The notes under the pieces are model-generated. The model searched no databases. It saw only the letters and a list, made by a program, of their open reading frames with translations, and was not told where the DNA came from. A stretch of DNA of 64,000 bases from Rhodococcus spelaei (GTDB lineage Bacteria > Actinomycetota > Actinomycetes > Mycobacteriales > Mycobacteriaceae), in the NCBI RefSeq assembly GCF_006704125.1, contig NZ_VIGH01000002.1, positions 62,001-126,000 on the forward strand, given 5' to 3'. A program made the position numbers and the translations under genes. Of the stretch, positions 1 through 64,000 are shown one piece after another. Position 1 is the first letter of the stretch. Each line of letters opens with the position of its first letter.

Positions 1-847
1 GGACTCCGCCGACGTGTATCGGCGGTTCGACGACGGGGAGATCGTGGGCACCGACGGCCGTCCGATCGGTCGCGGCACGGCGCTGGGCGCTCACCAATTC
101 GTCTGGTACTACCGCGATCTGCCGGCGGAGGACCCGATTCCGTTCCACGAGGAGATCCTGCACGTCGACGACGACCTCGTCGTGATCGACAAGCCGCACT
201 TCCTCCCGACCACCCCGAGCGGGCGCTACCTGCGTGAGTCGGCGCTCGTCCGATTGCGGACCCGCCTCGACAACCCGGACCTGACGCCGATCCATCGGCT
301 CGACCGTGCGACCGCCGGCCTGGTGATGTTCTCGGCCCGTCCCGCGACGCGCGGCGCATACCAATCGCTGTTCGAGAAGCGGGAGGTCGTGAAGGTCTAC
401 GAGGCGGTGTCGGCGCGACCGCCCAGGTGGAACCCGGACGCACCGGCGCTCGCCGGGCGCGCCGTCCCCCTCGTCCACCGCAACCACATCGCGTCGCGGC
501 GCGGCCAGTTGCGGGTCGTCGTCGACGACGTCCGCGAGCCCAACGCCGAGACGGCGGTCGAGGTGCACGGGACCGGCGTGAGTACCTCCGGACGTGCCGT
601 GCTGCGCACGGTCCTGCGTCCACACACCGGACGGATGCACCAGTTGCGCGTGCATCTGGCAGCGCTCGGCGTCGGGATCCTGGGCGACCGTTTGTATCCC
701 GATCTGCTGCCCGAGGCGCCGGACGACCATGGTCTCCCACTCCAATTGCTCGCGCGGGAACTGGAATTCACCGATCCGCTGTCGGGGATGCCGCGGAGGT
801 TCGTCACCCACCGGACGTTGAGCGAGGCGCCCGTGCGGGCGCGCTGA
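1..847 (+). CDS. RluA-family pseudouridine synthase (5' truncated by window edge)
   Basis: RNA pseudouridine synthase of the RluA/RsuA superfamily, which isomerises uridine in rRNA or tRNA. The frame is open from base 2. The first in-frame start candidate (GTG at 14) lies inside what looks like an S4-like N-terminal region, so the true start is probably outside the window. Counted from that GTG, the catalytic motif HRLDRATAG is at residues 94-102 with the nucleophilic Asp at 97, followed by the HTGRMHQLRVHL segment typical of the fold. Substrate specificity cannot be told from sequence. It stands alone upstream of a DUF222 gene. Confidence 0.85.
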   Translation, partial: DSADVYRRFDDGEIVGTDGRPIGRGTALGAHQFVWYYRDLPAEDPIPFHEEILHVDDDLVVIDKPHFLPTTPSGRYLRESALVRLRTRLDNPDLTPIHRLDRATAGLVMFSARPATRGAYQSLFEKREVVKVYEAVSARPPRWNPDAPALAGRAVPLVHRNHIASRRGQLRVVVDDVREPNAETAVEVHGTGVSTSGRAVLRTVLRPHTGRMHQLRVHLAALGVGILGDRLYPDLLPEAPDDHGLPLQLLARELEFTDPLSGMPRRFVTHRTLSEAPVRAR

Positions 848-907
848 CGCCACCGGAAATTCTCGGAACCACCGAATCTGTCGGTGGCACTCGGTACAAT
901 CGAACAC

Positions 908-2203
908 ATGAGCGAACCGAGGGCGAGGAGCCAGTCGGTCACGGCCGCCGCGGTGGAACGGTGGATCAGCCGCCTCGCCGACGCGGACGGCCCCGACGAG
1001 CAACCCGAGCGCATCGACCTGCTCCGAGCTCTCGAACGACTCACCTGCGCTGCGGCCGGCCTTCAGGCTCAAGTCACCTCCGATTTTGCGACGCACCAAC
1101 GCCACGCGGCCACCGCCGCGGGAGTGGCACGCGAACGTCGGGATCGGGGCATCGCCTCGCAGATCGCGCTGGCCCGCCGCGAGTCCCCGCACCGCGGCGG
1201 CATCCATCTCGGTCTGGCCACCGCACTCACCTCCGAGCTTCCACACACCCTCGCCGCGCTGCGCGGAGGGTGGATCACCGAGTGGCGCGCTACCCAGATT
1301 GCCCGCGAAACCGCGTGCGTCTCAGCCGAAGACCGAGCCGAGATCGACCGGAAGCTCGCTGCCGATCCCGAACGACTCGAGAAGATGAGCGACAAGGATG
1401 CTGTCGCCACAGCGCGACAGATGGCGTACGAGGCGGACAAGCAGGTCTGGGTCCGGCGGAAGGCCAAGGCGCACTCCGAGCGGCGGGTGTCGATCCGCCC
1501 GGCCCCGGACACGATGGCCTACGTGACGGCGCTGCTCCCCATGGCGGAGGGCGTCGCCTGCTACGCGGCCCTCTCGGCGGCGGCCGCGGCGGCAACCGCC
1601 ACCGGCGACGAGCGGACCCGCGGGCAGATCATGGCGGACACCCTCGTCGCCCGCATCGTCACCTCATCGACCGACGACACCGCCGCACCGACGACACCGG
1701 TTCGAGTGCACCTGACGGTGTCCGATCGCACGCTGTTCGGTGGCGGCGACGAGGCGGCACACGTCCGCGGCTACGGACCGATTCCCGCAGACGTGGCACG
1801 GGAACTCGTCCATGCCGCCGCGACCGCCGGTGTGGCCGAGCTTCGCCGGGTCTACACGCGGCCGGATACCGGCGCGGTGGTCGCCATGGACCGCAGCACC
1901 CGCCTGTTCCCCCCTTCCCTGGCCGAGTTGATCCGGCTCCGCGACCCCGTCTGCCGCACGCCGTGGTGCGATGCGCCCGTGCGGCACATCGACCACATCC
2001 ACCCCGCCGCCGCCGATGGACCGACCAGCTTCGAGAACGGCCAGGGCCTGTGCGAGGCGTGCAACTACGCCAAACAGTCACCCGGATGGGCCGCCGAAGC
2101 ACTCGACTCCCCCGACGGCAGACATCGAGTCCGAATCACGACCCCCACCGGACACATTCATCACAGTCTCGCGCCGCCCGCACCGAGACCGGCCGTCGCG
2201 TGA
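908..2203 (+). CDS. DUF222 / HNH endonuclease-domain protein (13E12-repeat type)
   Basis: A 431-residue protein of the actinobacterial DUF222-HNH family, related to the REP13E12 proteins of mycobacteria, often multicopy, with no firmly established role. The long N-terminal part is the alpha-helical DUF222 region. The C-terminal third carries an HNH nuclease module, with HIDHIHP as the histidine box and two paired cysteines (CRTPWC and CEAC) that can bind zinc. The ATG at 908 is preferred over an in-frame GTG at 884 because the upstream residues do not look like the family. Such genes are often duplicated, so this copy could take part in gene conversion; no mobile-element ends are visible. Confidence 0.85.
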   Translation: MSEPRARSQSVTAAAVERWISRLADADGPDEQPERIDLLRALERLTCAAAGLQAQVTSDFATHQRHAATAAGVARERRDRGIASQIALARRESPHRGGIHLGLATALTSELPHTLAALRGGWITEWRATQIARETACVSAEDRAEIDRKLAADPERLEKMSDKDAVATARQMAYEADKQVWVRRKAKAHSERRVSIRPAPDTMAYVTALLPMAEGVACYAALSAAAAAATATGDERTRGQIMADTLVARIVTSSTDDTAAPTTPVRVHLTVSDRTLFGGGDEAAHVRGYGPIPADVARELVHAAATAGVAELRRVYTRPDTGAVVAMDRSTRLFPPSLAELIRLRDPVCRTPWCDAPVRHIDHIHPAAADGPTSFENGQGLCEACNYAKQSPGWAAEALDSPDGRHRVRITTPTGHIHHSLAPPAPRPAVA

Positions 2204-2226
2204 CCGCCAGCACTTAACCTTGTCCC

Positions 2227-2796
2227 ATGGCCAACTCGAATGCGGAACACCTGCATCCCGGATCCCTCGACGAGTGGCACGTGTGGCTGCGTGACAATCA
2301 CCACGAATCCGACGGCGTATGGCTTGTGTTCTGGCGCAAGGAGTCCGGTAATGCTCCGCTCGACTACGACCAGGTGGTGCGGGAGGCGCTGTGCTGGGGA
2401 TGGGTCGACGGGCACACCCGGACCATCGACGAGCATCGACGGGGCATGTGGTTCACCCGGCGCGGCCGCAACAGCGCATGGGCCGCGTCCAACAAGGCGC
2501 GCGTGACCGACCTGCTCGCCGAGGGACGGATGCAGCCGGCCGGGCAAGCCGTCATCGACGACGCCAAACAGCGTGGCCTGTGGACGCTGCTCGACGACGC
2601 CGAGGCACTCGTCGAGTCACCGGAACTCGCGGCGGCTCTCGACGCGGAGCCACAGGCCCGCACCCACTGGGACGCATGGCCGCCGAGTGTCCGCAAGTTC
2701 GCGCTCAGCCAGATCGCGTTCGCCAAGCAACCCGCAACCAAGACCAAACGAATCGCCGGCATCGTCGAGAAGGCCGCCCGCAACGAGCGGCCGTGA
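2227..2796 (+). CDS. YdeI/OmpD-associated family protein
   Basis: A 189-residue soluble protein resembling the YdeI/OmpD-associated (bacteriocin-protection-like) family. Visible family features are the N-terminal WHVWLRDNH and VWLVFWRKESG segments, the central WGWVDGHTR block, and the lysine/arginine-rich tail after WPPSVRKFALSQI. Members occur widely in soil bacteria and have been linked to stress or antimicrobial-peptide resistance, but the biochemical activity is unknown. It begins 23 nt after the DUF222 gene and faces ychF. Confidence 0.75.
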   Translation: MANSNAEHLHPGSLDEWHVWLRDNHHESDGVWLVFWRKESGNAPLDYDQVVREALCWGWVDGHTRTIDEHRRGMWFTRRGRNSAWAASNKARVTDLLAEGRMQPAGQAVIDDAKQRGLWTLLDDAEALVESPELAAALDAEPQARTHWDAWPPSVRKFALSQIAFAKQPATKTKRIAGIVEKAARNERP

Positions 2797-2814
2797 CCTC
2801 ACCCCGACGAGGGG

Positions 2815-3894
2815 CTACACGTTGAAGCGGAACTCCACCACGTCCCCGTCGACCATGACGTAGTCCTTGCCCTCCATGCGCACCTTGCCGGCGGCCTTGG
2901 CGGCGTTCATGGAACCTGCAGCAACGAGGTCGTCGAAGGACACGATCTCGGCCTTGATGAAGCCGCGCTCGAAGTCGGTGTGGATGACGCCGGCCGCCTG
3001 CGGGGCGGTGTCGCCCTTGTGGATGGTCCAGGCGCGCGACTCCTTGGGGCCCGCGGTCAGGTAGGTCTGCAGCCCGAGGGTGTGGAAGCCGGTCCGGGCG
3101 AGCGCGTGCAGGCCGGGCTCGGACTGGCCGATCGAGTCGAGCATCTCCTGACGGTCTTCCTCGTCCAGCTCGAGCAGCTCCTGCTCGACCTTCGCGTCGA
3201 GGAACACCGCGTCGGCGGGGGCGACGGACGCGCGCAGTTCGGCGACCTTCGCCTCGTCGGTGAGCACGGCCTCGTCGGCGTTGAAGACGTAGAGGAAGGG
3301 CTTGGTGGTGAGCAGGCTCAGCTCACGCAGCAGCGAGAAGTCCAGCTTGTCCTTGACGCTGAACAGGGTCTTGCCCTCGTCGAGGAAGGCCTGAGCCTTG
3401 AGCGCCTCCTCGTGCAGCGGCTTGAACTCCTTGTTCTTCTTCGCTTCCTTCTCCAGGCGCGGGAGGGCCTTCTCCAGCGTCTGCATGTCGGCGATGACGA
3501 GCTCGGTCTCGATCACCTCGATGTCCGAGGCGGGGTCGACGCGACCATCGACGTGCACCACGTCGTCGTCGGCGAACACGCGAACGACCTGACAGATGGC
3601 GTCGGCCTCGCGGATGTTGGCGAGGAACTTGTTGCCCAGGCCGGCGCCCTCGGAGGCGCCCTTGACGATGCCGGCGATGTCGACGAAGGACACGGTCGCG
3701 GGCAGGATGCGCTCGGAACCGAAGATCTCGGCCAGCTTGACCAGCCGCTCGTCCGGCAGCTCGACCAGGCCGACGTTGGGCTCGATGGTCGCGAACGGGT
3801 AGTTCGCGGCCAGTACGTCGTTGTTGGTCAGCGCGTTGAAGAGGGTGGACTTGCCGACGTTGGGCAGTCCGACGATTCCGAGGGTAAGGCTCAC
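2815..3894 (-). CDS. ychF: Redox-regulated ribosome-binding ATPase YchF (Obg family)
   Basis: A 359-residue P-loop protein with the standard YchF length. The G1 motif GLPNVGKS is at residues 9-16, and the C-terminal TGS domain ends in the characteristic [17 protein letters not shown]. YchF prefers ATP to GTP and associates with ribosomes; in several bacteria it dampens the oxidative-stress response. It starts at a GTG and lies downstream of the dispanin-like gene on the same strand. It is the ortholog of Rv1112. Confidence 0.97.
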
Positions 3895-3910
3895 GGTCTC
3901 CAGAGTCTAC

Positions 3911-3943
3911 GGACCGACGTGCGCCGTGTGGTCACGCCGGTCC
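3911..3943 (-). terminator. Weak hairpin between dispanin-like gene and ychF
   Basis: An imperfect inverted repeat: GGACCG at 3911-3916 pairs with CGGTCC at 3938-3943, with GTG/CAC continuing inside. It sits 22 nt past the stop of the dispanin-like gene and 17 nt before ychF, so it could be an attenuator or terminator. There is no T-tract; the call is tentative. Confidence 0.35.
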
Positions 3944-3964
3944 GCGGAACTCCCCGATCGCGAC

Positions 3965-4369
3965 TCAGTACGTGCTGTTCGCGGCGTTGACCGCGACGAT
4001 GATGACCACGATATAGAAGAGAATGAACAGGACGAACAGCCCAGCAAAGACCCCCAGCGCGATCTTGCCGAGCTGCTTGGTGCGGTCCGATGCGTACTGC
4101 GCGCCCTGGTAGTCGCCGAGTGCCCACTTCGGGTACACCGACGACGAGTGGTTGAACGCGGCGAAGGCCAGCGGCCAGAAGAAGATGACGGCGGCGGCAG
4201 CCCAACCGGCGTTCGTCGGCGGCAACATCGGGGCGCCGTACTGCGGCGCCGGACCGGGCATCGGCGGCTGGCCGGGCACGGGCTGCTGACCCGTCGCGGG
4301 CTGCTGGTACTGCGGGTACGCGGGCGCTCCGTAGTACGGCGTCGGGCTCGAAGTGTCAGGTTCTGTCAT
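3965..4369 (-). CDS. Dispanin/CD225-like two-helix membrane protein
   Basis: A 134-residue protein. Residues 1-52 are a Pro/Gln/Gly-rich, Tyr-containing cytoplasmic tail. A first hydrophobic helix runs over about 53-71 and a second over about 104-127. The segment between them, with LGDYQGAQYASDRTKQL, matches the conserved loop of CD225/dispanin proteins (the superfamily of eukaryotic IFITMs). The bacterial role is unknown, probably at the membrane. The ATG start has a G-rich ribosome-binding site (ggggg) 4-5 nt upstream. Confidence 0.7.
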   Translation of the reverse strand: MTEPDTSSPTPYYGAPAYPQYQQPATGQQPVPGQPPMPGPAPQYGAPMLPPTNAGWAAAAVIFFWPLAFAAFNHSSSVYPKWALGDYQGAQYASDRTKQLGKIALGVFAGLFVLFILFYIVVIIVAVNAANSTY

Positions 4370-4452
4370 GGTTCCCCCCTCGGGATGCGTGGTTACGGCG
4401 CAGCAACCATACCCACGGGCGAGCCGAACCGGCTGACCGCGAACGCAGACCG

Positions 4453-5037
4453 TCAGCCCTGGGCCGGCTTGCGGGCGACGGTCACCGCCCAGTCGGCACC
4501 CTCACGCCAGGGCCGCAGGTCCCAGGTCGCGAAGCGATGCTCGACCACGAATCCCGTTGCCACGAGGTCTGCATCGAACTCCTCGACCGTGTACCGGTAG
4601 TCGGTGGCGAACCCGGTGACGAACACACCACCGGGAACCAGATGATCCGAGAACCCCTGCAGCACAGCGCGTTCGGTACCCGACTCGAGGAAGATCATCA
4701 CGTTGCCCGCGGCGATGATCGCGTCGAACCGAGGCACCGGCAGCTCCAGCTCCGACAGGTCTGCCCGCACGACAGTCAGCCCCGGCTGCGTCGCGGCGAC
4801 CTCGAGGAGAACGGGGTCGAGGTCCACGGCCGTCACCGAGTGTCCGCGCCGCGCCAGTTCGGCCCCGACTCGCCCGGTCCCACATCCCGCGTCGAGCACC
4901 CTCGATCCACGCCCGATCACCGTGTCGAGCATCCGCGCCTCGCCGTGCAGATCGGCGCCCTGCGCGTCGAGCTCCTCGAACCTGAGCACGTAGTCGCGCG
5001 ACTGCGCCTCGCTGCGTTCACTTTCCCATCTCGTCAC
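4453..5037 (-). CDS. Class I SAM-dependent methyltransferase
   Basis: A Rossmann-fold methyltransferase. The SAM-binding motif I is VLDAGCGTGRVGAEL, followed by VTAVDLDPVLL (acidic ribose-binding residue) and a post-motif FDAIIAAGN. The substrate is not predictable. The frame stays open upstream to 5157, but the methyltransferase homology starts near VTRWESERSE. I therefore place the start at the GTG ending at 5037 (194 aa). No Shine-Dalgarno sequence precedes it, and a -10-like TAGTCT lies about 7 nt upstream, so a leaderless transcript is possible. Confidence 0.8.
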   Translation of the reverse strand: MTRWESERSEAQSRDYVLRFEELDAQGADLHGEARMLDTVIGRGSRVLDAGCGTGRVGAELARRGHSVTAVDLDPVLLEVAATQPGLTVVRADLSELELPVPRFDAIIAAGNVMIFLESGTERAVLQGFSDHLVPGGVFVTGFATDYRYTVEEFDADLVATGFVVEHRFATWDLRPWREGADWAVTVARKPAQG

Positions 5038-5201
5038 ATTGTTCAGACTATGTTCAGATTCCGCCCGACCGTGCAGCGGACGTCGCGAGTTCCACGTAGT
5101 GTTCGACGAGGGACGCGGGGGGGCTTCAATTGTGGGGCTGCCCAGCGGATCACCCAATTCATGCGCTTCACCGACGATGTACCTCCGAAAGGGGAATCAC
5201 T
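5038..5201. promoter_or_regulatory. Divergent intergenic region, methyltransferase / lectin-LysM gene
   Basis: 164 bp between two divergent genes. Near the methyltransferase start it contains two direct copies of TGTTCAGA (within 5039-5060), 10 bp apart, which could be regulator half-sites or part of a minus-strand promoter. The strong ribosome-binding site GAAAGGGG (5187-5194) serves the rightward gene. No further ORF was found. Confidence 0.4.
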
Positions 5202-5774
5202 GTGGCGAACACCTTGCAGGCGGGTTCGGGTCTCACGGCCGGTCAGTCGCTCACCTCCGACAACGGCGCATACACCCTCACGCTCCAGGACGACGGCAAC
5301 CTCGTCCTGGGTGAGAACGGAAATGCGGTGTGGGCGAGCAAGACCAACGGCAAGTCCGTAGTCAAGGCGGACCTGCAGGACGACGGCAACTTCGTGCTGT
5401 ACACCGAGGGCAACGACGCCGTCTGGGCCTCGCAGACGTCCGGCAACTCGGGCGTGCGCCTGGTGCTGCAGGACGACCGCAACGTCGTGCTGTACGCGGG
5501 CGACAACGCGGTGTGGTCGACGGACACCGTCACCGACACCCCGGCCGAGGCGCCCGCACCGGAGCCCGAGCCGGCGCCGGCCGAGCCTGCCGCCGCCGAG
5601 GCGCCGCCGGCTCCCGCCGCTCAGACCTACACGATCGAGAGTGGCGACACCCTCTGGGATCTGGCGCAGCGCTTCTACGGCGACGGCAACCAGTTCCAGA
5701 AGATCGCCGACGCGAACGGCATCCCGAATCCGGACGCGATCAACGTCGGACAGGTCCTGACCATCCCGGCCTAG
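5202..5774 (+). CDS. Bulb-type (B-)lectin domain protein with C-terminal LysM
   Basis: A 190-residue two-domain protein. Residues 1-110 form three beta-prism lectin repeats. The mannose-binding consensus QxDxNxVxY is intact in repeat 2 (59-67) and repeat 3 (90-98) and degenerate in repeat 1 (29-37, final Tyr replaced by Gly). A Pro/Ala/Glu linker spans about 112-141, followed by a LysM peptidoglycan-binding module (142-189, starting YTIESGDTLWDLA). The GTG at 5202 is chosen because GAAAGGGG lies 7 nt upstream; a longer frame from 5130 lacks support. No signal peptide is visible, which is odd for a sugar- and peptidoglycan-binding protein. Mycobacterial lectins of this architecture have been described (recalled). 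Confidence 0.85.
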   Translation: MANTLQAGSGLTAGQSLTSDNGAYTLTLQDDGNLVLGENGNAVWASKTNGKSVVKADLQDDGNFVLYTEGNDAVWASQTSGNSGVRLVLQDDRNVVLYAGDNAVWSTDTVTDTPAEAPAPEPEPAPAEPAAAEAPPAPAAQTYTIESGDTLWDLAQRFYGDGNQFQKIADANGIPNPDAINVGQVLTIPA

Positions 5775-5785
5775 ACACTGTCTAC

Positions 5786-5820
5786 ACGGCGGCCCCGCCC
5801 ATTCCGGCCGGGGTCGCCGT
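5786..5820 (+). terminator. Hairpin terminator after lectin-LysM gene
   Basis: A 12-bp stem with one mismatch (ACGGCGGCCCCG at 5786-5797, CGGGGTCGCCGT at 5809-5820) and an 11-nt loop, 12 nt after the stop codon. There is no T-run, as is common in high-GC actinobacteria. Confidence 0.7.
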
Positions 5821-5879
5821 GGTGTCTCCCGACCTGGTGAACGTCCGGAGGGCATGATGGTGACCGAAGGGAGTGCACC

Positions 5880-7457
5880 GTGATTCGATGGCTGATCGTT
5901 GCCGGAGTGTGGGTGGTCGGCCTCGGGGCTGCGGCGCTCGCGATTGCCGTCGGGGCAGGCTGGTGGGTGCTGGCACTGCCGGTTCTCGCCCTCGCGGCAC
6001 TCGGCTCCTGGGATCTGACCCAGCGCCGTCACAGCGTGCTGCGCAACTACCCGATCCTCGGCCACGCCCGCTTCCTGCTCGAGAAGGTCCGCCCCGAGAT
6101 ACAGCAGTACTTCATCGAATCATCAACGGACGGAACACCGTTCGACCGGGAGACCCGCGACCTGGTGTACGAGCGAGCCAAGGGCGTCAAGGACGCCGAG
6201 CCATTCGGCACCGAGCGGGACGTGTACGCGCCCGGCTACGAGTTCTTCACCCACTCCCTGCGTGCGCGACGTCCCGACGAGGCGACCCCGACCGTCCGAC
6301 TCGGCGGTCCCGACTGCACCCGGCCGTACGACATCGCGATGCTCAACGTCTCCGCGATGAGTTTCGGCTCGCTGTCCGCCACCGCCATCGAGGCGCTCAA
6401 CGCCGGCGCGGCGCGCGGCGGCTTCGCGCACGACACCGGCGAGGGCGGTATCAGCCCGTACCACCGCAAACCCGGCGGCGACCTGATCTGGGAGATCGGC
6501 TCCGGCTACTTCGGATGTCGCACCGCGGAGGGCCGTTTCGACCCGGACGCGTTTGCCGCCAAGGCCGTCGACGATCAGGTCAAGGCGATCTCGATCAAGC
6601 TCTCGCAGGGTGCCAAGCCGGGCCACGGCGGCGTGCTCCCCGGGGTGAAGGTCAGCCGCGAGATCGCCGAGACCCGCGGCGTTCCGGTCGGCAAAACGGT
6701 GATCTCCCCGCCCGCGCACAGCGCGTTCGACACCCCGGACGGGCTGGTCGACTTCATCGTCACGCTGCGCACCCTCTCGGGCGGGAAGCCGGTGGGCTTC
6801 AAGTTGTGCGTCGGTTCGCGGATCGAGTTCCTCGGGATCTGCAAGGCGATGATCGCGCGCGGCGTCACTGCAGACTTCGTCATCGTCGACGGCGCCGAGG
6901 GCGGCACGGGCGCAGCGCCGTCGGAGTACGAGGACCACATGGGCATGCCGCTGACCGAGGGACTGATGCTCGTGCACAACGCACTGGTCGGATCGGGTCT
7001 GCGGGACCGGATCAAGATCGGTGCGTCCGGGAAGGTGGCCAGCGGCAGCGACATCGTCAAACGGATCATCCAGGGCGCCGACTTCACACTGGCCGCGCGG
7101 GCGATGATGTTCGCCGTCGGCTGCATCCAAGCGCAGGCCTGCCACACCAACCACTGCCCCGTCGGCGTCACCACCCAGGACCCGGCACGGTCGCGGGCGC
7201 TCGACGTCCCGGACAAGTCCGCCCGGGTCTACCGGTTCCAGCGCTCGACGGTGGACAGCGCGAAGGAGTTGGTGGGCTCGATGGGCCTCGACAGCTTCGC
7301 CGACCTGCAACCGGCGATGCTCAACCGGCGGATCGACGCACACACCACCCGGACCTACGCCGAACTCTACGAGTGGCTACAGGTCGGCGAACTTCTCGAG
7401 GATCCGCCGCCGGGCTGGCGCAGCGACTGGGTGGACGCCTCCGCGGATCGGTTCTGA
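5880..7457 (+). CDS. Membrane-anchored FMN-binding glutamate synthase-like protein
   Basis: A 525-residue protein. Two hydrophobic helices lie at about residues 4-25 and 28-45. They are followed by the FMN-binding alpha/beta barrel of the glutamate-synthase large-subunit superfamily (NVSAMSFGSLS, GEGGISPYH, GADFTLAARAMMFA). A cysteine cluster in the segment CIQAQACHTNHCPVG is consistent with the 3Fe-4S site of that fold. It lacks the glutamine amidotransferase domain of GltB, so it is a stand-alone oxidoreductase domain of unknown substrate. The GTG start has AAGGGAG about 7 nt upstream. Confidence 0.85.
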   Translation: MIRWLIVAGVWVVGLGAAALAIAVGAGWWVLALPVLALAALGSWDLTQRRHSVLRNYPILGHARFLLEKVRPEIQQYFIESSTDGTPFDRETRDLVYERAKGVKDAEPFGTERDVYAPGYEFFTHSLRARRPDEATPTVRLGGPDCTRPYDIAMLNVSAMSFGSLSATAIEALNAGAARGGFAHDTGEGGISPYHRKPGGDLIWEIGSGYFGCRTAEGRFDPDAFAAKAVDDQVKAISIKLSQGAKPGHGGVLPGVKVSREIAETRGVPVGKTVISPPAHSAFDTPDGLVDFIVTLRTLSGGKPVGFKLCVGSRIEFLGICKAMIARGVTADFVIVDGAEGGTGAAPSEYEDHMGMPLTEGLMLVHNALVGSGLRDRIKIGASGKVASGSDIVKRIIQGADFTLAARAMMFAVGCIQAQACHTNHCPVGVTTQDPARSRALDVPDKSARVYRFQRSTVDSAKELVGSMGLDSFADLQPAMLNRRIDAHTTRTYAELYEWLQVGELLEDPPPGWRSDWVDASADRF

Positions 7458-7518
7458 CGCCACCGCGATGTCCGATTCCCGCTAGCGCGATGGTCGCGTG
7501 GCTGCCAGAGTGGAGTTC

Positions 7519-9021
7519 GTGACCGCCCCCTACCTGGACTTCGACCGCTGCTACCGCGCCGTGTCGTCCCGAGACGCCCGCTTCGACGGGCAGTTCATCA
7601 CGGCCGTGCGGACCACCGGGATCTACTGCAGGCCCTCCTGCCCGGCGATCACCCCCAAGCCGGGCAACGTCACCTTCCTGCCCACCGCGGCCGCCGCCCA
7701 GCAGGCCGGCTACCGCGCCTGCCGTCGCTGCCTGCCCGACGCCGCGCCCGGGTCACCGTTGTGGAACGTCCGCTCCGACCTCGCCGCCCGCGCGATGCGG
7801 TTGATCTCCGACGGCGCCGTCGAGCGCGGTGGCGTCGACGCCCTCTCCGCCTCGTTGGGTTACTCGTCCCGCCAGCTCACGCGGACCCTGACTGCCGAAC
7901 TCGGTGCCGGTCCGCTCGCGTTGGCCCGGGCGCACCGCGCGCACACCGCCCGGATCCTGATCCAGACCACCACCATGCCGATGTCCGACATCGCGTTCGC
8001 GGCGGGGTTCTCGAGCATCCGGCAGTTCAACGACACCGTCCGCGAGGTGTTCGCCGCGACGCCGTCGACGATGCGCACCGAGGCCTCCCGGCGCACCCCG
8101 GACGCGCCGCCCGCGACCGGGACGGTGTCACTGCGACTGCCGTATCGCGCCCCGCTCGACCCGACCTGGCTGGCCTGGTTCCTGTCCGGACACGCCGCCA
8201 CCGGCGTCGAACGCTGGTCCGACGGCGAGTACCGCCGCACCCTGCGACTGCCACACGGGACGGGGGTGGTCGCGACGGTCGTGAGCGCGGGGTACGTGCG
8301 CGCCGAGCTGACCCTGGCCGACATGCGCGATCTGGCGCCTGCGGTCGCCCGGCTGCGACACTTGCTGGACCTCGACGCCGATCCCGAGGCGGTGGACGGC
8401 GCGCTGTCGACCGACCCGGCGCTGGCCACGGCCGTCGCCGCTGCGCCCGGCCTGCGCGTGCCCGGCAACGTCGACCCGGCGGAGTTGCTGCTGCGCACCA
8501 TGATCGGTCAGCAGATCTCCCTCGCGGCAGCCGCGACGCACACCGCCAGGTTGGTGTCGGCCCTCGGCGAGCCGGTCGACGACCCGTACCTGACGCACCT
8601 CTTCCCCAGCCCCGCCGCGGTGGCGGCCCGCGGTCGGGAGGTGCTGACCGGCCCCACGGCCCGAGTCGACGCCGTCGTCGGAGTGGCCGAGGCGCTGGCC
8701 GAGGGCACTCTCACTGTGCACGCCGGCCGCACCGCGTCCGACCTCCGCGCGGACCTTCTCTCGCACAAGGGAATCGGACCGTGGACCGCGGACTACGTGG
8801 TGATGCGCACCCTGGCCGACCCCGACATCCTGCTGGGCACAGACCTGGTCGTCCGCCAGGGCGCCCACGAGCTCGGGGTGGACCTCGACGAGGGCGCGCG
8901 CTGGACACCCTGGCGCTCGTACGCGTCGATGCACCTGTGGCGCAGCGCACTTGCCGCGCGCGGCGCCTATCCGAACACTCCCCCACACACTCCCGACCTC
9001 GAACCGGAGGACCTCCGATGA
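7519..9021 (+). CDS. alkA: Ada-type zinc/AraC regulator fused to AlkA 3-methyladenine DNA glycosylase
   Basis: A multidomain alkylation-damage protein of about 500 aa, like Rv1317c. In order: an Ada N-terminal zinc domain (YCRPSC ... CRRC, holding the methyl-accepting Cys), an AraC-type helix-turn-helix (DIAFAAGFSSIRQFNDTVR), an AlkA N-terminal domain, and an HhH-GPD glycosylase domain (LRTMIGQQISLAAA, HKGIGPWTADYVVM with the catalytic Asp further on). It senses methyl-phosphotriesters and excises alkylated bases. The frame opens at a GTG at 7498; the GTG at 7519 fits family N-termini better and has a GGAG close upstream. Its stop overlaps the ogt start by 4 bp, so the two are translationally coupled. 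Confidence 0.9.
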   Translation: MTAPYLDFDRCYRAVSSRDARFDGQFITAVRTTGIYCRPSCPAITPKPGNVTFLPTAAAAQQAGYRACRRCLPDAAPGSPLWNVRSDLAARAMRLISDGAVERGGVDALSASLGYSSRQLTRTLTAELGAGPLALARAHRAHTARILIQTTTMPMSDIAFAAGFSSIRQFNDTVREVFAATPSTMRTEASRRTPDAPPATGTVSLRLPYRAPLDPTWLAWFLSGHAATGVERWSDGEYRRTLRLPHGTGVVATVVSAGYVRAELTLADMRDLAPAVARLRHLLDLDADPEAVDGALSTDPALATAVAAAPGLRVPGNVDPAELLLRTMIGQQISLAAAATHTARLVSALGEPVDDPYLTHLFPSPAAVAARGREVLTGPTARVDAVVGVAEALAEGTLTVHAGRTASDLRADLLSHKGIGPWTADYVVMRTLADPDILLGTDLVVRQGAHELGVDLDEGARWTPWRSYASMHLWRSALAARGAYPNTPPHTPDLEPEDLR

Positions 9022-9521
9022 CCGCAAGTTACGCCACCACCGCCACCCCGATCGGCCCGTTCACCGCCGTCGTCGACGGCGACGGCGCCGTCCTCGCCTC
9101 GGGCTGGACGGCGGACCCGGAGGACCTGTGCACCCTGGTCCACGCGTCACTGCGACCGTCCGCACTCGAGCAGCGCACCGAACTCGGAGCCGTCAGCCGC
9201 GCCGTCGCCGACTACCACCGCGGCGACCTGACCTGCATCGATTCCATTGCGGTGCGGCAACACTCGGGCGAGTTCCTCGAAGCTGCCTGGGAGGTGCTGC
9301 GCAAGGTGCCACCGGGCGAACCCGTCACCTACACGGAGTTCGCGGCACTGTCCGGCAGGCCCGCCGCCGTCCGCGGAGCGGCCTCCGCGTGCGCCCGCAA
9401 CGCCGCCGCGCTGTTCGTCCCCTGCCATCGGGTGGTGCGCGTCGGCGGGGCGCTCGGCGGCTTCCGTTGGGGACTGCCCGCCAAACGCTGGCTACTCTCC
9501 CACGAGGAGACCGCGAGGTAG
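9018..9521 (+). CDS. ogt: Methylated-DNA--[protein]-cysteine S-methyltransferase
   Basis: A 167-residue suicide alkyltransferase that repairs O6-methylguanine. The active-site PCHRV is at residues 135-139 with the acceptor Cys at 136, after the RAAASACARN-type recognition helix region and before the GGFRWGLPAKRWLL tail. The ATG overlaps the alkA stop (ATGA). Together alkA and ogt replace the single Ada protein of enterobacteria; the order matches Rv1317c-Rv1316c. Confidence 0.95.
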   Translation: MTASYATTATPIGPFTAVVDGDGAVLASGWTADPEDLCTLVHASLRPSALEQRTELGAVSRAVADYHRGDLTCIDSIAVRQHSGEFLEAAWEVLRKVPPGEPVTYTEFAALSGRPAAVRGAASACARNAAALFVPCHRVVRVGGALGGFRWGLPAKRWLLSHEETAR

Positions 9522-9555
9522 ATTCGGTCCCGATCCCGCCTGGAAGGACCGAAAC

Positions 9556-10776
9556 GTGAGCGAACAGCCCACCTCGACACCACCCGCCGCGCCGGACCGC
9601 GGGTTCCGAGACCGCGGCGAGGTGCTTGGCAAGGGCGGCATGTGGTTGGCCAAGTGGTCGCTGTGCCTGGTCGCGATCGCGGCCGGCGCGTGGGTGCTGT
9701 GGACCGTGCTCGGCCAACTGTGGGTCGTAGTGCTGCCGGTGCTCATGGCGATCGTGGTGGCGACCGTGCTCTGGCCACCGACGCGCGCGATGACCAGCCG
9801 CGGGGTGCCGCCCGCGGCGGCCGCCGGGATCACCCTGCTCGGGTTCGTCGCCGTGCTGTCCGGGGTTGTCGCGTTGATCGTGCCGTCGGTCGTCGACCAG
9901 GCGCCCGAGCTGGCCAACAAGGCCAGCCAGGGTCTACGCCAGGTGCAGAACTGGCTCAAGGGGCCGCCGGTGAACCTGCGGGACGACCAGATCGACTCGG
10001 CCGTCGCCGCGATCACCGCCAAGCTGCAGTCCAGCGCCCAGTCCATCGCGACCGGTGTGTTCAGCGGCGTGACCACCGCAGGCTCCATGCTGATCACGAC
10101 GTTCCTGGTGCTCGTCCTCGCGTTCTTCTTCATCAAGGACGGCCCCCGGTTCCTGCCGTGGCTGCACGGGGTCTCCGGCGGCCGCGCCGGCAGGCATTTC
10201 GAGGCCGTGGCCGTGCAGGTCTGGGACACCCTCGGCGGATTCATCCGGACCCAGGCGCTGGTCAGCTTCGTCGACGCGTTCTTCATCGGCCTCGGTCTGG
10301 TGGTGCTCGGTGTCCCGCTGGCCCCGGTGCTGGCGGTGCTCACCTTCCTCGGCGGATTCATCCCGATCGTCGGCGCGTTCGTCGCGGGTGCGCTGGCCGT
10401 GCTGGTGGCGCTGGTCGCGAAGGGGTGGACCACCGCACTGATCATCCTGATCATCGTGCTGGCCGTGCAGCAACTGGAGGGGAACGTGCTGCAGCCGGTG
10501 CTGCAGAGTCGCAGCATGAACCTGCACGCCGCGATCGTGTTGCTCGCGGTGACGGGCGGCAGCTCGCTGTACGGGATCGTCGGGGCGTTCCTGGCGGTGC
10601 CGGTCGCGGCGTGTGCCGCGGTGGTGATCCGCTACATCGGCGAACAGATCGACCGTCGACTCGACGAGCCGGAGTCCGGCACGGGCGACGTCGCCGACGA
10701 TCCGGCGCCCGACGAACCCGGACGAGAACTCGCCGACGAGATCGACGACCTGGCGGCGGGCGCGACCGCCGGCTGA
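9556..10776 (+). CDS. AI-2E family transporter (permease)
   Basis: A 406-residue polytopic membrane protein of the AI-2E/TqsA family (UPF0118). About eight hydrophobic segments are visible, including the glycine-rich VLTFLGGFIPIVGAFVAGALAVLVAL core and the conserved QQLEGNVLQPVLQSR motif. The C-terminal ~40 residues are acidic and cytoplasmic. Members export diverse solutes; an AI-2 role is not implied. The GTG at 9556 is chosen because GGAAGG lies 8 nt upstream. The homolog in M. tuberculosis is probably Rv1101c. Confidence 0.9.
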   Translation: MSEQPTSTPPAAPDRGFRDRGEVLGKGGMWLAKWSLCLVAIAAGAWVLWTVLGQLWVVVLPVLMAIVVATVLWPPTRAMTSRGVPPAAAAGITLLGFVAVLSGVVALIVPSVVDQAPELANKASQGLRQVQNWLKGPPVNLRDDQIDSAVAAITAKLQSSAQSIATGVFSGVTTAGSMLITTFLVLVLAFFFIKDGPRFLPWLHGVSGGRAGRHFEAVAVQVWDTLGGFIRTQALVSFVDAFFIGLGLVVLGVPLAPVLAVLTFLGGFIPIVGAFVAGALAVLVALVAKGWTTALIILIIVLAVQQLEGNVLQPVLQSRSMNLHAAIVLLAVTGGSSLYGIVGAFLAVPVAACAAVVIRYIGEQIDRRLDEPESGTGDVADDPAPDEPGRELADEIDDLAAGATAG

Positions 10777-10797
10777 CCTCCCGGCCGCGGGCCACCG

Positions 10798-13779
10798 CTA
10801 CCCGGCGACGACCTCCACGCTGGACCCGGACCGGCCGCGAATCACATGCAGCCGACTCGGGATTCGCGCCCGCATCTCGTCCACATGGCTGACGATCCCG
10901 ACCACCCGTCCGCCCTCGCGGAGTTCGTCGAGTACGCCCATGACCGATTCCAGGGCGTCCGGGTCGAGGGTGCCGAAACCCTCGTCGATGAACATGGTGT
11001 CGAGGACCACCCCGCCCGATTCTGCGGCGACCACGTCGGCCAACCCCAGCGCGAGGGAGAGCGACGCGAGAAAGGACTCGCCGCCGGAGAGCGTCTTCGC
11101 CGACCGCACCACTCCGGTGTAGTCGTCTCGGATGTCGAGGCCGAGCCCGCCGCGCTTCCCGCGTGGGCCCGCACCGTCCTCGTGGACGAACTCGTAACGA
11201 CCGCCGGACATTCGGCGCAGCCGCACCGACGCCGAGAGCGCGACCTCCTCGAGTCGCGCGGCGAGCACGTAGGAGCTCAGCGACATCTTGCGCGAGTTCT
11301 GGCCACGCCCGGCGATCACGTCGGCCAGCGCCGCCAACTCGTCGTGCCTGCGCAGCGCCGGGCCCAGCGCGTCGAGTTCGCGCTCGAGCTGCCCGACCAG
11401 CCGCTCGAGGTCGAGTACCCGGTCGTCCGCCTTCGCCTCCGCCGAGATCGCCTCGCCGAGCAGTTCGCCGACCCGCGTTCGCTCGGCGGCCGCTGCCTCC
11501 GGATCCGCCGGGGCGGCGGCCGCGACCGCGAGCACCTCGGGTTCGGCCAGCACGGACTCGGCCCGCACCGCTGTGTCGCGCGCATGTGCCAGGACCGACT
11601 CGAGTTCGGCGATACGCCCCGGCTCACGGACCGCGGCGAGGGCATCCTGCGGCGAGGCGAACCCGGCTGCAGCGGCCGCCGCGGAGACCTTGACCTCCAG
11701 TGCGCTGACGTTCTCCTCGACCGCGGTGACCTGAATCCGCAACTCTCCCAACCTGGATACCGCGGCGGCCAGCGCGTCGACCCGATCGCGGCGGGTTCGG
11801 AGGTCCTCGTCGGCGCCCGCTGCCGCGGCGATCTCCGCGCGCACCCGGGCAACCAGCGCCGAGCCCGCGCCGATCCGCTCGGCCAGTCCCGCACGCTCGG
11901 CGTCGACGGCGCGGATGCGCTCCTGGTGCCCTTCTCCCTCGGCGCGCAGCGCGGCCACGCCTGCGGCCAGCTCGTCCACTCGGCCGGCGAGAGTGCGGGC
12001 CCGCGCGTGCTCGTCGGTGGCATCCCGCACCAGAACGCCGAGCTCGTCGGGGTCGCGATCGCCGGCGCGGGTCACGAGCCCGTCGAGAATCCGTTCCGCC
12101 TCGATCAGACGGCCGGCCGCTGCGTCGAGGTCCGCGGCCCTTCGCTGCTCGACCGCCGACGCGGCATCCTCGTCCGCCTTGCTGACCGCGGTGTCTGCGG
12201 GCTGCGCCGGCGCGGGATGTACGTCCGATCCACAGACCGCGCACGGCGCCCCGTCGACAAGGCCCCCCGCAAGTTCGGCGGCCATGCCGTCGATCCTGGC
12301 CTTCCGCAGGTCGAGCAGGTCGGAACGGGCCTGCTGGTGCAGGTCCCGCAGGTCCGCCCGAGCCTGGGCCAGCTCGGCGACCGTGCGACGCTGCCCTGCC
12401 GTCGCGGTCGCCGCGTCCCGTGCGTCGACCAACCTCGCCAGCTCGGCACTCAGCCCGTCCACGCGGGCGGCCGCCGACCGGGCCTCGCCGAGTTCGGCCT
12501 CGGCGACGCCCACCAGCGCGGGAATGGCCTCGCTCCGCTGCCCGAGCTCGGTTGCGGCGGAGTCGAGTTCGCTTCGACGCGCCTGGTCGCGCTCGACCTC
12601 CGACTGCGCCTCGTCGGCTCCCGACGCCCGCTCGATCAGTGCGTCGAGGCGTGTCACCTCGGCGGTCCATTCGCGCACGGCGGCGGCGACGGTGTCTCGG
12701 TCCGAGGCAGCGGCCGGCCAACTGAGCCGGGCGAGCAGGGCGCTCCCCTCCCCTACCTTCGCCACACCGTCCTCGAGGTCGGCAAGCCGACGGCGCTGCG
12801 CGGCAGCGTCGTTCGCGACGCCGTCCGCCTGCGCGCGGAGCGCGGCAACCGGCTCTGCGGCGCGTGCGCGTGACAGCTCGGACGCCAGCGCGGAGCGTTC
12901 CGTCGCGGCCGCCTGGTGAGCTGTCAGGTCGGCGCGGGCGCGGGCCGCTCGGCGTTGCAGTTCGTGCACGCGCTGCGCCTCCGACAGACTGTCGGCGGCG
13001 CGGATGTCGACTGCGCGTGCCTGCAGGAGCGCGACCGCCGCGGTGTCTCGCGCCTCGGTCGCGTCGGCGAGCAGTTTGCGTGCCCACGTCAGCGGGTCCG
13101 CATCCGCACCGGCCTCGATCCCGGCAGCCGTCGAGACCTTGGCGACCGCGATGTCCACCGATCGACGGCTCGACTCGATCCTCGCGGCACTCTCCCGGCG
13201 CCGATCGGCGAACCACTCCTCGACGGTGCCGAAGCGTGCGGTGTCGAACAGTCGCTCGAGCAGCTTGCCGCGCTCCTCGGTGTCGGCTCGCAGGAAACGC
13301 GCGAAGTCGCCCTGCGGCAACAACACCACCTGGAAGAACTGGTCCGCGCTCATGCCGAGCAGACGGCCGACCACCTCGCCGATCTCGTCGAGACGGGTCA
13401 GGTTCTCGCCCTCACCGTCGAGCCACTCGAGACTCGCCTTCGCGTTCTCCTTGGTGGTCCCCGTGCCGCGCAGCTTGGCGCGCTGGAACTCCGGACTCCG
13501 GGTGATCCGCACCCGGCGACCACCGATCGTGGCCTCGAGCACCACCTTCGGTGCGGTTCCCGGGTCGGCATGGTCGGACAGCAGACGCTTGCCCTCCTGA
13601 CGCGCGCCGGGCACCCGGCCGTAGAGCGCGAAGGCCACCGCGTCGAGGATCGTGGTCTTGCCCGCGCCGGTCTGTCCGTGCAGCAGGAAGAGTCCGTCCG
13701 CGCCGAGGGTGTCGAAGTCCACCGACACAGTGCGCCCGAACGGACCGAAGGCCGTCGCCTCCAGGGTGTGCAGCCTCAT
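10798..13779 (-). CDS. sbcC: Exonuclease SbcC (Rad50-like ATPase subunit)
   Basis: A 993-residue SMC-like ATPase of the SbcCD nuclease, which cuts hairpins and processes DNA ends. The N-terminal Walker A GQTGAGKT is at residues 35-42 and a Q-loop (VVLLPQGDFARFLRA) follows. Long Ala/Glu/Arg-rich coiled coils flank a zinc-hook CAVC motif near residue 513. The C-terminal half-site has a signature LSGGESFLASL and Walker B MFIDEGFGTLD. The start overlaps the sbcD stop by 4 bp. Confidence 0.96.
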   Translation of the reverse strand: MRLHTLEATAFGPFGRTVSVDFDTLGADGLFLLHGQTGAGKTTILDAVAFALYGRVPGARQEGKRLLSDHADPGTAPKVVLEATIGGRRVRITRSPEFQRAKLRGTGTTKENAKASLEWLDGEGENLTRLDEIGEVVGRLLGMSADQFFQVVLLPQGDFARFLRADTEERGKLLERLFDTARFGTVEEWFADRRRESAARIESSRRSVDIAVAKVSTAAGIEAGADADPLTWARKLLADATEARDTAAVALLQARAVDIRAADSLSEAQRVHELQRRAARARADLTAHQAAATERSALASELSRARAAEPVAALRAQADGVANDAAAQRRRLADLEDGVAKVGEGSALLARLSWPAAASDRDTVAAAVREWTAEVTRLDALIERASGADEAQSEVERDQARRSELDSAATELGQRSEAIPALVGVAEAELGEARSAAARVDGLSAELARLVDARDAATATAGQRRTVAELAQARADLRDLHQQARSDLLDLRKARIDGMAAELAGGLVDGAPCAVCGSDVHPAPAQPADTAVSKADEDAASAVEQRRAADLDAAAGRLIEAERILDGLVTRAGDRDPDELGVLVRDATDEHARARTLAGRVDELAAGVAALRAEGEGHQERIRAVDAERAGLAERIGAGSALVARVRAEIAAAAGADEDLRTRRDRVDALAAAVSRLGELRIQVTAVEENVSALEVKVSAAAAAAGFASPQDALAAVREPGRIAELESVLAHARDTAVRAESVLAEPEVLAVAAAAPADPEAAAAERTRVGELLGEAISAEAKADDRVLDLERLVGQLERELDALGPALRRHDELAALADVIAGRGQNSRKMSLSSYVLAARLEEVALSASVRLRRMSGGRYEFVHEDGAGPRGKRGGLGLDIRDDYTGVVRSAKTLSGGESFLASLSLALGLADVVAAESGGVVLDTMFIDEGFGTLDPDALESVMGVLDELREGGRVVGIVSHVDEMRARIPSRLHVIRGRSGSSVEVVAG

Positions 13780-14966
13780 GCGATGCGCTCCACCGCGTCG
13801 GCGTCGTCCCGGTCCGGACCATCGGTTTCGCGCACTGCGGCACCGAAAGCCTTTTCGGTCCAGCGCAGTTCGTTCTCCGTGGGCTCACTGCGCATGTCGG
13901 TGAGGAAGCTCGTCGCGATCTCGAGGTCGGTGCGGCCGCGCACCTTCTCGCGGTAGCGCAGATCCGAGTCTCCTTCCGGCCGCGTCCATTCCAAATGCAC
14001 GAGATGCGGGAACCGGGCCCGCAGGGTCCGCATCGCATCGAGCGGACGAACCGGATCCGTGAGCACCGCCGACACGTAGTCCTCGGTCGCGTGCTCGAAC
14101 TCGTCGCCGCCGAGGAGTTCCTCCACGGTCCCGGTCAGCTGACTGAGTCCACGCACCACCGGGAGGTCGTGCCGCTGCACGGCGGACAGTCCCGACTCGT
14201 CGAGGTCCACGATCCACACGGCCTTGCGGTGCGAGCGCTCCCCGAACGAGTACGGCAACGGGGAGCCGGAGTACCGCACCCCCTCGCCGAGGGTCTGCGG
14301 CGAGTGCAGATGTCCGAGTGCGACGTAGTCGACGCCGTCGAAGGCTGAGGCCGACACGGTCTCGACCCCACCGACCGAGATCGACCGCTCCGACCCGGTC
14401 GCCTCGGCGCCCACCACGAAGGCGTGTGCGAGCAGGACCGAACGCGGCGGGACCCCACCGGCGGCACGGGCGGCGAGATCGGCGCGCACGCGGTCCATCG
14501 CGGCGTCGAGGATCGCCGCGTGCGAGCGCGCGGTCGGCACGCCCAACTCCGCTCGCGTGGTCTCCGGTTCGAGGTAGGGAATGCCGTAGAACGCGACGGG
14601 TCCGAACTCGTCCGTGACGATCACCGGGCGGTCGACCTCGGAAACCCGGGTCATCAGGTGCAGCCCGCCGGCCGCCGCGAACACCGCCCCAGCACCGAGC
14701 CGGACCGGCGAGTCGTGATTGCCCGACGTCGCGACGATCACCGCACCGGCCGCCCGGATCGCCTCGAACCCCCTGTTGCACACGGCGACCGCGTCCGCGC
14801 TCGGCACGGCGCGGTCGTACACATCGCCCGGCACCACCACGACGTCGACGGCGTTCGCGGCGACGAGGGCCGCCACGGCGTCGAGCACCCGGGCCTGGTC
14901 CGCGAGCAGATCGACCCCGTGGAAGGTCCGCCCGATGTGCCAGTCGGAGGTGTGCAGGATTCGCAT
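13776..14966 (-). CDS. sbcD: Exonuclease SbcD (Mre11-like nuclease subunit)
   Basis: A 396-residue calcineurin-like phosphoesterase, partner of SbcC. Metal-binding motifs are in order: HTSDWHIGR at the N terminus, VVPGDVYDRA, SGNHDSPVRL, and the late LGHLHSPQ. I place the start at the ATG at 14966, which gives the canonical MRILHTSDWH; the open frame upstream is not conserved. First gene of the sbcDC operon, divergent from rmuC. Confidence 0.96.
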   Translation of the reverse strand: MRILHTSDWHIGRTFHGVDLLADQARVLDAVAALVAANAVDVVVVPGDVYDRAVPSADAVAVCNRGFEAIRAAGAVIVATSGNHDSPVRLGAGAVFAAAGGLHLMTRVSEVDRPVIVTDEFGPVAFYGIPYLEPETTRAELGVPTARSHAAILDAAMDRVRADLAARAAGGVPPRSVLLAHAFVVGAEATGSERSISVGGVETVSASAFDGVDYVALGHLHSPQTLGEGVRYSGSPLPYSFGERSHRKAVWIVDLDESGLSAVQRHDLPVVRGLSQLTGTVEELLGGDEFEHATEDYVSAVLTDPVRPLDAMRTLRARFPHLVHLEWTRPEGDSDLRYREKVRGRTDLEIATSFLTDMRSEPTENELRWTEKAFGAAVRETDGPDRDDADAVERIA

Positions 14967-15073
14967 GGCCCGACCGTAGTTCACCCCACCGACAGTCCCG
15001 GGAACGCACGCCGCGGCCCGCCCCTGCCGGCCGTGCCGCAACTTTGTCGGTGGCCTCGTGCACCATCATCGCC

Positions 15074-16240
15074 ATGAACGCCGTCACCGCATTCGGACTG
15101 CTGGTCGCGCTGGCCCTCGGCATCGCCGTCGGATGGCTGTGGCACTCCGCGCGGACCGGGCAGCGCACCGCGCGAGCCGAGGCGCAGCTGGCCGCGCTGC
15201 GCGACAACGAGAAGCTGCTCCGCCAGTCGCTCGCCGCCGTGAACGAGGACTCCGCGCGCCGGACGTCGGGCGTCGTCGGCGAGCAGGTCGCCCACCTCGT
15301 CGGCCCGTTGCACGAAGCGGTCGACGCGCTCTCGCACCAGGTCCAGCAGGTCGAGCGCAGCCGGGTGCACGCCTACGCCGGACTCTCGGAACAGGTCGCG
15401 GGGATGCGTCACTCCTCGCAGTTGCTGACCACCCAGACGGGTCGGCTCGTCACCGCGTTGCGCGCGCCGCAGGTTCGCGGCCGCTGGGGCGAGATCCAGC
15501 TCGAGCGGGTGGTCGAGCTGGCGGGCATGGTCAAGCACTGCGACTTCGAGACCCAGGTGGTCGGCGAGGGCGTGCGGCCGGACCTCGTCGTGCGACTCGC
15601 CGGGGGCAAGAACATCGTCGTCGACGCGAAGGTTCCGTTGGCGGCCTACCTCGACGCGGCACAGGAGGAGGACGTCACGGTCCGCGACGGTCACCTCACC
15701 CGGCACGCCAAACAGCTGCGCACCCACGTCGACCAACTCTCGGCCAAGGCCTACTGGGCTGCGTTCGACCCGACACCGGAGTTCGTCGTTCTCTTCGTCC
15801 CGGGCGACTCGTTCCTCGACGCCGCGCTCACCGCGGACGCTGGGCTGCTCGAGCATGCCTTCTCGAAGAATGTGATCCTCGCCACTCCGACGACCCTGGT
15901 TGCGTTGTTGCGCACCATCGCCCACACCTGGCGCCAGGAGACCCTCTCCCGCGAGGCCGACACCATCCACCGCCTCGGACGCGAGCTCTACAACCGGATC
16001 GGCGTCGTCGGCAATCACCTGGACCGGCTCGGATCGCAGCTGGGCAAGGCCGTCGAGTCGTTCAATCTGACCGCCGCGTCGATGGAATCGCGGGTGACAG
16101 TGACCGCCCGCAAACTGCACGACCTCGAGGTCGGGGACGGCGAGGTGCGGGAGATCGGGCGCATCGAGTCCTGGCCGCGGACCGTGGGACTTTCGGAGAT
16201 CGTTCCCACAAACGGTCCCGCTAACGAGGCTATCGGCTGA
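15074..16240 (+). CDS. rmuC: DNA recombination protein RmuC homolog
   Basis: A 388-residue protein. One N-terminal membrane helix (residues about 3-20) is followed by a coiled-coil region and the RmuC nuclease-like core (RGRWGEIQLERVVELAGM, VDAKVPLAAYLDA, LFVPGDSFLDAAL). The family limits inversions and rearrangements at repeats. The ATG at 15074 is preferred to an upstream in-frame start because it opens directly with the membrane anchor. It lies next to sbcDC and upstream of a DUF6542 gene. Confidence 0.9.
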   Translation: MNAVTAFGLLVALALGIAVGWLWHSARTGQRTARAEAQLAALRDNEKLLRQSLAAVNEDSARRTSGVVGEQVAHLVGPLHEAVDALSHQVQQVERSRVHAYAGLSEQVAGMRHSSQLLTTQTGRLVTALRAPQVRGRWGEIQLERVVELAGMVKHCDFETQVVGEGVRPDLVVRLAGGKNIVVDAKVPLAAYLDAAQEEDVTVRDGHLTRHAKQLRTHVDQLSAKAYWAAFDPTPEFVVLFVPGDSFLDAALTADAGLLEHAFSKNVILATPTTLVALLRTIAHTWRQETLSREADTIHRLGRELYNRIGVVGNHLDRLGSQLGKAVESFNLTAASMESRVTVTARKLHDLEVGDGEVREIGRIESWPRTVGLSEIVPTNGPANEAIG

Positions 16241-16260
16241 TGAGCGGCTAATGTCGAAGC

Positions 16261-17136
16261 GTGTCTGCAACCCAACGTGCTCGCTCTGGGGTGCCGCTCG
16301 ATACGCGGTCCGTTCTCCCAACCGTCCCTGGCCTTCCCGCCTGGGGCGCGGTCCTCGTTGCCGTGGGAGCCGCCGTCGTTGGGTTCTTGCTCGACTCGAT
16401 GCGCGGCACCGAGCTGACGTCGACGTTCTCGATCTTCTACTTCCTGGGTTGTGTGGGCGCCGTGCTCGCGGTGCGAAGCCGCGGACTGTTCACCACCATG
16501 GTCCAGCCCCCGCTGATCCTCGTCGCCGCGGTACCGATGGCGTACCAGCAGCTCGCCGCCGGATCCGGCGGTGGCATGAAGGACCTCATCCTCAACGCGG
16601 CGATCCCACTGGTCAACCGCTTTCCACTGATGCTGCTGACCACCCTGGCGGTGCTCGCGATCGGCCTCGGTCGGCTGTACATGGGCCGCGAGGCCGACAA
16701 GCTCGCCGCCCGACCGCGCCGCAAGTCCGCGGCGTCGGGGCGCCCCGACGAGCCGGCCCGACCGGCTGCGGAGCGCGCGTCGGACGCGTCCCGCTCCGCG
16801 CGGACCGCCCACGCGACCGGCCGTTTCCCGACCGGCCAGCACCCCACCGGAGCACGTCCGGTGGTCCCGGAACGCCCGCGCGCCGCCGAACGGACCCAGG
16901 AGGTCCCATTCGATTCGGCGCCGATCAGGCAGCGCCGTCCCGAGCCCGGCCGCAGCCCGGTCCCACCGCAGTACGGCGAGAACCTCTCGCGCCGACCCGA
17001 GCGTGGACCCGCCCCCGTGCGGACCCCGCAGTTCAGTCGGCCGTCCGAGCCGGAGATGCCGCTGCACCCGGTCCCGCAGGTCCGCTACCGGGACCGCTAC
17101 GACGCCCCCACCGAGCAGCCCCGGCACACCCGCTAG
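16261..17136 (+). CDS. DUF6542-type membrane protein (Rv1111c-like)
   Basis: A 291-residue protein of unknown function. Four hydrophobic stretches occupy about residues 27-45, 57-72, 80-98 and 120-140, and a long Pro/Arg-rich, low-complexity cytoplasmic tail fills the rest. The start is GTG. Its stop codon overlaps the stop of ispH on the other strand (17133-17136), an unusually tight convergent junction. Its position beside ispH matches Rv1111c/Rv1110. Confidence 0.75.
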
Positions 17137-18143
17137 CCGGTCGTCGGACTCGGCTTGCGCAACTCGCGGGGCAGCGAGAACACCAACGTCTCGTTCGCGG
17201 TCGTCACCGACTGGACGTCGTTGAATCCGTTCTCGGCGAGCAGGTCGATGACCCCGCTCACCAGGATCTCCGGCACGGATGCACCGGAGGTCACGCCCAC
17301 TGTCTGGACGCCGTCGAGCCAGGCGATGTCGATCTCGCGGGCGTAGTCCACCAGGTAGCTGGCCTTCGCCCCTGCCCCCAGCGCCACCTCGACCAGCCGG
17401 ACCGAGTTCGACGAGTTGCGCGAACCGACCACGATGACGAGATCGCACTCGGGCGCCATCGCCTTCACCGCGACCTGACGGTTCTGGGTGGCGTAGCAGA
17501 TGTCGTCGCTCGGGGGATCCTGCAGCAGCGGGAACTTCTCGCGCAGGCGGGCCACCGTCTGCATGGTCTCGTCCACGCTCAGGGTGGTCTGCGAGAGCCA
17601 GATGACCTTCGACTCGTCGCGGACCGTCACCGCGTCCACGGACTCGGGTCCGTCCACCAACTGCACGTGGTCGGGAGCCTCGCCTGCCGTTCCCTCGACC
17701 TCCTCGTGACCCTCGTGGCCGATCAGCAGGATGTCGAAGTCGTCGCGCGCGAACCGCTTCGCCTCCTGGTGCACCTTGGTGACCAGCGGGCAGGTGGCGT
17801 CGATGGTGTGCAGACTGCGCGCGGCGGCCGCCTCGTGCACCGCCGGGGACACACCGTGCGCGGAGAAGACCAGGACCGAGTTCTCGGGAACCTCGTCCGT
17901 TTCGTCGACGAAGACGACGCCGCGGTCGGACAGGGTCTCGACGACGTGCCGGTTGTGCACGATCTCCTTGCGCACGTAGATCGGGGCACCGTGCTTCTCG
18001 AGCGCACGCTCGACAGTCTCGACGGCGCGGTCCACGCCCGCGCAGTATCCCCGCGGCTCGGCCAGCAGGACCCGCTTGCCGGTCGCGGTGGTAGGCGCGT
18101 TGGAACGGGCGATACCCAGGTTCAGGGGGACTGCGGAAGACAT
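17133..18143 (-). CDS. ispH: 4-hydroxy-3-methylbut-2-enyl diphosphate reductase
   Basis: The last enzyme of the MEP isoprenoid pathway, a 4Fe-4S protein producing IPP and DMAPP. At 336 residues it has the three conserved cluster cysteines at 34 ([10 protein letters not shown]), 118 (DATCPLV) and 216 (ICYATQNRQ), and the catalytic EEVEGT motif. A slightly extended N terminus precedes the core. It is convergent with DUF6542 and divergent from the Rv1109c-like gene. Confidence 0.97.
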
Positions 18144-18238
18144 GCTTCCAGGGTACGGGGCGTGGCCACCGTCGTCCGATCAGGCGCCCTCGACCGCGTC
18201 GGCTACCAAATGGGGGCGTGGTGAGGCACTCTAGGACC

Positions 18239-18865
18239 ATGATTCGTCCCCCTTTCGCTGCCCGCGTGGCGGCCGGGATCGCGGCCACCGTCGTCGAAGA
18301 GGTGCAGAAACTGCCGACGACGGCCGTGACGCTGCCCATGACCACGGTCAGCCAGGTCCTGCAGACCTCGATGCGCATCCAGCAGTCGATGACCGCGCTT
18401 GCCATCAAGGGAGACGAGGCGCTCGCGATCCTGTTCCACACCACTGAGGAGCAGCCGCAGTGGGCAACCTTCGACGAGGACCTCGAGCCGCCGGCCACCA
18501 ACGGCGCCGTGTCCGGGTCCCCGTCGGCGAACACGAAGTCCCCGTCGACCGACGCGAAGCCGGCCAACCAGGGCCGATTCGAGCTGTACTCGATGTCGCC
18601 ACCGGTCGACGCACCCGCGAAGGCGCCCGCCCCGGCGAAGACGCGGACCGCGGCGCCCGCCAAGCCCGCCGCACCGGTGGAGCGGCCCGAGATCGCCGAG
18701 TACCTCGACTACGACAACCTCACGCTCGCGCAGCTGCGCGCCCGGTTGCGGACGCTGTCCGTCGACGAACTCGAGTCCCTGCTCGCGTACGAGAACGGCT
18801 CACTCGGCCGGGCCCCCTTCCAGACCATGCTGGGCAACCGGATCACCACCGCCAACTCCAAGTGA
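18239..18865 (+). CDS. Rv1109c-like conserved actinobacterial protein (lipid-droplet-associated type)
   Basis: A 208-residue protein. The amphipathic N-terminal helix region (residues 1-65) resembles proteins named lipid-droplet-associated in rhodococcal annotations (recalled). A low-complexity Pro/Ala/Lys linker (about 80-145) is followed by a conserved C-terminal domain with the Asp/Tyr-rich [17 protein letters not shown] and a helix ending [12 protein letters not shown]-like. Surface binding to triacylglycerol droplets is inferred from family naming, not seen directly. Its last codon overlaps the xseA start. Confidence 0.65.
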
Positions 18866-20148
18866 CCTCAGCCCAGCCCACCCCGGCGGCCCCCCGTCCA
18901 TCGGCGCAGACGTCGAACTCGGCCGAGAGCCCGTGGCCGGTCCGCTCCGTCGCGACGAAGGTCGCGCAGTGGATCGACCGCCTCGGCAGCATCTGGGTCG
19001 AGGGGCAGATCACCCAGATCAACATCCGGCCCGGCACCCGGACCGCGTTCCTGGTGCTGCGCGACCCGTCGGCCGACATGTCACTGTCGGTCACCTGCTC
19101 CCCCACCCTGATCCGCGACTGCCCGGTGCCGCTGACCGAGGGCAGTCGGGTGGTGGTGTTCGGCAAGCTGTCCTTCTACACCGGCCGGGGCACGGTGTCG
19201 CTGCGGGTCACCGAGATCCGCGCGGTCGGCATCGGCGAACTGCTCGCCCGGATCGAACGGCTGCGCGGCCTGCTCGCCGCGGAGGGACTGTTCGACCCGC
19301 GCCTCAAACGGCCGCTGCCGTTCCTGCCGCGGACCGTCGGACTGATCACCGGGCGCGCCAGCGCGGCCGAACGCGATGTTCTCAGCGTCGCCGGACAACG
19401 CTGGCCCGCCGTGCAATTCGAGATCCGCAACACCGCAGTCCAGGGACCGACCGCGACCGCGCAGATCGTTGCGGCGCTCGCCGAACTGGACGAGAACCCC
19501 ACCGTCGAGGTCATCGTGCTGGCCCGCGGCGGCGGCAGCGTGGAAGATCTGCTGCCCTTCTCGGACGAGACCCTGTGCCGTGCCATCGCCAAGTGCACGA
19601 CACCCGTGGTGAGCGCGATCGGCCACGAGCCGGACAATCCGCTGTGCGACCACGTCGCCGACGTTCGCGCCGCGACCCCGACCGACGCCGCGAAGCGGGT
19701 GGTCCCGGACGCCGTCGCCGAGCAGGCGCTGGTCGCCGAGTACCGTGCCCGCGGCGCGGCCGCACTACGGAATTGGGTTGCGCGCGAGGCGCGTTCCCTC
19801 GCCGACCTGCGCAGCCGGCCGGTGCTGGCCGACCCGCTGGCGGCGATCGAGCGCCGTACCGAGGAGGTCGAGCGGCTCCGTGAGGCCGGTCGACGTGACG
19901 TCGCCCGACTCGTCGCCGGGCAGACGACCGTGGTCGAGCACCTGGCTGCGCGGCTGACGACGCTCGGGCCGGCGGCCACCCTGGCACGTGGCTACGCGGT
20001 GGTACAGCGCGTGGTCCCGGGGTCGGACACCGAGGTCCTGCGTTCGGTCGAGGACGCCCCGCCCGGCACACAGATTCGGGTACGGGTCGCCGACGGCGCG
20101 GTCGTCGCGGCCGTCATGGGCAAGGACAAGTCAGGAGATTCCAGGTGA
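18862..20148 (+). CDS. xseA: Exodeoxyribonuclease VII large subunit
   Basis: A 428-residue subunit of the ATP-independent single-strand exonuclease. An N-terminal OB-fold ([16 protein letters not shown]) is followed by the catalytic domain with the conserved [29 protein letters not shown] and [17 protein letters not shown] blocks, then a coiled-coil tail. The GTG start overlaps the previous stop by 4 bp (GTGA), and its own stop overlaps xseB by 4 bp. The [13 protein letters not shown] block has Asn-Pro where many homologs have a Thr/Val-containing segment. Confidence 0.96.
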
Positions 20149-20351
20149 ACGAACCGGTGTCGGAGCTCGGCTACGAGGCCGCCCGTGACCAACTGGCCGA
20201 GGTGGTCAAGATGCTCGAGCAGGGCGGACTCGACCTCGACCACTCCCTCGCGCTGTGGGAACGCGGCGAGGCGTTGGCCAAGCGCTGCGAGGAGCACCTG
20301 GCCGGCGCGCGCGCACGGGTCGAGAAGGCGTTGGAGCAGACCGAGGACTAG
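20145..20351 (+). CDS. xseB: Exodeoxyribonuclease VII small subunit
   Basis: A 68-residue small subunit, the normal length for the family. A two-helix antiparallel coiled coil ([19 protein letters not shown] ... [18 protein letters not shown]) binds XseA. The GTG overlaps the xseA stop (GTGA). Confidence 0.95.
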
Positions 20352-20364
20352 CCCGGATTTCTCT

Positions 20365-20416
20365 CACACTCTGTGACACCGATGCGCGTCAGCCGCCATC
20401 GCGTGCACAGAGTGTG
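20365..20416. terminator. Bidirectional terminator between xseB and DUF4245 gene
   Basis: A perfect 11-bp inverted repeat (CACACTCTGTG at 20365-20375, CACAGAGTGTG at 20406-20416) enclosing a second imperfect stem. It lies between two convergent stop codons. Confidence 0.75.
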
Positions 20417-20429
20417 GGCTCAGTACGGA

Positions 20430-20999
20430 CTAGTGCGCGAGCGGTTGCGCCGCGCCGACCGCGGTCGCGAGCGTCGTGTACTCCTGCTCGGAGCCGGCTC
20501 CCTTGATCAGCACACGGACGTCCCCGAGGTTCGTGACCCAGATCGGTTCACTGCCCTCCTCGGTGTACTTCACCCAGGAGTCCGGACCGATCTGCTCGAC
20601 GCCGGTCGAGCTGCGCGGACCGCCTGCAACCCAGGGCACCAAGGTCTCCTCGGTGGCAGCGCTCTGGCTCAGCTGCAGGTATGCGCCCCTGTCGGTGATG
20701 AAGCCGACGGTGCTCACGTCGCCGCCGCCGTCACCGGTGGCGGTGCCGCGACTGCCCGAGTTCGGCTGCCACCCCTCCGGCACCGCGGGGTTCCGGATCG
20801 GGAAGCCGAGGTCGCGGGCGTCGTACTTGAGTGCGGCGTTGATGTCGAAATGCGGCACCGGGCCGGGGGTCGGGCCACCGGGGCTGAGCGTGCACTGGCT
20901 GGCGATGCCGGCGATGATCAGGCAGAGCAGGACGAGCGGGATCATCGACCACAGCATGTCGCGGTTGCTTTGCAGAATTCGGGGTTTGTCGCCGGCCAC
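20430..20999 (-). CDS. DUF4245 single-pass membrane protein (Rv1100-like)
   Basis: A 189-residue protein. A short cytoplasmic N terminus is followed by one membrane helix at about 18-36, then an extracytoplasmic domain with the DUF4245 features ARDLGFPIRNP, VPEGWQPNSGS and WVKYTEEGSEPIWVT. Function unknown. The GTG at 20999 is chosen because it gives the usual family N terminus; the open frame runs much farther upstream without homology. Position opposite xseB and next to glpX matches Rv1100. Confidence 0.8.
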   Translation of the reverse strand: MAGDKPRILQSNRDMLWSMIPLVLLCLIIAGIASQCTLSPGGPTPGPVPHFDINAALKYDARDLGFPIRNPAVPEGWQPNSGSRGTATGDGGGDVSTVGFITDRGAYLQLSQSAATEETLVPWVAGGPRSSTGVEQIGPDSWVKYTEEGSEPIWVTNLGDVRVLIKGAGSEQEYTTLATAVGAAQPLAH

Positions 21000-21098
21000 G
21001 CGTCCAGTATCCCAGCACCTCGCGATCGGGTTCCGGCCGGTTCCCTTCGCACCGGAAACCGACCACCAGGTCGCGCACCTGTAGTTAGCTTGCGCACC

Positions 21099-22382
21099 AT
21101 GAGTGCACGCATCGCCACGCGTCCGGCCGTCCGGCCGAGAGCCTGGCTTCGAGGAGTCCTGGTCGCCGTGGTCGGCGCCGCCGCGGTGACGGTCGCGACG
21201 GGGGCCACGCCGGCCGCGGCCCAATCCGCCGCCTACGCGCAGTTCCTCGACATCACCCCCACTAACTCGAACGCCGAACTCGCCGGTGGGCTCGATCCCC
21301 GCCTGCCCACAGCTTCGGCCGTCCTCGGCGCCGCACTGGCGTCTGCGCGCGCCGACCACGTCGCCCCCACCCGGTACGCGGCACTGCTGCACCAGTACTG
21401 GCTCGCACTCGGCACCGAGACGACGGGCATCGACCTGGCCACCTGGGACCCGAACGTCGGGTTCGCGGCCAACGCGACCCTGGTGGACCGGGTGTACGCG
21501 AATTACGGCCGCTACCAACGCGAACACGCGGAGCTGAACTGGGCCGGCATGGCGGGTATGGCGGGCGCGTCGTTCGCCGCCGGGTTCTGGGACATCGACG
21601 GCGGCCGCACCGCGCTGACCGTCGACGCCGTCCACCGGCTCGGCACCGCGGTCGGCGCCGCCGTCGGCACCCTGCCCACCGAGGCGGCGGCCCTGCTCCC
21701 GGCGGACGTCCGGACACTCGCCACCCTGGGGCCGGCCATGACCGCGGAGGATCTGGACTGGTACCAGAAGCGGCTGCTGATCATGCAGAAGCACATCTAC
21801 TTCGACATGGTCCCGATGCACGAGGCGTATGCGCGGGCGGGACGGCCGGCGATCGAGGAGCTCGCCGCGGCCGGCCTGCTCGACGCCAACGCCGAGACCG
21901 CGTGGCAGGGCATCTTCTCGGGAACCGCCGAGGGACGCGCCGACGCCACCCGGAGGATGGCGGACCGCGAACAGAACCAGGTCGTCGCCGACCAGTGGGA
22001 CGCGACGGCGAGCAGCCGCGGCGGCGTCGGACGCGCCCTCAGCTACGTCACCACCGTCGCCGCGCAGCCGTCGATTCCCGGCACGCGGGCGCCGGGCGTG
22101 GCGTCGCCGCTGTCGGTCGTCGGCACGGTCGGCGGCGCGACGTACCGCCTGCAGGCCCCACTGCCGGACTTCAACTGGGCCGACCGCGTACCGCGCTGGT
22201 CGTACATCGGGGGCGACACCGTCCCCGCCTATCAGCGACTGGTCGAGACTCGGCCCGCCGAGGCGTACGCGCTGCTCGCGCAGCCGTTCCCCGATTTCGT
22301 GGACCAGCAGCGGGTGCTGCGCCGGGTTCCCGCGCTCGCCCGCGACCTCGGCACCGGGTGGTCGCTGACGCGGGAGCCGTAG
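21099..22382 (+). CDS. Secreted protein of unknown function
   Basis: A 427-residue protein with a clear signal peptide (RRR-poor but Arg-rich n-region, hydrophobic core about 20-38, cleavage near AAAQS at about residue 42). I do not recognise the mature domain. It is helix-rich, with conserved-looking LHQYWLALGTETTGIDLATWDPN and DREQNQVVADQWDA segments and a C-terminal PDFNWADRVPRWSYIGGD stretch. No cysteines or lipobox. It starts at an ATG 99 nt from the divergent DUF4245 gene and is followed by glpX. Confidence 0.75.
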   Translation: MSARIATRPAVRPRAWLRGVLVAVVGAAAVTVATGATPAAAQSAAYAQFLDITPTNSNAELAGGLDPRLPTASAVLGAALASARADHVAPTRYAALLHQYWLALGTETTGIDLATWDPNVGFAANATLVDRVYANYGRYQREHAELNWAGMAGMAGASFAAGFWDIDGGRTALTVDAVHRLGTAVGAAVGTLPTEAAALLPADVRTLATLGPAMTAEDLDWYQKRLLIMQKHIYFDMVPMHEAYARAGRPAIEELAAAGLLDANAETAWQGIFSGTAEGRADATRRMADREQNQVVADQWDATASSRGGVGRALSYVTTVAAQPSIPGTRAPGVASPLSVVGTVGGATYRLQAPLPDFNWADRVPRWSYIGGDTVPAYQRLVETRPAEAYALLAQPFPDFVDQQRVLRRVPALARDLGTGWSLTREP

Positions 22383-22410
22383 ACCAGCCGCGGTTCGACC
22401 GAGGCGGTGA

Positions 22411-22442
22411 TGAGATAATCACGCTTCGAGACCGATGGTCTC
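22411..22442 (+). promoter_or_regulatory. Putative glpX extended -10 promoter and palindromic operator
   Basis: An extended -10 element (TGA-GATAAT, hexamer 22414-22419) is followed by a perfect 6-bp inverted repeat GAGACC-GAT-GGTCTC (22428-22442) at the expected transcription start. An operator or a 5'-terminal RNA hairpin would both fit. Confidence 0.45.
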
Positions 22443-22500
22443 CCCATTGACCGAACCTATGGCGACGCCGACCGCGTCGACCGCAAGGAGGCACCGCCCC

Positions 22501-23541
22501 ATGACGGCCAGCACCCCATCGAGTCGCCGCGAGGCACCGGACCGCAACCTGGCGATGGAGTTGGTGCGCGTGACCGAGGCGGGCGCACTGGCCGCCGGCC
22601 GTTGGGTCGGCCGGGGCGACAAGGAGGGTGGCGACGGCGCCGCCGTCGACGCCATGCGCCAGCTCGTCTCGTCCGTCTCGATGCGCGGCGTCGTCGTGAT
22701 CGGCGAGGGCGAGAAGGACGAAGCGCCCATGCTCTACAACGGCGAAGAGGTCGGCAACGGCGACGGACCGGACTGCGACTTCGCGGTCGACCCCGTCGAC
22801 GGCACCACGCTGATGTCCAAGGGCATGCCGAACGCCATCTCGGTGCTCGCTGTCGCCGAGCGCGGCGCGATGTTCGACCCGTCCGCCGTGTTCTACATGG
22901 AGAAGATCGCCGTCGGCCCCGACGCCGCCGACGTCATCGACATCACCGCCCCGGTCGAGGAGAACATCAAGCGGATCGCCAAGGTCCGCAAGGCCTCGGT
23001 CTCCGACGTCACCGTGTGCATCCTCGACCGGCCGCGGCACGCGCAGCTGATCGCGGACGTCCGCGCGACCGGCGCTCGGATCCGGCTGATTTCCGACGGC
23101 GACGTCGCCGGCGCCATCGCCGCGGCCCGCCCCGACTCGGGCACGGACATGCTCGTCGGCATCGGCGGCACCCCGGAGGGCATCATCGCCGCTGCCGCGA
23201 TGCGCTGCATGGGCGGTGCCCTGCAGGGCCGGCTCGCCCCCACCGACGACGCCGAACGCCAGAAGGCCATCGACGCCGGCCACGACCTCGACCGCGTGCT
23301 GCTCACCGAGGACCTCGTGTCCGGCGAGAACGTTTTCTTCACCGCCACCGGCGTCACCGACGGCGACCTGCTGCGCGGCGTCCGCTACAGCGGCGGCGGC
23401 GCACACACCCAGTCCATCGTGATGCGCAGCAAGTCCGGCACGGTCCGCATGATCGACGCGTACCACCGCCTGTCGAAGCTGCGCGAGTACTCCTCCGTCG
23501 ACTTCGACGGCGACCCGGACGCCCAGTTCCCGATGCCGTAA
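22501..23541 (+). CDS. glpX: Class II fructose-1,6-bisphosphatase
   Basis: A gluconeogenic phosphatase of 346 residues. The metal/substrate motif DPVDGTT is at residues 97-103, preceded by the [11 protein letters not shown] loop and followed by [15 protein letters not shown]. It is probably the only FBPase in such actinobacteria. The ATG at 22501 has a strong AAGGAGG 9 nt upstream, so the longer frame from 22435 is rejected. A hairpin terminator follows. Confidence 0.96.
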
Positions 23542-23552
23542 TGCGCTCCGCG

Positions 23553-23596
23553 CCGTGAGTCCATCTGGCCCCGACAGGGGCCAGAAGGACTCACGG
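23553..23596 (+). terminator. Strong two-part hairpin terminator after glpX
   Basis: Outer stem CCGTGAGTCC/GGACTCACGG (23553-23562, 23587-23596), a 2-nt internal loop, inner stem CTGGCCCC/GGGGCCAG (23565-23572, 23577-23584) and a GACA tetraloop. All pairs are perfect. It starts 12 nt after the stop; there is no U-tract. Confidence 0.85.
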
Positions 23597-23631
23597 GCGG
23601 CGCAGGCGCTTCGGTGGCAAGCTAACTGGGT

Positions 23632-25032
<1,401 letters not shown>

Positions 25033-25039
25033 CGCCGAC

Positions 25040-25693
25040 TCAGGCCTCGATCGCGATGACTGCGCCGGGCTGGAGCCAGCGGATCAGCCAGACCAGCGCC
25101 GTCTCGTCGATCGCGACGCAGCCCTCGGTGGGTTCGCCGTTGGTGACGTGCAGGAAGAAGGCGCCGCCGTCGCCGGGTACACGATCCTTGTTCACGCCCA
25201 TCACCACCGCGTAGCGGTAGGCGGGGATCTGCAGAGGCTCCGAATCCGACTCGTCGAAGGCGCAGGCACCGGGAGCGCAGACCTGGTGGGTGTTGTAGGT
25301 CGGACTGTGCGGGTCGCCGTCCCACCAGTCGTCGGGCCCGACCATCCGGTAGGGCAGGCCGCCGCCGGGGTTGGGTGCGGTACCGAACGCCGCGTCGAGG
25401 CTGTAGACGCCGGTCGGGGTCGCCGGGACACCGTCGTGCGACTGCGGGGCGAACCCCGCGGACCCGACCTTCGCCGGCAGCGCGGGCGAGATGCGGTGCC
25501 AGCCGATCGGCGAACGCTGCCACGCCTCGACCGTCGCCTGCGAGCCGCCTGCTCCGTTCACCGTGACTACCTGCGTCGCGGCGCCGACGGATCGGTCGAA
25601 CCAGGGACCCTGAGCGGCCGCGTGCGGGGCGCACAGCAGCGCCAGCACCGTCGCGACAACGGTCGAAAGTATGACGCCCATCACATTGCGCAC
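25040..25693 (-). CDS. Secreted L,D-transpeptidase-like protein (YkuD fold)
   Basis: A roughly 217-residue exported protein. A signal peptide (VMGVILSTVVATVLALLC, cleavage near AAAQG) precedes a YkuD-like catalytic domain. The active-site region reads FFLHVTNGEPTEGCVAID, equivalent to the H...(S/T)xGC motif, with the nucleophilic Cys in EGCVAI. It lacks the Ig-like domains of mycobacterial LdtA/B, so it is a compact form. The start is uncertain: a GTG at 25693 with AGGA upstream gives a clean signal peptide, while an ATG at 25720 would add nine residues. Confidence 0.75.
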   Translation of the reverse strand: MRNVMGVILSTVVATVLALLCAPHAAAQGPWFDRSVGAATQVVTVNGAGGSQATVEAWQRSPIGWHRISPALPAKVGSAGFAPQSHDGVPATPTGVYSLDAAFGTAPNPGGGLPYRMVGPDDWWDGDPHSPTYNTHQVCAPGACAFDESDSEPLQIPAYRYAVVMGVNKDRVPGDGGAFFLHVTNGEPTEGCVAIDETALVWLIRWLQPGAVIAIEA

Positions 25694-25782
25694 ACCACAT
25701 CCTGACCGGTCGGTCCGCATCGGTCAAACGCTGGCGGCGGTACCGTTGAGCGACGACCCGACCGATCGACACGGGGGACCGC

Positions 25783-26241
25783 ATGGACACGCCACCGCTC
25801 GATGCCGCCGCCGACTCGGCGACAGCAGTCGAGAGCTTTCTCACCGCCCTCGCCCGTGGCGACGTCGACTCGGCCCTGGGGATGATCACCGACGACATCG
25901 AGTGGGTCAACGTCTCGCTGCCGACGCTGCGCGGTGCCCGTCTCGTCGGGCGGTCGCTCCGTGCGATGAACAGCCCGTGGCTCGGCTTCGACGCGATCCT
26001 GCACCACGTCGCGTCGACGGACGGGGTCGTGCTGACCGAACGCACCGACCTGCTGTCCCTCGGGCCGCTGAGCATCGAGTTCTGGGTGTGCGGCACGTTC
26101 GAGCTGCGGGACGGAAAGGTTGCGGTCTGGCGCGACTACTTCAGCTTCCGAGACCTGCTGCGCGGCACGGTCATCGGTCTCGTCCGGCTGGCCCTCGGCC
26201 GGCGCGGCGGCCGCTCGACCGGCTATCTGGGTGCCCGATAG
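25783..26241 (+). CDS. Limonene-1,2-epoxide hydrolase-family protein
   Basis: A 152-residue alpha+beta-barrel (SnoaL/NTF2-like) protein. The catalytic Asp-Arg-Asp arrangement of limonene epoxide hydrolase can be matched to Arg87, Asp89 (ERTDLL) and Asp118 (VWRDYF), a spacing close to the Rhodococcus erythropolis enzyme. The natural epoxide substrate is unknown; M. tuberculosis EphG is related. Divergent from the L,D-transpeptidase-like gene. Confidence 0.75.
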   Translation: MDTPPLDAAADSATAVESFLTALARGDVDSALGMITDDIEWVNVSLPTLRGARLVGRSLRAMNSPWLGFDAILHHVASTDGVVLTERTDLLSLGPLSIEFWVCGTFELRDGKVAVWRDYFSFRDLLRGTVIGLVRLALGRRGGRSTGYLGAR

Positions 26242-26250
26242 GCGCTGACG

Positions 26251-26300
26251 CGCAGTGGCGCGGATCCGGAGCGTGGAACGTCCGTATCCGCACCACTGCG
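26251..26300. terminator. Bidirectional terminator between epoxide-hydrolase-like gene and phoH2
   Basis: A 20-bp stem with two mismatches (26251-26270 with 26281-26300) and a 10-nt loop, placed 9 nt after one stop and 10 nt from the opposing phoH2 stop. Confidence 0.8.
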
Positions 26301-26310
26301 GCGCAGCTGC

Positions 26311-27651
26311 CTACGCGGTCGGGCCGAACTCCTCGAGCATCTCGGTCACCAGTGCGGCGATCGGCGACCGCTCGCTGCGGGTGAGCGTCACGTGCGCGAA
26401 AAGCGGGTGTCCCTTGAGCTTTTCGATCACGGCGGCGACTCCGTCGTGTCTGCCGACCCGAAGGTTGTCGCGCTGGGCGACGTCGTGCGTGAGCACCACC
26501 CGCGACCCGGTACCGAGCCGCGAGAGCACGGTGAGCAGCACGTTGCGTTCGAGCGACTGCGCCTCGTCGACGATGACGAAGGAGTCATGCAGGGACCGAC
26601 CGCGAATGTGCGTGAGCGGCAACACCTCCAGCATCCCGCGGCTGATCACCTCGTCCATCACCTCGGGGCTGGCGAGGCCGTCCAGGGTGTCGAAGACGGC
26701 CTGCGCCCACGGCCCCATCTTCTCACTCTCACTGCCGGGCAGGTAACCGAGCTCCTGTCCCCCGACCGCGTACAGTGGCCGGAACACCACCACCTTGCGG
26801 TGCGTGCGGCGCTCGAGCACCGCCTCGAGTCCGGCGGTCAGCGCCAGGGCCGACTTCCCGGTGCCGGCCTTGCCGCCGAGCGAGATGATGCCGATGCTCT
26901 CGTCCAGCAGCAGGTCGAGGGCGATGCGCTGTTCGGCAGAACGCCCGTGCAGCCCGAACGCCTCCCGCTCGCCGCGCACCAGTTGCACCCGCTTGTCGGC
27001 GGTCACCCGGCCCAGTGCACTCGACCGCCCCCCGAGTAGCCGGATCCCGGTGTGACACGGCATTTCCCGCGCCCCCTCAAGGTCCAGAATCCCTTCGGAG
27101 AACAGTTCGTCGATCTGCTCGGAGGCCACCTCGAGCTCCGTCATGCCGGTCCATCCGGAGGGCACCACGTCGTGCGCGTGGTACTCGTCGGCGGGCAGAC
27201 CCACCGCACCGGCCTTGACCCGCAGCGGGATGTCCTTGCTGACCAGCACCACGTCTCGGCCCTCGGCGGCGAGATTGAGCGCGCACGCGAGGATCCGGGA
27301 GTCGTTCGAGTCGGTGCGGAATCCGACCGGCAGCACCGCCGGGTCGGTGTGGTTCAGCTCGACCTGCAGGCTGCCGTCGTCGGCGCCGATCGGCACCGGT
27401 TGGTCCAGCCGGCCGTGCTCGAGCCTCAGGTCGTCCAGCATCCGAAGTGCTTCGCGCGCAAACCATCCCAGCTCGTGGTGGTGGCGTTTGCCCTCCAGTT
27501 CGCTGATCACGACGAGGGGCAGGACCACCTCGTGTTCGGCGAACCTGGTGACTGCCCACGGGTCCGAGAGCAGGACCGAGGTGTCGAGGACGTAGGTGCG
27601 GACTGCGCGGTTGGCGGCCGGACGGTCAGAGACGGAGCTTGCTGCGGTCAC
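26311..27651 (-). CDS. phoH2: PhoH2: PIN ribonuclease domain fused to PhoH ATPase
   Basis: A 446-residue fusion like Rv1095. The N-terminal PIN domain ([13 protein letters not shown], first metal Asp at 23; second acidic cluster [12 protein letters not shown]) is an endoribonuclease fold. The C-terminal PhoH domain has Walker [10 protein letters not shown] near residue 260 and Walker B-like [11 protein letters not shown]. Mycobacterial PhoH2 couples RNA unwinding with cleavage. The GTG at 27651 has GAGGAG 6 nt upstream. A small ORF with its own ribosome-binding site overlaps the start (see 27626-27775). desA2, which lies between phoH2 and glyA in M. tuberculosis, is absent. Confidence 0.93.
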
Positions 27652-27775
27652 GGTGGCTCCTCGACCTTGCGCGGCACCCACGCAAGCGGTGTTCGCTGGG
27701 CCGTTCGGTCCGCGCGGAACTCGCGTCCCACAGGGGCCGGGTGCCGGCCCCTTCGCACTGATCGGTGTCAGTCAC
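27626..27775 (-). CDS. Small ORF upstream of and overlapping phoH2 (PhoAT-like candidate)
   Basis: A 49-codon ORF starting GTG at 27775 with a GGGAGG-type ribosome-binding site about 7-9 nt upstream, ending TGA at 27626. It overlaps the first 26 nt of phoH2 in a different frame. The product starts [20 protein letters not shown] and becomes very Arg-rich (about a dozen Arg in the last 25 residues). In mycobacteria phoH2 is reported to be co-transcribed with a small overlapping upstream gene, phoAT (recalled); position and overlap agree. Sequence homology was not tested. Confidence 0.5.
27733..27751 (-). promoter_or_regulatory. Hairpin inside the phoH2 upstream small ORF
   Basis: A perfect 8-bp GC stem GGGGCCGG/CCGGCCCC (27733-27740, 27744-27751) with a 3-nt loop, about 85 nt upstream of the phoH2 start and within the small ORF. 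It could affect translation of either frame. Confidence 0.4.
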
Positions 27776-27932
27776 GATTCGAACCTCCCGGACGGTCGGC
27801 GTGCTCGCCTCCCGCTAAGCAGAACGCTACGTCCGCGGCCCGCACCGGCGTGCGAACAACACGGTGAACGTTGGGTTAACCGAGGTAGGAGGGAACAAAT
27901 TCGCAACGCGTCCGGCGCGTCGGCACACGCGA
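27776..27932. other. phoH2 upstream region without further genes
   Basis: 157 bp between the small ORF and the glyA terminator. It is less GC-rich around 27855-27900 (contains gttaac and ggaggg-like tracts) and presumably carries the phoH2 promoter. No convincing -35/-10 pair and no ORF were found. Confidence 0.4.
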
Positions 27933-27963
27933 ACGGCCCGCGTCCGGAGCGGACGCGGGCCGT
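27933..27963 (-). terminator. glyA terminator hairpin
   Basis: A perfect 13-bp stem (ACGGCCCGCGTCC at 27933-27945, GGACGCGGGCCGT at 27951-27963) with a 5-nt loop, 16 nt beyond the glyA stop. Confidence 0.85.
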
Positions 27964-27978
27964 CGAGGCGACGCTGGG

Positions 27979-29292
27979 TCAGACCGTCTTGGACAGCAGG
28001 CCCCAGTCCTCGAGACCGTCGTAGAGCGGGAAGTCGAGGGCCAGCTTGGACACCCGGGCACGCAGGGCCGGGACGTCGGCACCCGTACCGGCGGCCAGCG
28101 CGGTCGCGATGATGTCGGCGACCTCGGTGAACTCGGCGTCGCCGAAGCCGCGGGTGGCCAGGGCGGGGGTGCCGATGCGCAGGCCGGACGGGTTCATCGG
28201 CGGACGCGGGTCGAACGGCACGGCGTTGCGGTTGACGGTGATGCCGATCTCGTGCAGCAGATCCTCGCCCTGCTGGCCGTCGAGCTCGGAGTGGCGCAGG
28301 TCGACGAGCACCAGGTGCACGTCGGTGCCGCCGGTGAGCACGGAGATGCCGTTGCCCGCGACGTCCGCGCCGGTGAGGCGCTCGGCCAGGATCTTCGAGC
28401 CGGCGAGAGTGCGGGCCTGACGGTCCTTGAACTCGTCGGTGGCGGCGATCTTCATGGCGACGGCCTTCGCGGCGATCGCGTGCATCAGCGGCCCGCCCTG
28501 CTGGCCGGGGAACACCGCGGAGTTGAGCTTCTTGGCCCACTCCTGCTTGGCCAGGATCATGCCGGAGCGCGGACCGCCGAGGGTCTTGTGGACGGTGGTG
28601 GAGACGACGTCGGCGTGCGGCACCGGCGACGGGTGCAGCCCGGCGGCGACCAGTCCGGCGAAGTGCGCCATGTCGACCCACAGCCGGGCACCGACCTCGT
28701 CCGCGATCGAGCGGAACGCGGCGAAGTCGAGGTGCCGCGGGTAGGCGGACCAGCCGGCGATGAGCACCTGCGGGCGCTCGGCGAGCGCGGTCTCGCGGAC
28801 CTTGTCCATGTCGACGACGTGGGTGTCCTCGCGGACGCCGTACGACGCGACCTGGTAGAGCTTGCCGGAGAAGTTCAGCTTCATCCCGTGCGTGAGGTGC
28901 CCGCCGTGCGCGAGGTCCATGCCGAGAAGCTTCTCGCCCGGGTTCATCAGCGCCATCAGCACCGCGGCGTTGGCCTGCGCGCCTGCGTGCGGCTGCACGT
29001 TCGCGAACTCCGCGCCGAAGACCTCCTTGGCGCGCTCACGCGCGAGGTTCTCCACGACGTCGACGTGCTCGCAACCGCCGTAGTAGCGACGGCCCGGGTA
29101 GCCCTCCGCGTACTTGTTGGTCAGCACGCTGCCCTGGGCCTGCAGCACCGCGCGCGGCACGAAGTTCTCCGACGCGATCATTTCCAGGGTGTCGCGCTGA
29201 CGGGCCAGCTCGCCGTTCATCGCCGCGGCGACCTCGGGGTCGAGTTCGGCGAGCGAAGCGTTGTTGACGTCGGTGCTGGGCACAGCGGTCAT
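27979..29292 (-). CDS. glyA: Serine hydroxymethyltransferase
   Basis: A PLP enzyme of 437 residues interconverting serine and glycine with one-carbon transfer to tetrahydrofolate. The PLP lysine lies in the segment [16 protein letters not shown]; the N-terminal [14 protein letters not shown]-type substrate loop reads [20 protein letters not shown]. It begins at an ATG with GGAGA about 7 nt upstream and terminates at a strong hairpin. Confidence 0.97.
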
Positions 29293-29488
29293 CGAGGGAT
29301 CTCCAAGCGGAAGGCCGGGCAGGGGCAGCTCTCATTCTAGGGCCAGGTCAGTGGCCGGGAACGTGGGGTGTCCGGCAGTATGACCGCCGCCACCGTCCCG
29401 CCTCGCGGGAAGCGCAGGTCGTCCCCCACTGCCGGACACCTAGGCTCGCGCGCGGATCACCCATGACGACGACCTCCCGGGAGCACCG
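29293..29488. promoter_or_regulatory. Divergent glyA / SnoaL-like region with long-range 13-bp inverted repeat
   Basis: 196 bp between divergent genes. It contains a perfect 13-bp inverted repeat, GGTGTCCGGCAGT (29367-29379) and ACTGCCGGACACC (29428-29440), separated by 48 bp with partial inner pairing. This could be a looped operator or the core of a structured leader. No ORF was found. Confidence 0.45.
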
Positions 29489-29947
29489 ATGACCCTCGAA
29501 AGCCTGCTGGCCGAACGCGCCGTCACCCGCACCCTCACCCGGATCGCCCGGGCCATGGACGCTCGGGACTGGTCCGCGTTCGACGACCTCGTGCTGCCGG
29601 ACGCCACCGCGAACATGGGCGCCGGGGAACTCTCCGGCCGCGAGAACATCGTCGCGAACATCCGCTCGTTCCTCGACGAGTGCGGGCCCACTCAGCACCT
29701 GCTCGGCAATGTGCTCGTCGACGTCGACGGCGACACCGCGACCAGCCAGGCGTACGTGAGCGACATGCACGTCGGCGCCGGGGACCGCTCGCACCTGACC
29801 TTCAGCACTCTCGGCGACTACCACGACGAGTGGACGCGGCGCGGCGACTGCTGGCAGCTGGTCCGCCGCGTCAAGGTCAACCGCGGGTGGGTCGGATCGT
29901 TCGAGGCGCTCGGCCCCGGCCCGGCAGGATGGTCGCCGAAGTCCTGA
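29489..29947 (+). CDS. SnoaL-like / NTF2-fold protein
   Basis: A 152-residue single-domain protein of the SnoaL-like superfamily. The N-terminal helices (LLAERAVTRTLTRIARAMDARDWSAF) and the strand pattern ending in WQLVRRVKVNRGWVGSF are typical. No catalytic residues can be assigned, so it may be an isomerase, hydrolase or ligand-binding protein. The ATG has GGGAG 6 nt upstream. Confidence 0.7.
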   Translation: MTLESLLAERAVTRTLTRIARAMDARDWSAFDDLVLPDATANMGAGELSGRENIVANIRSFLDECGPTQHLLGNVLVDVDGDTATSQAYVSDMHVGAGDRSHLTFSTLGDYHDEWTRRGDCWQLVRRVKVNRGWVGSFEALGPGPAGWSPKS

Positions 29948-29949
29948 CC

Positions 29950-31146
29950 TCAGCGCAGCGCGGACGGGATCAGCGGTTCGTCGAGCAGGCGCCGGAACAG
30001 TTCCGAGCGCTCGTCGGCGGTGTCGCCGCGGTCCAGCCACCCCCCGAGCAGGCGGTACCCCTCGACGTAGGTGCTCGTGTACGCCCGCCACAGCGGCGAG
30101 GACAGGAACCGCAGCGACTGCCGGGCGCGTTCGGGGGTGGCCAGCGTCCACCGCTGCAGGAACTCGGCGACCTCGTCGTGGCTGCGCCCGCGGTCGTGCA
30201 GCAGCAGGGCCGCGTCCTGCCGTACCCCGAGCAGCTTCGCCGACGCGCCCGCGAGAGCCTCGGCGCGTTCGCCGTCGAACCGTAGGCCGAGGTCGGCGTA
30301 GATCTCCTGCGCCCACGGCCCCCAGCCCGGTCCCACGATCGACGCGAGCGCCAGGTCGGCCAGGCCCTCGGCCATCAGGCACTGCGGGGTGTTCACCAGG
30401 AACAGGGTGTGCTCGGCCTGCCCGTCGCCGACCAATCCGGCCTCCTTGCGGCAGTGCTCGGTGTGGTGACCCGGGTACGACTCGTGCGCGATCAGGTGCG
30501 GCAGATTCGCCATGTGCTGCTTGAGATCCGAGTTGATCGCGACCCGGGACCGGTAGTCGCCGAGGTAGTAGTTGAACCCCGACCACGGCTTGTCCCCGAC
30601 CACCTCGTACTCGACCCGCTCGGTCTCGGGCAGCTGGTAGCGGCCGCGGACCAGGTCCCGCAACGCGCTGGAGAACGCGTCCACGCACTCGGCCAACCGG
30701 TCCGCGGGGATCTCGTCGGCGGCCCGATGCGCCTGGAGTCGCTCGGCCAGCGGCCGGCTCCGGTCCCCCGCCAGCACCTCGTCCATCGCCCGGTGCGCCT
30801 CCCGGTAGTCCTCGACGGCCCCGGGCTCGATCCGCACGTCGAAGTAGGCGTGCACCTCGTCGACGAATCCGATCTGCTCGCCGGCAAACTTTCGGCCCGA
30901 GCACTCCAGCGCCCGCAGGTGCACGTCGAGGAAGCCCGCGCGGTCGGCGGACAGGTCGACGCTCGGCAACTCGGACCGCAGGCGGGCGGCCCGGGCGGCC
31001 AGCTCGCGCGGGTCCGGGGCCGGTGCGTTGTCGACCTGCCTGCGCAGCGCCGGGTCGCCCGTGAAGGCGTCGACGAAGCCTTCTTCGATCCGGTCGAAAC
31101 CGAGTCCGAGCAGCAGGTATTCGCGAACGAATGCGTCGGGGTCCAT
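29950..31146 (-). CDS. DUF885 family putative metallopeptidase
   Basis: A 398-residue protein. The active-site-like HESYPGHH (in [15 protein letters not shown]) resembles a zinc-binding HExxH variant seen in DUF885 proteins, and an acidic partner is present downstream ([11 protein letters not shown]). No signal peptide, so probably cytoplasmic. Peptidase activity is predicted from the fold only. The ATG at 31146 is preferred to a TTG nine bases upstream. Divergent from coaA. Confidence 0.75.
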
Positions 31147-31238
31147 GCCGGTCAAGGGTAGTGCTCGGACCCGCCGATCCGGCGCGGTGTGGGGACGCGC
31201 ACAATTCCCTGTATGCAGACCGAGTTCGGGGGACGCGA

Positions 31239-32171
31239 ATGGCGCGGGTGAGCGAGAGCAGCCCCTACGTCGAGTTCGACCGCAAGCAGTGGCGAACTCT
31301 GCGCAAGTCGACGCCGCTGGTCCTCACCGAGGAGGAACTCCTCGGGATGCGGGGCCTCGGCGAGCAGATCGACCTCGACGAGGTCGCGGAGGTCTACCTG
31401 CCGCTGTCGCGACTGATCCACCTGCAGGTGGCCGCGCGCCAACGCCTGTTCGCCGCGACCGCGACGTTCCTCGGTGAGAAGCACCCCGACCGTCAGGTCC
31501 CGTTCGTGATCGGTGTCGCCGGCAGCGTGGCGGTCGGCAAGTCGACCACCGCCCGTGTGCTGCAGGCGCTGCTCGCCCGCTGGGACCACCATCCGCGGGT
31601 CGACCTGGTGACCACCGACGGATTCCTGTACTCGACCGCGGAGCTGACCCGCCGGGGCATCATGCACCGCAAGGGTTTCCCCGAGAGCTACGACCGCCGC
31701 AAGCTGCTGCGGTTCGTCACCGAGGTCAAGTCGGGCGCGGAAGAGGTTGCCGCCCCGGTGTACTCGCATCGGTCCTACGACGTGGTGCCGGGCCAGTACC
31801 ACCTGGTGCGCCAGCCCGACATCCTGATCATCGAGGGGCTCAACGTCCTGCAGACCGGACCGCGACTGATGGTCTCGGATCTGTTCGACTTCTCGATCTA
31901 CGTGGACGCGCGGATCGAGGACATCGAGAACTGGTACATCAAACGCTTCCTCGCGCTGCGCAAGACCGCGTTCGCCGACCCGAACGCGCACTTCCACCAC
32001 TACTCGGCACTCTCGGACGAGCACGCGACCGTGGCGGCCGACGACATCTGGAACTCCATCAACCGGCCGAACCTGGTCGAGAACATCCTGCCGACCCGTC
32101 CTCGCGCGACGCTGGTGCTGCGTAAGGACGCCGACCACTCCATCAACCGGCTGCGCCTGCGGAAGTTGTAG
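31239..32171 (+). CDS. coaA: Type I pantothenate kinase
   Basis: Phosphorylates pantothenate, the first step of CoA synthesis. 310 residues with Walker A GSVAVGKS at 95-102 and the substrate-binding [16 protein letters not shown] and RKGFPESYD segments. Near-identical in organisation to M. tuberculosis CoaA (Rv1092c). The ATG at 31239 has GGGGGA 8 nt upstream; the frame is open farther upstream without homology. Confidence 0.97.
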
Positions 32172-32194
32172 ACGCAGCCGACCCGTCGTCACGG

Positions 32195-33526
32195 TCAGCG
32201 TGCCGGCACCACCGCCTGTGCGCGCTTGCGACCCGCCTCGATCTCCTTCGTCAGGTCGCGAACGTAGCGAGCGAAGTCGACCTGAATCGTGTGCCGCGGC
32301 GTCTCGTAGTACTGCGCGAGGCTGGCAGCGTCGTCGGAGTCGATCGTGCGGCGCATCTCGTCAGCGGTCGGCAGTGCGTAGGACCCGTCGAGGATGCCCG
32401 CGACCAGCTTGCTCTGCTGCTCGGCCAGGTTCACGATCGTCGGCGACGCCTGCGCGAGCCCGACGAAGAACAGGTTGGGCACATCGGGTCGAACGATCCT
32501 CTTGAAGAGCGGAAACCGGTGCTGCGCATCGGGTTGCAGCGCCGGATCGTCGAAGAACGGGAAGCTCATCTGGTAGCCCGTGGCGCACACGACGACGTCG
32601 GCGGGCACCGTACGACCGTCCACGAGCAGCACGTGGTCACCCTCGAGCGACTCGATGGCCGGAACGCACGTCAGGTCTCCCGACCCGGACTTGGCCAGGA
32701 AGTCGATACTCACCGAGGGGTGCGCACCGAGCGGCTCGTGGTCCGGCGCCGGGAGGCCGTAGTCCTCCATCCGCCCGAGCGACTTCTTGATCTTGCGCCG
32801 GGCGATGGCGAGGCCGAGCTTGCGCGGCATCCACGGCGGCATCATCATCTTGTCCGCCGGCTTGCCGTCGCGGTACTTCGACAGCACCCAGACGCCACGG
32901 CGCGCGGACACCCAGACGTGCTTGGCGATCGAGCGATGCGAGAGCTCGGACGCGATGTCGAGCGCCGAGTTCCCCATCCCGACGACCACGACGTTCTTGC
33001 CACGCATGTCCACCGGCTCGAACGGGTTGACGTACTCGTGACTGTGCAGGATCGTGCCGTCCAACTCCCCCGGATAGGTGGGCATCCGCGGGTCCCAGTG
33101 GTGCCCGTTCGCGACGACGAGGGCGTCGTACGAACGGGTTTCGCCGGTGTCGAGGGTGACCGCCCAGCTTCCGTCCGCCTGACGCCGCGCCTTCTCGACA
33201 CGGGTGCCGAATGTGATCGTCTCGCGAAGACCGAACTCGTCCACGTAGTCCCGAAAGTAGCTGTGCATCAACGAGTGGTGCGGAAAGTGGGGCCAGTCGT
33301 CGGGCACCGGGAAGTCCTCGAACTGCAGGCGCGTCGAGGACGTGTCGATGTGCAGGCTCTCGTAGCAGGCGGAGCGGCCGGTCGGGTTCCGGAAGTACCA
33401 GTTCCCGCCGATGTCGTCGGACTCCTCGAAGCAGTCGTACGCGATGCCGTGGTCCTTGAGCCGCTTGGCCGTGGTGAAACCAGAGCAACCGGCACCGATG
33501 ATGCACACCGTGGGAGACGTCGACAT
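32195..33526 (-). CDS. Flavin-containing monooxygenase (class B FMO-like)
   Basis: A 443-residue NAD(P)H-dependent flavoprotein. The FAD-binding GAGCSG is at residues 11-16, the FMO fingerprint region (YPGELDGTILHSHEY) at 151-165, and a second dinucleotide site GMGNSA at 183-188, followed by the late FATGY-like CATGYQMSFPF. It could oxidise N or S atoms or do Baeyer-Villiger chemistry; the substrate is unknown. It is divergently arranged with a TetR regulator, the likely repressor. The ATG at 33526 matches FMO N-termini. Confidence 0.88.
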   Translation of the reverse strand: MSTSPTVCIIGAGCSGFTTAKRLKDHGIAYDCFEESDDIGGNWYFRNPTGRSACYESLHIDTSSTRLQFEDFPVPDDWPHFPHHSLMHSYFRDYVDEFGLRETITFGTRVEKARRQADGSWAVTLDTGETRSYDALVVANGHHWDPRMPTYPGELDGTILHSHEYVNPFEPVDMRGKNVVVVGMGNSALDIASELSHRSIAKHVWVSARRGVWVLSKYRDGKPADKMMMPPWMPRKLGLAIARRKIKKSLGRMEDYGLPAPDHEPLGAHPSVSIDFLAKSGSGDLTCVPAIESLEGDHVLLVDGRTVPADVVVCATGYQMSFPFFDDPALQPDAQHRFPLFKRIVRPDVPNLFFVGLAQASPTIVNLAEQQSKLVAGILDGSYALPTADEMRRTIDSDDAASLAQYYETPRHTIQVDFARYVRDLTKEIEAGRKRAQAVVPAR

Positions 33527-33575
33527 GTGGTTCCTCTCCGATCCGCCTGCGCGGCACCGAAGTCGCGCCGCATTG

Positions 33576-33628
33576 TGATGCGCGTCATACAACCCGACTC
33601 GCTGACATGCTGTCAAGCGAAACTCGGG
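33576..33628. promoter_or_regulatory. Operator-like palindromes between FMO and TetR genes
   Basis: A perfect TGACA-TGC-TGTCA dyad (33603-33615) sits inside a longer imperfect palindrome reaching CCCGA (33593) and TCGGG (33628). A second near-perfect dyad TGATGCGCGTCA lies at 33576-33587. These are plausible TetR operator sites controlling both genes. Confidence 0.55.
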
Positions 33629-33661
33629 CGGACTCCGTATGATCCGACCGGAGGTGTTGCG

Positions 33662-34294
33662 ATGCGCGAGACCACGGATCGACCCGGCCGGAAGCCGACC
33701 ATGCGGGACGAACAGAAGCGGCGGACGCGCGCGGCGCTCCTCGACTGCGCGCGAGAACTGTTCGAGGCCAACGGCTACGCCGGAGTGAAGATCGACGACA
33801 TCGCGTCCGCCGCGGGCTGCAGCCGGGCCACCTTCTATCTGCACTTCACCGGCAAGGGCGAGATCCTGCAGAAGATCGGCGAGGAGGCACTGCCCCCGCG
33901 TGCGACCACCGTCTACGCCGATCTAGACCGGATCCTCGAGACCGGTTCCCGGACCGAGTTCACCGCGTGGGTCGAGCGCACCATCGACTGGTTCGACCAG
34001 CATCGGGCGATCCTGCCGGCCTGGGACGAGGCGCTCGCACTCGAGCCGGACTTCAAGGACGTCGCCCGCATCGCGTACGGCGCGTTGCCGGACGCGATGC
34101 CGTCCTACCTCTCACGCTGGGGCCCCGACCGGCAGACCGAGGCGCGACTGCGGATCGAACTGCTGGTCGCCCAGCTCGAGCGGTTCTTCACCCGCTGGGC
34201 CGTCCACGGCACGATCGACATCCCGCGCGAGCTGGCGGCCGGGGTTCTCGCCGACATCTGGTTCCCGGCACTGACCGAGCCGGCCGATCGCTAG
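33662..34294 (+). CDS. TetR/AcrR family transcriptional regulator
   Basis: A 210-residue regulator. The N-terminal helix-turn-helix is at residues about 41-61 (VKIDDIASAAGCSRATFYLHF). The C-terminal ligand-binding domain is unassigned. Divergent from the FMO gene, with palindromes between them, so it probably represses the FMO and itself. The ATG has GGAGG 7 nt upstream. Its stop overlaps the Z-FPP synthase stop on the other strand. Confidence 0.9.
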   Translation: MRETTDRPGRKPTMRDEQKRRTRAALLDCARELFEANGYAGVKIDDIASAAGCSRATFYLHFTGKGEILQKIGEEALPPRATTVYADLDRILETGSRTEFTAWVERTIDWFDQHRAILPAWDEALALEPDFKDVARIAYGALPDAMPSYLSRWGPDRQTEARLRIELLVAQLERFFTRWAVHGTIDIPRELAAGVLADIWFPALTEPADR

Positions 34295-35082
34295 GCGCCG
34301 AAGCGGCGGTGCCGGGCGGCGTAGTCGCGCAGGGCACGCAGGAAGTCGACGCGACGGAACTCGGGCCAGTACGCCTCGGTGAACCAGATCTCCGAATAGG
34401 CGCTCTGCCACAACAGGAAGCCCGACAGGCGCTGCTCGCCGGAGGTCCGGATGACCAGGTCCGGGTCGGGCTGCCCGGAGGTGTACAGGTGCCCGTCGAT
34501 GCCCTCGACGCTCATCGCCTTGACCAGGTCGTCGCCCGTCAGCCCTTCGCGCAGTTTCTCGCCCAACAGCGACTGCACGGCGTCGGCGATCTCCTGCCTG
34601 CCGCCGTAGCCGACCGCGACGTTGACGTGAGTGCCGGTCCGCCCCTCGGTCCGGTCGGCGGCCTCGCGCAGTCGGCGCGCGGAGTCCTCCGGCAGAAGCT
34701 CGAGGGTGCCGACGATCTTGACCGACCAGTTCTGCTCCGGCCCGGAGATCTCTTCGACGACGTCGGTGATGATCTCGAGCAGCGAGTCCAGCTCCTCCGG
34801 ATCGCGACGCAGGTTCTCGGTGGAGAGCAGGTAGATGGTGGCCATCTCGACACCGGCGTCGTCGCACCAGCCGAGCAACTCCGCGATCTTGAGCGCGCCC
34901 ATCCGGTGACCGTGCGCCACGTCGGTGAACCCGTTCTCGCGCGCCCACCGACGGTTGCCGTCGCACATCACCGCTACGTGCCGCGGCTGCTGCAGGCCTG
35001 CGAGCTGTCGGGTGAGACGACGCTCGTAGATGCTGTACAGCAGGTTCGAAGGCTTCACCTGGACATCACCACGGGAGCCCAC
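34291..35082 (-). CDS. uppS: Short-chain cis-prenyltransferase (Z-farnesyl diphosphate synthase, Rv1086-like)
   Basis: A 263-residue member of the undecaprenyl diphosphate synthase family. The catalytic Asp is in VAVMCDGNRRWAR (Asp41), with the IPP-binding VIRTSGEQRLSGFLLWQSAYSE block near the C terminus. Overall similarity to Rv1086 (recalled) suggests omega,E,Z-FPP is made, the primer for decaprenyl phosphate; a second UppS elsewhere would finish the chain. The GTG at 35082 gives the family length; a GTG at 35058 is an alternative. Confidence 0.9.
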   Translation of the reverse strand: MGSRGDVQVKPSNLLYSIYERRLTRQLAGLQQPRHVAVMCDGNRRWARENGFTDVAHGHRMGALKIAELLGWCDDAGVEMATIYLLSTENLRRDPEELDSLLEIITDVVEEISGPEQNWSVKIVGTLELLPEDSARRLREAADRTEGRTGTHVNVAVGYGGRQEIADAVQSLLGEKLREGLTGDDLVKAMSVEGIDGHLYTSGQPDPDLVIRTSGEQRLSGFLLWQSAYSEIWFTEAYWPEFRRVDFLRALRDYAARHRRFGA

Positions 35083-35162
35083 ATTACGCCGGGCTCACGA
35101 GGTGCCGACGCGCAGCGGTGTTATCGGGATCGCACCCCGTACCGACCGCCCTCCGCTGCAGG

Positions 35163-35202
35163 TACAGTGGCCGCACACCTGAACCTACGCAACCGTAGGT
35201 TC
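35163..35202 (+). promoter_or_regulatory. trhA promoter with 9-4-9 palindrome
   Basis: A -10-like TACAGT (35163-35168) is followed at the expected start of transcription by GAACCTACG-CAAC-CGTAGGTTC (35181-35202), a perfect 9-bp dyad. Spacing and symmetry fit a TetR-type operator. Confidence 0.55.
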
Positions 35203-35228
35203 GTCGTCGCCGAGCACGGGAGACCCGA

Positions 35229-35894
35229 ATGACCGCACTGGACCTCGACGCGCCACCGGTCAAGCCGCGGCTGCGCGGCTGGATTCACCAGTGGGCGTTC
35301 GGCGTCGCGGTCGTCGCCGGTGCGGCGCTGGTGGTCCTCGCGGCCGGCGAGTCGGCGAGGGCCGCGGTCGCCACCGCGATCTACGCGGTGACGGTGTGCG
35401 GGGTGTTCGGGGTCAGCGCGACCTACCACCGCGTGCACTGGCACGCCCTGCGCGCCCGGATCTGGATGAAGCGTGCGGACCACTCGATGATCTTCCTGTT
35501 CATCGCGGGCAGCTATACCCCGTTCGCCATGTTGGCGCTGCCGCCGAGCACCGGCCGACCCCTGCTCGCGGTGGTGTGGGCGGGCGCGCTCGCGGGGGTC
35601 GCGCTGAAGATGCTGTGGCCGACGGCGCCGCGCTGGGTCGGCGTCCCGCTGTACCTGCTGCTCGGTTGGGCGATCGTCCCGGTGGCAGGACAACTGGTAC
35701 GTGAGGTCGGCTGGGCACCGCTGATACTGCTCGCGGTCGGCGGCGTGCTCTACAGCGTGGGGGCGGTCCTGTACGCCACCAAGTGGCCGAACCCGTGGCC
35801 CGCGACCTTCGGCCACCACGAGTTCTTTCACGCCAGTACCGTCGTCGCGGCGCTGTGCCACTACGTCGCGGTGTGCCTGGTGGTGTTCGGCTGA
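35229..35894 (+). CDS. trhA: Hemolysin III / TrhA (PAQR-like) membrane protein
   Basis: A 221-residue seven-helix protein of the hemolysin III/PAQR family. The zinc-site residues are visible as SATYHRVHW and the C-terminal [17 protein letters not shown]. In other bacteria TrhA helps membrane-fluidity homeostasis. The ortholog is Rv1085c. The ATG has GGAGA 7 nt upstream and an operator-like palindrome lies 27 nt away. Confidence 0.93.
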
Positions 35895-35906
35895 CGTTGC
35901 CTCCGT

Positions 35907-36680
35907 TCACCTCTCGTCGCGGGCGAGTCCGATCAGTCGATGCAGCTCGGACGCGATGTCGTCGCCCCCGACAGGCAGGGCGCTGACGATGTCGGTGCCG
36001 CGGACGAGGTAACGCCCGTCGCCCTCGAAGTCCATCCAGTGCACGACGTGACCGTCCGCGGTCGGTCGCCAGTCGACCGCCGGGCCCGCGAAGACGCCGA
36101 TCTCGCCGAGCCCGGTTCGCGGACGGTCGAAGAACTCGTCGCGCTCCTCCTCGGGTCCGCGCCGGGTGGCGGAGACCATCAGCGGGCCGTCCGTTCCGAC
36201 CCGTCGCGACGGGCCCGCGGACGCGGCGCCCCGCCGCGCGCCGCGCCGCGCCGCCGGCAACGACTCGACGATCCGCTCCGGCAGCTGGCCCGACGGGAGG
36301 GACGACAGTACGACGTCGGCACCGGACTCGAGGTCGACGCCCGGCTCCTGCCGTACCAGCGTCGCCCGCTCGCCGCGCACCCCGGCGTGCGCCCGCACCA
36401 CCGTCGCGAGACCGTGGCCGTGGCCGTGGCCGTGGAATCCGCATATCTCCACCCGCACGGTCGGGGCGAGCAGAATCGTGAACGCGCCGTAGAGGCCCTC
36501 GTCGAGCATCGGGCGGATACGGCGGGCCGCGTCTCGTCGGGCGCTGTGGTGGTCGTCGGCGGTATCCGCGGCCCCCCGGCACTGCAACGGATAAGGCAAC
36601 CGGTCGCGCCCGAGCAGACCCCAGAGAACATCGAATTCCAATGCACTCAAGCGCCATTCGATCGATGACGCCGCGATCAC
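35907..36680 (-). CDS. EspG-family ESX secretion-associated protein
   Basis: A 257-residue EspG-like protein; in mycobacteria EspG chaperones PE/PPE proteins to type VII secretion. The N terminus LEFDVLWGLLGRDRLPYPL is characteristic of the family, followed by the acidic MLDEGLYGAF region. No ESX machinery or PE/PPE gene is in the window, so this is an orphan copy. It contains an unusual Gly-His run (GFHGHGHGHG) encoded by a hexanucleotide repeat. The GTG at 36680 is inferred from homology; the frame is open farther upstream. Confidence 0.75.
   Translation of the reverse strand: MIAASSIEWRLSALEFDVLWGLLGRDRLPYPLQCRGAADTADDHHSARRDAARRIRPMLDEGLYGAFTILLAPTVRVEICGFHGHGHGHGLATVVRAHAGVRGERATLVRQEPGVDLESGADVVLSSLPSGQLPERIVESLPAARRGARRGAASAGPSRRVGTDGPLMVSATRRGPEEERDEFFDRPRTGLGEIGVFAGPAVDWRPTADGHVVHWMDFEGDGRYLVRGTDIVSALPVGGDDIASELHRLIGLARDER
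36418..36440. repeat. Hexanucleotide tandem repeat in espG-like gene
   Basis: About 3.5 tandem copies of a CCGTGG/GTGGCC hexamer, encoding alternating Gly-His. Copy-number changes would keep the reading frame. Confidence 0.6.
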
Positions 36681-36891
36681 GCGCGACCCCGGCCGGCACC
36701 GGCCACGCTCGCGACACCGGCCACTCCTCCGACACCCAGCACCGGACACCCCCACTCGACAACCAGCCCACTCACCAGTTCTGACGCCGCTCGCGACGGT
36801 TCGGTTCCACAGTGCCGACACGGATTCTCGCTCCGTGCCCGCCAGCGGACCTCTACCCTGGCGGCCATCCGGCAGGGCAGAAGGGGGCACG
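36681..36891. promoter_or_regulatory. Divergent espG / WS-DGAT promoter region
   Basis: 211 bp between divergent starts, containing a Cys/Pro-codon-like purine-poor tract on one strand but no convincing ORF. The AAGGGGG ribosome-binding site of the WS/DGAT gene is at its right end. Confidence 0.4.
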
Positions 36892-38331
36892 GTGACACTC
36901 ACTCGTCAGGAACGGTCGATCGCACGGCTGGCGCCGCAGGATGCCGAGTACTTCTACAACGAGAGCGAGCGGCATCGCTCGAACATCGTCGCGGTGTACC
37001 TGTTCGACGCCACCGGCGCCGTCGGCGACCTCGACCGGTCGGCGGCGACCGCATGGATGCGTGACCGACTCGACCAGGCCAGGATGTTCACGCATCGAAT
37101 CCGCCGGATACCACTGGACCTCGACCTGCCGCACTGGGAGCTGGACTCGCACCTGGACCTGCATCGACACGTGAGCGCGGAGCCGATCGACGGACCAGGG
37201 TGGGAAGCGGTGCAACGCAGAATCTCTCGCATCGCAGGTACGGCGATCGACCTGACACGACCACCGTGGGAGCTGCACGTGATCACCGGAATCACCGGCG
37301 TCGACGATTCACCCGACCGGATGACCGCCGTAGTGCTCAAGTTTCATCACAGCGCGGGCGACGGCATCGCCACCCGCGACCTCGGGCTGCGCCTGTTCGG
37401 GCCAGCACCGGATCGGCTCCCGCCGACACCCGCACAAGCACCGAATCAGTTGGTCGAGCTAGCTTGGGCGGCCATGATGCTGCCGCTTCGACTCGTCCGG
37501 TTCGGCCGCGGGCTGCACACCACGCAGGAAGCCGACCACCGCACACGCGAACTGTCGGCCATCGGTGAGATCGTCGAGCCGCTCCCCACGCGACCGATGT
37601 GCCGGTTCAACTCCGCCATCGGCACCGACCTCACCTTCGATCATGTGCGAATGCCGAGGGATGCCATCGACGCTGTCCGCGCTGCGGTGCCCGGCGCCAC
37701 GGTCAACGACGTTCTCCTCGCCGCGGTCTCCGGTGCGCTGCGCGCCTACCTGGCGGGGGTCGACGAGACCCCGACCGGATCCCTCGCGGCAATGGTCCCG
37801 ATGTCCCTGCGCGGCACCGGATCCGGGGCAGGCGGTGACACCGACGGGCCCCGCGCTACCCACCTCGCACTACTGTCGGTGGACCTGCACACGGACGCCA
37901 CACACCCCCTCGCTCGCCTTCATGCCATCGTGGCCAGCGCACAAGCCGAGAAGGCCCGGCACCGCAACGAGCATGTTCGGAAGTCCTCGCAGCGCATCGA
38001 GACCACCCCCGCGTGGCTGTTACGGCTGACCGGGCTCGCCCGTCGTTTCCAGCCGCACACAGGGGAGACGGTCGCCCTGCACAACACGATGGTCAGCAAC
38101 GTGCCATGGGTGGGCACCGGACTGACCTTCATCGGGGCACCGGTGGTCCGCAGCTTCGGCGTGCTCGGGGTCGTCGACGGATCCGGGCTCCGTCACCTGA
38201 TTGTAACCTCGGAGCCGAGCGCAGTTGACCTGACCTTTAGCACCGACACCGCCATGATGGCCGACACCCAGGAGTACAAACGCCTGCTACGGGCCTCGTT
38301 GGACGAACTTGTGGTGGCCGTGCGCGACTGA
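36892..38331 (+). CDS. WS/DGAT wax ester synthase / diacylglycerol O-acyltransferase
   Basis: A 479-residue acyl-CoA-dependent acyltransferase. The HHxxxDG active site is at 152-158 (HHSAGDG), with the conserved PPWELH upstream and the NDVLLAAVSGALR and C-terminal SNVPW motifs. Such enzymes store triacylglycerol or wax esters in rhodococci. The GTG at 36892 has AAGGGGG about 7 nt upstream. It heads an apparent cluster with the tiny peptides and mycolyltransferases. Confidence 0.92.
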   Translation: MTLTRQERSIARLAPQDAEYFYNESERHRSNIVAVYLFDATGAVGDLDRSAATAWMRDRLDQARMFTHRIRRIPLDLDLPHWELDSHLDLHRHVSAEPIDGPGWEAVQRRISRIAGTAIDLTRPPWELHVITGITGVDDSPDRMTAVVLKFHHSAGDGIATRDLGLRLFGPAPDRLPPTPAQAPNQLVELAWAAMMLPLRLVRFGRGLHTTQEADHRTRELSAIGEIVEPLPTRPMCRFNSAIGTDLTFDHVRMPRDAIDAVRAAVPGATVNDVLLAAVSGALRAYLAGVDETPTGSLAAMVPMSLRGTGSGAGGDTDGPRATHLALLSVDLHTDATHPLARLHAIVASAQAEKARHRNEHVRKSSQRIETTPAWLLRLTGLARRFQPHTGETVALHNTMVSNVPWVGTGLTFIGAPVVRSFGVLGVVDGSGLRHLIVTSEPSAVDLTFSTDTAMMADTQEYKRLLRASLDELVVAVRD

Positions 38332-38497
38332 GTTCAGCAAAATGCAAGCAAAGTTCGCGTGTTCTTCATTACTTGCAATTGGAATGTTGTTACCGTGCCG
38401 TTTGTTACGAACCGACCGGTTGTAACTGTTCATGCGGTGCACGAATGCTCAGCGACATCGCGCGCCGCCGTCCGAAGTTCGACTCAAGGAGGCACAC
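38332..38497 (+). promoter_or_regulatory. AT-richer promoter region for small-peptide genes, with dyad
   Basis: 166 bp with clearly lower GC than the rest of the window. It holds two direct TTGTTAC repeats (38387 and 38402, 15 bp apart) and a dyad GTTACGAACC...GGTTGTAAC (38404-38426). The AAGGAGG ribosome-binding site (38486-38492) of the first peptide is at the end. Confidence 0.5.
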
Positions 38498-38623
38498 GTG
38501 GGTTCACTTGAAGGCATCATCGGCGCAATCATCCCGGGACTCGGTTCCATGATCGCTGCGGACGGACTGTTCAAGGTGTTCATGGGATCGGTCGACGGTA
38601 GCGTCAACACCCCACCGGCCTAG
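38498..38623 (+). CDS. Small peptide A, 41 aa, porin-like (PorA/PorH-type) candidate
   Basis: A GTG-started ORF of 41 residues with a perfect AAGGAGG 5 nt upstream. The product is acidic and amphipathic: MGSLEGIIGAIIPG at the N terminus, a central hydrophobic stretch and the tail SVNTPPA, with two Asp, one Glu and one Lys. It has no signal peptide. Size, composition and adjacency to mycolyltransferases resemble the corynebacterial PorA, PorH and ProtX outer-membrane polypeptides, which are O-mycoloylated on serine. Serines at 3, 17 and later positions would be candidates. Homology is not proven. Confidence 0.65.
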   Translation: MGSLEGIIGAIIPGLGSMIAADGLFKVFMGSVDGSVNTPPA

Positions 38624-38728
38624 CTTCCACCGGTACGATCGCCGATCGCGCAACGGAAATCACGTGCACCACACCGTGTTAACCCGGGGTCGGGATACAC
38701 CGGCCCCCTCTCACATCTGAGGAGCAAC

Positions 38729-38842
38729 ATGGGATCGATCACCGACGTTCTGGGCCCCCTGGTCACTAGCGCGAACGGCGCCGGCACCAAGGTCATCAAC
38801 GCGCTCATCACACTGAGCGGCGGGACCCCGGCCCCCAAGTAG
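38729..38842 (+). CDS. Small peptide B, 37 aa, porin-like partner candidate
   Basis: An ATG-started ORF of 37 residues (MGSITDVLGPLVTSANGAGT...GGTPAPK) with TGAGGAG 4 nt upstream. It begins MGS like peptide A, shares the small-residue/hydrophobic pattern and a Pro-rich C-terminus, and lacks a signal peptide. Peptide A is acidic and B weakly basic, which suggests a pair, comparable to the two-component PorA/PorH channel. A strong hairpin terminator follows. Confidence 0.65.
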   Translation: MGSITDVLGPLVTSANGAGTKVINALITLSGGTPAPK

Positions 38843-38847
38843 GCATT

Positions 38848-38885
38848 CGGATGCGGACCCGCACCCTCGCGCGGGTCCGCATCCG
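38848..38885 (+). terminator. Strong hairpin between peptide B and mycolyltransferase genes
   Basis: A perfect 15-bp stem (38848-38862 with 38871-38885) and an 8-nt loop, starting 5 nt after the peptide B stop and ending 45 nt before the mycolyltransferase start. It would make a short abundant peptide mRNA with reduced readthrough. Confidence 0.8.
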
Positions 38886-38929
38886 CCTGACGACCACCCA
38901 CACACGCCGCGCAGCACCAAGGATCGCCG

Positions 38930-39952
38930 TTGAGCCCCTCCCCCCACCTGCGTCTCGCCTTCGGCCTCGCCCTGGCTCTGGTCATTCTCTCCGGAGCGCC
39001 GACTGCGAACGCCCAGGCGGCCCCCGGGCCGCAGCAGGGTTCAACCCTCGGCAGCCGCCTGGAAACCCTCGACGTGTACTCGCCGTCGATGCAACGCAGC
39101 ATCCCCCTCGAGATCCTGCGCCCCACGGACACCAGCACCCCGGCGCCGACGCTGTACCTGCTCAACGGCGCGGGTGGCGGCGAGGACGGTGCGACCTGGA
39201 AGGCCCAGACCGACGTCGCACAGTTCTTCGCCGACCGGCACGTCAACGTGGTCGTCCCGATGGCGGGTGCGGCCAGCTACTACACCGACTGGCGCCGTCC
39301 CGACCCCGGGCTCGCGAAGACCGGCGAGAACAACGGCCGGAACATGTGGACCACCTTCCTCACCGAGGAACTGCCCCCGGTCATCGACCGCAAGCTCCAC
39401 ACCACCGGCGCCAATGCCCTTGCCGGACTGTCCATGTCGGGCACGGCGGTCCTCAACCTGGCGATCGCGGCCCCCGAGCTCTACCGAAGCGTCGCAGCGT
39501 ACAGCGGGTGCGCGATGACCAGCCAGGCGCCGGGTAGGCAATTCGTGTCGCTGGTCGTCGAGGCCGGCGGCGGCGACGCGGACAACATGTGGGGACCGCC
39601 GGGCGACCCCGAGTGGACTGCCCAGGATCCGTACGTCAACGCGGACAAGCTCCCACCCATCCCGATATACGTCGCGAGCGGCACCGGACTACCCGGCACC
39701 CACGACAACCTCGCCAACCCGCGATTGAAGGGGAACGCGATCACCCTCGGTAGCCAGATTGTCCTCGGCGGTGTCATCGAGGCCGCGACGAACTATTGCA
39801 CCCACCGACTCGCCGACCGCACCCGCGACCTCGGGATGACCAACGTGGTGTTCAACTTCCGCCCGACCGGAACCCACTCGTGGGGATACTGGCAGGACGA
39901 TCTGCATCGGTCTTGGCAGACGCTCGCGGACGCGCTCGGGGTGCCCCGATGA
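38930..39952 (+). CDS. Secreted mycolyltransferase (antigen 85/Cmyt family) 1
   Basis: A 340-residue alpha/beta-hydrolase with a signal peptide (cleavage near NAQA, residue about 29). The nucleophile motif GLSMSG places Ser at 168; the catalytic His is 316 in GTHSWGYW. This family transfers mycolic acids to trehalose, arabinogalactan or, for corynebacterial MytC, to protein serines. The start is TTG at 38930 with AAGGA 6 nt upstream. It overlaps the next mycolyltransferase by 4 bp. Confidence 0.88.
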   Translation: MSPSPHLRLAFGLALALVILSGAPTANAQAAPGPQQGSTLGSRLETLDVYSPSMQRSIPLEILRPTDTSTPAPTLYLLNGAGGGEDGATWKAQTDVAQFFADRHVNVVVPMAGAASYYTDWRRPDPGLAKTGENNGRNMWTTFLTEELPPVIDRKLHTTGANALAGLSMSGTAVLNLAIAAPELYRSVAAYSGCAMTSQAPGRQFVSLVVEAGGGDADNMWGPPGDPEWTAQDPYVNADKLPPIPIYVASGTGLPGTHDNLANPRLKGNAITLGSQIVLGGVIEAATNYCTHRLADRTRDLGMTNVVFNFRPTGTHSWGYWQDDLHRSWQTLADALGVPR

Positions 39953-40953
39953 TTCGTAGACCATTGCGCCATGCACTGCTCCCGGCAGTCGCCGCCAGTA
40001 TCGTCGTCGCGCCCACCGCGACCGCGCAAACCGTTGTCCCCGAATACGTCTCGGTCTCCCCGGATGCCACGCCTGCGATCGCCTCGGCAACCGAACTCGA
40101 CGGCAGGGTGGTCCTGCAGGTGGCGTCGCCCGCGATGCGCCGGGAGGTCGCGGTCACGGTGCTTCGGCCCGCGGACCGGAGCAGAGCGCACGGAAGCTAC
40201 TACCTGCTCGACGGGAACTCCGGTCAGGTGACCGAGAACAACTGGCTCGACCCCGGACGCGGCAATGCGCGGGAGTTCTTCTCCGACAAGAACGTCAACG
40301 TCGTCCTTCCGATCGGCGGGACAGGCACCAACTACACCGACTGGGACCAGGACCATCCGGTGTTCGGCCGGACCAAGTGGGAGACCTTCCTCGCCGAGGA
40401 GCTACCCCCGCTGATTGACGCCCGGTTCGGTACCAACGGCCGCGCCGTGATCGGCGGCATCTCGTCCGGTGCTGCCGGGGCTGTCATGATCGCACAGCGG
40501 CACCCCGACGTCTTCGCGGGTGCGGTCGGCTACAGCGGCTGTTATCTGACCGACGGACCCGTCGGGAAGGCGCTGACCGACCTCGTCGTGATCAACGGCA
40601 GGGCCACCTCGGAGATGATGTGGGGGCCGCCGGCAGGAGAGCAGTGGCGCACACACGACCCGATCGCGCATGCCGGTGCGCTCGCCGCCAAACCCGTCTA
40701 CCTGTCCTCAGGATCCGGACTACCCGGACCCCACGAGGATCCCGCGTCGCCCGACTTCGCCCGAACCGCCATCGTCGGCGGCGCACTCGAACTCGGCTCG
40801 AAGCTGTGCACCGACCGGCTCGAGCAGGCGCTGCGATCGGCCGGCGCCGTGGTGACGCGAAGCGCCACCCCTGTGGGCACCCATGCCTGGCCGTACTGGC
40901 GCGACGAGCTGGCGCGGTCGTGGCCCACCATCCGGGCAGCCGCGGAGGGATGA
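39949..40953 (+). CDS. Secreted mycolyltransferase (antigen 85/Cmyt family) 2
   Basis: A 334-residue paralogue of the preceding gene with its own signal peptide (cleavage near TATAQ). The nucleophile elbow reads GGISSGAAG, with Ser172; the catalytic His312 is in GTHAWPYW. The ATG overlaps the upstream stop (ATGA), so the two are translationally coupled. The pair diverges in the insertion after the oxyanion region, suggesting different acceptors. Convergent with the YyaL-like gene (2 bp gap). Confidence 0.88.
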   Translation: MIRRPLRHALLPAVAASIVVAPTATAQTVVPEYVSVSPDATPAIASATELDGRVVLQVASPAMRREVAVTVLRPADRSRAHGSYYLLDGNSGQVTENNWLDPGRGNAREFFSDKNVNVVLPIGGTGTNYTDWDQDHPVFGRTKWETFLAEELPPLIDARFGTNGRAVIGGISSGAAGAVMIAQRHPDVFAGAVGYSGCYLTDGPVGKALTDLVVINGRATSEMMWGPPAGEQWRTHDPIAHAGALAAKPVYLSSGSGLPGPHEDPASPDFARTAIVGGALELGSKLCTDRLEQALRSAGAVVTRSATPVGTHAWPYWRDELARSWPTIRAAAEG

Positions 40954-40955
40954 GC

Positions 40956-42974
<2,019 letters not shown>

Positions 42975-42987
42975 ACCGGTGCCGGTC

Positions 42988-43296
42988 CTAGCTCGGGGCC
43001 TGCGTCGGCGGCTCGGACTTCTTCGACTCGTCCGTGGTGGCCGGTTCGGCGGGCGGGACCGCCGCGCCGGGGTCGGTGCCGTCGTCGACGGCCTGATCGG
43101 CCTCGGGATGCTCCGGCTCGAAGGTCTCGGGGAGCTTGCGCAGCTGCCGGTTCATCGAGCGGATCAGCAGCACCGTGCCGACGAGCAGCGCGATGATGAG
43201 TACCAGCCCGACCGGCGAGGCCTTGCCGAACTCGGGGCCGGTCGGGGTGCCGGGGGTCTGCGCCAGCCAGTCGACCGCCGCACTTGCCAAGATCAC
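42988..43296 (-). CDS. Small single-pass membrane protein (Rv1083-like)
   Basis: A 102-residue protein. One membrane helix at about 29-46 ([17 protein letters not shown]), then a basic stop-transfer [11 protein letters not shown] and an acidic, Pro-rich cytoplasmic tail. Unknown function. Its ATG overlaps the mca stop by 4 bp, so it is translationally coupled to mca. Confidence 0.75.
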
Positions 43297-44195
43297 TTCG
43301 TCTCCTCTTGATGTCCGGATGCCACGCCGACGTGATCGATTCCGGAGAACAGGTCGTTCTCCGGAATCGCCGTGCGGACCCGGGTCTTCGCCAGCTCGAA
43401 CTCCTCGGTCGGCCAGATCTTCTGCTGCATCTCGAGCGGCACCGCGAAGAAGGACCCGTTGGGGTCGATCTGGGTGGCGTGCGCGCGCAGGGCGTCGTCG
43501 CGTTGCGGGAAGTAGTCACCGCAGGTGATCTGCGTGGTGACGCGGGCCATCAGGTCGCCCTGCTCGGTCTTCCACTTCTTGAGCCACTCGGCCATCGGGA
43601 ACTCCTCGCCCCGACGGTCGTACTCCTCCTGGAACAGCTGCAGGCGCTTCCGGATGAACCCGTGCGAGTAGTAGACCTTCTGCACCGCCCACGGCTCCCC
43701 CGCGTCGGGGAACTGCTCGGGGTCGGCGGCCGCCTCGTAGGCGGCCATCGACACCTCGTGGCAGCGGATGTGGTCGGGGTGCGGGTAGCCGCCGTTCTCG
43801 TCGTACGTGGTGATGACGTGCGGGCGGAACTCGCGGATCACCCGCACCAGCGCCTCGGTGGACTCCTCGAGCGGCACCAATGCGAAGCAGCCCTCGGGGA
43901 GCGGCGGCAGCGGGTCGCCCTCGGGCAGTCCGGAGTCGACGAACCCCAGCCACATCTGCTCGACGCCGAGGATGCGGGCCGCCGCGGCCATCTCCTCCTT
44001 GCGAACCTCGCTGATCCGGTCGCGGACGCCGGGGACGTCCATCGCGGGGTTGAGGATGTCGCCGCGTTCACCGCCGGTCAGGGTCACGACCAGCACGTCG
44101 TTACCCTCGGCCGCATAGCGCGCCGTGGTTGCGGCGCCCTTGCTGGACTCGTCGTCGGGATGGGCGTGCACGGCCATGAGACGCAATCCGCTCAC
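43293..44195 (-). CDS. mca: Mycothiol S-conjugate amidase
   Basis: A 300-residue LmbE-like zinc amidase that cleaves mycothiol conjugates to release mercapturic acids, detoxifying electrophiles. The zinc motif AHPDDES (His12, Asp14, Asp15) and the later [13 protein letters not shown] are conserved and the length is typical of Mca rather than MshB. The GTG at 44195 matches the mycobacterial N terminus. The presence of this gene implies mycothiol-producing actinobacteria. Confidence 0.95.
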
Positions 44196-44405
44196 TGTGC
44201 TCCTTCACCTCAGCTTCGCCTGTAGCCATCGTCGGCCTGCCTGACATCACCGGTCCGTCGACGCCTACCGCGCCAGCGGGCCACCGTTGTCCTTCCCCTA
44301 TAGTTCCACCCGATACCTCCAGCGTCAGCCGTGGCCCCGCCCGGCCACCGCGGGGGTGCCCGCCGGGCGGCAGCTCGCCCGGACCGCTTCACGAGAGCAG
44401 AGCCG

Positions 44406-44834
44406 ATGACCGAGACGCTTCCCGCCGACCGCTACCCGACGACGCCGCAGCGCAACCTGCGCGGGTCCCGGATCATGGCGGTCGTTCTCACCATCGGCGT
44501 GATCCTGCTGGGCATCGCGCTGGCGTACTTCGCGTACAACAAGTTCGAGAACAAGGACATCTCCACCAGCGTCATCTCGTACGACATCGTCAACGACTCG
44601 ACGATGAACATCCGGTTCACCGTGACCCGCGACGAGCCCTCGGAGCCGGCGGTCTGCATCGTGCGGGCCCGGTCCAAGGACGGTTCGGAGACGGGTCGTC
44701 GCGAGGTGTACGTCGCGCCGTCCGACAGCGGCACGGTGGACCTGACGACACTGATCCGGACCTCCCAGACGCCCGCAATCGCCGACATCTACGGCTGCGG
44801 GGCGGACGTGCCGGAGTACCTCACCGGCAGCTGA
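44406..44834 (+). CDS. DUF4307 membrane protein (Rv1081c-like)
   Basis: A 142-residue protein. N-terminal cytoplasmic RYPTTPQRNLRGSR, one membrane helix at about 24-42, and an extracytoplasmic beta-rich domain with two cysteines (AVCIVRARS and IYGCGAD). Unknown function. The ATG at 44406 is preferred over an upstream start for lack of homology before it. Precedes greA as in M. tuberculosis. Confidence 0.8.
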   Translation: MTETLPADRYPTTPQRNLRGSRIMAVVLTIGVILLGIALAYFAYNKFENKDISTSVISYDIVNDSTMNIRFTVTRDEPSEPAVCIVRARSKDGSETGRREVYVAPSDSGTVDLTTLIRTSQTPAIADIYGCGADVPEYLTGS

Positions 44835-44893
44835 GCGGGCACAGCGAGGCACCGCCGGGCAGCCTGCGGTTTTCGCGGCGAAATCCCAGCTCG

Positions 44894-44902
44894 TGCTAGA
44901 AT
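44894..44902 (+). promoter_or_regulatory. greA extended -10 promoter
   Basis: TGC-TAGAAT (hexamer 44897-44902) is an extended -10 with no good -35. Transcription would start about 44908-44909, exactly at the first base of the 12-bp hairpin that follows. Confidence 0.5.
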
Positions 44903-44908
44903 ACGTCG

Positions 44909-45125
44909 ATACACGGTTCCGGGTTGGAACCGTGTATTGCTGCATTTGCGTACGGCTGTGTGTTTGCACAGCTGCAAGGCGGCAGGGTGCACCGCTCACA
45001 TGACTGAGCCGACCGGGGGATCCGTTCAACCGGGGGACCGCGCGCTCTGCCACCGCTGACCACTGGATTTCAGTGGTCCGTCCGGGGGGCCCGCGAGGGT
45101 TCCGACTTACGAGGAGTGATCGAGC
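44909..45125 (+). ncRNA. Structured greA 5' leader with three stem-loops
   Basis: A predicted ~217-nt untranslated leader. Hairpin 1: 12-bp perfect stem (44909-44920, 44926-44937), loop GGGTT. Hairpin 2: GCTGTG/CACAGC (44955-44960, 44967-44972). Hairpin 3: GACCACTG/CAGTGGTC (45058-45065, 45071-45078), about 40 nt before the GAGGAG ribosome-binding site. The first hairpin could also act as terminator of the preceding gene. In Escherichia coli the greA leader yields small GraL RNAs; whether this leader does is unknown. Confidence 0.5.
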
Positions 45126-45620
45126 ATGACCGAGACCCAGGTGACCTGGTTGACCCAGGAGTCCCACGACCGGCTCAAGAGCGAACTCGACCAGCTCATT
45201 GCGAACCGTCCGGTCATCGCAGCCGAGATCAACGAGCGGCGCGAAGAGGGCGACCTGAAGGAGAACGGCGGCTACCACGCGGCCCGCGAGGAGCAGGGCC
45301 AGCAGGAGGCCCGCATCCGCCAGCTCCAGGAGCTGCTCAACAGCGCCAAGGTCGGCGAGGCCCCCACCCAGTCCGGCGTGGCCCTGCCCGGTTCGGTCGT
45401 CAAGGTCTACTACGACGGCGACGAGTCGGACACCGAGACCTTCCTGATCGCCACCCGCGAAGAGGGTGCCCGCGACAACAAGCTCGAGGTCTACTCCCCC
45501 AACTCCCCGCTCGGCGGCGCGCTGCTCAACGCGGCCGTCGGCGACACCCGTGAGTACATCCTGCCGAACGGCAAGACCATGAAGGTCACGCTGCTCAGCG
45601 CGGAGCCGTACCACTCCTGA
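45126..45620 (+). CDS. greA: Transcription elongation factor GreA
   Basis: A 164-residue factor that stimulates RNA-polymerase transcript cleavage. The N-terminal coiled coil bears the acidic tip region ([21 protein letters not shown]) and the C-terminal FKBP-like domain ends [14 protein letters not shown]. Standard family length. The ATG has GAGGAG in front. Conserved neighbour of mca and metB in actinobacteria. Confidence 0.96.
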
Positions 45621-45636
45621 GGCGGCTGCGCCGCCC

Positions 45637-45676
45637 GTGCGCGCCGTTCACCCCGGTTGGGGTGAGAAGCGCGCAC
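45637..45676 (+). terminator. First greA terminator hairpin
   Basis: GTGCGCGC/GCGCGCAC outer stem (45637-45644, 45669-45676), a symmetric internal loop, and inner stem CACCCC/GGGGTG (45649-45654, 45659-45664) with a GGTT tetraloop. 16 nt after the stop. Confidence 0.85.
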
Positions 45677-45682
45677 AGTACG

Positions 45683-45713
45683 AACCCCGGTTCGAGACAT
45701 TCGGACCGGGGTT
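45683..45713 (+). terminator. Second greA terminator hairpin with T-rich tail
   Basis: AACCCCGGT/ACCGGGGTT stem (45683-45691, 45705-45713), 13-nt loop, followed by TCTTGCTGT. One of the few T-rich tails in the window; together with the first hairpin it forms a tandem terminator. Confidence 0.75.
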
Positions 45714-45836
45714 TCTTGCTGTCCGGAGGTCGGGGATCCGACCCTCCCCCGCCGGCCTACCCCGACCCACAGCTAGACAGGCGCGGCGAACCACATGACG
45801 GTTCCGCACGGTTCACAGACACTTCCGACACCGGAA
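45714..45836. other. Intergenic tail between greA terminators and SEC-C gene
   Basis: 123 bp between convergent genes. No ORF with a ribosome-binding site and no clear promoter; a small GTCGG/CCGAC dyad near 45728 is the only structure seen. Confidence 0.4.
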
Positions 45837-47867
45837 TCAGGAAGCCGTGAACGCGAGACTGAGCACGTCCACCAGCTCGTCCGGCTCGGTCTCCGCGGAC
45901 CCGCACATCTCCAGCAGCTCGCCCCGGTATCGAGGGTCGATCGGTTCGATGCCGCCGAACGCCCGGATCGAGTCGCCGGTCGGCAGCAGCCGGGCACAGA
46001 CCAGGGTCCCGACGGCGAAGTTGTGGCCGGCAACGGCGTCGACCACCTCCACCATCTCGACTCCGGTCACCTCGCGCAGCGTCAGCGACCGACCCGGCGC
46101 CACCGCCGTCACCTCGTACACGCCCCGGCTGCCGGCCAGCCACTGCCTCGCGAGTTCGAGCTCCTCGGCGGGCAGGACCTGAGCGCGGCGGGCCACGAAC
46201 TGCTCGAGAACGCCGCCCTCGAACAGCGCGGCATCGATGACCAGTCCGCCCTCGAGAGCCGTGATGGTGGCGTCCTCGTCGTCGGTGTGGGCGGCCCGGA
46301 TCTCGGCGAGCTCGTGGACCAGGTCGAACAGTTCCGGTGTCCGCGCGAACATCAGGGCCTTGGTGTACAGCCAGGACGCCCGCGCGTCAGCCGTGAGGTC
46401 GGACCTGCCGAGGTGGCAGGCCTTGTACTTGCGGCCGGACCCGCACCAGCAGCGATCGTTGCGGCCCAGTCCGGGACGTTCCACGGGCTGGTATCGCGCG
46501 AGCACCTCCAGCAGGGTCTCCGCGTCCCCGCCCTCGATGCGGGCGAGCAACGACTGCGCACGAGTCAGGTCACCGGCGTCGGCGGCGAGCAACGCCAGGT
46601 CGAAGACGGCCAGCATCCAGTCCGGATCCCGGTCCAGGGCACGCTCGTAGTGCGTCACGGCGGCGAGGACGTCCCCGAGCTGGTCGGCGGCCTTGCCCGC
46701 CAGCCAGTGCCCGGCCGGATTCACGCGGCGCGGTGCGTGCTCGATCAGCGCCGCCGCAGCGGCACCGACGGCTTCGGCGCGGTCGTCGCCGGTGGTGGCG
46801 AGGTCGAAGGCGACCGCCGCGGCCGACGGATCCTCGAGCCCGGCGAACGCAGCGGGGTCCGCGGCCACACGGGCGGCTGCGACGGCGCTCGCCTCCTCGC
46901 CCCGCGCGGACGCGTCGCCGATCTCGTGGACGAGATCGGTGAAGTCGACGACCGCCCCGGCCTCGGCTGACCGCAGCCGGTTCTCGCGTGCGATCGACTC
47001 GACGAGTGTCGCGCGGTGAAACGCATCGAAGTCGAACCCCCGCGGTGCGAGGTAGTTGCGTTCGCAGACGTACCCGGCGCCGTCGAGCAGCTCGGCCAGT
47101 GGCACTGTCGGCGCGGTGAACAGGTCGCGGTGGTCGGCGACGAGCTGCCAGACGACGGGGTCGGTGTGCTCGGCGGTGCGGTCGGCGATGATCCCGCGCA
47201 CCGACTCGACGAGGTCCGGGGCCGCGACGGTGCGGTCCACCCGGACCAACCGCAGCTTCCCGCCCGCCAGACCGAGGCCGATCAGGTCCCCCACGGTGTA
47301 GCCGACGAGCGTGTCCGGATCGAGCAGGAGCCGCTCGATCTCCGGGTCGGCGATCCCGGTGCGGCCACGTTCGGACAGCACCGCGGCGTCCGATGTGGGG
47401 TAGACGACGCCGACATCGGATTCGCCTCCGCGGGAGCGGGATCCGACCAGTCCGGTCAGCGCGGACAGGTCCGGATCGATGTCGAGCACACCGGAGGCGA
47501 TCTCCTCCTCGGAGAGCCGGTGGGTGAACACCCGCCCCTCGAGCAGGCTGTCGACGGCGGCGATGCGTCCGTCGGCGAGCGCACCGAGCGCGGGATCGTC
47601 AAGGGTGTGCACCACCTCGGTCATCTCCGCCGAAGTGCCGAGCCCCCGGTCGACCAGCGCAGCAACCCACTCGTCGGCGGTGAGCGGCCCTCCTCGACGC
47701 AGCACCGTGATCGCCGCCTCGGCGACATCGACCGTGTCGGTATCGGGGTCGGGGACGGCGTCGGGACGGGGAACAGCGTCGGGACGGGGCTCGGTGCGGA
47801 GCTCGGCGTCGCGGCGACCCACGATCTCGAGGTGCCGGTCACCGCGGGATTCGGTCGGGGCGATCAC
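45837..47867 (-). CDS. SEC-C motif protein, paralogue 1
   Basis: A 676-residue protein of unknown function. An N-terminal helical region (winged-helix-like VDVAEAAITVLRRGGPLTADEWVAALVDRG) is followed by a long helix-rich, TPR-like middle. A SEC-C zinc motif GRNDRCWCGSGRKYKACH lies near residues 467-485 (CxCx8CH ligands), and there is a ~190-residue C-terminal domain. The SEC-C motif is usually at the end of proteins such as SecA; here it is internal. It is paralogous to the next gene over the whole length. The GTG at 47867 has no strong ribosome-binding site. Confidence 0.75.
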   Translation of the reverse strand: MIAPTESRGDRHLEIVGRRDAELRTEPRPDAVPRPDAVPDPDTDTVDVAEAAITVLRRGGPLTADEWVAALVDRGLGTSAEMTEVVHTLDDPALGALADGRIAAVDSLLEGRVFTHRLSEEEIASGVLDIDPDLSALTGLVGSRSRGGESDVGVVYPTSDAAVLSERGRTGIADPEIERLLLDPDTLVGYTVGDLIGLGLAGGKLRLVRVDRTVAAPDLVESVRGIIADRTAEHTDPVVWQLVADHRDLFTAPTVPLAELLDGAGYVCERNYLAPRGFDFDAFHRATLVESIARENRLRSAEAGAVVDFTDLVHEIGDASARGEEASAVAAARVAADPAAFAGLEDPSAAAVAFDLATTGDDRAEAVGAAAAALIEHAPRRVNPAGHWLAGKAADQLGDVLAAVTHYERALDRDPDWMLAVFDLALLAADAGDLTRAQSLLARIEGGDAETLLEVLARYQPVERPGLGRNDRCWCGSGRKYKACHLGRSDLTADARASWLYTKALMFARTPELFDLVHELAEIRAAHTDDEDATITALEGGLVIDAALFEGGVLEQFVARRAQVLPAEELELARQWLAGSRGVYEVTAVAPGRSLTLREVTGVEMVEVVDAVAGHNFAVGTLVCARLLPTGDSIRAFGGIEPIDPRYRGELLEMCGSAETEPDELVDVLSLAFTAS

Positions 47868-47920
47868 CCTGCGATCGTAGGCGACCGGCGGGCGCCGCCG
47901 TGGCCCGGAGTGCTCCTCGC

Positions 47921-49834
47921 TCAGTGCGCCGCGAACCGCTCGCTGAGGAGCTCCACCAGTTCGGCGGGGTCGGTGTCGTCCGCATCCAGCAGCGCCATCA
48001 GTTCGGCCCGACTGCCCGACGCCACCGGCTCGATGCCACCGAAGATCTGAGTCGCCCCACCGGCGGGAACCACACGGGCGCAGATGAAGTCGCCTGCCGC
48101 CAACTGCTGGCTGCCCGTCCGCTCGAGCACCTCGACCACGTCGCCGGTGCGTTCGTCGCGCAGGGTCAGCCCTTCTGCCGGCCGCGCCGCGATCACCTCG
48201 AACACCGATCGCTTCGCCTCCAACCACCGCTGGGCCAGTTCGAACTCGTCCGCGGGCAGCAGTGCGCCGCGCCGCGCCAGGTACAGCGCGAAGACGCCGC
48301 ACTCGAACAGCGCGACGTCGAGCGCGAGCGGGTCCTGGAACGCCCGGCCGACCGCGTCCTCATCGTCCCAGTGGGCCGCGCGGACCTCCGCCAGGTCGTA
48401 CGTCAGGTCGAACAGTTCCGGGCTCAGCGCGAACCACTCGGCCTTCCGGTACAGCCACAGCGCCCGGTCGTCGAGGGAATTGTCGACCTTGCCGAGGTGG
48501 CAGGCCTTGTACTTCTTGCCGGAGCCGCACCAGCAGCGGTCGTTGCGCCCCAACCCGGGATGCTCGGCCGGTGCGTACTGCTGCAGTAATGCGTACAGCG
48601 GTTCGGCGTCTCCGCCCTCGATCCGATTGAGCAGCGAGAGGCCGCGAACGGCGTCGCCCCGGTCGGACGCGAGTTGTGCGAGCGCGAACACGGCGGGCGC
48701 ACAGTCGTCCTGGCTGGCGGCGTCCTCGAAATGGGCCTCCGCGGCGACGATGTCGCCGAGCCGGTCCGCAGCGTTGCCCGACAGCCAGTGCGCGGATGCC
48801 TTCGCCCGCCGCGGGCCCGCCTCGACCAGTGCGACCGACGCGGCATACAGCGCGTCGGGACGGTCGGAGAAGCCGGCAACCAACTCGAGTGCAGCGGCCG
48901 CGGCCACCGGGTCGGCGAGGCCCGCGTACCGACCGGGCTCCACCGAGACATGTTCGCGCGCCCAGGATCCCGGGTCGGTCCCCTCTTGCGCCACGTCGCG
49001 CGTCTGGCCGACCAGCGCGAGGAACGCGACGACCGCGGCCGCCTCGTCCGGATGCAGCTCGTGTTCGCGGGCGACCATACCGATGTGCGTCGCGAGATGG
49101 TGCGCCTCGAAGTCGAACCCGCGCACCGCGACGTAGTCGCCGTCGCGCTCGAACCCGGCCGCCTCGATCAACTCTCCGATCGGTGCGGTGGGCGCGGTGA
49201 ACAATTCCTGGTCGTCGGCCATCAGCTGCCAGACCACTGCGTCCAGGTTGTCCGCACCCTCCTCGCCGAGGATCCGGCCGAGCCCGACGGACAGGTCCGG
49301 TGTCTCCACTGAATCGGCGGGCGTCAGCTCCACCAACCCGTCGCGGACGGCGAGCGCGACGAGATCGCCTGCGGTGTAACTCGACAACGCGTCCCGCTCG
49401 AGCAGCAGACCCTCGCTGTACGGGAAGTGCGGATCCTCGACACCACGATCGGCGAATGTCGGTTCGTCGGCATCGGCGAAGACGACGCGAAACTGTCCGG
49501 CCCGCTCCTGGTCGGAGTCGAGGATGAACACCGTGAGCGCGGCGAGATCGGGGTTGGCATCGAGAATGCCCGCCGCGACTTCGGTTTCGGTCAGCCGGTG
49601 GGTGAACACCCTGCCCTCGAGCAGCGACTCGAGCGCGACGGTGCGGCCGTCCGGCAGGTAGCCGAGGTCCTCGTCGTCGAGCAACTCCACCAGCTGCGTC
49701 ATCTCGACGACGGGACCGTGCCCGGCGTCCGCGAGCAGTTGCCCCCAGTCCTCAGCCGTCAGCGGGCCGTGTTCGCGGAGAATGCCCATCGCCGCGTCGG
49801 CGAGCACGTCACGGGGATCGATCGGATCGGTCAC
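47921..49834 (-). CDS. SEC-C motif protein, paralogue 2
   Basis: A 637-residue paralogue. It shares with paralogue 1 the N-terminal LREHGPLTAEDWGQLLADAG, the SLLEGRVFTHRL block, the DPVVWQL/DAVVWQLMAD-type block, the GNAADRLGD segment, the SEC-C motif (GRNDRCWCGSGKKYKACH, about residues 427-445) and the C-terminal IFGGIEPV. Start GTG at 49834 with AGGA upstream. Role unknown; an RNA- or protein-quality function is possible but not shown. Confidence 0.75.
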   Translation of the reverse strand: MTDPIDPRDVLADAAMGILREHGPLTAEDWGQLLADAGHGPVVEMTQLVELLDDEDLGYLPDGRTVALESLLEGRVFTHRLTETEVAAGILDANPDLAALTVFILDSDQERAGQFRVVFADADEPTFADRGVEDPHFPYSEGLLLERDALSSYTAGDLVALAVRDGLVELTPADSVETPDLSVGLGRILGEEGADNLDAVVWQLMADDQELFTAPTAPIGELIEAAGFERDGDYVAVRGFDFEAHHLATHIGMVAREHELHPDEAAAVVAFLALVGQTRDVAQEGTDPGSWAREHVSVEPGRYAGLADPVAAAAALELVAGFSDRPDALYAASVALVEAGPRRAKASAHWLSGNAADRLGDIVAAEAHFEDAASQDDCAPAVFALAQLASDRGDAVRGLSLLNRIEGGDAEPLYALLQQYAPAEHPGLGRNDRCWCGSGKKYKACHLGKVDNSLDDRALWLYRKAEWFALSPELFDLTYDLAEVRAAHWDDEDAVGRAFQDPLALDVALFECGVFALYLARRGALLPADEFELAQRWLEAKRSVFEVIAARPAEGLTLRDERTGDVVEVLERTGSQQLAAGDFICARVVPAGGATQIFGGIEPVASGSRAELMALLDADDTDPAELVELLSERFAAH

Positions 49835-49878
49835 GTCACCGATCCTAGGCGTCGGCGCGCACAGGCGGCGGAGCCGCG

Positions 49879-51207
49879 TCAGACGATCCGGCGGACCTTC
49901 ATGCCGTCGAACACCGGACCCACCTTCACCACGTCGCCGGTCTGCGGCGCGTGCACCATCTGCCCGTTGCCGATGTAGATCGCGACGTGCCCAGGACCGC
50001 CCGACTGCCAGTTGCCGAACAGCAGGTCGCCGGGACGGGCCTCGGACATCGGGATCTCGGTGCCGATGTTCCACTGGGTCTCGGAGGTCCGCGGCAACGC
50101 CAGGGTGTCGCCGGTGGCCGAGTACACCGCGTACGAGGTCAGGCCCGAGCAGTCGAATCCTCCGCCGGACGGGCCGTTGATGTTGCCGCCGCCCCACACG
50201 TACGGCAGGCCCAGGTACCGCAGCGCCGCCTCGACCACCTTGCTGCCGATCGTCCCGTCGCCGTTGAACGGCGCCAGGATCGCCGCGAACACCGGCTCGG
50301 ACGCCCGGATCTTGGCCACGTACGGCTTGGTCTGGTGCTCGTAGTCGAACGAACCGCTCGGCATGCCACCCGCACGCCGCACCGCGTCGACGCCCGCGTT
50401 GTAGCCGGCGATGGTCAGGTCCAGGGTGTCGCCCTTGACCAGGCCCTGCTTCTTCCAGTCGTCGATCTGGGCGTACATGTCGCAGAGCAGGTGGCCGGAC
50501 GCCATCACCGGGTCCGCGACGCCGAGGACGTCGGCCTTGCCGTCGCCGTCCGCGTCCTTGCCGTACTTGGCCCAGGTGCCCGGCATGAACTGGCCGGGGC
50601 CGAGCGCTCCCGTGCGCGACACCGGGGCGGTCGGGCCGAACCGGAAACCGTTCTCCGCGTTGTACAGCGCCGCGATGACCGGAGCCTTGACACCCTCGCA
50701 GATCTGACCGGCCTTCTGCAGCCACGGAACGAACACCCCGATCGCTCCGATCGGGGCCAGGTTCGCACCCGGGAAGGCCGCGTCGAGCGACGTCACAGTC
50801 CGCGAGAGGTCCCCGCCGAACGGAATCGAATTGTCGCTGTCGTCCCCATTGTCCGAGGTAGCCGTGACTCGCGGCGCGGCGGGTGCGGGCGGCGTGATCA
50901 CCGGCGCGGGCGGCAGCACGGGATCGGGTACCGCGGGCGGCGGCGGGGGCGGAAGATACGGCTGCACCGCGGTCTGCACCGCCGTGGCCGCGTCCGCGAC
51001 CGCCTGCCTTGCCGGTTCCTGCATCTGCTGGGGCAGCTGGCCGATCACATCACTGATCTGTTGGCCGGCCTGCGGCGAGGAGGCTTGTACCGATTGAATC
51101 GCTTGTGCTGCTTGTTCTTTGACCGGAGCTGGAATGTCTGCGCCTTGTACGAGACCACCGAGAGCTGTCGCTACGGCGACTATCACCGCCGTGGGGTCAA
51201 CCGGCAT
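49879..51207 (-). CDS. Lytic transglycosylase / NlpC-P60 endopeptidase fusion
   Basis: A 442-residue peptidoglycan hydrolase. Residues 1-80 are hydrophobic then helical, 85-115 a polyproline linker, and 150-260 a lytic-transglycosylase (SLT-like) domain with candidate catalytic Glu185 in NAENGFRFG and the GALGPGQFMPGTW motif. About 315-440 is an NlpC/P60 domain with Cys353 (DCSGL) and His in GHVAIYIG. It would cut both glycan strands and stem peptides. No clear cationic n-region precedes the hydrophobic N terminus, so export is uncertain. The ATG at 51207 has GGGAG 9 nt upstream; an ATG at 51246 is less likely. Confidence 0.85.
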   Translation of the reverse strand: MPVDPTAVIVAVATALGGLVQGADIPAPVKEQAAQAIQSVQASSPQAGQQISDVIGQLPQQMQEPARQAVADAATAVQTAVQPYLPPPPPPAVPDPVLPPAPVITPPAPAAPRVTATSDNGDDSDNSIPFGGDLSRTVTSLDAAFPGANLAPIGAIGVFVPWLQKAGQICEGVKAPVIAALYNAENGFRFGPTAPVSRTGALGPGQFMPGTWAKYGKDADGDGKADVLGVADPVMASGHLLCDMYAQIDDWKKQGLVKGDTLDLTIAGYNAGVDAVRRAGGMPSGSFDYEHQTKPYVAKIRASEPVFAAILAPFNGDGTIGSKVVEAALRYLGLPYVWGGGNINGPSGGGFDCSGLTSYAVYSATGDTLALPRTSETQWNIGTEIPMSEARPGDLLFGNWQSGGPGHVAIYIGNGQMVHAPQTGDVVKVGPVFDGMKVRRIV

Positions 51208-51414
51208 TCGCAATCTCCCTACGTCGAGCGTGGCTTCGTGGTCCAACGTTATGACTCGTGCGGCGGTGGCGGGGTGACTTTGACGCGTTCTCTTAGTTTG
51301 CCTTCAGGTTGCTGCTCACAACGTGGAATCGCGGCCCGCGAGTCGGCCGTTACCTCGGGCAATTACCAGCCCGCATTCAGGAATCTCTCAGGCCGGAAGC
51401 GGACGCTGGTAGCC
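51208..51414. promoter_or_regulatory. Divergent region upstream of peptidoglycan hydrolase and exported peptide genes
   Basis: 207 bp. Toward the right, TACCAGC (51364-51370) pairs with GCTGGTA (51405-51411), with CCGC/GCGG inside, forming a hairpin that ends 4 nt before the exported-peptide ATG. Within it is AATCTCTCAGG, which resembles the 3' strand of glycine riboswitches, but the matching 5' core is not evident. Confidence 0.35.
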
Positions 51415-51648
51415 ATGAGCGCCCGACCCGATGCCCGAGAGTCCGCGAACACCGGAACCGATCCGGTGAACCGACCGTCTCGGGTACGCCGGGCCCTCGC
51501 CGCGTCCGGCATCGTCGGCGTGATCGGCCTCGGGTCGCTGGCCGCCGCGCCGCTCGCCCTCGCGGAGGCGACGGTCGCCGACGGCGTGTCCGCTCCGACC
51601 GTCAGCGAGGGGTCGGGGGCCTTCGACGTGATCTCCGGCGGATCGTGA
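51415..51648 (+). CDS. Tiny exported peptide coupled to apbE-like gene (candidate flavinylation acceptor)
   Basis: A 77-residue precursor. A signal sequence (basic SRVRR then ALAASGIVGVIGLGSLAAAPLALA, cleavage near residue 50) releases a mature peptide of only about 27 residues. That peptide contains ADGVSAPTVSEGS, close to the D-x-(V)-S-G-A-T-x-(S/T) acceptor of ApbE-modified FMN-binding domains but with Ala-Pro in place of Gly-Ala. The stop overlaps the apbE-like start (GTGA). An internal GTG at 51466 would give a more canonical signal peptide. Confidence 0.65.
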   Translation: MSARPDARESANTGTDPVNRPSRVRRALAASGIVGVIGLGSLAAAPLALAEATVADGVSAPTVSEGSGAFDVISGGS

Positions 51649-52433
51649 CGTCGGTGACCGCGAAGGCCTCGAAGAGCTGGTCCCTGTGGGGTGTGCGGGC
51701 GACGGTCGTCGTCACCGAACCGGACCTGCTCGACTCGGCCTGGCATCTGGTCCGGGGACACCTGGCGGTCGCGGACCTGGCCGTCAGCAGCACGCGCACG
51801 GACTCCGAGATCGCGGCACTGAACAGGTCGGGAGGACGACCGGTATCGGTGAGTGCCACACTGGCACAACAGGTTCGGCACGCCCTCGAGGCCGCCGAGC
51901 TCACCGACGGCTTGCTCGACCCGACCGCGGGAGCCGACCGGCCGTACGCATGGCGGTCGGTCGCGGTGCACGGCACCGAGATAACCCTCCCCACGGCCGT
52001 CACCCTCGACCTCGACGCGACCATGCGTTCGGCGACCGCCGACCACTGCGCGGAGGCGGTCGCCGCACTGCTCGGGTGCGGCGTCCTGGTCAGCCTCGGC
52101 GGCGACGTCGCGACCGCCGGACCCGAACCGGCGTCCGGCTGGCAGATCAAGGTCGAGGACCTGCCCGGCGAACCGTCCTGCCAGGTGTCGATTCCGTCCG
52201 GTTCCGGCCTGTCCACCGCCAGCACCGTCAGTCCCCTGCACCCGGACCCCGCCGATCCCCCGCGCTGGCGCACGGTCAGCGTGGTGGCGGGGTCCGCGTG
52301 CAACGCCGCGGCCGTGAGCAAGGCCGCCCTCCGCCTCGGCGACGCCGCCCTCGAGTGGCTGGACCGCCTGCGACTGCCCGCCCGCCTGGTGGACCGGGAC
52401 GCACGGGTGACGCTGCTCGGCGGCTGGCCGTGA
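51645..52433 (+). CDS. ApbE-like FAD:protein FMN transferase (divergent)
   Basis: A 262-residue protein of the ApbE family, which moves FMN from FAD to a Thr of a secreted acceptor. Recognisable blocks are SEIAALNRS, GLLDPTAG, LDLDATMRSATADHCAEA and LVSLGGDVATAGP. The late motif normally holding a metal-binding Asp and Thr (A-x-D-x-x-A-T-A) reads SACNAAAVSKAAL here, with Asn and Ser instead, and the H-I-x-D-P block is reduced to LHPDP. No signal peptide or lipobox, so it may act in the cytoplasm. The GTG overlaps the peptide gene. Confidence 0.78.
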   Translation: MTSVTAKASKSWSLWGVRATVVVTEPDLLDSAWHLVRGHLAVADLAVSSTRTDSEIAALNRSGGRPVSVSATLAQQVRHALEAAELTDGLLDPTAGADRPYAWRSVAVHGTEITLPTAVTLDLDATMRSATADHCAEAVAALLGCGVLVSLGGDVATAGPEPASGWQIKVEDLPGEPSCQVSIPSGSGLSTASTVSPLHPDPADPPRWRTVSVVAGSACNAAAVSKAALRLGDAALEWLDRLRLPARLVDRDARVTLLGGWP

Positions 52434-52463
52434 GGCGCCTGCGGCGCTGACGCCGGGCCGGAT

Positions 52464-53615
52464 CTATCGCAGCGCCTGCGCCACGTCGGCGAGCAGGTCC
52501 TCGGCGTCCTCGATGCCGACCGACAGTCGCACCAGGTCCTCGGGCACCTCGAGCGCCGAACCGGCCGTCGAGGCATGCGTCATCGCGCCCGGATGCTCGA
52601 TCAGCGACTCGACGCCGCCGAGCGACTCCGCGAGGGTGAAGATCTCGGTGCGCGAGCAGAAGTCGAGCGCCGCCTGCTTGCCGCCGGACAGGCGCACGGA
52701 GATCATGCCGCCGAACCGTCGCATCTGCTTGGCCGCAACCGCGTGCCCCGGATGCGACTCGAGGCCCGGGTAGATCACCTGCGAGACCGCGGCGTGCCCG
52801 GTGAGCAGCTCGACGATCTTCTCGGCATTGTCGCTGTGCCGCTCCATCCGCAGCGCCAACGTCTTGATGCCGCGCATCGTCAGGTACGCGTCGAACGGTC
52901 CGGGCACGGCGCCCGCACCGTTCTGCAGGAACGCGAACGCGGTGTCGAGTTCCTCGTCGTTGGTCACCAGCGCGCCGCCGACCACGTCCGAGTGCCCGCC
53001 GATGTACTTGGTGGTCGAGTGCAGCGCAATGTCCGCTCCGAGTGCCAGCGGCTGCTGCAGGTACGGGGAGGCAAAGGTGTTGTCCACGACGATCTTTGCG
53101 CCCGCCTCGTGCGCGACCGCGGACAGCGCCTCGATGTCGCCGATGTTGAGCAGCGGGTTGGTCGGCGTCTCGACCCACACCAGCTTGGTGTTCGGGCGGA
53201 TCGCGGCACGCACGGCGTCGACGTCGGACACCGCGGCCGGGGTGTACTCGATGCCCCACTGGGTGAACACCTTGTCGATCAGCCGGAACGTTCCGCCGTA
53301 CGCGTCGTTCGGGATGACGAGGTGATCGCCCGGGCGCAGCGCGGAGCGCAGCAGGCAATCGGTCGCCGCCATGCCCGACGCGAACGCGCGGCCGTAGCTG
53401 CCGCCCTCGAGCGCCGCCAGGTTGGCCTCGAGCGGGCGGCGGGTCGGGTTGCCGGTGCGCGCGTACTCGAAGCCGTTGCGCATGCCGCCGACGCCGTCCT
53501 GGGCGAAGGTCGAACTGGCGTAGATCGGCACGTTCACCGCACCGGTCTGCGGGTCCGGTTCGTAGCCTGCGTGGACGGCCCTGGTGGAGAATCCGTGCTG
53601 CTGCTGCTCGCTCAT
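52464..53615 (-). CDS. metB: Cystathionine gamma-synthase/lyase family enzyme
   Basis: A 383-residue PLP enzyme of the Cys/Met metabolism fold. The PLP Lys203 is in HSTTKYIGGHSDVVGG; the substrate loop YARTGNPTRRPLE and the phosphate-binding SGMAAT are intact. Synthesis of cystathionine from an activated homoserine and cysteine is the annotated role of the Rv1079 ortholog, although some actinobacterial MetB enzymes are lyases. Last gene of the cbs-lipoprotein-metB set. Confidence 0.92.
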   Translation of the reverse strand: MSEQQQHGFSTRAVHAGYEPDPQTGAVNVPIYASSTFAQDGVGGMRNGFEYARTGNPTRRPLEANLAALEGGSYGRAFASGMAATDCLLRSALRPGDHLVIPNDAYGGTFRLIDKVFTQWGIEYTPAAVSDVDAVRAAIRPNTKLVWVETPTNPLLNIGDIEALSAVAHEAGAKIVVDNTFASPYLQQPLALGADIALHSTTKYIGGHSDVVGGALVTNDEELDTAFAFLQNGAGAVPGPFDAYLTMRGIKTLALRMERHSDNAEKIVELLTGHAAVSQVIYPGLESHPGHAVAAKQMRRFGGMISVRLSGGKQAALDFCSRTEIFTLAESLGGVESLIEHPGAMTHASTAGSALEVPEDLVRLSVGIEDAEDLLADVAQALR

Positions 53616-53636
53616 GGCGACCAGCCTAGCGATCCG

Positions 53637-54182
53637 CTACTTGCCGAGAAACTGGGCAATGCTCACGGCCGCGTCGAGATAGTGCTGCCAGTCATCCGAT
53701 CTGCCGAGCGTGCCTGCGTCCACGCTACGTCCGGGCATCGCGATGGTGGCCAGACTGTCGGTGACCCGCAGTGCGACGCCGCCGAGCGCGGTGACCCGCG
53801 GATCGTCCACAACGCTGAGACTCCCGCGACCGCGCATCGAGTCGATCATCGCCGCGGTGAATCCGTTGTCCTTGACGCCGGCGAACAGGTTGTCCCCCAC
53901 GCCGATCGGCGCGCCGTCCGTCCACAGGCAGATCGGCGCGGCGCTGCCCGGCATCGTCGTCTGCTTGGACAGCGTCATCCCCGCGACGAATGCGCCCAGC
54001 GCCCGGTCGAGCGTCGCGCAGTCCGGCAGCGCAGTGACCGGCTGCCCGCCGCCACTGCCGGCGGAGGTCGTCACCGCGCCCGGTTCCGCGACCGCCGACC
54101 CGCGGGTCACCGACCCGCAGCCCGTCGCCAGCACCGCGATCACCGCGGCGACCGCCCCCACCCGTATCCGTCGATCCCCCAT
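53637..54182 (-). CDS. Lipoprotein of unknown function (DUF3558-like)
   Basis: A 181-residue protein with a lipobox LATG-C (Cys22) after a hydrophobic signal, so it is a membrane-anchored lipoprotein. The mature part has two cysteines (PDCATLD and PICLWTDG); the CLWT region resembles DUF3558. It sits between cbs and metB, where M. tuberculosis carries the proline-rich pra gene. Confidence 0.7.
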   Translation of the reverse strand: MGDRRIRVGAVAAVIAVLATGCGSVTRGSAVAEPGAVTTSAGSGGGQPVTALPDCATLDRALGAFVAGMTLSKQTTMPGSAAPICLWTDGAPIGVGDNLFAGVKDNGFTAAMIDSMRGRGSLSVVDDPRVTALGGVALRVTDSLATIAMPGRSVDAGTLGRSDDWQHYLDAAVSIAQFLGK

Positions 54183-54228
54183 GACAGGCGATCGTAGGGC
54201 ACCGGGGCCGGCCGCTCTCCCCGCCGAG

Positions 54229-55611
54229 TTACGCGCCCGCGCTGAGGAATCCGAGCAGGTCGTGTCGGGTGATGACGCCGACCGGCTTGCCGTCGTCGAC
54301 GACCATCAGCGCGTCGGACTCGCCGAGCGCCTTCGTCGCGGCGGTCACGGGCTCGCCGGAACCGATCAGCGGGAACGGCGCGCTCATGTGCTTGGCGACC
54401 GGATCCGCGAGCTGCGCACGCCCCTCGAACACCGCCGAGAGCAGGTCGCGTTCGGTGACGCTGCCCGCGACCTCGCCGGCCATCACCGGCGGCTCGGCCC
54501 CGACGACCGGCATCTGCGAGACGCCGTACTCGCGCAGGATCTCGATGGCGTCGCGCAGCGTCTCCGACGGGTGCGTGTGCACCAGGTCCGGCAGCTCACC
54601 GGACTTGCCGCGCAACACGTCCCCGACGGTCGGCTCGTGGGTCTTGCCGTCCAGCGGGGTCCGCAGGAAGCCGTAGGACGCCATCCACTTGTCGTTGAAG
54701 ATCTTCGACAGGTAGCCGCGACCACCGTCGGGTAGCAGGACCACGACCACCGCGTCCGGGTCGCGCTCGGCCACGCGCAGGGCCGCGACGACCGCCATGC
54801 CGCAGGAGCCGCCGACCAGCAGGCCCTCCTCGCGGGCCAGGCGACGCGTCATGTCGAACGAGTCGGCGTCCGAGACCGCGATGATCTCGTCCGGGATCGA
54901 CGGGTCGTAGGCGGTGGGCCAGAAGTCCTCACCGACGCCCTCGACGAGGTACGGCCGACCGGTGCCGCCGGAGTACACCGAGCCCTCCGGGTCGGCACCG
55001 ATGACCTTGACCTTCCCGCCCGAGACCTCCTTGAGGTAGCGGCCGGTGCCGGTGATGGTGCCGCCGGTTCCGACGCCCGCGACGAAGTGGGTGATCTTGC
55101 CCTCGGTGTCGCGCCAGATCTCCGGACCGGTGGTCTCGTAGTGGCTGTCCGGCCCGCCCGGGTTGGAGTACTGGTCCGGCTTCCAGGCGCCGGGGATCTC
55201 CTTGACCAGACGGTCGGAGACGTTGTAGTAGCTGTCCGGGTGGTCGGGCGCGACGGCGGTCGGGCAGACCACGACCTCGGCGCCGTAAGCCTTCAGGACG
55301 TTGCGCTTGTCCTCGCTGACCTTGTCGGGGCACACGAACACACACTTGTAGCCGCGCTGCTGGGCAACGAGAGCCAGACCGATACCCGTGTTGCCGGAGG
55401 TCGGCTCGACGATGGTTCCGCCCGGCTTCAGTGCACCCGACGCCTCCGCCGCGTCGACCATCTTGACCGCGATGCGGTCCTTCGAGCTGCCGCCCGGGTT
55501 GAGGTACTCGATCTTGGCCGCGACCAGGCCCGAGCCGGGTTCGACCACCGAGTTCAGCTTGACCAGCGGGGTGTTTCCGATGAGGTCCACGACGTGATCC
55601 GCGATGCGCAT
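54229..55611 (-). CDS. cbs: Cystathionine beta-synthase
   Basis: A 460-residue PLP enzyme making cystathionine from serine and homocysteine (reverse transsulfuration). The PLP Lys44 is in NPGGSSKDR, with the EPTSGNTGIGLA and GTGGTITGTGRYLKE loops. The C-terminal third (about 340-460) is a pair of CBS domains that could bind S-adenosylmethionine-like effectors. No N-terminal haem domain. The ortholog is Rv1077. Heads the minus-strand operon. Confidence 0.95.
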   Translation of the reverse strand: MRIADHVVDLIGNTPLVKLNSVVEPGSGLVAAKIEYLNPGGSSKDRIAVKMVDAAEASGALKPGGTIVEPTSGNTGIGLALVAQQRGYKCVFVCPDKVSEDKRNVLKAYGAEVVVCPTAVAPDHPDSYYNVSDRLVKEIPGAWKPDQYSNPGGPDSHYETTGPEIWRDTEGKITHFVAGVGTGGTITGTGRYLKEVSGGKVKVIGADPEGSVYSGGTGRPYLVEGVGEDFWPTAYDPSIPDEIIAVSDADSFDMTRRLAREEGLLVGGSCGMAVVAALRVAERDPDAVVVVLLPDGGRGYLSKIFNDKWMASYGFLRTPLDGKTHEPTVGDVLRGKSGELPDLVHTHPSETLRDAIEILREYGVSQMPVVGAEPPVMAGEVAGSVTERDLLSAVFEGRAQLADPVAKHMSAPFPLIGSGEPVTAATKALGESDALMVVDDGKPVGVITRHDLLGFLSAGA

Positions 55612-55731
55612 GACTCCATGGTCCCAGAGGCCGCGTCGACGGCAACACGTGGACCGCTCGCCACGACGCACCGCCGCGATTGGCACTAGATTCGAGGTGT
55701 CAGCTTCGCGCCGAGGGGAGGGGTGGTCGCT

Positions 55732-56790
55732 GTGCCCACCAGCGGATGGAAGACCGCCGCGAAGGCGGGTGCGGCCGCGGCCGTTGCGGGGTCCTCGGCG
55801 GGCACGGCGTCGTGGGCGCTCTACAACTACCTGATGGGGCAGGCCAGCGCCGCACGCGGGGTGATCGGCCGCAACGTGGCGAAACCGCCCGAGGCCGACG
55901 GGGTGTACACCGCGGGCTGCGTCGCCCCGCAGCCGTGGCGGCCCGGGGTGGAGTGGGACATCTACCTGATGATCTTCGGCGACTCGACCGCGGCCGGGGT
56001 CGGCTGCGCCAGTGCCGACGAGGTGCCGGGCGTCCGGCTGGCCCGCGGCCTCGCCGACGAGACCGGCAAGCGGGTGCGGCTGAGTACGAAGGCGATCGCC
56101 GGGGCCACCTCCAAGGGCCTCGAGGGGCAGGTCGACGCGATGTTCATCGCCGGGCCGCCGCCGGACGCGGCGGTGATCCTGATCGGCGCGAACGACGTCA
56201 CCGCGAAGAACGCGATCCACGCGTCCGCCCGCCGCCTCGGCGACGCCGCAGCGCGCCTGCGCCTCGGCGGCAGCGTCGTCGTGGTCGGCACCTGTCCCGA
56301 CCTGGGCGTCGTGGGTGCGATCCCGCAACCCCTGCGCACGGTGGTCCGGCGGTGGGGTCAACTGCTGGCCCGGGCCCAAACCGCGGCCGTGCTCGAGGCG
56401 GGCGGGCACCCGGTCGCGCTGGCGGACCTGCTGGCCCCCGAATTCCTGGCCGCACCCGACGCGATGTTCTCCGCGGACCACTTCCATCCGTCGGCCGCGG
56501 GGTACGAACTCGCCGCCAGACAGTTGCTTCCCGTCCTCGCCGCAGCGCTCGGTGAGTGGGACGGTGGTCCGCTGCCCACCCTGCCGCAGGTGTCCGAGGC
56601 CGCCGAGGCCAAACGGATCGGATCGCGAATCAGCGCTGCCGCCAACCACTTTCTGCGTCGCCGCGAGCTCGAACGGCGGCCCGCCGCGGTCGGCGACGAC
56701 ACCGAACGGGCAATCGCCGAGCCCCGCGCGGCCCCGCCCGAACCCGTCGATGACCGACTGCGTCGTCAGCGCGCGGAAAGCGCCACGTAA
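55732..56790 (+). CDS. SGNH/GDSL hydrolase (Rv1075c-like)
   Basis: A 352-residue esterase-type protein. A hydrophobic N-terminal segment (residues about 8-32) may be a signal anchor. The catalytic Ser is in IFGDSTAAG; further SGNH blocks are IGANDVT and the catalytic Asp-His pair in SADHFHPSAAG. The GTG at 55732 is preferred to the GTG at 55723 because AGGGGAGGG ends 9 nt before it. Confidence 0.85.
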   Translation: MPTSGWKTAAKAGAAAAVAGSSAGTASWALYNYLMGQASAARGVIGRNVAKPPEADGVYTAGCVAPQPWRPGVEWDIYLMIFGDSTAAGVGCASADEVPGVRLARGLADETGKRVRLSTKAIAGATSKGLEGQVDAMFIAGPPPDAAVILIGANDVTAKNAIHASARRLGDAAARLRLGGSVVVVGTCPDLGVVGAIPQPLRTVVRRWGQLLARAQTAAVLEAGGHPVALADLLAPEFLAAPDAMFSADHFHPSAAGYELAARQLLPVLAAALGEWDGGPLPTLPQVSEAAEAKRIGSRISAAANHFLRRRELERRPAAVGDDTERAIAEPRAAPPEPVDDRLRRQRAESAT

Positions 56791-56851
56791 CGTCTGAGCC
56801 AAACCACCCGTGTCCGCGTCATGTACACAAGCAAAGAAATAAGGAGTTCTC

Positions 56852-58069
56852 ATGCCTGAGGCAGTCATTGTCTCCGCCGTGCGCTCGCCCATCGGCCGCG
56901 CCGGAAAGGGTTCGCTCAAGGACATTCGCCCGGACGACCTGGCCGCTCAGATGGTCGCCGCCGCCCTCGCCAAGGTCCCGGAGCTCGACCCCGCCGAGAT
57001 CGACGACCTGATCATGGGTTGTGGCCAGCCGGGCGGACAGTCCGGCTACAACATCGCCAAGATCGTCGCCACCACGCTCGGGTACGACTTCCTGCCCGGC
57101 GTGACCGTCAACCGCTACTGCTCCTCGTCGCTGCAGACCACCCGGATGGCCATGCACGCCATCCGCGCGGGCGAGGGTGACGTGTTCATCTCCGCCGGCG
57201 TCGAGTCGGTGTCCAGCTTCGCCACCGGCAGCGCCGACGGCTGGCCGAACACCAAGAACGCCCGCTACGCGGACGCCCAGGCCCGCACCGAGCTGGCCAC
57301 CCAGGGTGGCGTCGCGTGGAAGGACCCCCGCGAGGACGGCCTGACCCCCGACATCTACATCGCGATGGGCCAGACCGCCGAGAACGTCGCGTCCCTGACC
57401 GGCATCAGCCGCGAGGACCAGGACCGCTGGGGCGTGCGCAGCCAGAACCGCGCCGAGGAGGCCATCAACCGCGGCTTCTTCGCGAACGAGATCACCCCGG
57501 TCACCCTCGCCGACGGCACCGTCGTCAGCACCGACGACGGTCCGCGCGCCGGCACCGCCTACGAGAAGATCAGCCAGCTCAAGCCGGTCTTCCGTCCCGA
57601 CGGCACCGTCACCGCCGGCAACGCCTGCCCGCTCAACGACGGCGCGGCCGCGCTCGTCATCATGAGCGACACCAAGGCCAAGGCCCTCGGCCTGACCCCG
57701 CTGGCGCGCGTCGTCTCCACCGCCGCCACCGGCCTGTCCCCCGAGATCATGGGCCTGGGCCCGATCGAGGCCGTCAAGAAGGCCCTCGGCTACGCGAAGA
57801 TGACCACCTCGGACATCGACCTGTACGAGATCAACGAAGCGTTCGCGGTGCAGGTCATCGGCTCCGCCCGCGCGCTGGACCTCGACGAGGACAAGATCAA
57901 CATCTCGGGCGGCGCGATCGCCCTGGGCCACCCGTTCGGCATGACCGGTGCCCGCATCACCAACACCCTGCTCAACAACCTGCGCGAGCAGGACAAGACC
58001 TTCGGCGTCGAGACCATGTGCGTCGGCGGCGGCCAGGGCATGGCGATGGTGCTCGAGCGCCTGAGCTAG
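56852..58069 (+). CDS. fadA: Acetyl-CoA C-acyltransferase (thiolase, FadA3-like)
   Basis: A 405-residue thiolase. The acyl-accepting Cys is in NRYCSSSLQT, with the C-terminal INEAFAVQ, GGAIALGHPFGMTGAR (His) and CVGGGQGMA (second Cys) motifs. Degradative beta-oxidation is likely. The ATG has AAGGAG 6 nt upstream. The ortholog is Rv1074c. Followed by a palindromic repeat. Confidence 0.94.
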   Translation: MPEAVIVSAVRSPIGRAGKGSLKDIRPDDLAAQMVAAALAKVPELDPAEIDDLIMGCGQPGGQSGYNIAKIVATTLGYDFLPGVTVNRYCSSSLQTTRMAMHAIRAGEGDVFISAGVESVSSFATGSADGWPNTKNARYADAQARTELATQGGVAWKDPREDGLTPDIYIAMGQTAENVASLTGISREDQDRWGVRSQNRAEEAINRGFFANEITPVTLADGTVVSTDDGPRAGTAYEKISQLKPVFRPDGTVTAGNACPLNDGAAALVIMSDTKAKALGLTPLARVVSTAATGLSPEIMGLGPIEAVKKALGYAKMTTSDIDLYEINEAFAVQVIGSARALDLDEDKINISGGAIALGHPFGMTGARITNTLLNNLREQDKTFGVETMCVGGGQGMAMVLERLS

Positions 58070-58081
58070 TTCTTCGCGTCC

Positions 58082-58140
58082 ACGAACGGGCGGTTTCCTG
58101 GCGGGTCACTCGACCGATGCTCAGGGAATCGCCCGTTCGT
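58082..58140. repeat. Palindromic element, copy 1 (left flank of hut operon)
   Basis: A 59-bp hairpin element: 11-bp perfect outer stem (ACGAACGGGCG/CGCCCGTTCGT) continued by 8 bp with two G-U wobbles, and a 21-nt loop. Starts 12 nt after the thiolase stop, so it can terminate that transcript. The reverse complement matches the element at 63680-63736 (53 of 61 positions over an extended alignment), including the loop. Confidence 0.8.
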
Positions 58141-58216
58141 CGTTCACGGACAAAACAGGACAGCGAGCTCGGTGGTTGTACAAGAATGGACTCACTCTCG
58201 CCTCGAGGAGTACCCG

Positions 58217-59917
58217 ATGGACATCACCTCTCCCGGCCACGAGGCCCGGCCCGTACGCGCCCCCCGCGGCTCCGAGCTGAACACCCTCGGGTGGCAGCAG
58301 GAGGGCGCGCTGCGCATGCTCATGAACAACCTCGATCCCGAGGTCGCCGAGCACCCCGACAACCTGGTGGTCTACGGCGGCACCGGCCGCGCCGCACGCA
58401 GCTGGGCCGCGTTCGACGCGATGGTCGCGACCCTCAAGACGCTGAAGAACGACGAGACCATGCTGGTCCAGTCCGGCAAGCCGGTCGGCGTCTTCCGCAC
58501 CAACGAGTGGGCGCCGCGCGTGCTCCTCGCGAACTCCAACCTCGTCGGCGACTGGGCCAACTGGGAGCAGTTCCGCAAGCTCGAGGCCGAGGGCCTGATG
58601 ATGTACGGCCAGATGACCGCCGGGTCCTGGATCTACATCGGCACCCAGGGCATCCTGCAGGGCACCTACGAGACCTTCGGCGCGATTGCCCGCAAGTTCG
58701 CGGCCTCTGGTCGGCATGGACACGGTGACGGCACCCTGGCCGGCACGATCACCCTGACCGCGGGCATGGGCGGCATGGGTGGCGCGCAGCCGCTGGCCGT
58801 CACCATGAACGACGGCGTCGCGATCTGCGTCGACTGCGACGTCACCCGCATCGACCGCCGCATCGCCCACGAGTATCTCGACGCCAAGGCCGACAGCATC
58901 GAGCACGCCCTGCAGCTGGCCACCGAGGCCCGCGACGCTCGCAAGCCGCTGTCCGTCGGCATCGTCGGCAACGCCGCCGAGATCTTCCCGGCCCTGCTCG
59001 CGATGGACGCGCCCATCGACATCGTCACCGACCAGACGTCGGCGCACGACCCGCTGTCCTACCTGCCGCTCGGCGTCGAGTTCGCCGACATGAAGACCCT
59101 CGCTGCCAAGGACCCCGAGCACTTCACCGAAGAGGCACGCAAGTCGATGGCCGCGCATGTCGAGGCGATGGTCGGCTTCCAGGACAAGGGTGCCGAAGTC
59201 TTCGACTACGGCAACTCGATCCGCGACGAGGCACGCAAGGCCGGCTACGACCGCGCGTTCGCGTTCCCCGGCTTCGTACCGGCCTACATCCGCCCGCTGT
59301 TCGAGGAGGGCCTCGGCCCGTTCCGTTGGGCCGCGCTGTCCGGCGACCCGAAGGACATCGCCGCCACCGACGAGGCGATCCTCGAGCTGTTCCCGGAGAA
59401 CGAGCACCTGGGGCGCTGGATCGAGATGGCCGGCGAGAAGGTCGCCTTCCAGGGCCTGCCCGCCCGCATCTGCTGGCTCGGCTACGGCGAACGTCACAAG
59501 GCCGGCTTGAAGTTCAACGAGATGGTCGCCTCCGGCGAGCTGTCCGCTCCGATCGCGATCGGCCGCGACCACCTGGACTCCGGCTCCGTCGCCTCGCCGT
59601 ACCGCGAGACCGAGGCGATGAAGGACGGCTCCGACGCGGTCGCCGACTGGCCGCTGCTCAATGCCCTCGTCAACACCGCGTCCGGCGCGTCCTGGGTGTC
59701 GATCCACCACGGCGGCGGCGTCGGCATGGGCCGCTCCATCCACGCCGGTCAAGTGTGCATCGCCGACGGCACCGAGCTGGCCGCCAAGAAGATCGAAGCC
59801 GTGCTGACCAACGACCCGGGCATGGGCGTCATCCGACACGCCGACGCCGGGTACGAGCACGCCATCGACACCGCCCGCGAGCGCGGCATCCGGATCCCGA
59901 TGCAGGAGAACCGCTGA
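58217..59917 (+). CDS. hutU: Urocanate hydratase
   Basis: The second step of histidine degradation, converting urocanate to imidazolonepropionate with tightly bound NAD+. 566 residues with the [10 protein letters not shown] dinucleotide loop, the [11 protein letters not shown] segment and the C-terminal HHGGGVGMG. First gene of the hut operon; the ATG has GAGGAG 6 nt upstream. Confidence 0.96.
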
Positions 59918-59968
59918 GCCACAGCCCGATCCCCGAAATCCGGGCCCTCTACTGACATTGGAGCCGTC

Positions 59969-61525
59969 GTGACCCACCCCGCCGACACCCCCACCGTCGA
60001 GGTCGGCCTCGGACCCGTCACCATCGCGGACGTCGTCGACGTCGCGCGCCGCGGCCACGGTGTCCGACTGAGTGCCGAGTCGCTCGCCGCGATGGCCGCC
60101 ACCCGCACCCACATCGAGGACCTCGCCGCGAGCCCGGTCCCGGTGTACGGGGTCTCCACGGGCTTCGGCGCCCTCGCCACCCGGCACATCCCGCCGAACC
60201 TGCGAACCCGGTTGCAGCGCAGCCTGATCCGCTCCCATGCCGCCGGGTCCGGCCCGGAGGTCGAGCGGGAGGTCGTGCGCGCGCTGATGCTGCTGCGTCT
60301 GTCGACCCTCGCGACCGGACGCACCGGCGTCCGCCCCGAGGTCGCGCAGGCCTACGCCGACCTGCTGACGACGGGGATCACCCCGGTGGTCTACGAGTAC
60401 GGCAGCCTCGGCTGCTCCGGCGACCTCGCCCCGCTCGCACACGTCGCCCTCGCGGTCATGGGCGAGGGCACCGTCCGTATCGCCGACGGACGCCTTCTCC
60501 CGGCTGCCGACGCCCTCGCCGAGCACGGCCTCACACCGGTCGTCCTCGCCGAGAAGGAGGGCCTGGCGCTGATCAACGGCACCGACGGCATGCTCGGACA
60601 GTTGGCGCTGGCGATCACCGACCTGGACCACCTGCTCAAGCTCGCCGACGTGGCCGCGGCGATGAGCGTCGAGGGTCTGCTCGGCACCGACCGGGTGTTC
60701 GCCGCGGACCTGCAGGCACTGCGCCCGCACCCCGGCCAGGCCGCGGCCGCCGCGAACATGACGCGACTGCTCGCCGGTTCGCCGATCGTCGCGTCCCACG
60801 CCGGACCCGAGGACACCCGCGTCCAGGACGCCTACTCGCTGCGCTGCGCCCCTCAGGTCGCCGGCGGCGCCCGCGACACCGTCGAGCACGCCCGCACCGT
60901 CGCGGTGCGCGAACTGGCTTCCACCATCGACAATCCGGTAGTGACCTTCGACGGCCGCGTGGAGTCCAACGGCAACTTCCACGGCGCACCGGTCTCGTAC
61001 GTGCTCGACTTCCTCGCCATCGTCGCGGCCGACGTTGCGAGCATCAGCGAACGCCGCACCGACCGGTTCCTCGACGTCGCCCGCAATCACGGACTGCCGC
61101 CGTTCCTCGCCGACGACCCCGGCGTCGACAGCGGACTGATGATCGCCCAGTACACCCAGGCCGCGATCGTTTCCGAGCTCAAGCGCCTCGCGGTGCCGGC
61201 GAGCGTCGACTCGATCCCGTCCTCCGCAATGCAGGAGGACCACGTGTCGATGGGCTGGTCGGCGGCCCGCAAGCTGCGCCGGTCGATCGATGGACTGACC
61301 CGAGTACTGTCCGTTGAAATCCTCGCCGCGGCACGGGGAATCGACCTGCGTGCTCCGTTGCAGCCCGGCGCGGGCACCGGAGCGGTGCTGCGGATGCTGC
61401 GGACCGTGGTCCCCGGCCCCGGCACGGACCGCCACCTCGCCCCGGAGATCGAGCGGGCCGTCGAACTCGCCATGTCGGGCGCGCTGGTCGCGGCTGCGGA
61501 GGACGCGGTCGGGGCCCTGCGGTGA
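59969..61525 (+). CDS. hutH: Histidine ammonia-lyase
   Basis: The first step of histidine degradation, yielding urocanate and ammonia. 518 residues with the MIO-forming region [14 protein letters not shown]. The triad at 149-151 is Cys-Ser-Gly rather than the common Ala-Ser-Gly. The YGVSTGFG loop (catalytic Tyr) and [12 protein letters not shown] are intact. GTG start with TTGGAG in front; 51 nt after hutU; stop overlaps hutI by 4 bp. Confidence 0.95.
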
Positions 61526-62700
61526 GCAGGTCCGCACGGACCCGGGCCCTGACGAACATCGGCACCCTCGTCACCAACGATCCCGGTCTCGGCGAGGGAG
61601 TGCTCGGGGTTCGCCGCGACGCCGCGATCGTCTTCGAGGACGGGGTGGTGGCGTGGGTCGGCAACTCCGCCGACGCACCGGCTGCCGACGCCGGACACGA
61701 CCTCGGCGGCCGGGCGGTCCTGCCCGGGTTCGTCGAGAGCCACTCGCACCTGGTGTTCGCGGGTGAGCGTGCCGAGGAGTTCGCGGCCCGGATGTCCGGC
61801 GAGAAGTACGCCGCCGGCGGCATCCGCACCACCATCGAGGCCACCCGCGCCGCGAGCGACGAGCAGCTCGCCGCCAACGTGCGGCGCCTCCTCGACGAGT
61901 CGCGGCGCTCGGGCAGCACCACCGTCGAAATCAAGTCCGGCTACGGACAGTGCACACGGGACGAGCTCCGCAGCGTGCAGATCGCGAGCCGGTTCACCGA
62001 CGAGGTCACGCTCCTGGCGGCTCACGTCCCGCCGCCGGAGTACGCGGGCCGCGCCGACGAATACGTCACGATGGCGGTCGACGAGATGATCCCCGCCTGT
62101 GCCCCGCACGCCAAGTGGATCGACGTGTTCTGCGAGCGCGGCGCGTTCACCCTCGAGCAGTCGCGCGCCGTTCTGCGCGCCGGCGTCGCGCACGGCCTGA
62201 TCCCCCGGGTGCACGGCAACCAGCTCGGTGAGGGCCCCGGTGTACAGCTGGCCGTCGAGATGGGCGCCGCGTCCGTCGACCACGTCACCTACGTGAACCA
62301 GGCCGACATCGACGCCCTCGCAGGCAGCTCGACGGTGGCGACGCTGCTACCGGGCGCCGACTTCTCCACCCGAAACCAGTACCCCGGAGCCCGGGCCCTG
62401 CTCGCCGCGGGCGTCACGGTCGCGCTCGGCGCGGACTGCAATCCGGGCACCTGCTACACCACCAGCCTGCCGTTCTGCATCGCGATCGCGGTCCGGGACA
62501 TGCACATGACGCCCGCGGAGGCCGTCTGGGCGGCGACCGCCGGCGGCGCGAGGGCTCTGCAGCGCGAGGACGTGGGCAGCCTGAGGATCGGCGCCCGCGC
62601 CGACGCGATCGCCCTGGATGCCCCGTCGTACCTGCACCTCGCCTACCGGCCGGGGGTGCCACTGGTCCGCGAGGTCTGGAAGGACGGTGTGCTCGCATGA
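61522..62700 (+). CDS. hutI: Imidazolonepropionase
   Basis: The third step, hydrolysing imidazolonepropionate to N-formimidoyl-glutamate. 392-residue amidohydrolase; metal ligands at the HxH of [10 protein letters not shown], His in [10 protein letters not shown], His in VDHVTY and Asp in [12 protein letters not shown] start overlapping hutH and ATGA overlap with hutG, so the last three genes are translationally coupled. Confidence 0.95.
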
Positions 62701-63662
62701 GCCACGACATCGCTGTCGACATCGCGCCGCAGCCGTGGACCGGTCGGTCCGACGGAGAGTCGCCCGAACACCTGCGCTGGCACCACGCGATCACGCCGTA
62801 CTCCGCCGAGCCCGGCGTCGGTAGCGTCCTGATCGGCTTCGCCAGCGACGAGGGTGTGCGACGCAACAAGGGCCGACGCGGCGCGGCCGCCGGACCGGAC
62901 GCCCTGCGCGCGGCGCTCGCGTCGATGGCGCTGGCGCAGCCGCTGCCACTCGAGGACGCCGGCACGATCGCCGTCACCGGGGAAGACCTCGAAGTCTGCC
63001 AGGCTGCCCTCGGCCGGGCCGTCGCCACCGCCATCGACGCGGGCAGGCTGCCGGTGGTGCTCGGCGGCGGCCACGAGGTGGCCTTCGGCACCTACCAGGG
63101 CGTCGCGGCCGCCCAGCTGCGTCGGGCCCGCCCCCGGCTGGGGATCTTGAACCTCGACGCGCACTTCGACCTGCGCGGCGACCCCGTGCCCAGCTCCGGC
63201 ACCTCGTTCCGGCAGATCGCCGAGGCCGAGCACGCGGCCGGCACCGCACACCGTTACGACGTTCTCGGCATCAGCCAGCCCAGCAACACCACGGCCCTGT
63301 TCGACACCGCGCACCGGCTCGGCGTCCGCTACCTGCTCGACGAGCGTTGCGGCGTCGCGGATCGCGCGGAGGTGGACGAGTTCGTCTCGACCTTCCTCGA
63401 CGACGTCGACCTGGTCTACCTGACCATCGACCTCGACGTGCTGCCCGCCGGCGTCGCCCCCGGCGTCAGCGCCCCGGCCGGATACGGCGTGCCGCTCGAG
63501 ATCATCCAACGGGTCTGCGACCGCGTCACCACCAGCGGCAAGCTCGCTGTGGTCGACGTCGCGGAGCTGAACCCGACGTTGGACGTCGACAACCGCACCG
63601 CGCGCACCGCGGCCCGACTGCTGCACCGCATCGTCACCGCGCACGTCGCGCCCGCACGCTGA
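62697..63662 (+). CDS. hutG: Formimidoylglutamase (ureohydrolase family)
   Basis: The last step, giving glutamate and formamide. 321-residue arginase-fold enzyme with the binuclear Mn motifs [18 protein letters not shown] and [11 protein letters not shown]. The DAHFDLR and hut context favour formimidoylglutamase over agmatinase or arginase. Last gene of hutUHIG; no regulator such as HutC is present in the window. Confidence 0.93.
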
Positions 63663-63679
63663 CGCTGACGCACTGACGC

Positions 63680-63736
63680 CGAACGGGCGATTCCCTGAGC
63701 ATCGGCCGAGAGGCTTTCCAGGAAACCGCCCGGTCG
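63680..63736. repeat. Palindromic element, copy 2 (right flank of hut operon, inverted)
   Basis: An inverted copy of the element at 58082-58140: stem CGAACGGGCG...CGCCCGGTCG with inner ATTCCCTG/CAGGAAAC. The conserved loop GCATCGGCCGAG is retained and an internal 7-nt stretch differs. It lies between the hutG stop (18 nt before) and the opposing DUF559-like stop (4 nt after) and can terminate both. Confidence 0.8.
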
Positions 63737-63739
63737 TCG

Positions 63740-64000
63740 TCAGACCGGGGCGCCGGCCGCGCGGAGTTTGCCGCGAACCCGGCGGACCAGATCGCCCGGT
63801 CGGTCGTACAGCAGCTCCGCGCCGACGCGGACCACCGTCCACCCGAGCGCCTCGATCCGTGCCAACCGCTCGATGTCCCACGCCCGCTGACGCCGATCCT
63901 TCCAATGGTGCTCGCCGTCGTATTCGACCAGCACCGACCACTCCCGCCAGCCCAGGTCTGAGCGCGCGAACTCCCAGCCGTCGTTGTCGACGATCACGAT
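63740..64000 (-). CDS. DUF559/Vsr-like endonuclease-fold protein, C-terminal part (cut by window edge)
   Basis: About 87 C-terminal residues; the start lies beyond the window. The visible part has DLGWREWSVLVEYDGEHHW followed by a DIERLARIEALGWTVVRV stretch, typical of the DUF559 (Vsr/PD-D/ExK-like) fold that ends many actinobacterial proteins of unknown function. The Asp/Glu...Glu-Tyr-Asp residues fit a nuclease-like site. Unrelated to hut. Confidence 0.7.
   Translation of the reverse strand: MVIVDNDGWEFARSDLGWREWSVLVEYDGEHHWKDRRQRAWDIERLARIEALGWTVVRVGAELLYDRPGDLVRRVRGKLRAAGAPV

What the first reader, a model, noticed from the sequence alone, without database searches (positions are those of the whole stretch)
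38498..40953. Two unannotated tiny peptides upstream of paired mycolyltransferases: a candidate rhodococcal PorA/PorH-type system
Two ORFs of 41 and 37 codons, each with a strong ribosome-binding site, both start MGS, lack signal peptides and are small-residue-rich and amphipathic. They sit directly before two translationally coupled secreted mycolyltransferases. In Corynebacterium, PorA, PorH and ProtX are 45-63-residue outer-membrane peptides with no signal peptide that are O-mycoloylated by a mycolyltransferase. A tight gene cassette holding both substrates and enzymes, outside Corynebacterium, would be a new instance. I infer the link from size, composition and context; no sequence identity to PorA/PorH was established.
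Basis: partly seen in the sequence, partly recalled or inferred. Interest (0 to 1): 0.85.

Follow-up and report, generated by a model that had tools for sequence, protein, structure and literature searches.

The report
Tiny membrane-peptide pair with lipid-attaching enzymes
Two tiny conserved genes sit right before enzymes of the kind that attach waxy mycolic acids to proteins; the four genes probably make and install small outer-membrane peptides in Nocardia- and Rhodococcus-type bacteria, a job known from Corynebacterium.

Summary
The two short ORFs are real, conserved protein genes. pepA (38498-38623, 41 aa) and pepB (38729-38842, 37 aa) are under purifying selection. In 401 family genomes pepA-like peptides occur in 52 and pepB-like in 55; 50 have both, and all 50 carry them within 500 bases in the order A-B. 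In 47 of the 49 other carriers fetched, a mycoloyltransferase follows on the same strand: Myt1-type in 30, both types in 9, Myt2-type alone in 8. Myt1's best solved relative is C. glutamicum Cmt1/MytC, the protein O-mycoloyltransferase (255 bits; MytA/PS1 168, Ag85A 126). A WS/DGAT acyltransferase is a third recurrent neighbour (40 of 49). Neither peptide has an above-cut-off Pfam or NCBIfam match, and profile comparison finds no homology to PorA or PorH. I read the cassette as a leaderless two-peptide mycomembrane system with its own acylating enzymes: it probably works like PorA/PorH/ProtX but is not shown to belong to that family. Pore or wall tether is open. At least 11 more MGS-starting micropeptides lie in this genome, including a second pair beside another Cmt1-like enzyme. 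Mycoloylation is inferred.

The parts
38486..38492 (+). AAGGAGG ribosome-binding site of pepA
   Evidence: sequence
38498..38623 (+). pepA, 41 codons (GTG start), MGSLEGIIGAIIPGLGSMIAADGLFKVFMGSVDGSVNTPPA
   Evidence: conserved; pN/pS 0.42 for the family
38720..38724 (+). AGGAG ribosome-binding site of pepB
   Evidence: sequence
38729..38842 (+). pepB, 37 codons (ATG start), MGSITDVLGPLVTSANGAGTKVINALITLSGGTPAPK
   Evidence: conserved; pN/pS 0.51 for the family
38848..38885 (+). G+C-rich hairpin between pepB and Myt1, no T run; possible terminator or transcript-end stabiliser
   Evidence: stem score 11 against at most 5 in 40 shuffles; not found by the T-run terminator scan
38930..39952 (+). 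Myt1, Cmt1/MytC-like mycoloyltransferase with signal-peptide-like N-terminus (TTG start as listed)
   Evidence: PF00756 5.8e-35; Cmt1 255 bits; tree
39949..40953 (+). Myt2, second mycoloyltransferase, ATGA overlap with Myt1
   Evidence: PF00756 1.5e-28; Cmt1 155 and PS1 143 bits
36835..38331 (+). WS/DGAT-type acyltransferase upstream of pepA (start codon uncertain), a recurrent neighbour
   Evidence: PF03007 8.9e-27 and PF06974 3.3e-8 on 36889-38328; recurrence

Best explanation
The four genes pepA-pepB-myt1-myt2 form a substrate-plus-enzyme cassette for two leaderless micropeptides of the mycomembrane. The peptides are translated without signal sequence, cross the inner membrane by an unknown route (as PorA, PorH and ProtX do), and are O-acylated with mycolate on conserved serines (candidates: pepA Ser17 and Ser31, pepB Ser14 and Ser30, Ser3 in both) by the secreted Cmt1-like Myt1 and/or Myt2. 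They then assemble together as helical oligomers in the mycomembrane. Pore formation is the likeliest output; a wall tether like ProtX is the alternative. Shown here: genes, selection, pairing, enzyme linkage, Cmt1-side kinship of Myt1. Inferred: export, acylation, location, assembly, pore.
For: Pair within 500 bases in order A-B in 50 of 50 genomes that hold both. Purifying selection: pN/pS 0.42 (27 pepA) and 0.51 (31 pepB), against at least 1.04 in the other two frames. Myt downstream on the same strand within 2 kb in 47 of 49. Of 80 named Myt1 relatives kept by a pattern-seeded scan, the first 28 listed all have A-B directly upstream and none of the other 52 does. The 28 pair-linked Myts placed in the tree fall in one clade (100/100) inside the Cmt1 side (100/98), with PS1/MytA on the other side. 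Serines 3, 17 and 31 of pepA are kept in 28, 27 and 28 of 28 rows, 3, 14 and 30 of pepB in 24, 22 and 24 of 24. A second, different MGS pair lies beside another Cmt1-like Myt in 3 of the 4 genomes where it was seen. Cmt1 is required for mycoloylation of PorA/PorH/ProtX, these lack signal sequences, and ProtX has a Ser3 and is modified at its penultimate Ser37 (PMC5310785 passages; PMC11927696 passages; PMC12632848 sections).
Against: No sequence homology to PorA or PorH. In 8 of the 47 Myt-bearing carriers the following enzyme is Myt2-type only, and Myt2 is not clearly Cmt1-like (155 against 143 bits; outside the Cmt1-side set). AlphaFold2 gives the pepA monomer one helix 3-36 (pLDDT 77, pTM 0.36), not the two helices with the target serine in a linker reported for PorA. 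Amphipathicity is modest. The genome already has 11 MspA match stretches, so no second porin is needed. Cmt1 itself is not nested in the Myt1 clade. The pair is patchy: 3 of the 6 genomes of its genus searched and, for pepB, 31 of 98 Nocardia genomes. One weak carrier (G097, E 0.002 and 0.007) has no Myt in the 5 kb downstream.
Confidence: 0.7

Rival explanations
1. ProtX-like structural peptides: the pair is mycoloylated and anchors the mycomembrane to the wall (or serves as a surface receptor), without forming a pore. This overlaps with the best explanation and differs only in output.
For: ProtX is a 38-residue mycoloylated peptide, reported as linked to the wall and as a likely phage receptor. 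MspA-type porins are already plentiful in this genome. Amphipathicity is weaker than in PorA/PorH.
Against: Strict two-gene pairing (50 of 50) is the PorA/PorH pattern.
Confidence: 0.3
2. Leaderless secreted antibacterial peptides (bacteriocin-like), with the neighbouring enzymes unrelated.
For: Small, leaderless, partly hydrophobic peptides.
Against: Mean net charge is -2.8 (pepA set) and -0.2 (pepB set), not cationic. The recurrent neighbours tested are Myt and WS/DGAT; I did not search systematically for transporter or immunity genes, and that these are typical of bacteriocins is recalled.
Confidence: 0.04
3. Regulatory leader ORFs or attenuators controlling myt1, not functional peptides.
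For: They lie just upstream of myt1 with a hairpin in between.
Against: Selection on the amino-acid sequence in the reading frame; full-length conservation over genera; arrays of two or three A-B units before a single Myt.
Confidence: 0.03
4. Chance ORFs.
For: Short length.
Against: Searches exclude it.
Confidence: 0.005

Closest known systems
PorA/PorH of Corynebacterium glutamicum
   Same: Two adjacent genes for leaderless, helix-prone peptides of about 40-60 residues in a mycolate-bearing bacterium, tied to a Cmt1-type enzyme; PorA's modified Ser15 is invariant in the 7 sequences aligned, as pepA's and pepB's serines nearly are.
   Different: No detectable homology. porH-porA lie between groEL2 and ppk2, not next to a mycoloyltransferase (PMC3792995 passages; same flanks recognised by eye in the six loci). 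Gene order, lengths and the MGS start differ.
ProtX (Cg2875) of C. glutamicum
   Same: 38 residues, no identifiable signal sequence, Ser3 present, mycoloylated near the C-terminus, MytC dependent (PMC5310785 passages).
   Different: Its sequence was not at hand, so no comparison was made; no partner gene is mentioned in the passages I saw.
Cmt1/MytC protein O-mycoloyltransferase
   Same: Best solved relative of Myt1 (255 bits); same side of the tree; Ser, Glu and His stretches align.
   Different: Cmt1 is not inside the Myt1 clade; activity on peptides is untested. In C. glutamicum enzyme and substrates are apart (inferred from gene numbers cgp_0413 against cgp_3008/3009).
MspA-family porins (PF09203)
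   Same: Channel proteins of the same bacteria (PMC9233653 abstract).
   Different: About 200 residues with signal peptide; beta-barrel. No match of these peptides to it in Pfam.

Membership tests
PorA/PorH porins | Sequence homology to PorA or PorH | tested here: not met
   hhalign of A3, A4 against PorA set A5 and PorH set A6: probability 0.3-0.6%, E 0.10-0.24. The two C. glutamicum reference sequences were typed from recall; the recalled PorA found loci in 6 of 81 Corynebacterium genomes, and all six show a PorH-like ORF next to it and groEL/ppk2-like flanks, recognised by eye.
PorA/PorH porins | Two adjacent genes for short peptides without signal sequence | tested here: met
PorA/PorH porins | Locus between groEL2 and ppk2 | tested here: not met
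   Neighbours are WS/DGAT and Myt
PorA/PorH porins | Amphipathic helix | tested here: inconclusive
PorA/PorH porins | Serine O-mycoloylation by Cmt1 and channel formation in the mycomembrane | not testable with these tools
   needs mass spectrometry and bilayer assays
Cmt1/MytC protein mycoloyltransferases | Closer in sequence to Cmt1 than to MytA/PS1 or Ag85 | tested here: met
   Myt1: 255 against 168 and 126 bits; Cmt1-side set 100/98. Not clear for Myt2: 155 against 143 bits, outside the Cmt1-side set of 83 rows though not with PS1
Cmt1/MytC protein mycoloyltransferases | Orthology (Cmt1 and Myt1 in one exclusive clade) | tested here: not met
   Cmt1 branches with two other rows outside the Myt1 clade, support 94/61, on a long branch
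Cmt1/MytC protein mycoloyltransferases | Transfers mycolate to protein serine | not testable with these tools
   biochemical assay needed
Curated families in Pfam or NCBIfam | Match to a curated model | tested here: not met
   No Pfam match for pepA or pepB at E up to 10; in NCBIfam one sub-cut-off match for pepA (E 0.07) and none for pepB

The most novel reading that the evidence does not exclude
The invariant MGS N-terminus marks a genome-wide class of leaderless micropeptides in Nocardiaceae (at least 13 in this genome) that share one dedicated export-and-lipidation route. A cytosolic WS/DGAT-type enzyme first acylates the peptide, perhaps at Gly2/Ser3, which lets it leave the cell without a signal sequence; secreted Cmt1-like enzymes then add mycolate at the inner serines. 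This would explain why WS/DGAT, micropeptide and Myt genes keep company while changing order and strand, and would supply the unknown export step of the PorA/PorH class.
Probability: 0.15. Interest if true: 0.93.

Novelty: new variant of a known kind. Interest (0 to 1): 0.78.

Why it matters
Small-peptide porins and protein O-mycoloylation have been described for Corynebacterium; a 2018 paper contrasts those porins with the larger MspA homologues of Mycobacteria, Nocardia and Tsukamurella (PMC5944148 passages), and a 2024 paper says Cmt1 relatives exist in Nocardia and Rhodococcus and that the modification had not been demonstrated in mycobacteria (PMC11066868 passages). Here candidate enzyme and candidate substrates are encoded side by side in many species, so whether the modification exists outside Corynebacterium can be tested with one deletion and one MALDI spectrum. 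It also gives a compact system for the open question of how leaderless mycomembrane peptides leave the cell.

Tried and rejected
Rejected: chance ORFs, regulatory leaders, homology to PorA/PorH, Rfam RNAs above the gathering score or tRNAs in the window (none). Weak hits outside G002, G004, G014, G018, G026 and G029 were set aside as probable chance; the stretches fetched for two of them (L045, L046) were not analysed. A consensus promoter/terminator scan found nothing. Literature: seven searches listed no paper that I recognised as describing such pairs outside Corynebacterium; they cover only open-licence PMC papers and I judged most by title and abstract start. Papers seen in part: PMC12632848 (abstract and sections); PMC9233653 (abstract and passages); PMC11927696, PMC11066868, PMC3792995, PMC5944148, PMC5310785, PMC9671496 (passages). 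The R. equi channel paper PMC154412 is not held, so the recalled idea that its small channel protein could be such a peptide was not followed.

Known flaws. The first tree held one paralogue (Own_L129) read on the wrong strand; it was rebuilt, where Own_L134 (partial) was dropped. The 80 named loci come from a scan seeded by six peptide patterns, which missed pair-linked Myt1 genes lacking those patterns (5 rhodococcal stretches checked). The pN/pS sets hold only matches with E up to 1e-14 from the window and named loci, so the most divergent rows (for example L048, L050, L056 for pepA) are left out; pS is near 0.5, so ratios are rough. In one search, 30 of 35 pattern hits were read; the pattern itself is not enriched over its reversed control (35 against 35), the short ORFs are the finding. 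Of the 67 MGS-type starts in pair-bearing loci one is nested in another ORF. Hairpin test: 15 of the 26 loci given exceed all 40 single-base shuffles, 11 do not (L053, L059 and L068 were not given). pepB matches near E 0.001-0.01 (for example G311) may be chance.
Full report
WHAT IS THERE. pepA (GTG, 38498-38623) and pepB (ATG, 38729-38842) each follow a strong ribosome-binding site. They lie between a WS/DGAT-type acyltransferase and two mycoloyltransferases whose genes overlap as ATGA. Pfam has no match for either peptide; NCBIfam has one sub-cut-off match for pepA.

THEY ARE GENES. Single-sequence searches of 61 genomes (own included) found both peptides, in the same order, in four other genomes. 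Profiles over 401 family genomes found pepA in 52 and pepB in 55 at E up to 0.01; 50 have both, and in all 50 an A precedes a B on the same strand within 500 bases. pN/pS is 0.42 for 27 pepA and 0.51 for 31 pepB coding sequences; in the gap-free core frame 0 reads 0.42 and 0.53, the shifted frames 1.06 and 2.30 (A) and 1.04 and 1.58 (B). Invariant positions are Met1-Gly2-Ser3, Asp22, Leu24, Phe28 and Gly30-Ser31 in 28 pepA rows, and Met1-Gly2-Ser3, Leu26 and Ser30-Gly31-Gly32 in 24 pepB rows. A sample of 248 genomes drawn from the whole order, this family included, gave 8 genomes with a pepB match: 7 in this family and one fragment inside a 707-aa frame in another. Within the Nocardia-like genus 31 of 98 genomes carry pepB; in the window's own genus 3 of the 6 genomes searched carry the pair.

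THE NEIGHBOURS ARE FIXED. Of the 80 named relatives of Myt1 kept (from 443), the first 28 listed all show A-B-Myt1 and none of the remaining 52 has the pair upstream, though a few of these have weak A- or B-like peptides elsewhere. The scan is seeded by short patterns and missed pair-linked Myt1 genes of rhodococci that lack them, so it is a contrast, not a census. A WS/DGAT lies in 26 of those 28 loci and in 1 of the 52. Stretches around the pair in the 49 other carriers show a Myt on the same strand within 2 kb in 47; G186 ends 782 bases after the pair, and G097, a weak carrier, has none in 5 kb. By best match the enzyme is Myt1-type alone in 30, both types in 9, Myt2-type alone in 8. WS/DGAT is present in 40 of 49: upstream same strand 10, downstream same strand 11, downstream opposite strand 19. 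Kept company despite reshuffling suggests a functional tie. Some loci carry two or three A-B units before one Myt.

THE ENZYME. Myt1's best solved relative is Cmt1 (255 bits), then PS1/MytA (168) and Ag85A (126); Myt2 is near-even between Cmt1 and PS1 (155 and 143). In a 91-row tree the 28 pair-linked Myts included (window and 27 named loci) form one clade with three rows that lack the pair, two Tomitella and one R. globerulus (100/100). The clade lies in an 83-row set with Cmt1 (100/98), while PS1 lies on the far side (100/100) with three paralogues of this genome; Myt2 lies between, on a long branch. Cmt1 sits outside the Myt1 clade on a long branch, so kinship is shown but orthology is not. 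The genome has 16 Myt-like stretches.

MECHANISM. In C. glutamicum the leaderless peptides PorA, PorH and ProtX are mycoloylated on serine in a Cmt1/MytC-dependent way; PorH and ProtX are assembled at the surface and reported as linked to the wall (PMC5310785 passages; PMC12632848 sections). The known sites share no strict motif but favour Ser/Gly surroundings (PMC11066868 passages). pepA and pepB have three near-invariant serines each, mostly next to Gly, which makes them plausible substrates of the adjoining enzymes. In 15 of 26 loci a hairpin stronger than all 40 shuffles lies between pepB and Myt1; partial termination there would give more peptide than enzyme (inference). Pore or tether is undecided: pairing favours a pore; the 11 MspA match stretches in this genome, the modest amphipathicity and the plain single-helix pepA model do not.

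RELATION TO KNOWN FAMILIES. Profile comparison with PorA and PorH sets gives probabilities under 1%. PorA itself diverges fast: the recalled C. glutamicum PorA found relatives in only 6 of 81 Corynebacterium genomes, so absence of similarity is weak evidence either way. The cassette probably works like that class; it is not shown to be of that family.

A WIDER CLASS. Reading 30 of 35 pattern hits plus Myt loci showed 11 further short MGS-starting ORFs with ribosome-binding sites in this genome. Two of them, of 25 and 30 codons, form a second pair that recurs in three other genomes; a Cmt1-like Myt is close by in this genome, L126 and L255, and none was seen in the short L256 stretch. By sequence search the 30-codon peptide was found in 3 of 81 genomes, own included. 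A third type, on contig 14, is found in 4 of the 6 genomes of the genus searched and here adjoins another WS/DGAT gene. Prescottella and Tomitella loci hold larger arrays of such peptides; the Tomitella genome G018 has no MspA match. By one fixed definition, 28 pair-bearing loci hold 67 MGS-type starts, 52 other Myt loci hold 5, and 20 simulated 64-kb sequences hold none.

NAMES. The window's species is not known; R. oryzae is the nearest named relative by Myt1 (75%).

VERDICT. A sound observation with a good but unproven interpretation: a new, widespread, substrate-linked variant of the corynebacterial mycomembrane-peptide theme.

Noticed in passing
G000 contigs 2, 4, 5, 11 (two), 12, 13 (four), 14; loci L147, L148, L150, L154, L157, L160, L161, L163, L169, L254: Eleven further short MGS-starting ORFs with ribosome-binding sites in the same genome, in several sequence types; five more pattern hits were not read.
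   Followed up: partly
L180:5314 and 5470; L126:7096-7331; L255; L256: A second micropeptide pair (25 and 30 codons in this genome) close to a Cmt1-like mycoloyltransferase in three of the four genomes where it was seen.
   Followed up: partly
window 36835-38331; L181:3407-4864; L208; L209: WS/DGAT acyltransferase genes recur beside micropeptides, also where no mycoloyltransferase lies directly next to them.
   Followed up: partly
L050:5369-9208; L043:6732-10432; L076; L093: Prescottella and Tomitella carry arrays of four to eight short GS-rich peptides near mycoloyltransferases; the Tomitella genome G018 lacks MspA matches.
   Followed up: partly
window 38848-38885: Long G+C-rich hairpin without T run between pepB and Myt1; a hairpin in this place beats all 40 shuffles in 15 of 26 loci.
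   Followed up: partly
pair-linked loci L190-L204, L042: Carriers differ in which enzyme follows the pair: Myt1-type only in 30, both in 9, Myt2-type only in 8 of 49; in L192 and L193 the Myt1 match is in pieces.
   Followed up: partly
L020 (G000 contig 13, 180921-184016): Two tandem, similar, secreted-looking proteins of roughly 250 residues with Gly/Ser-rich C-termini, brought in by a weak pepB match.
   Followed up: no
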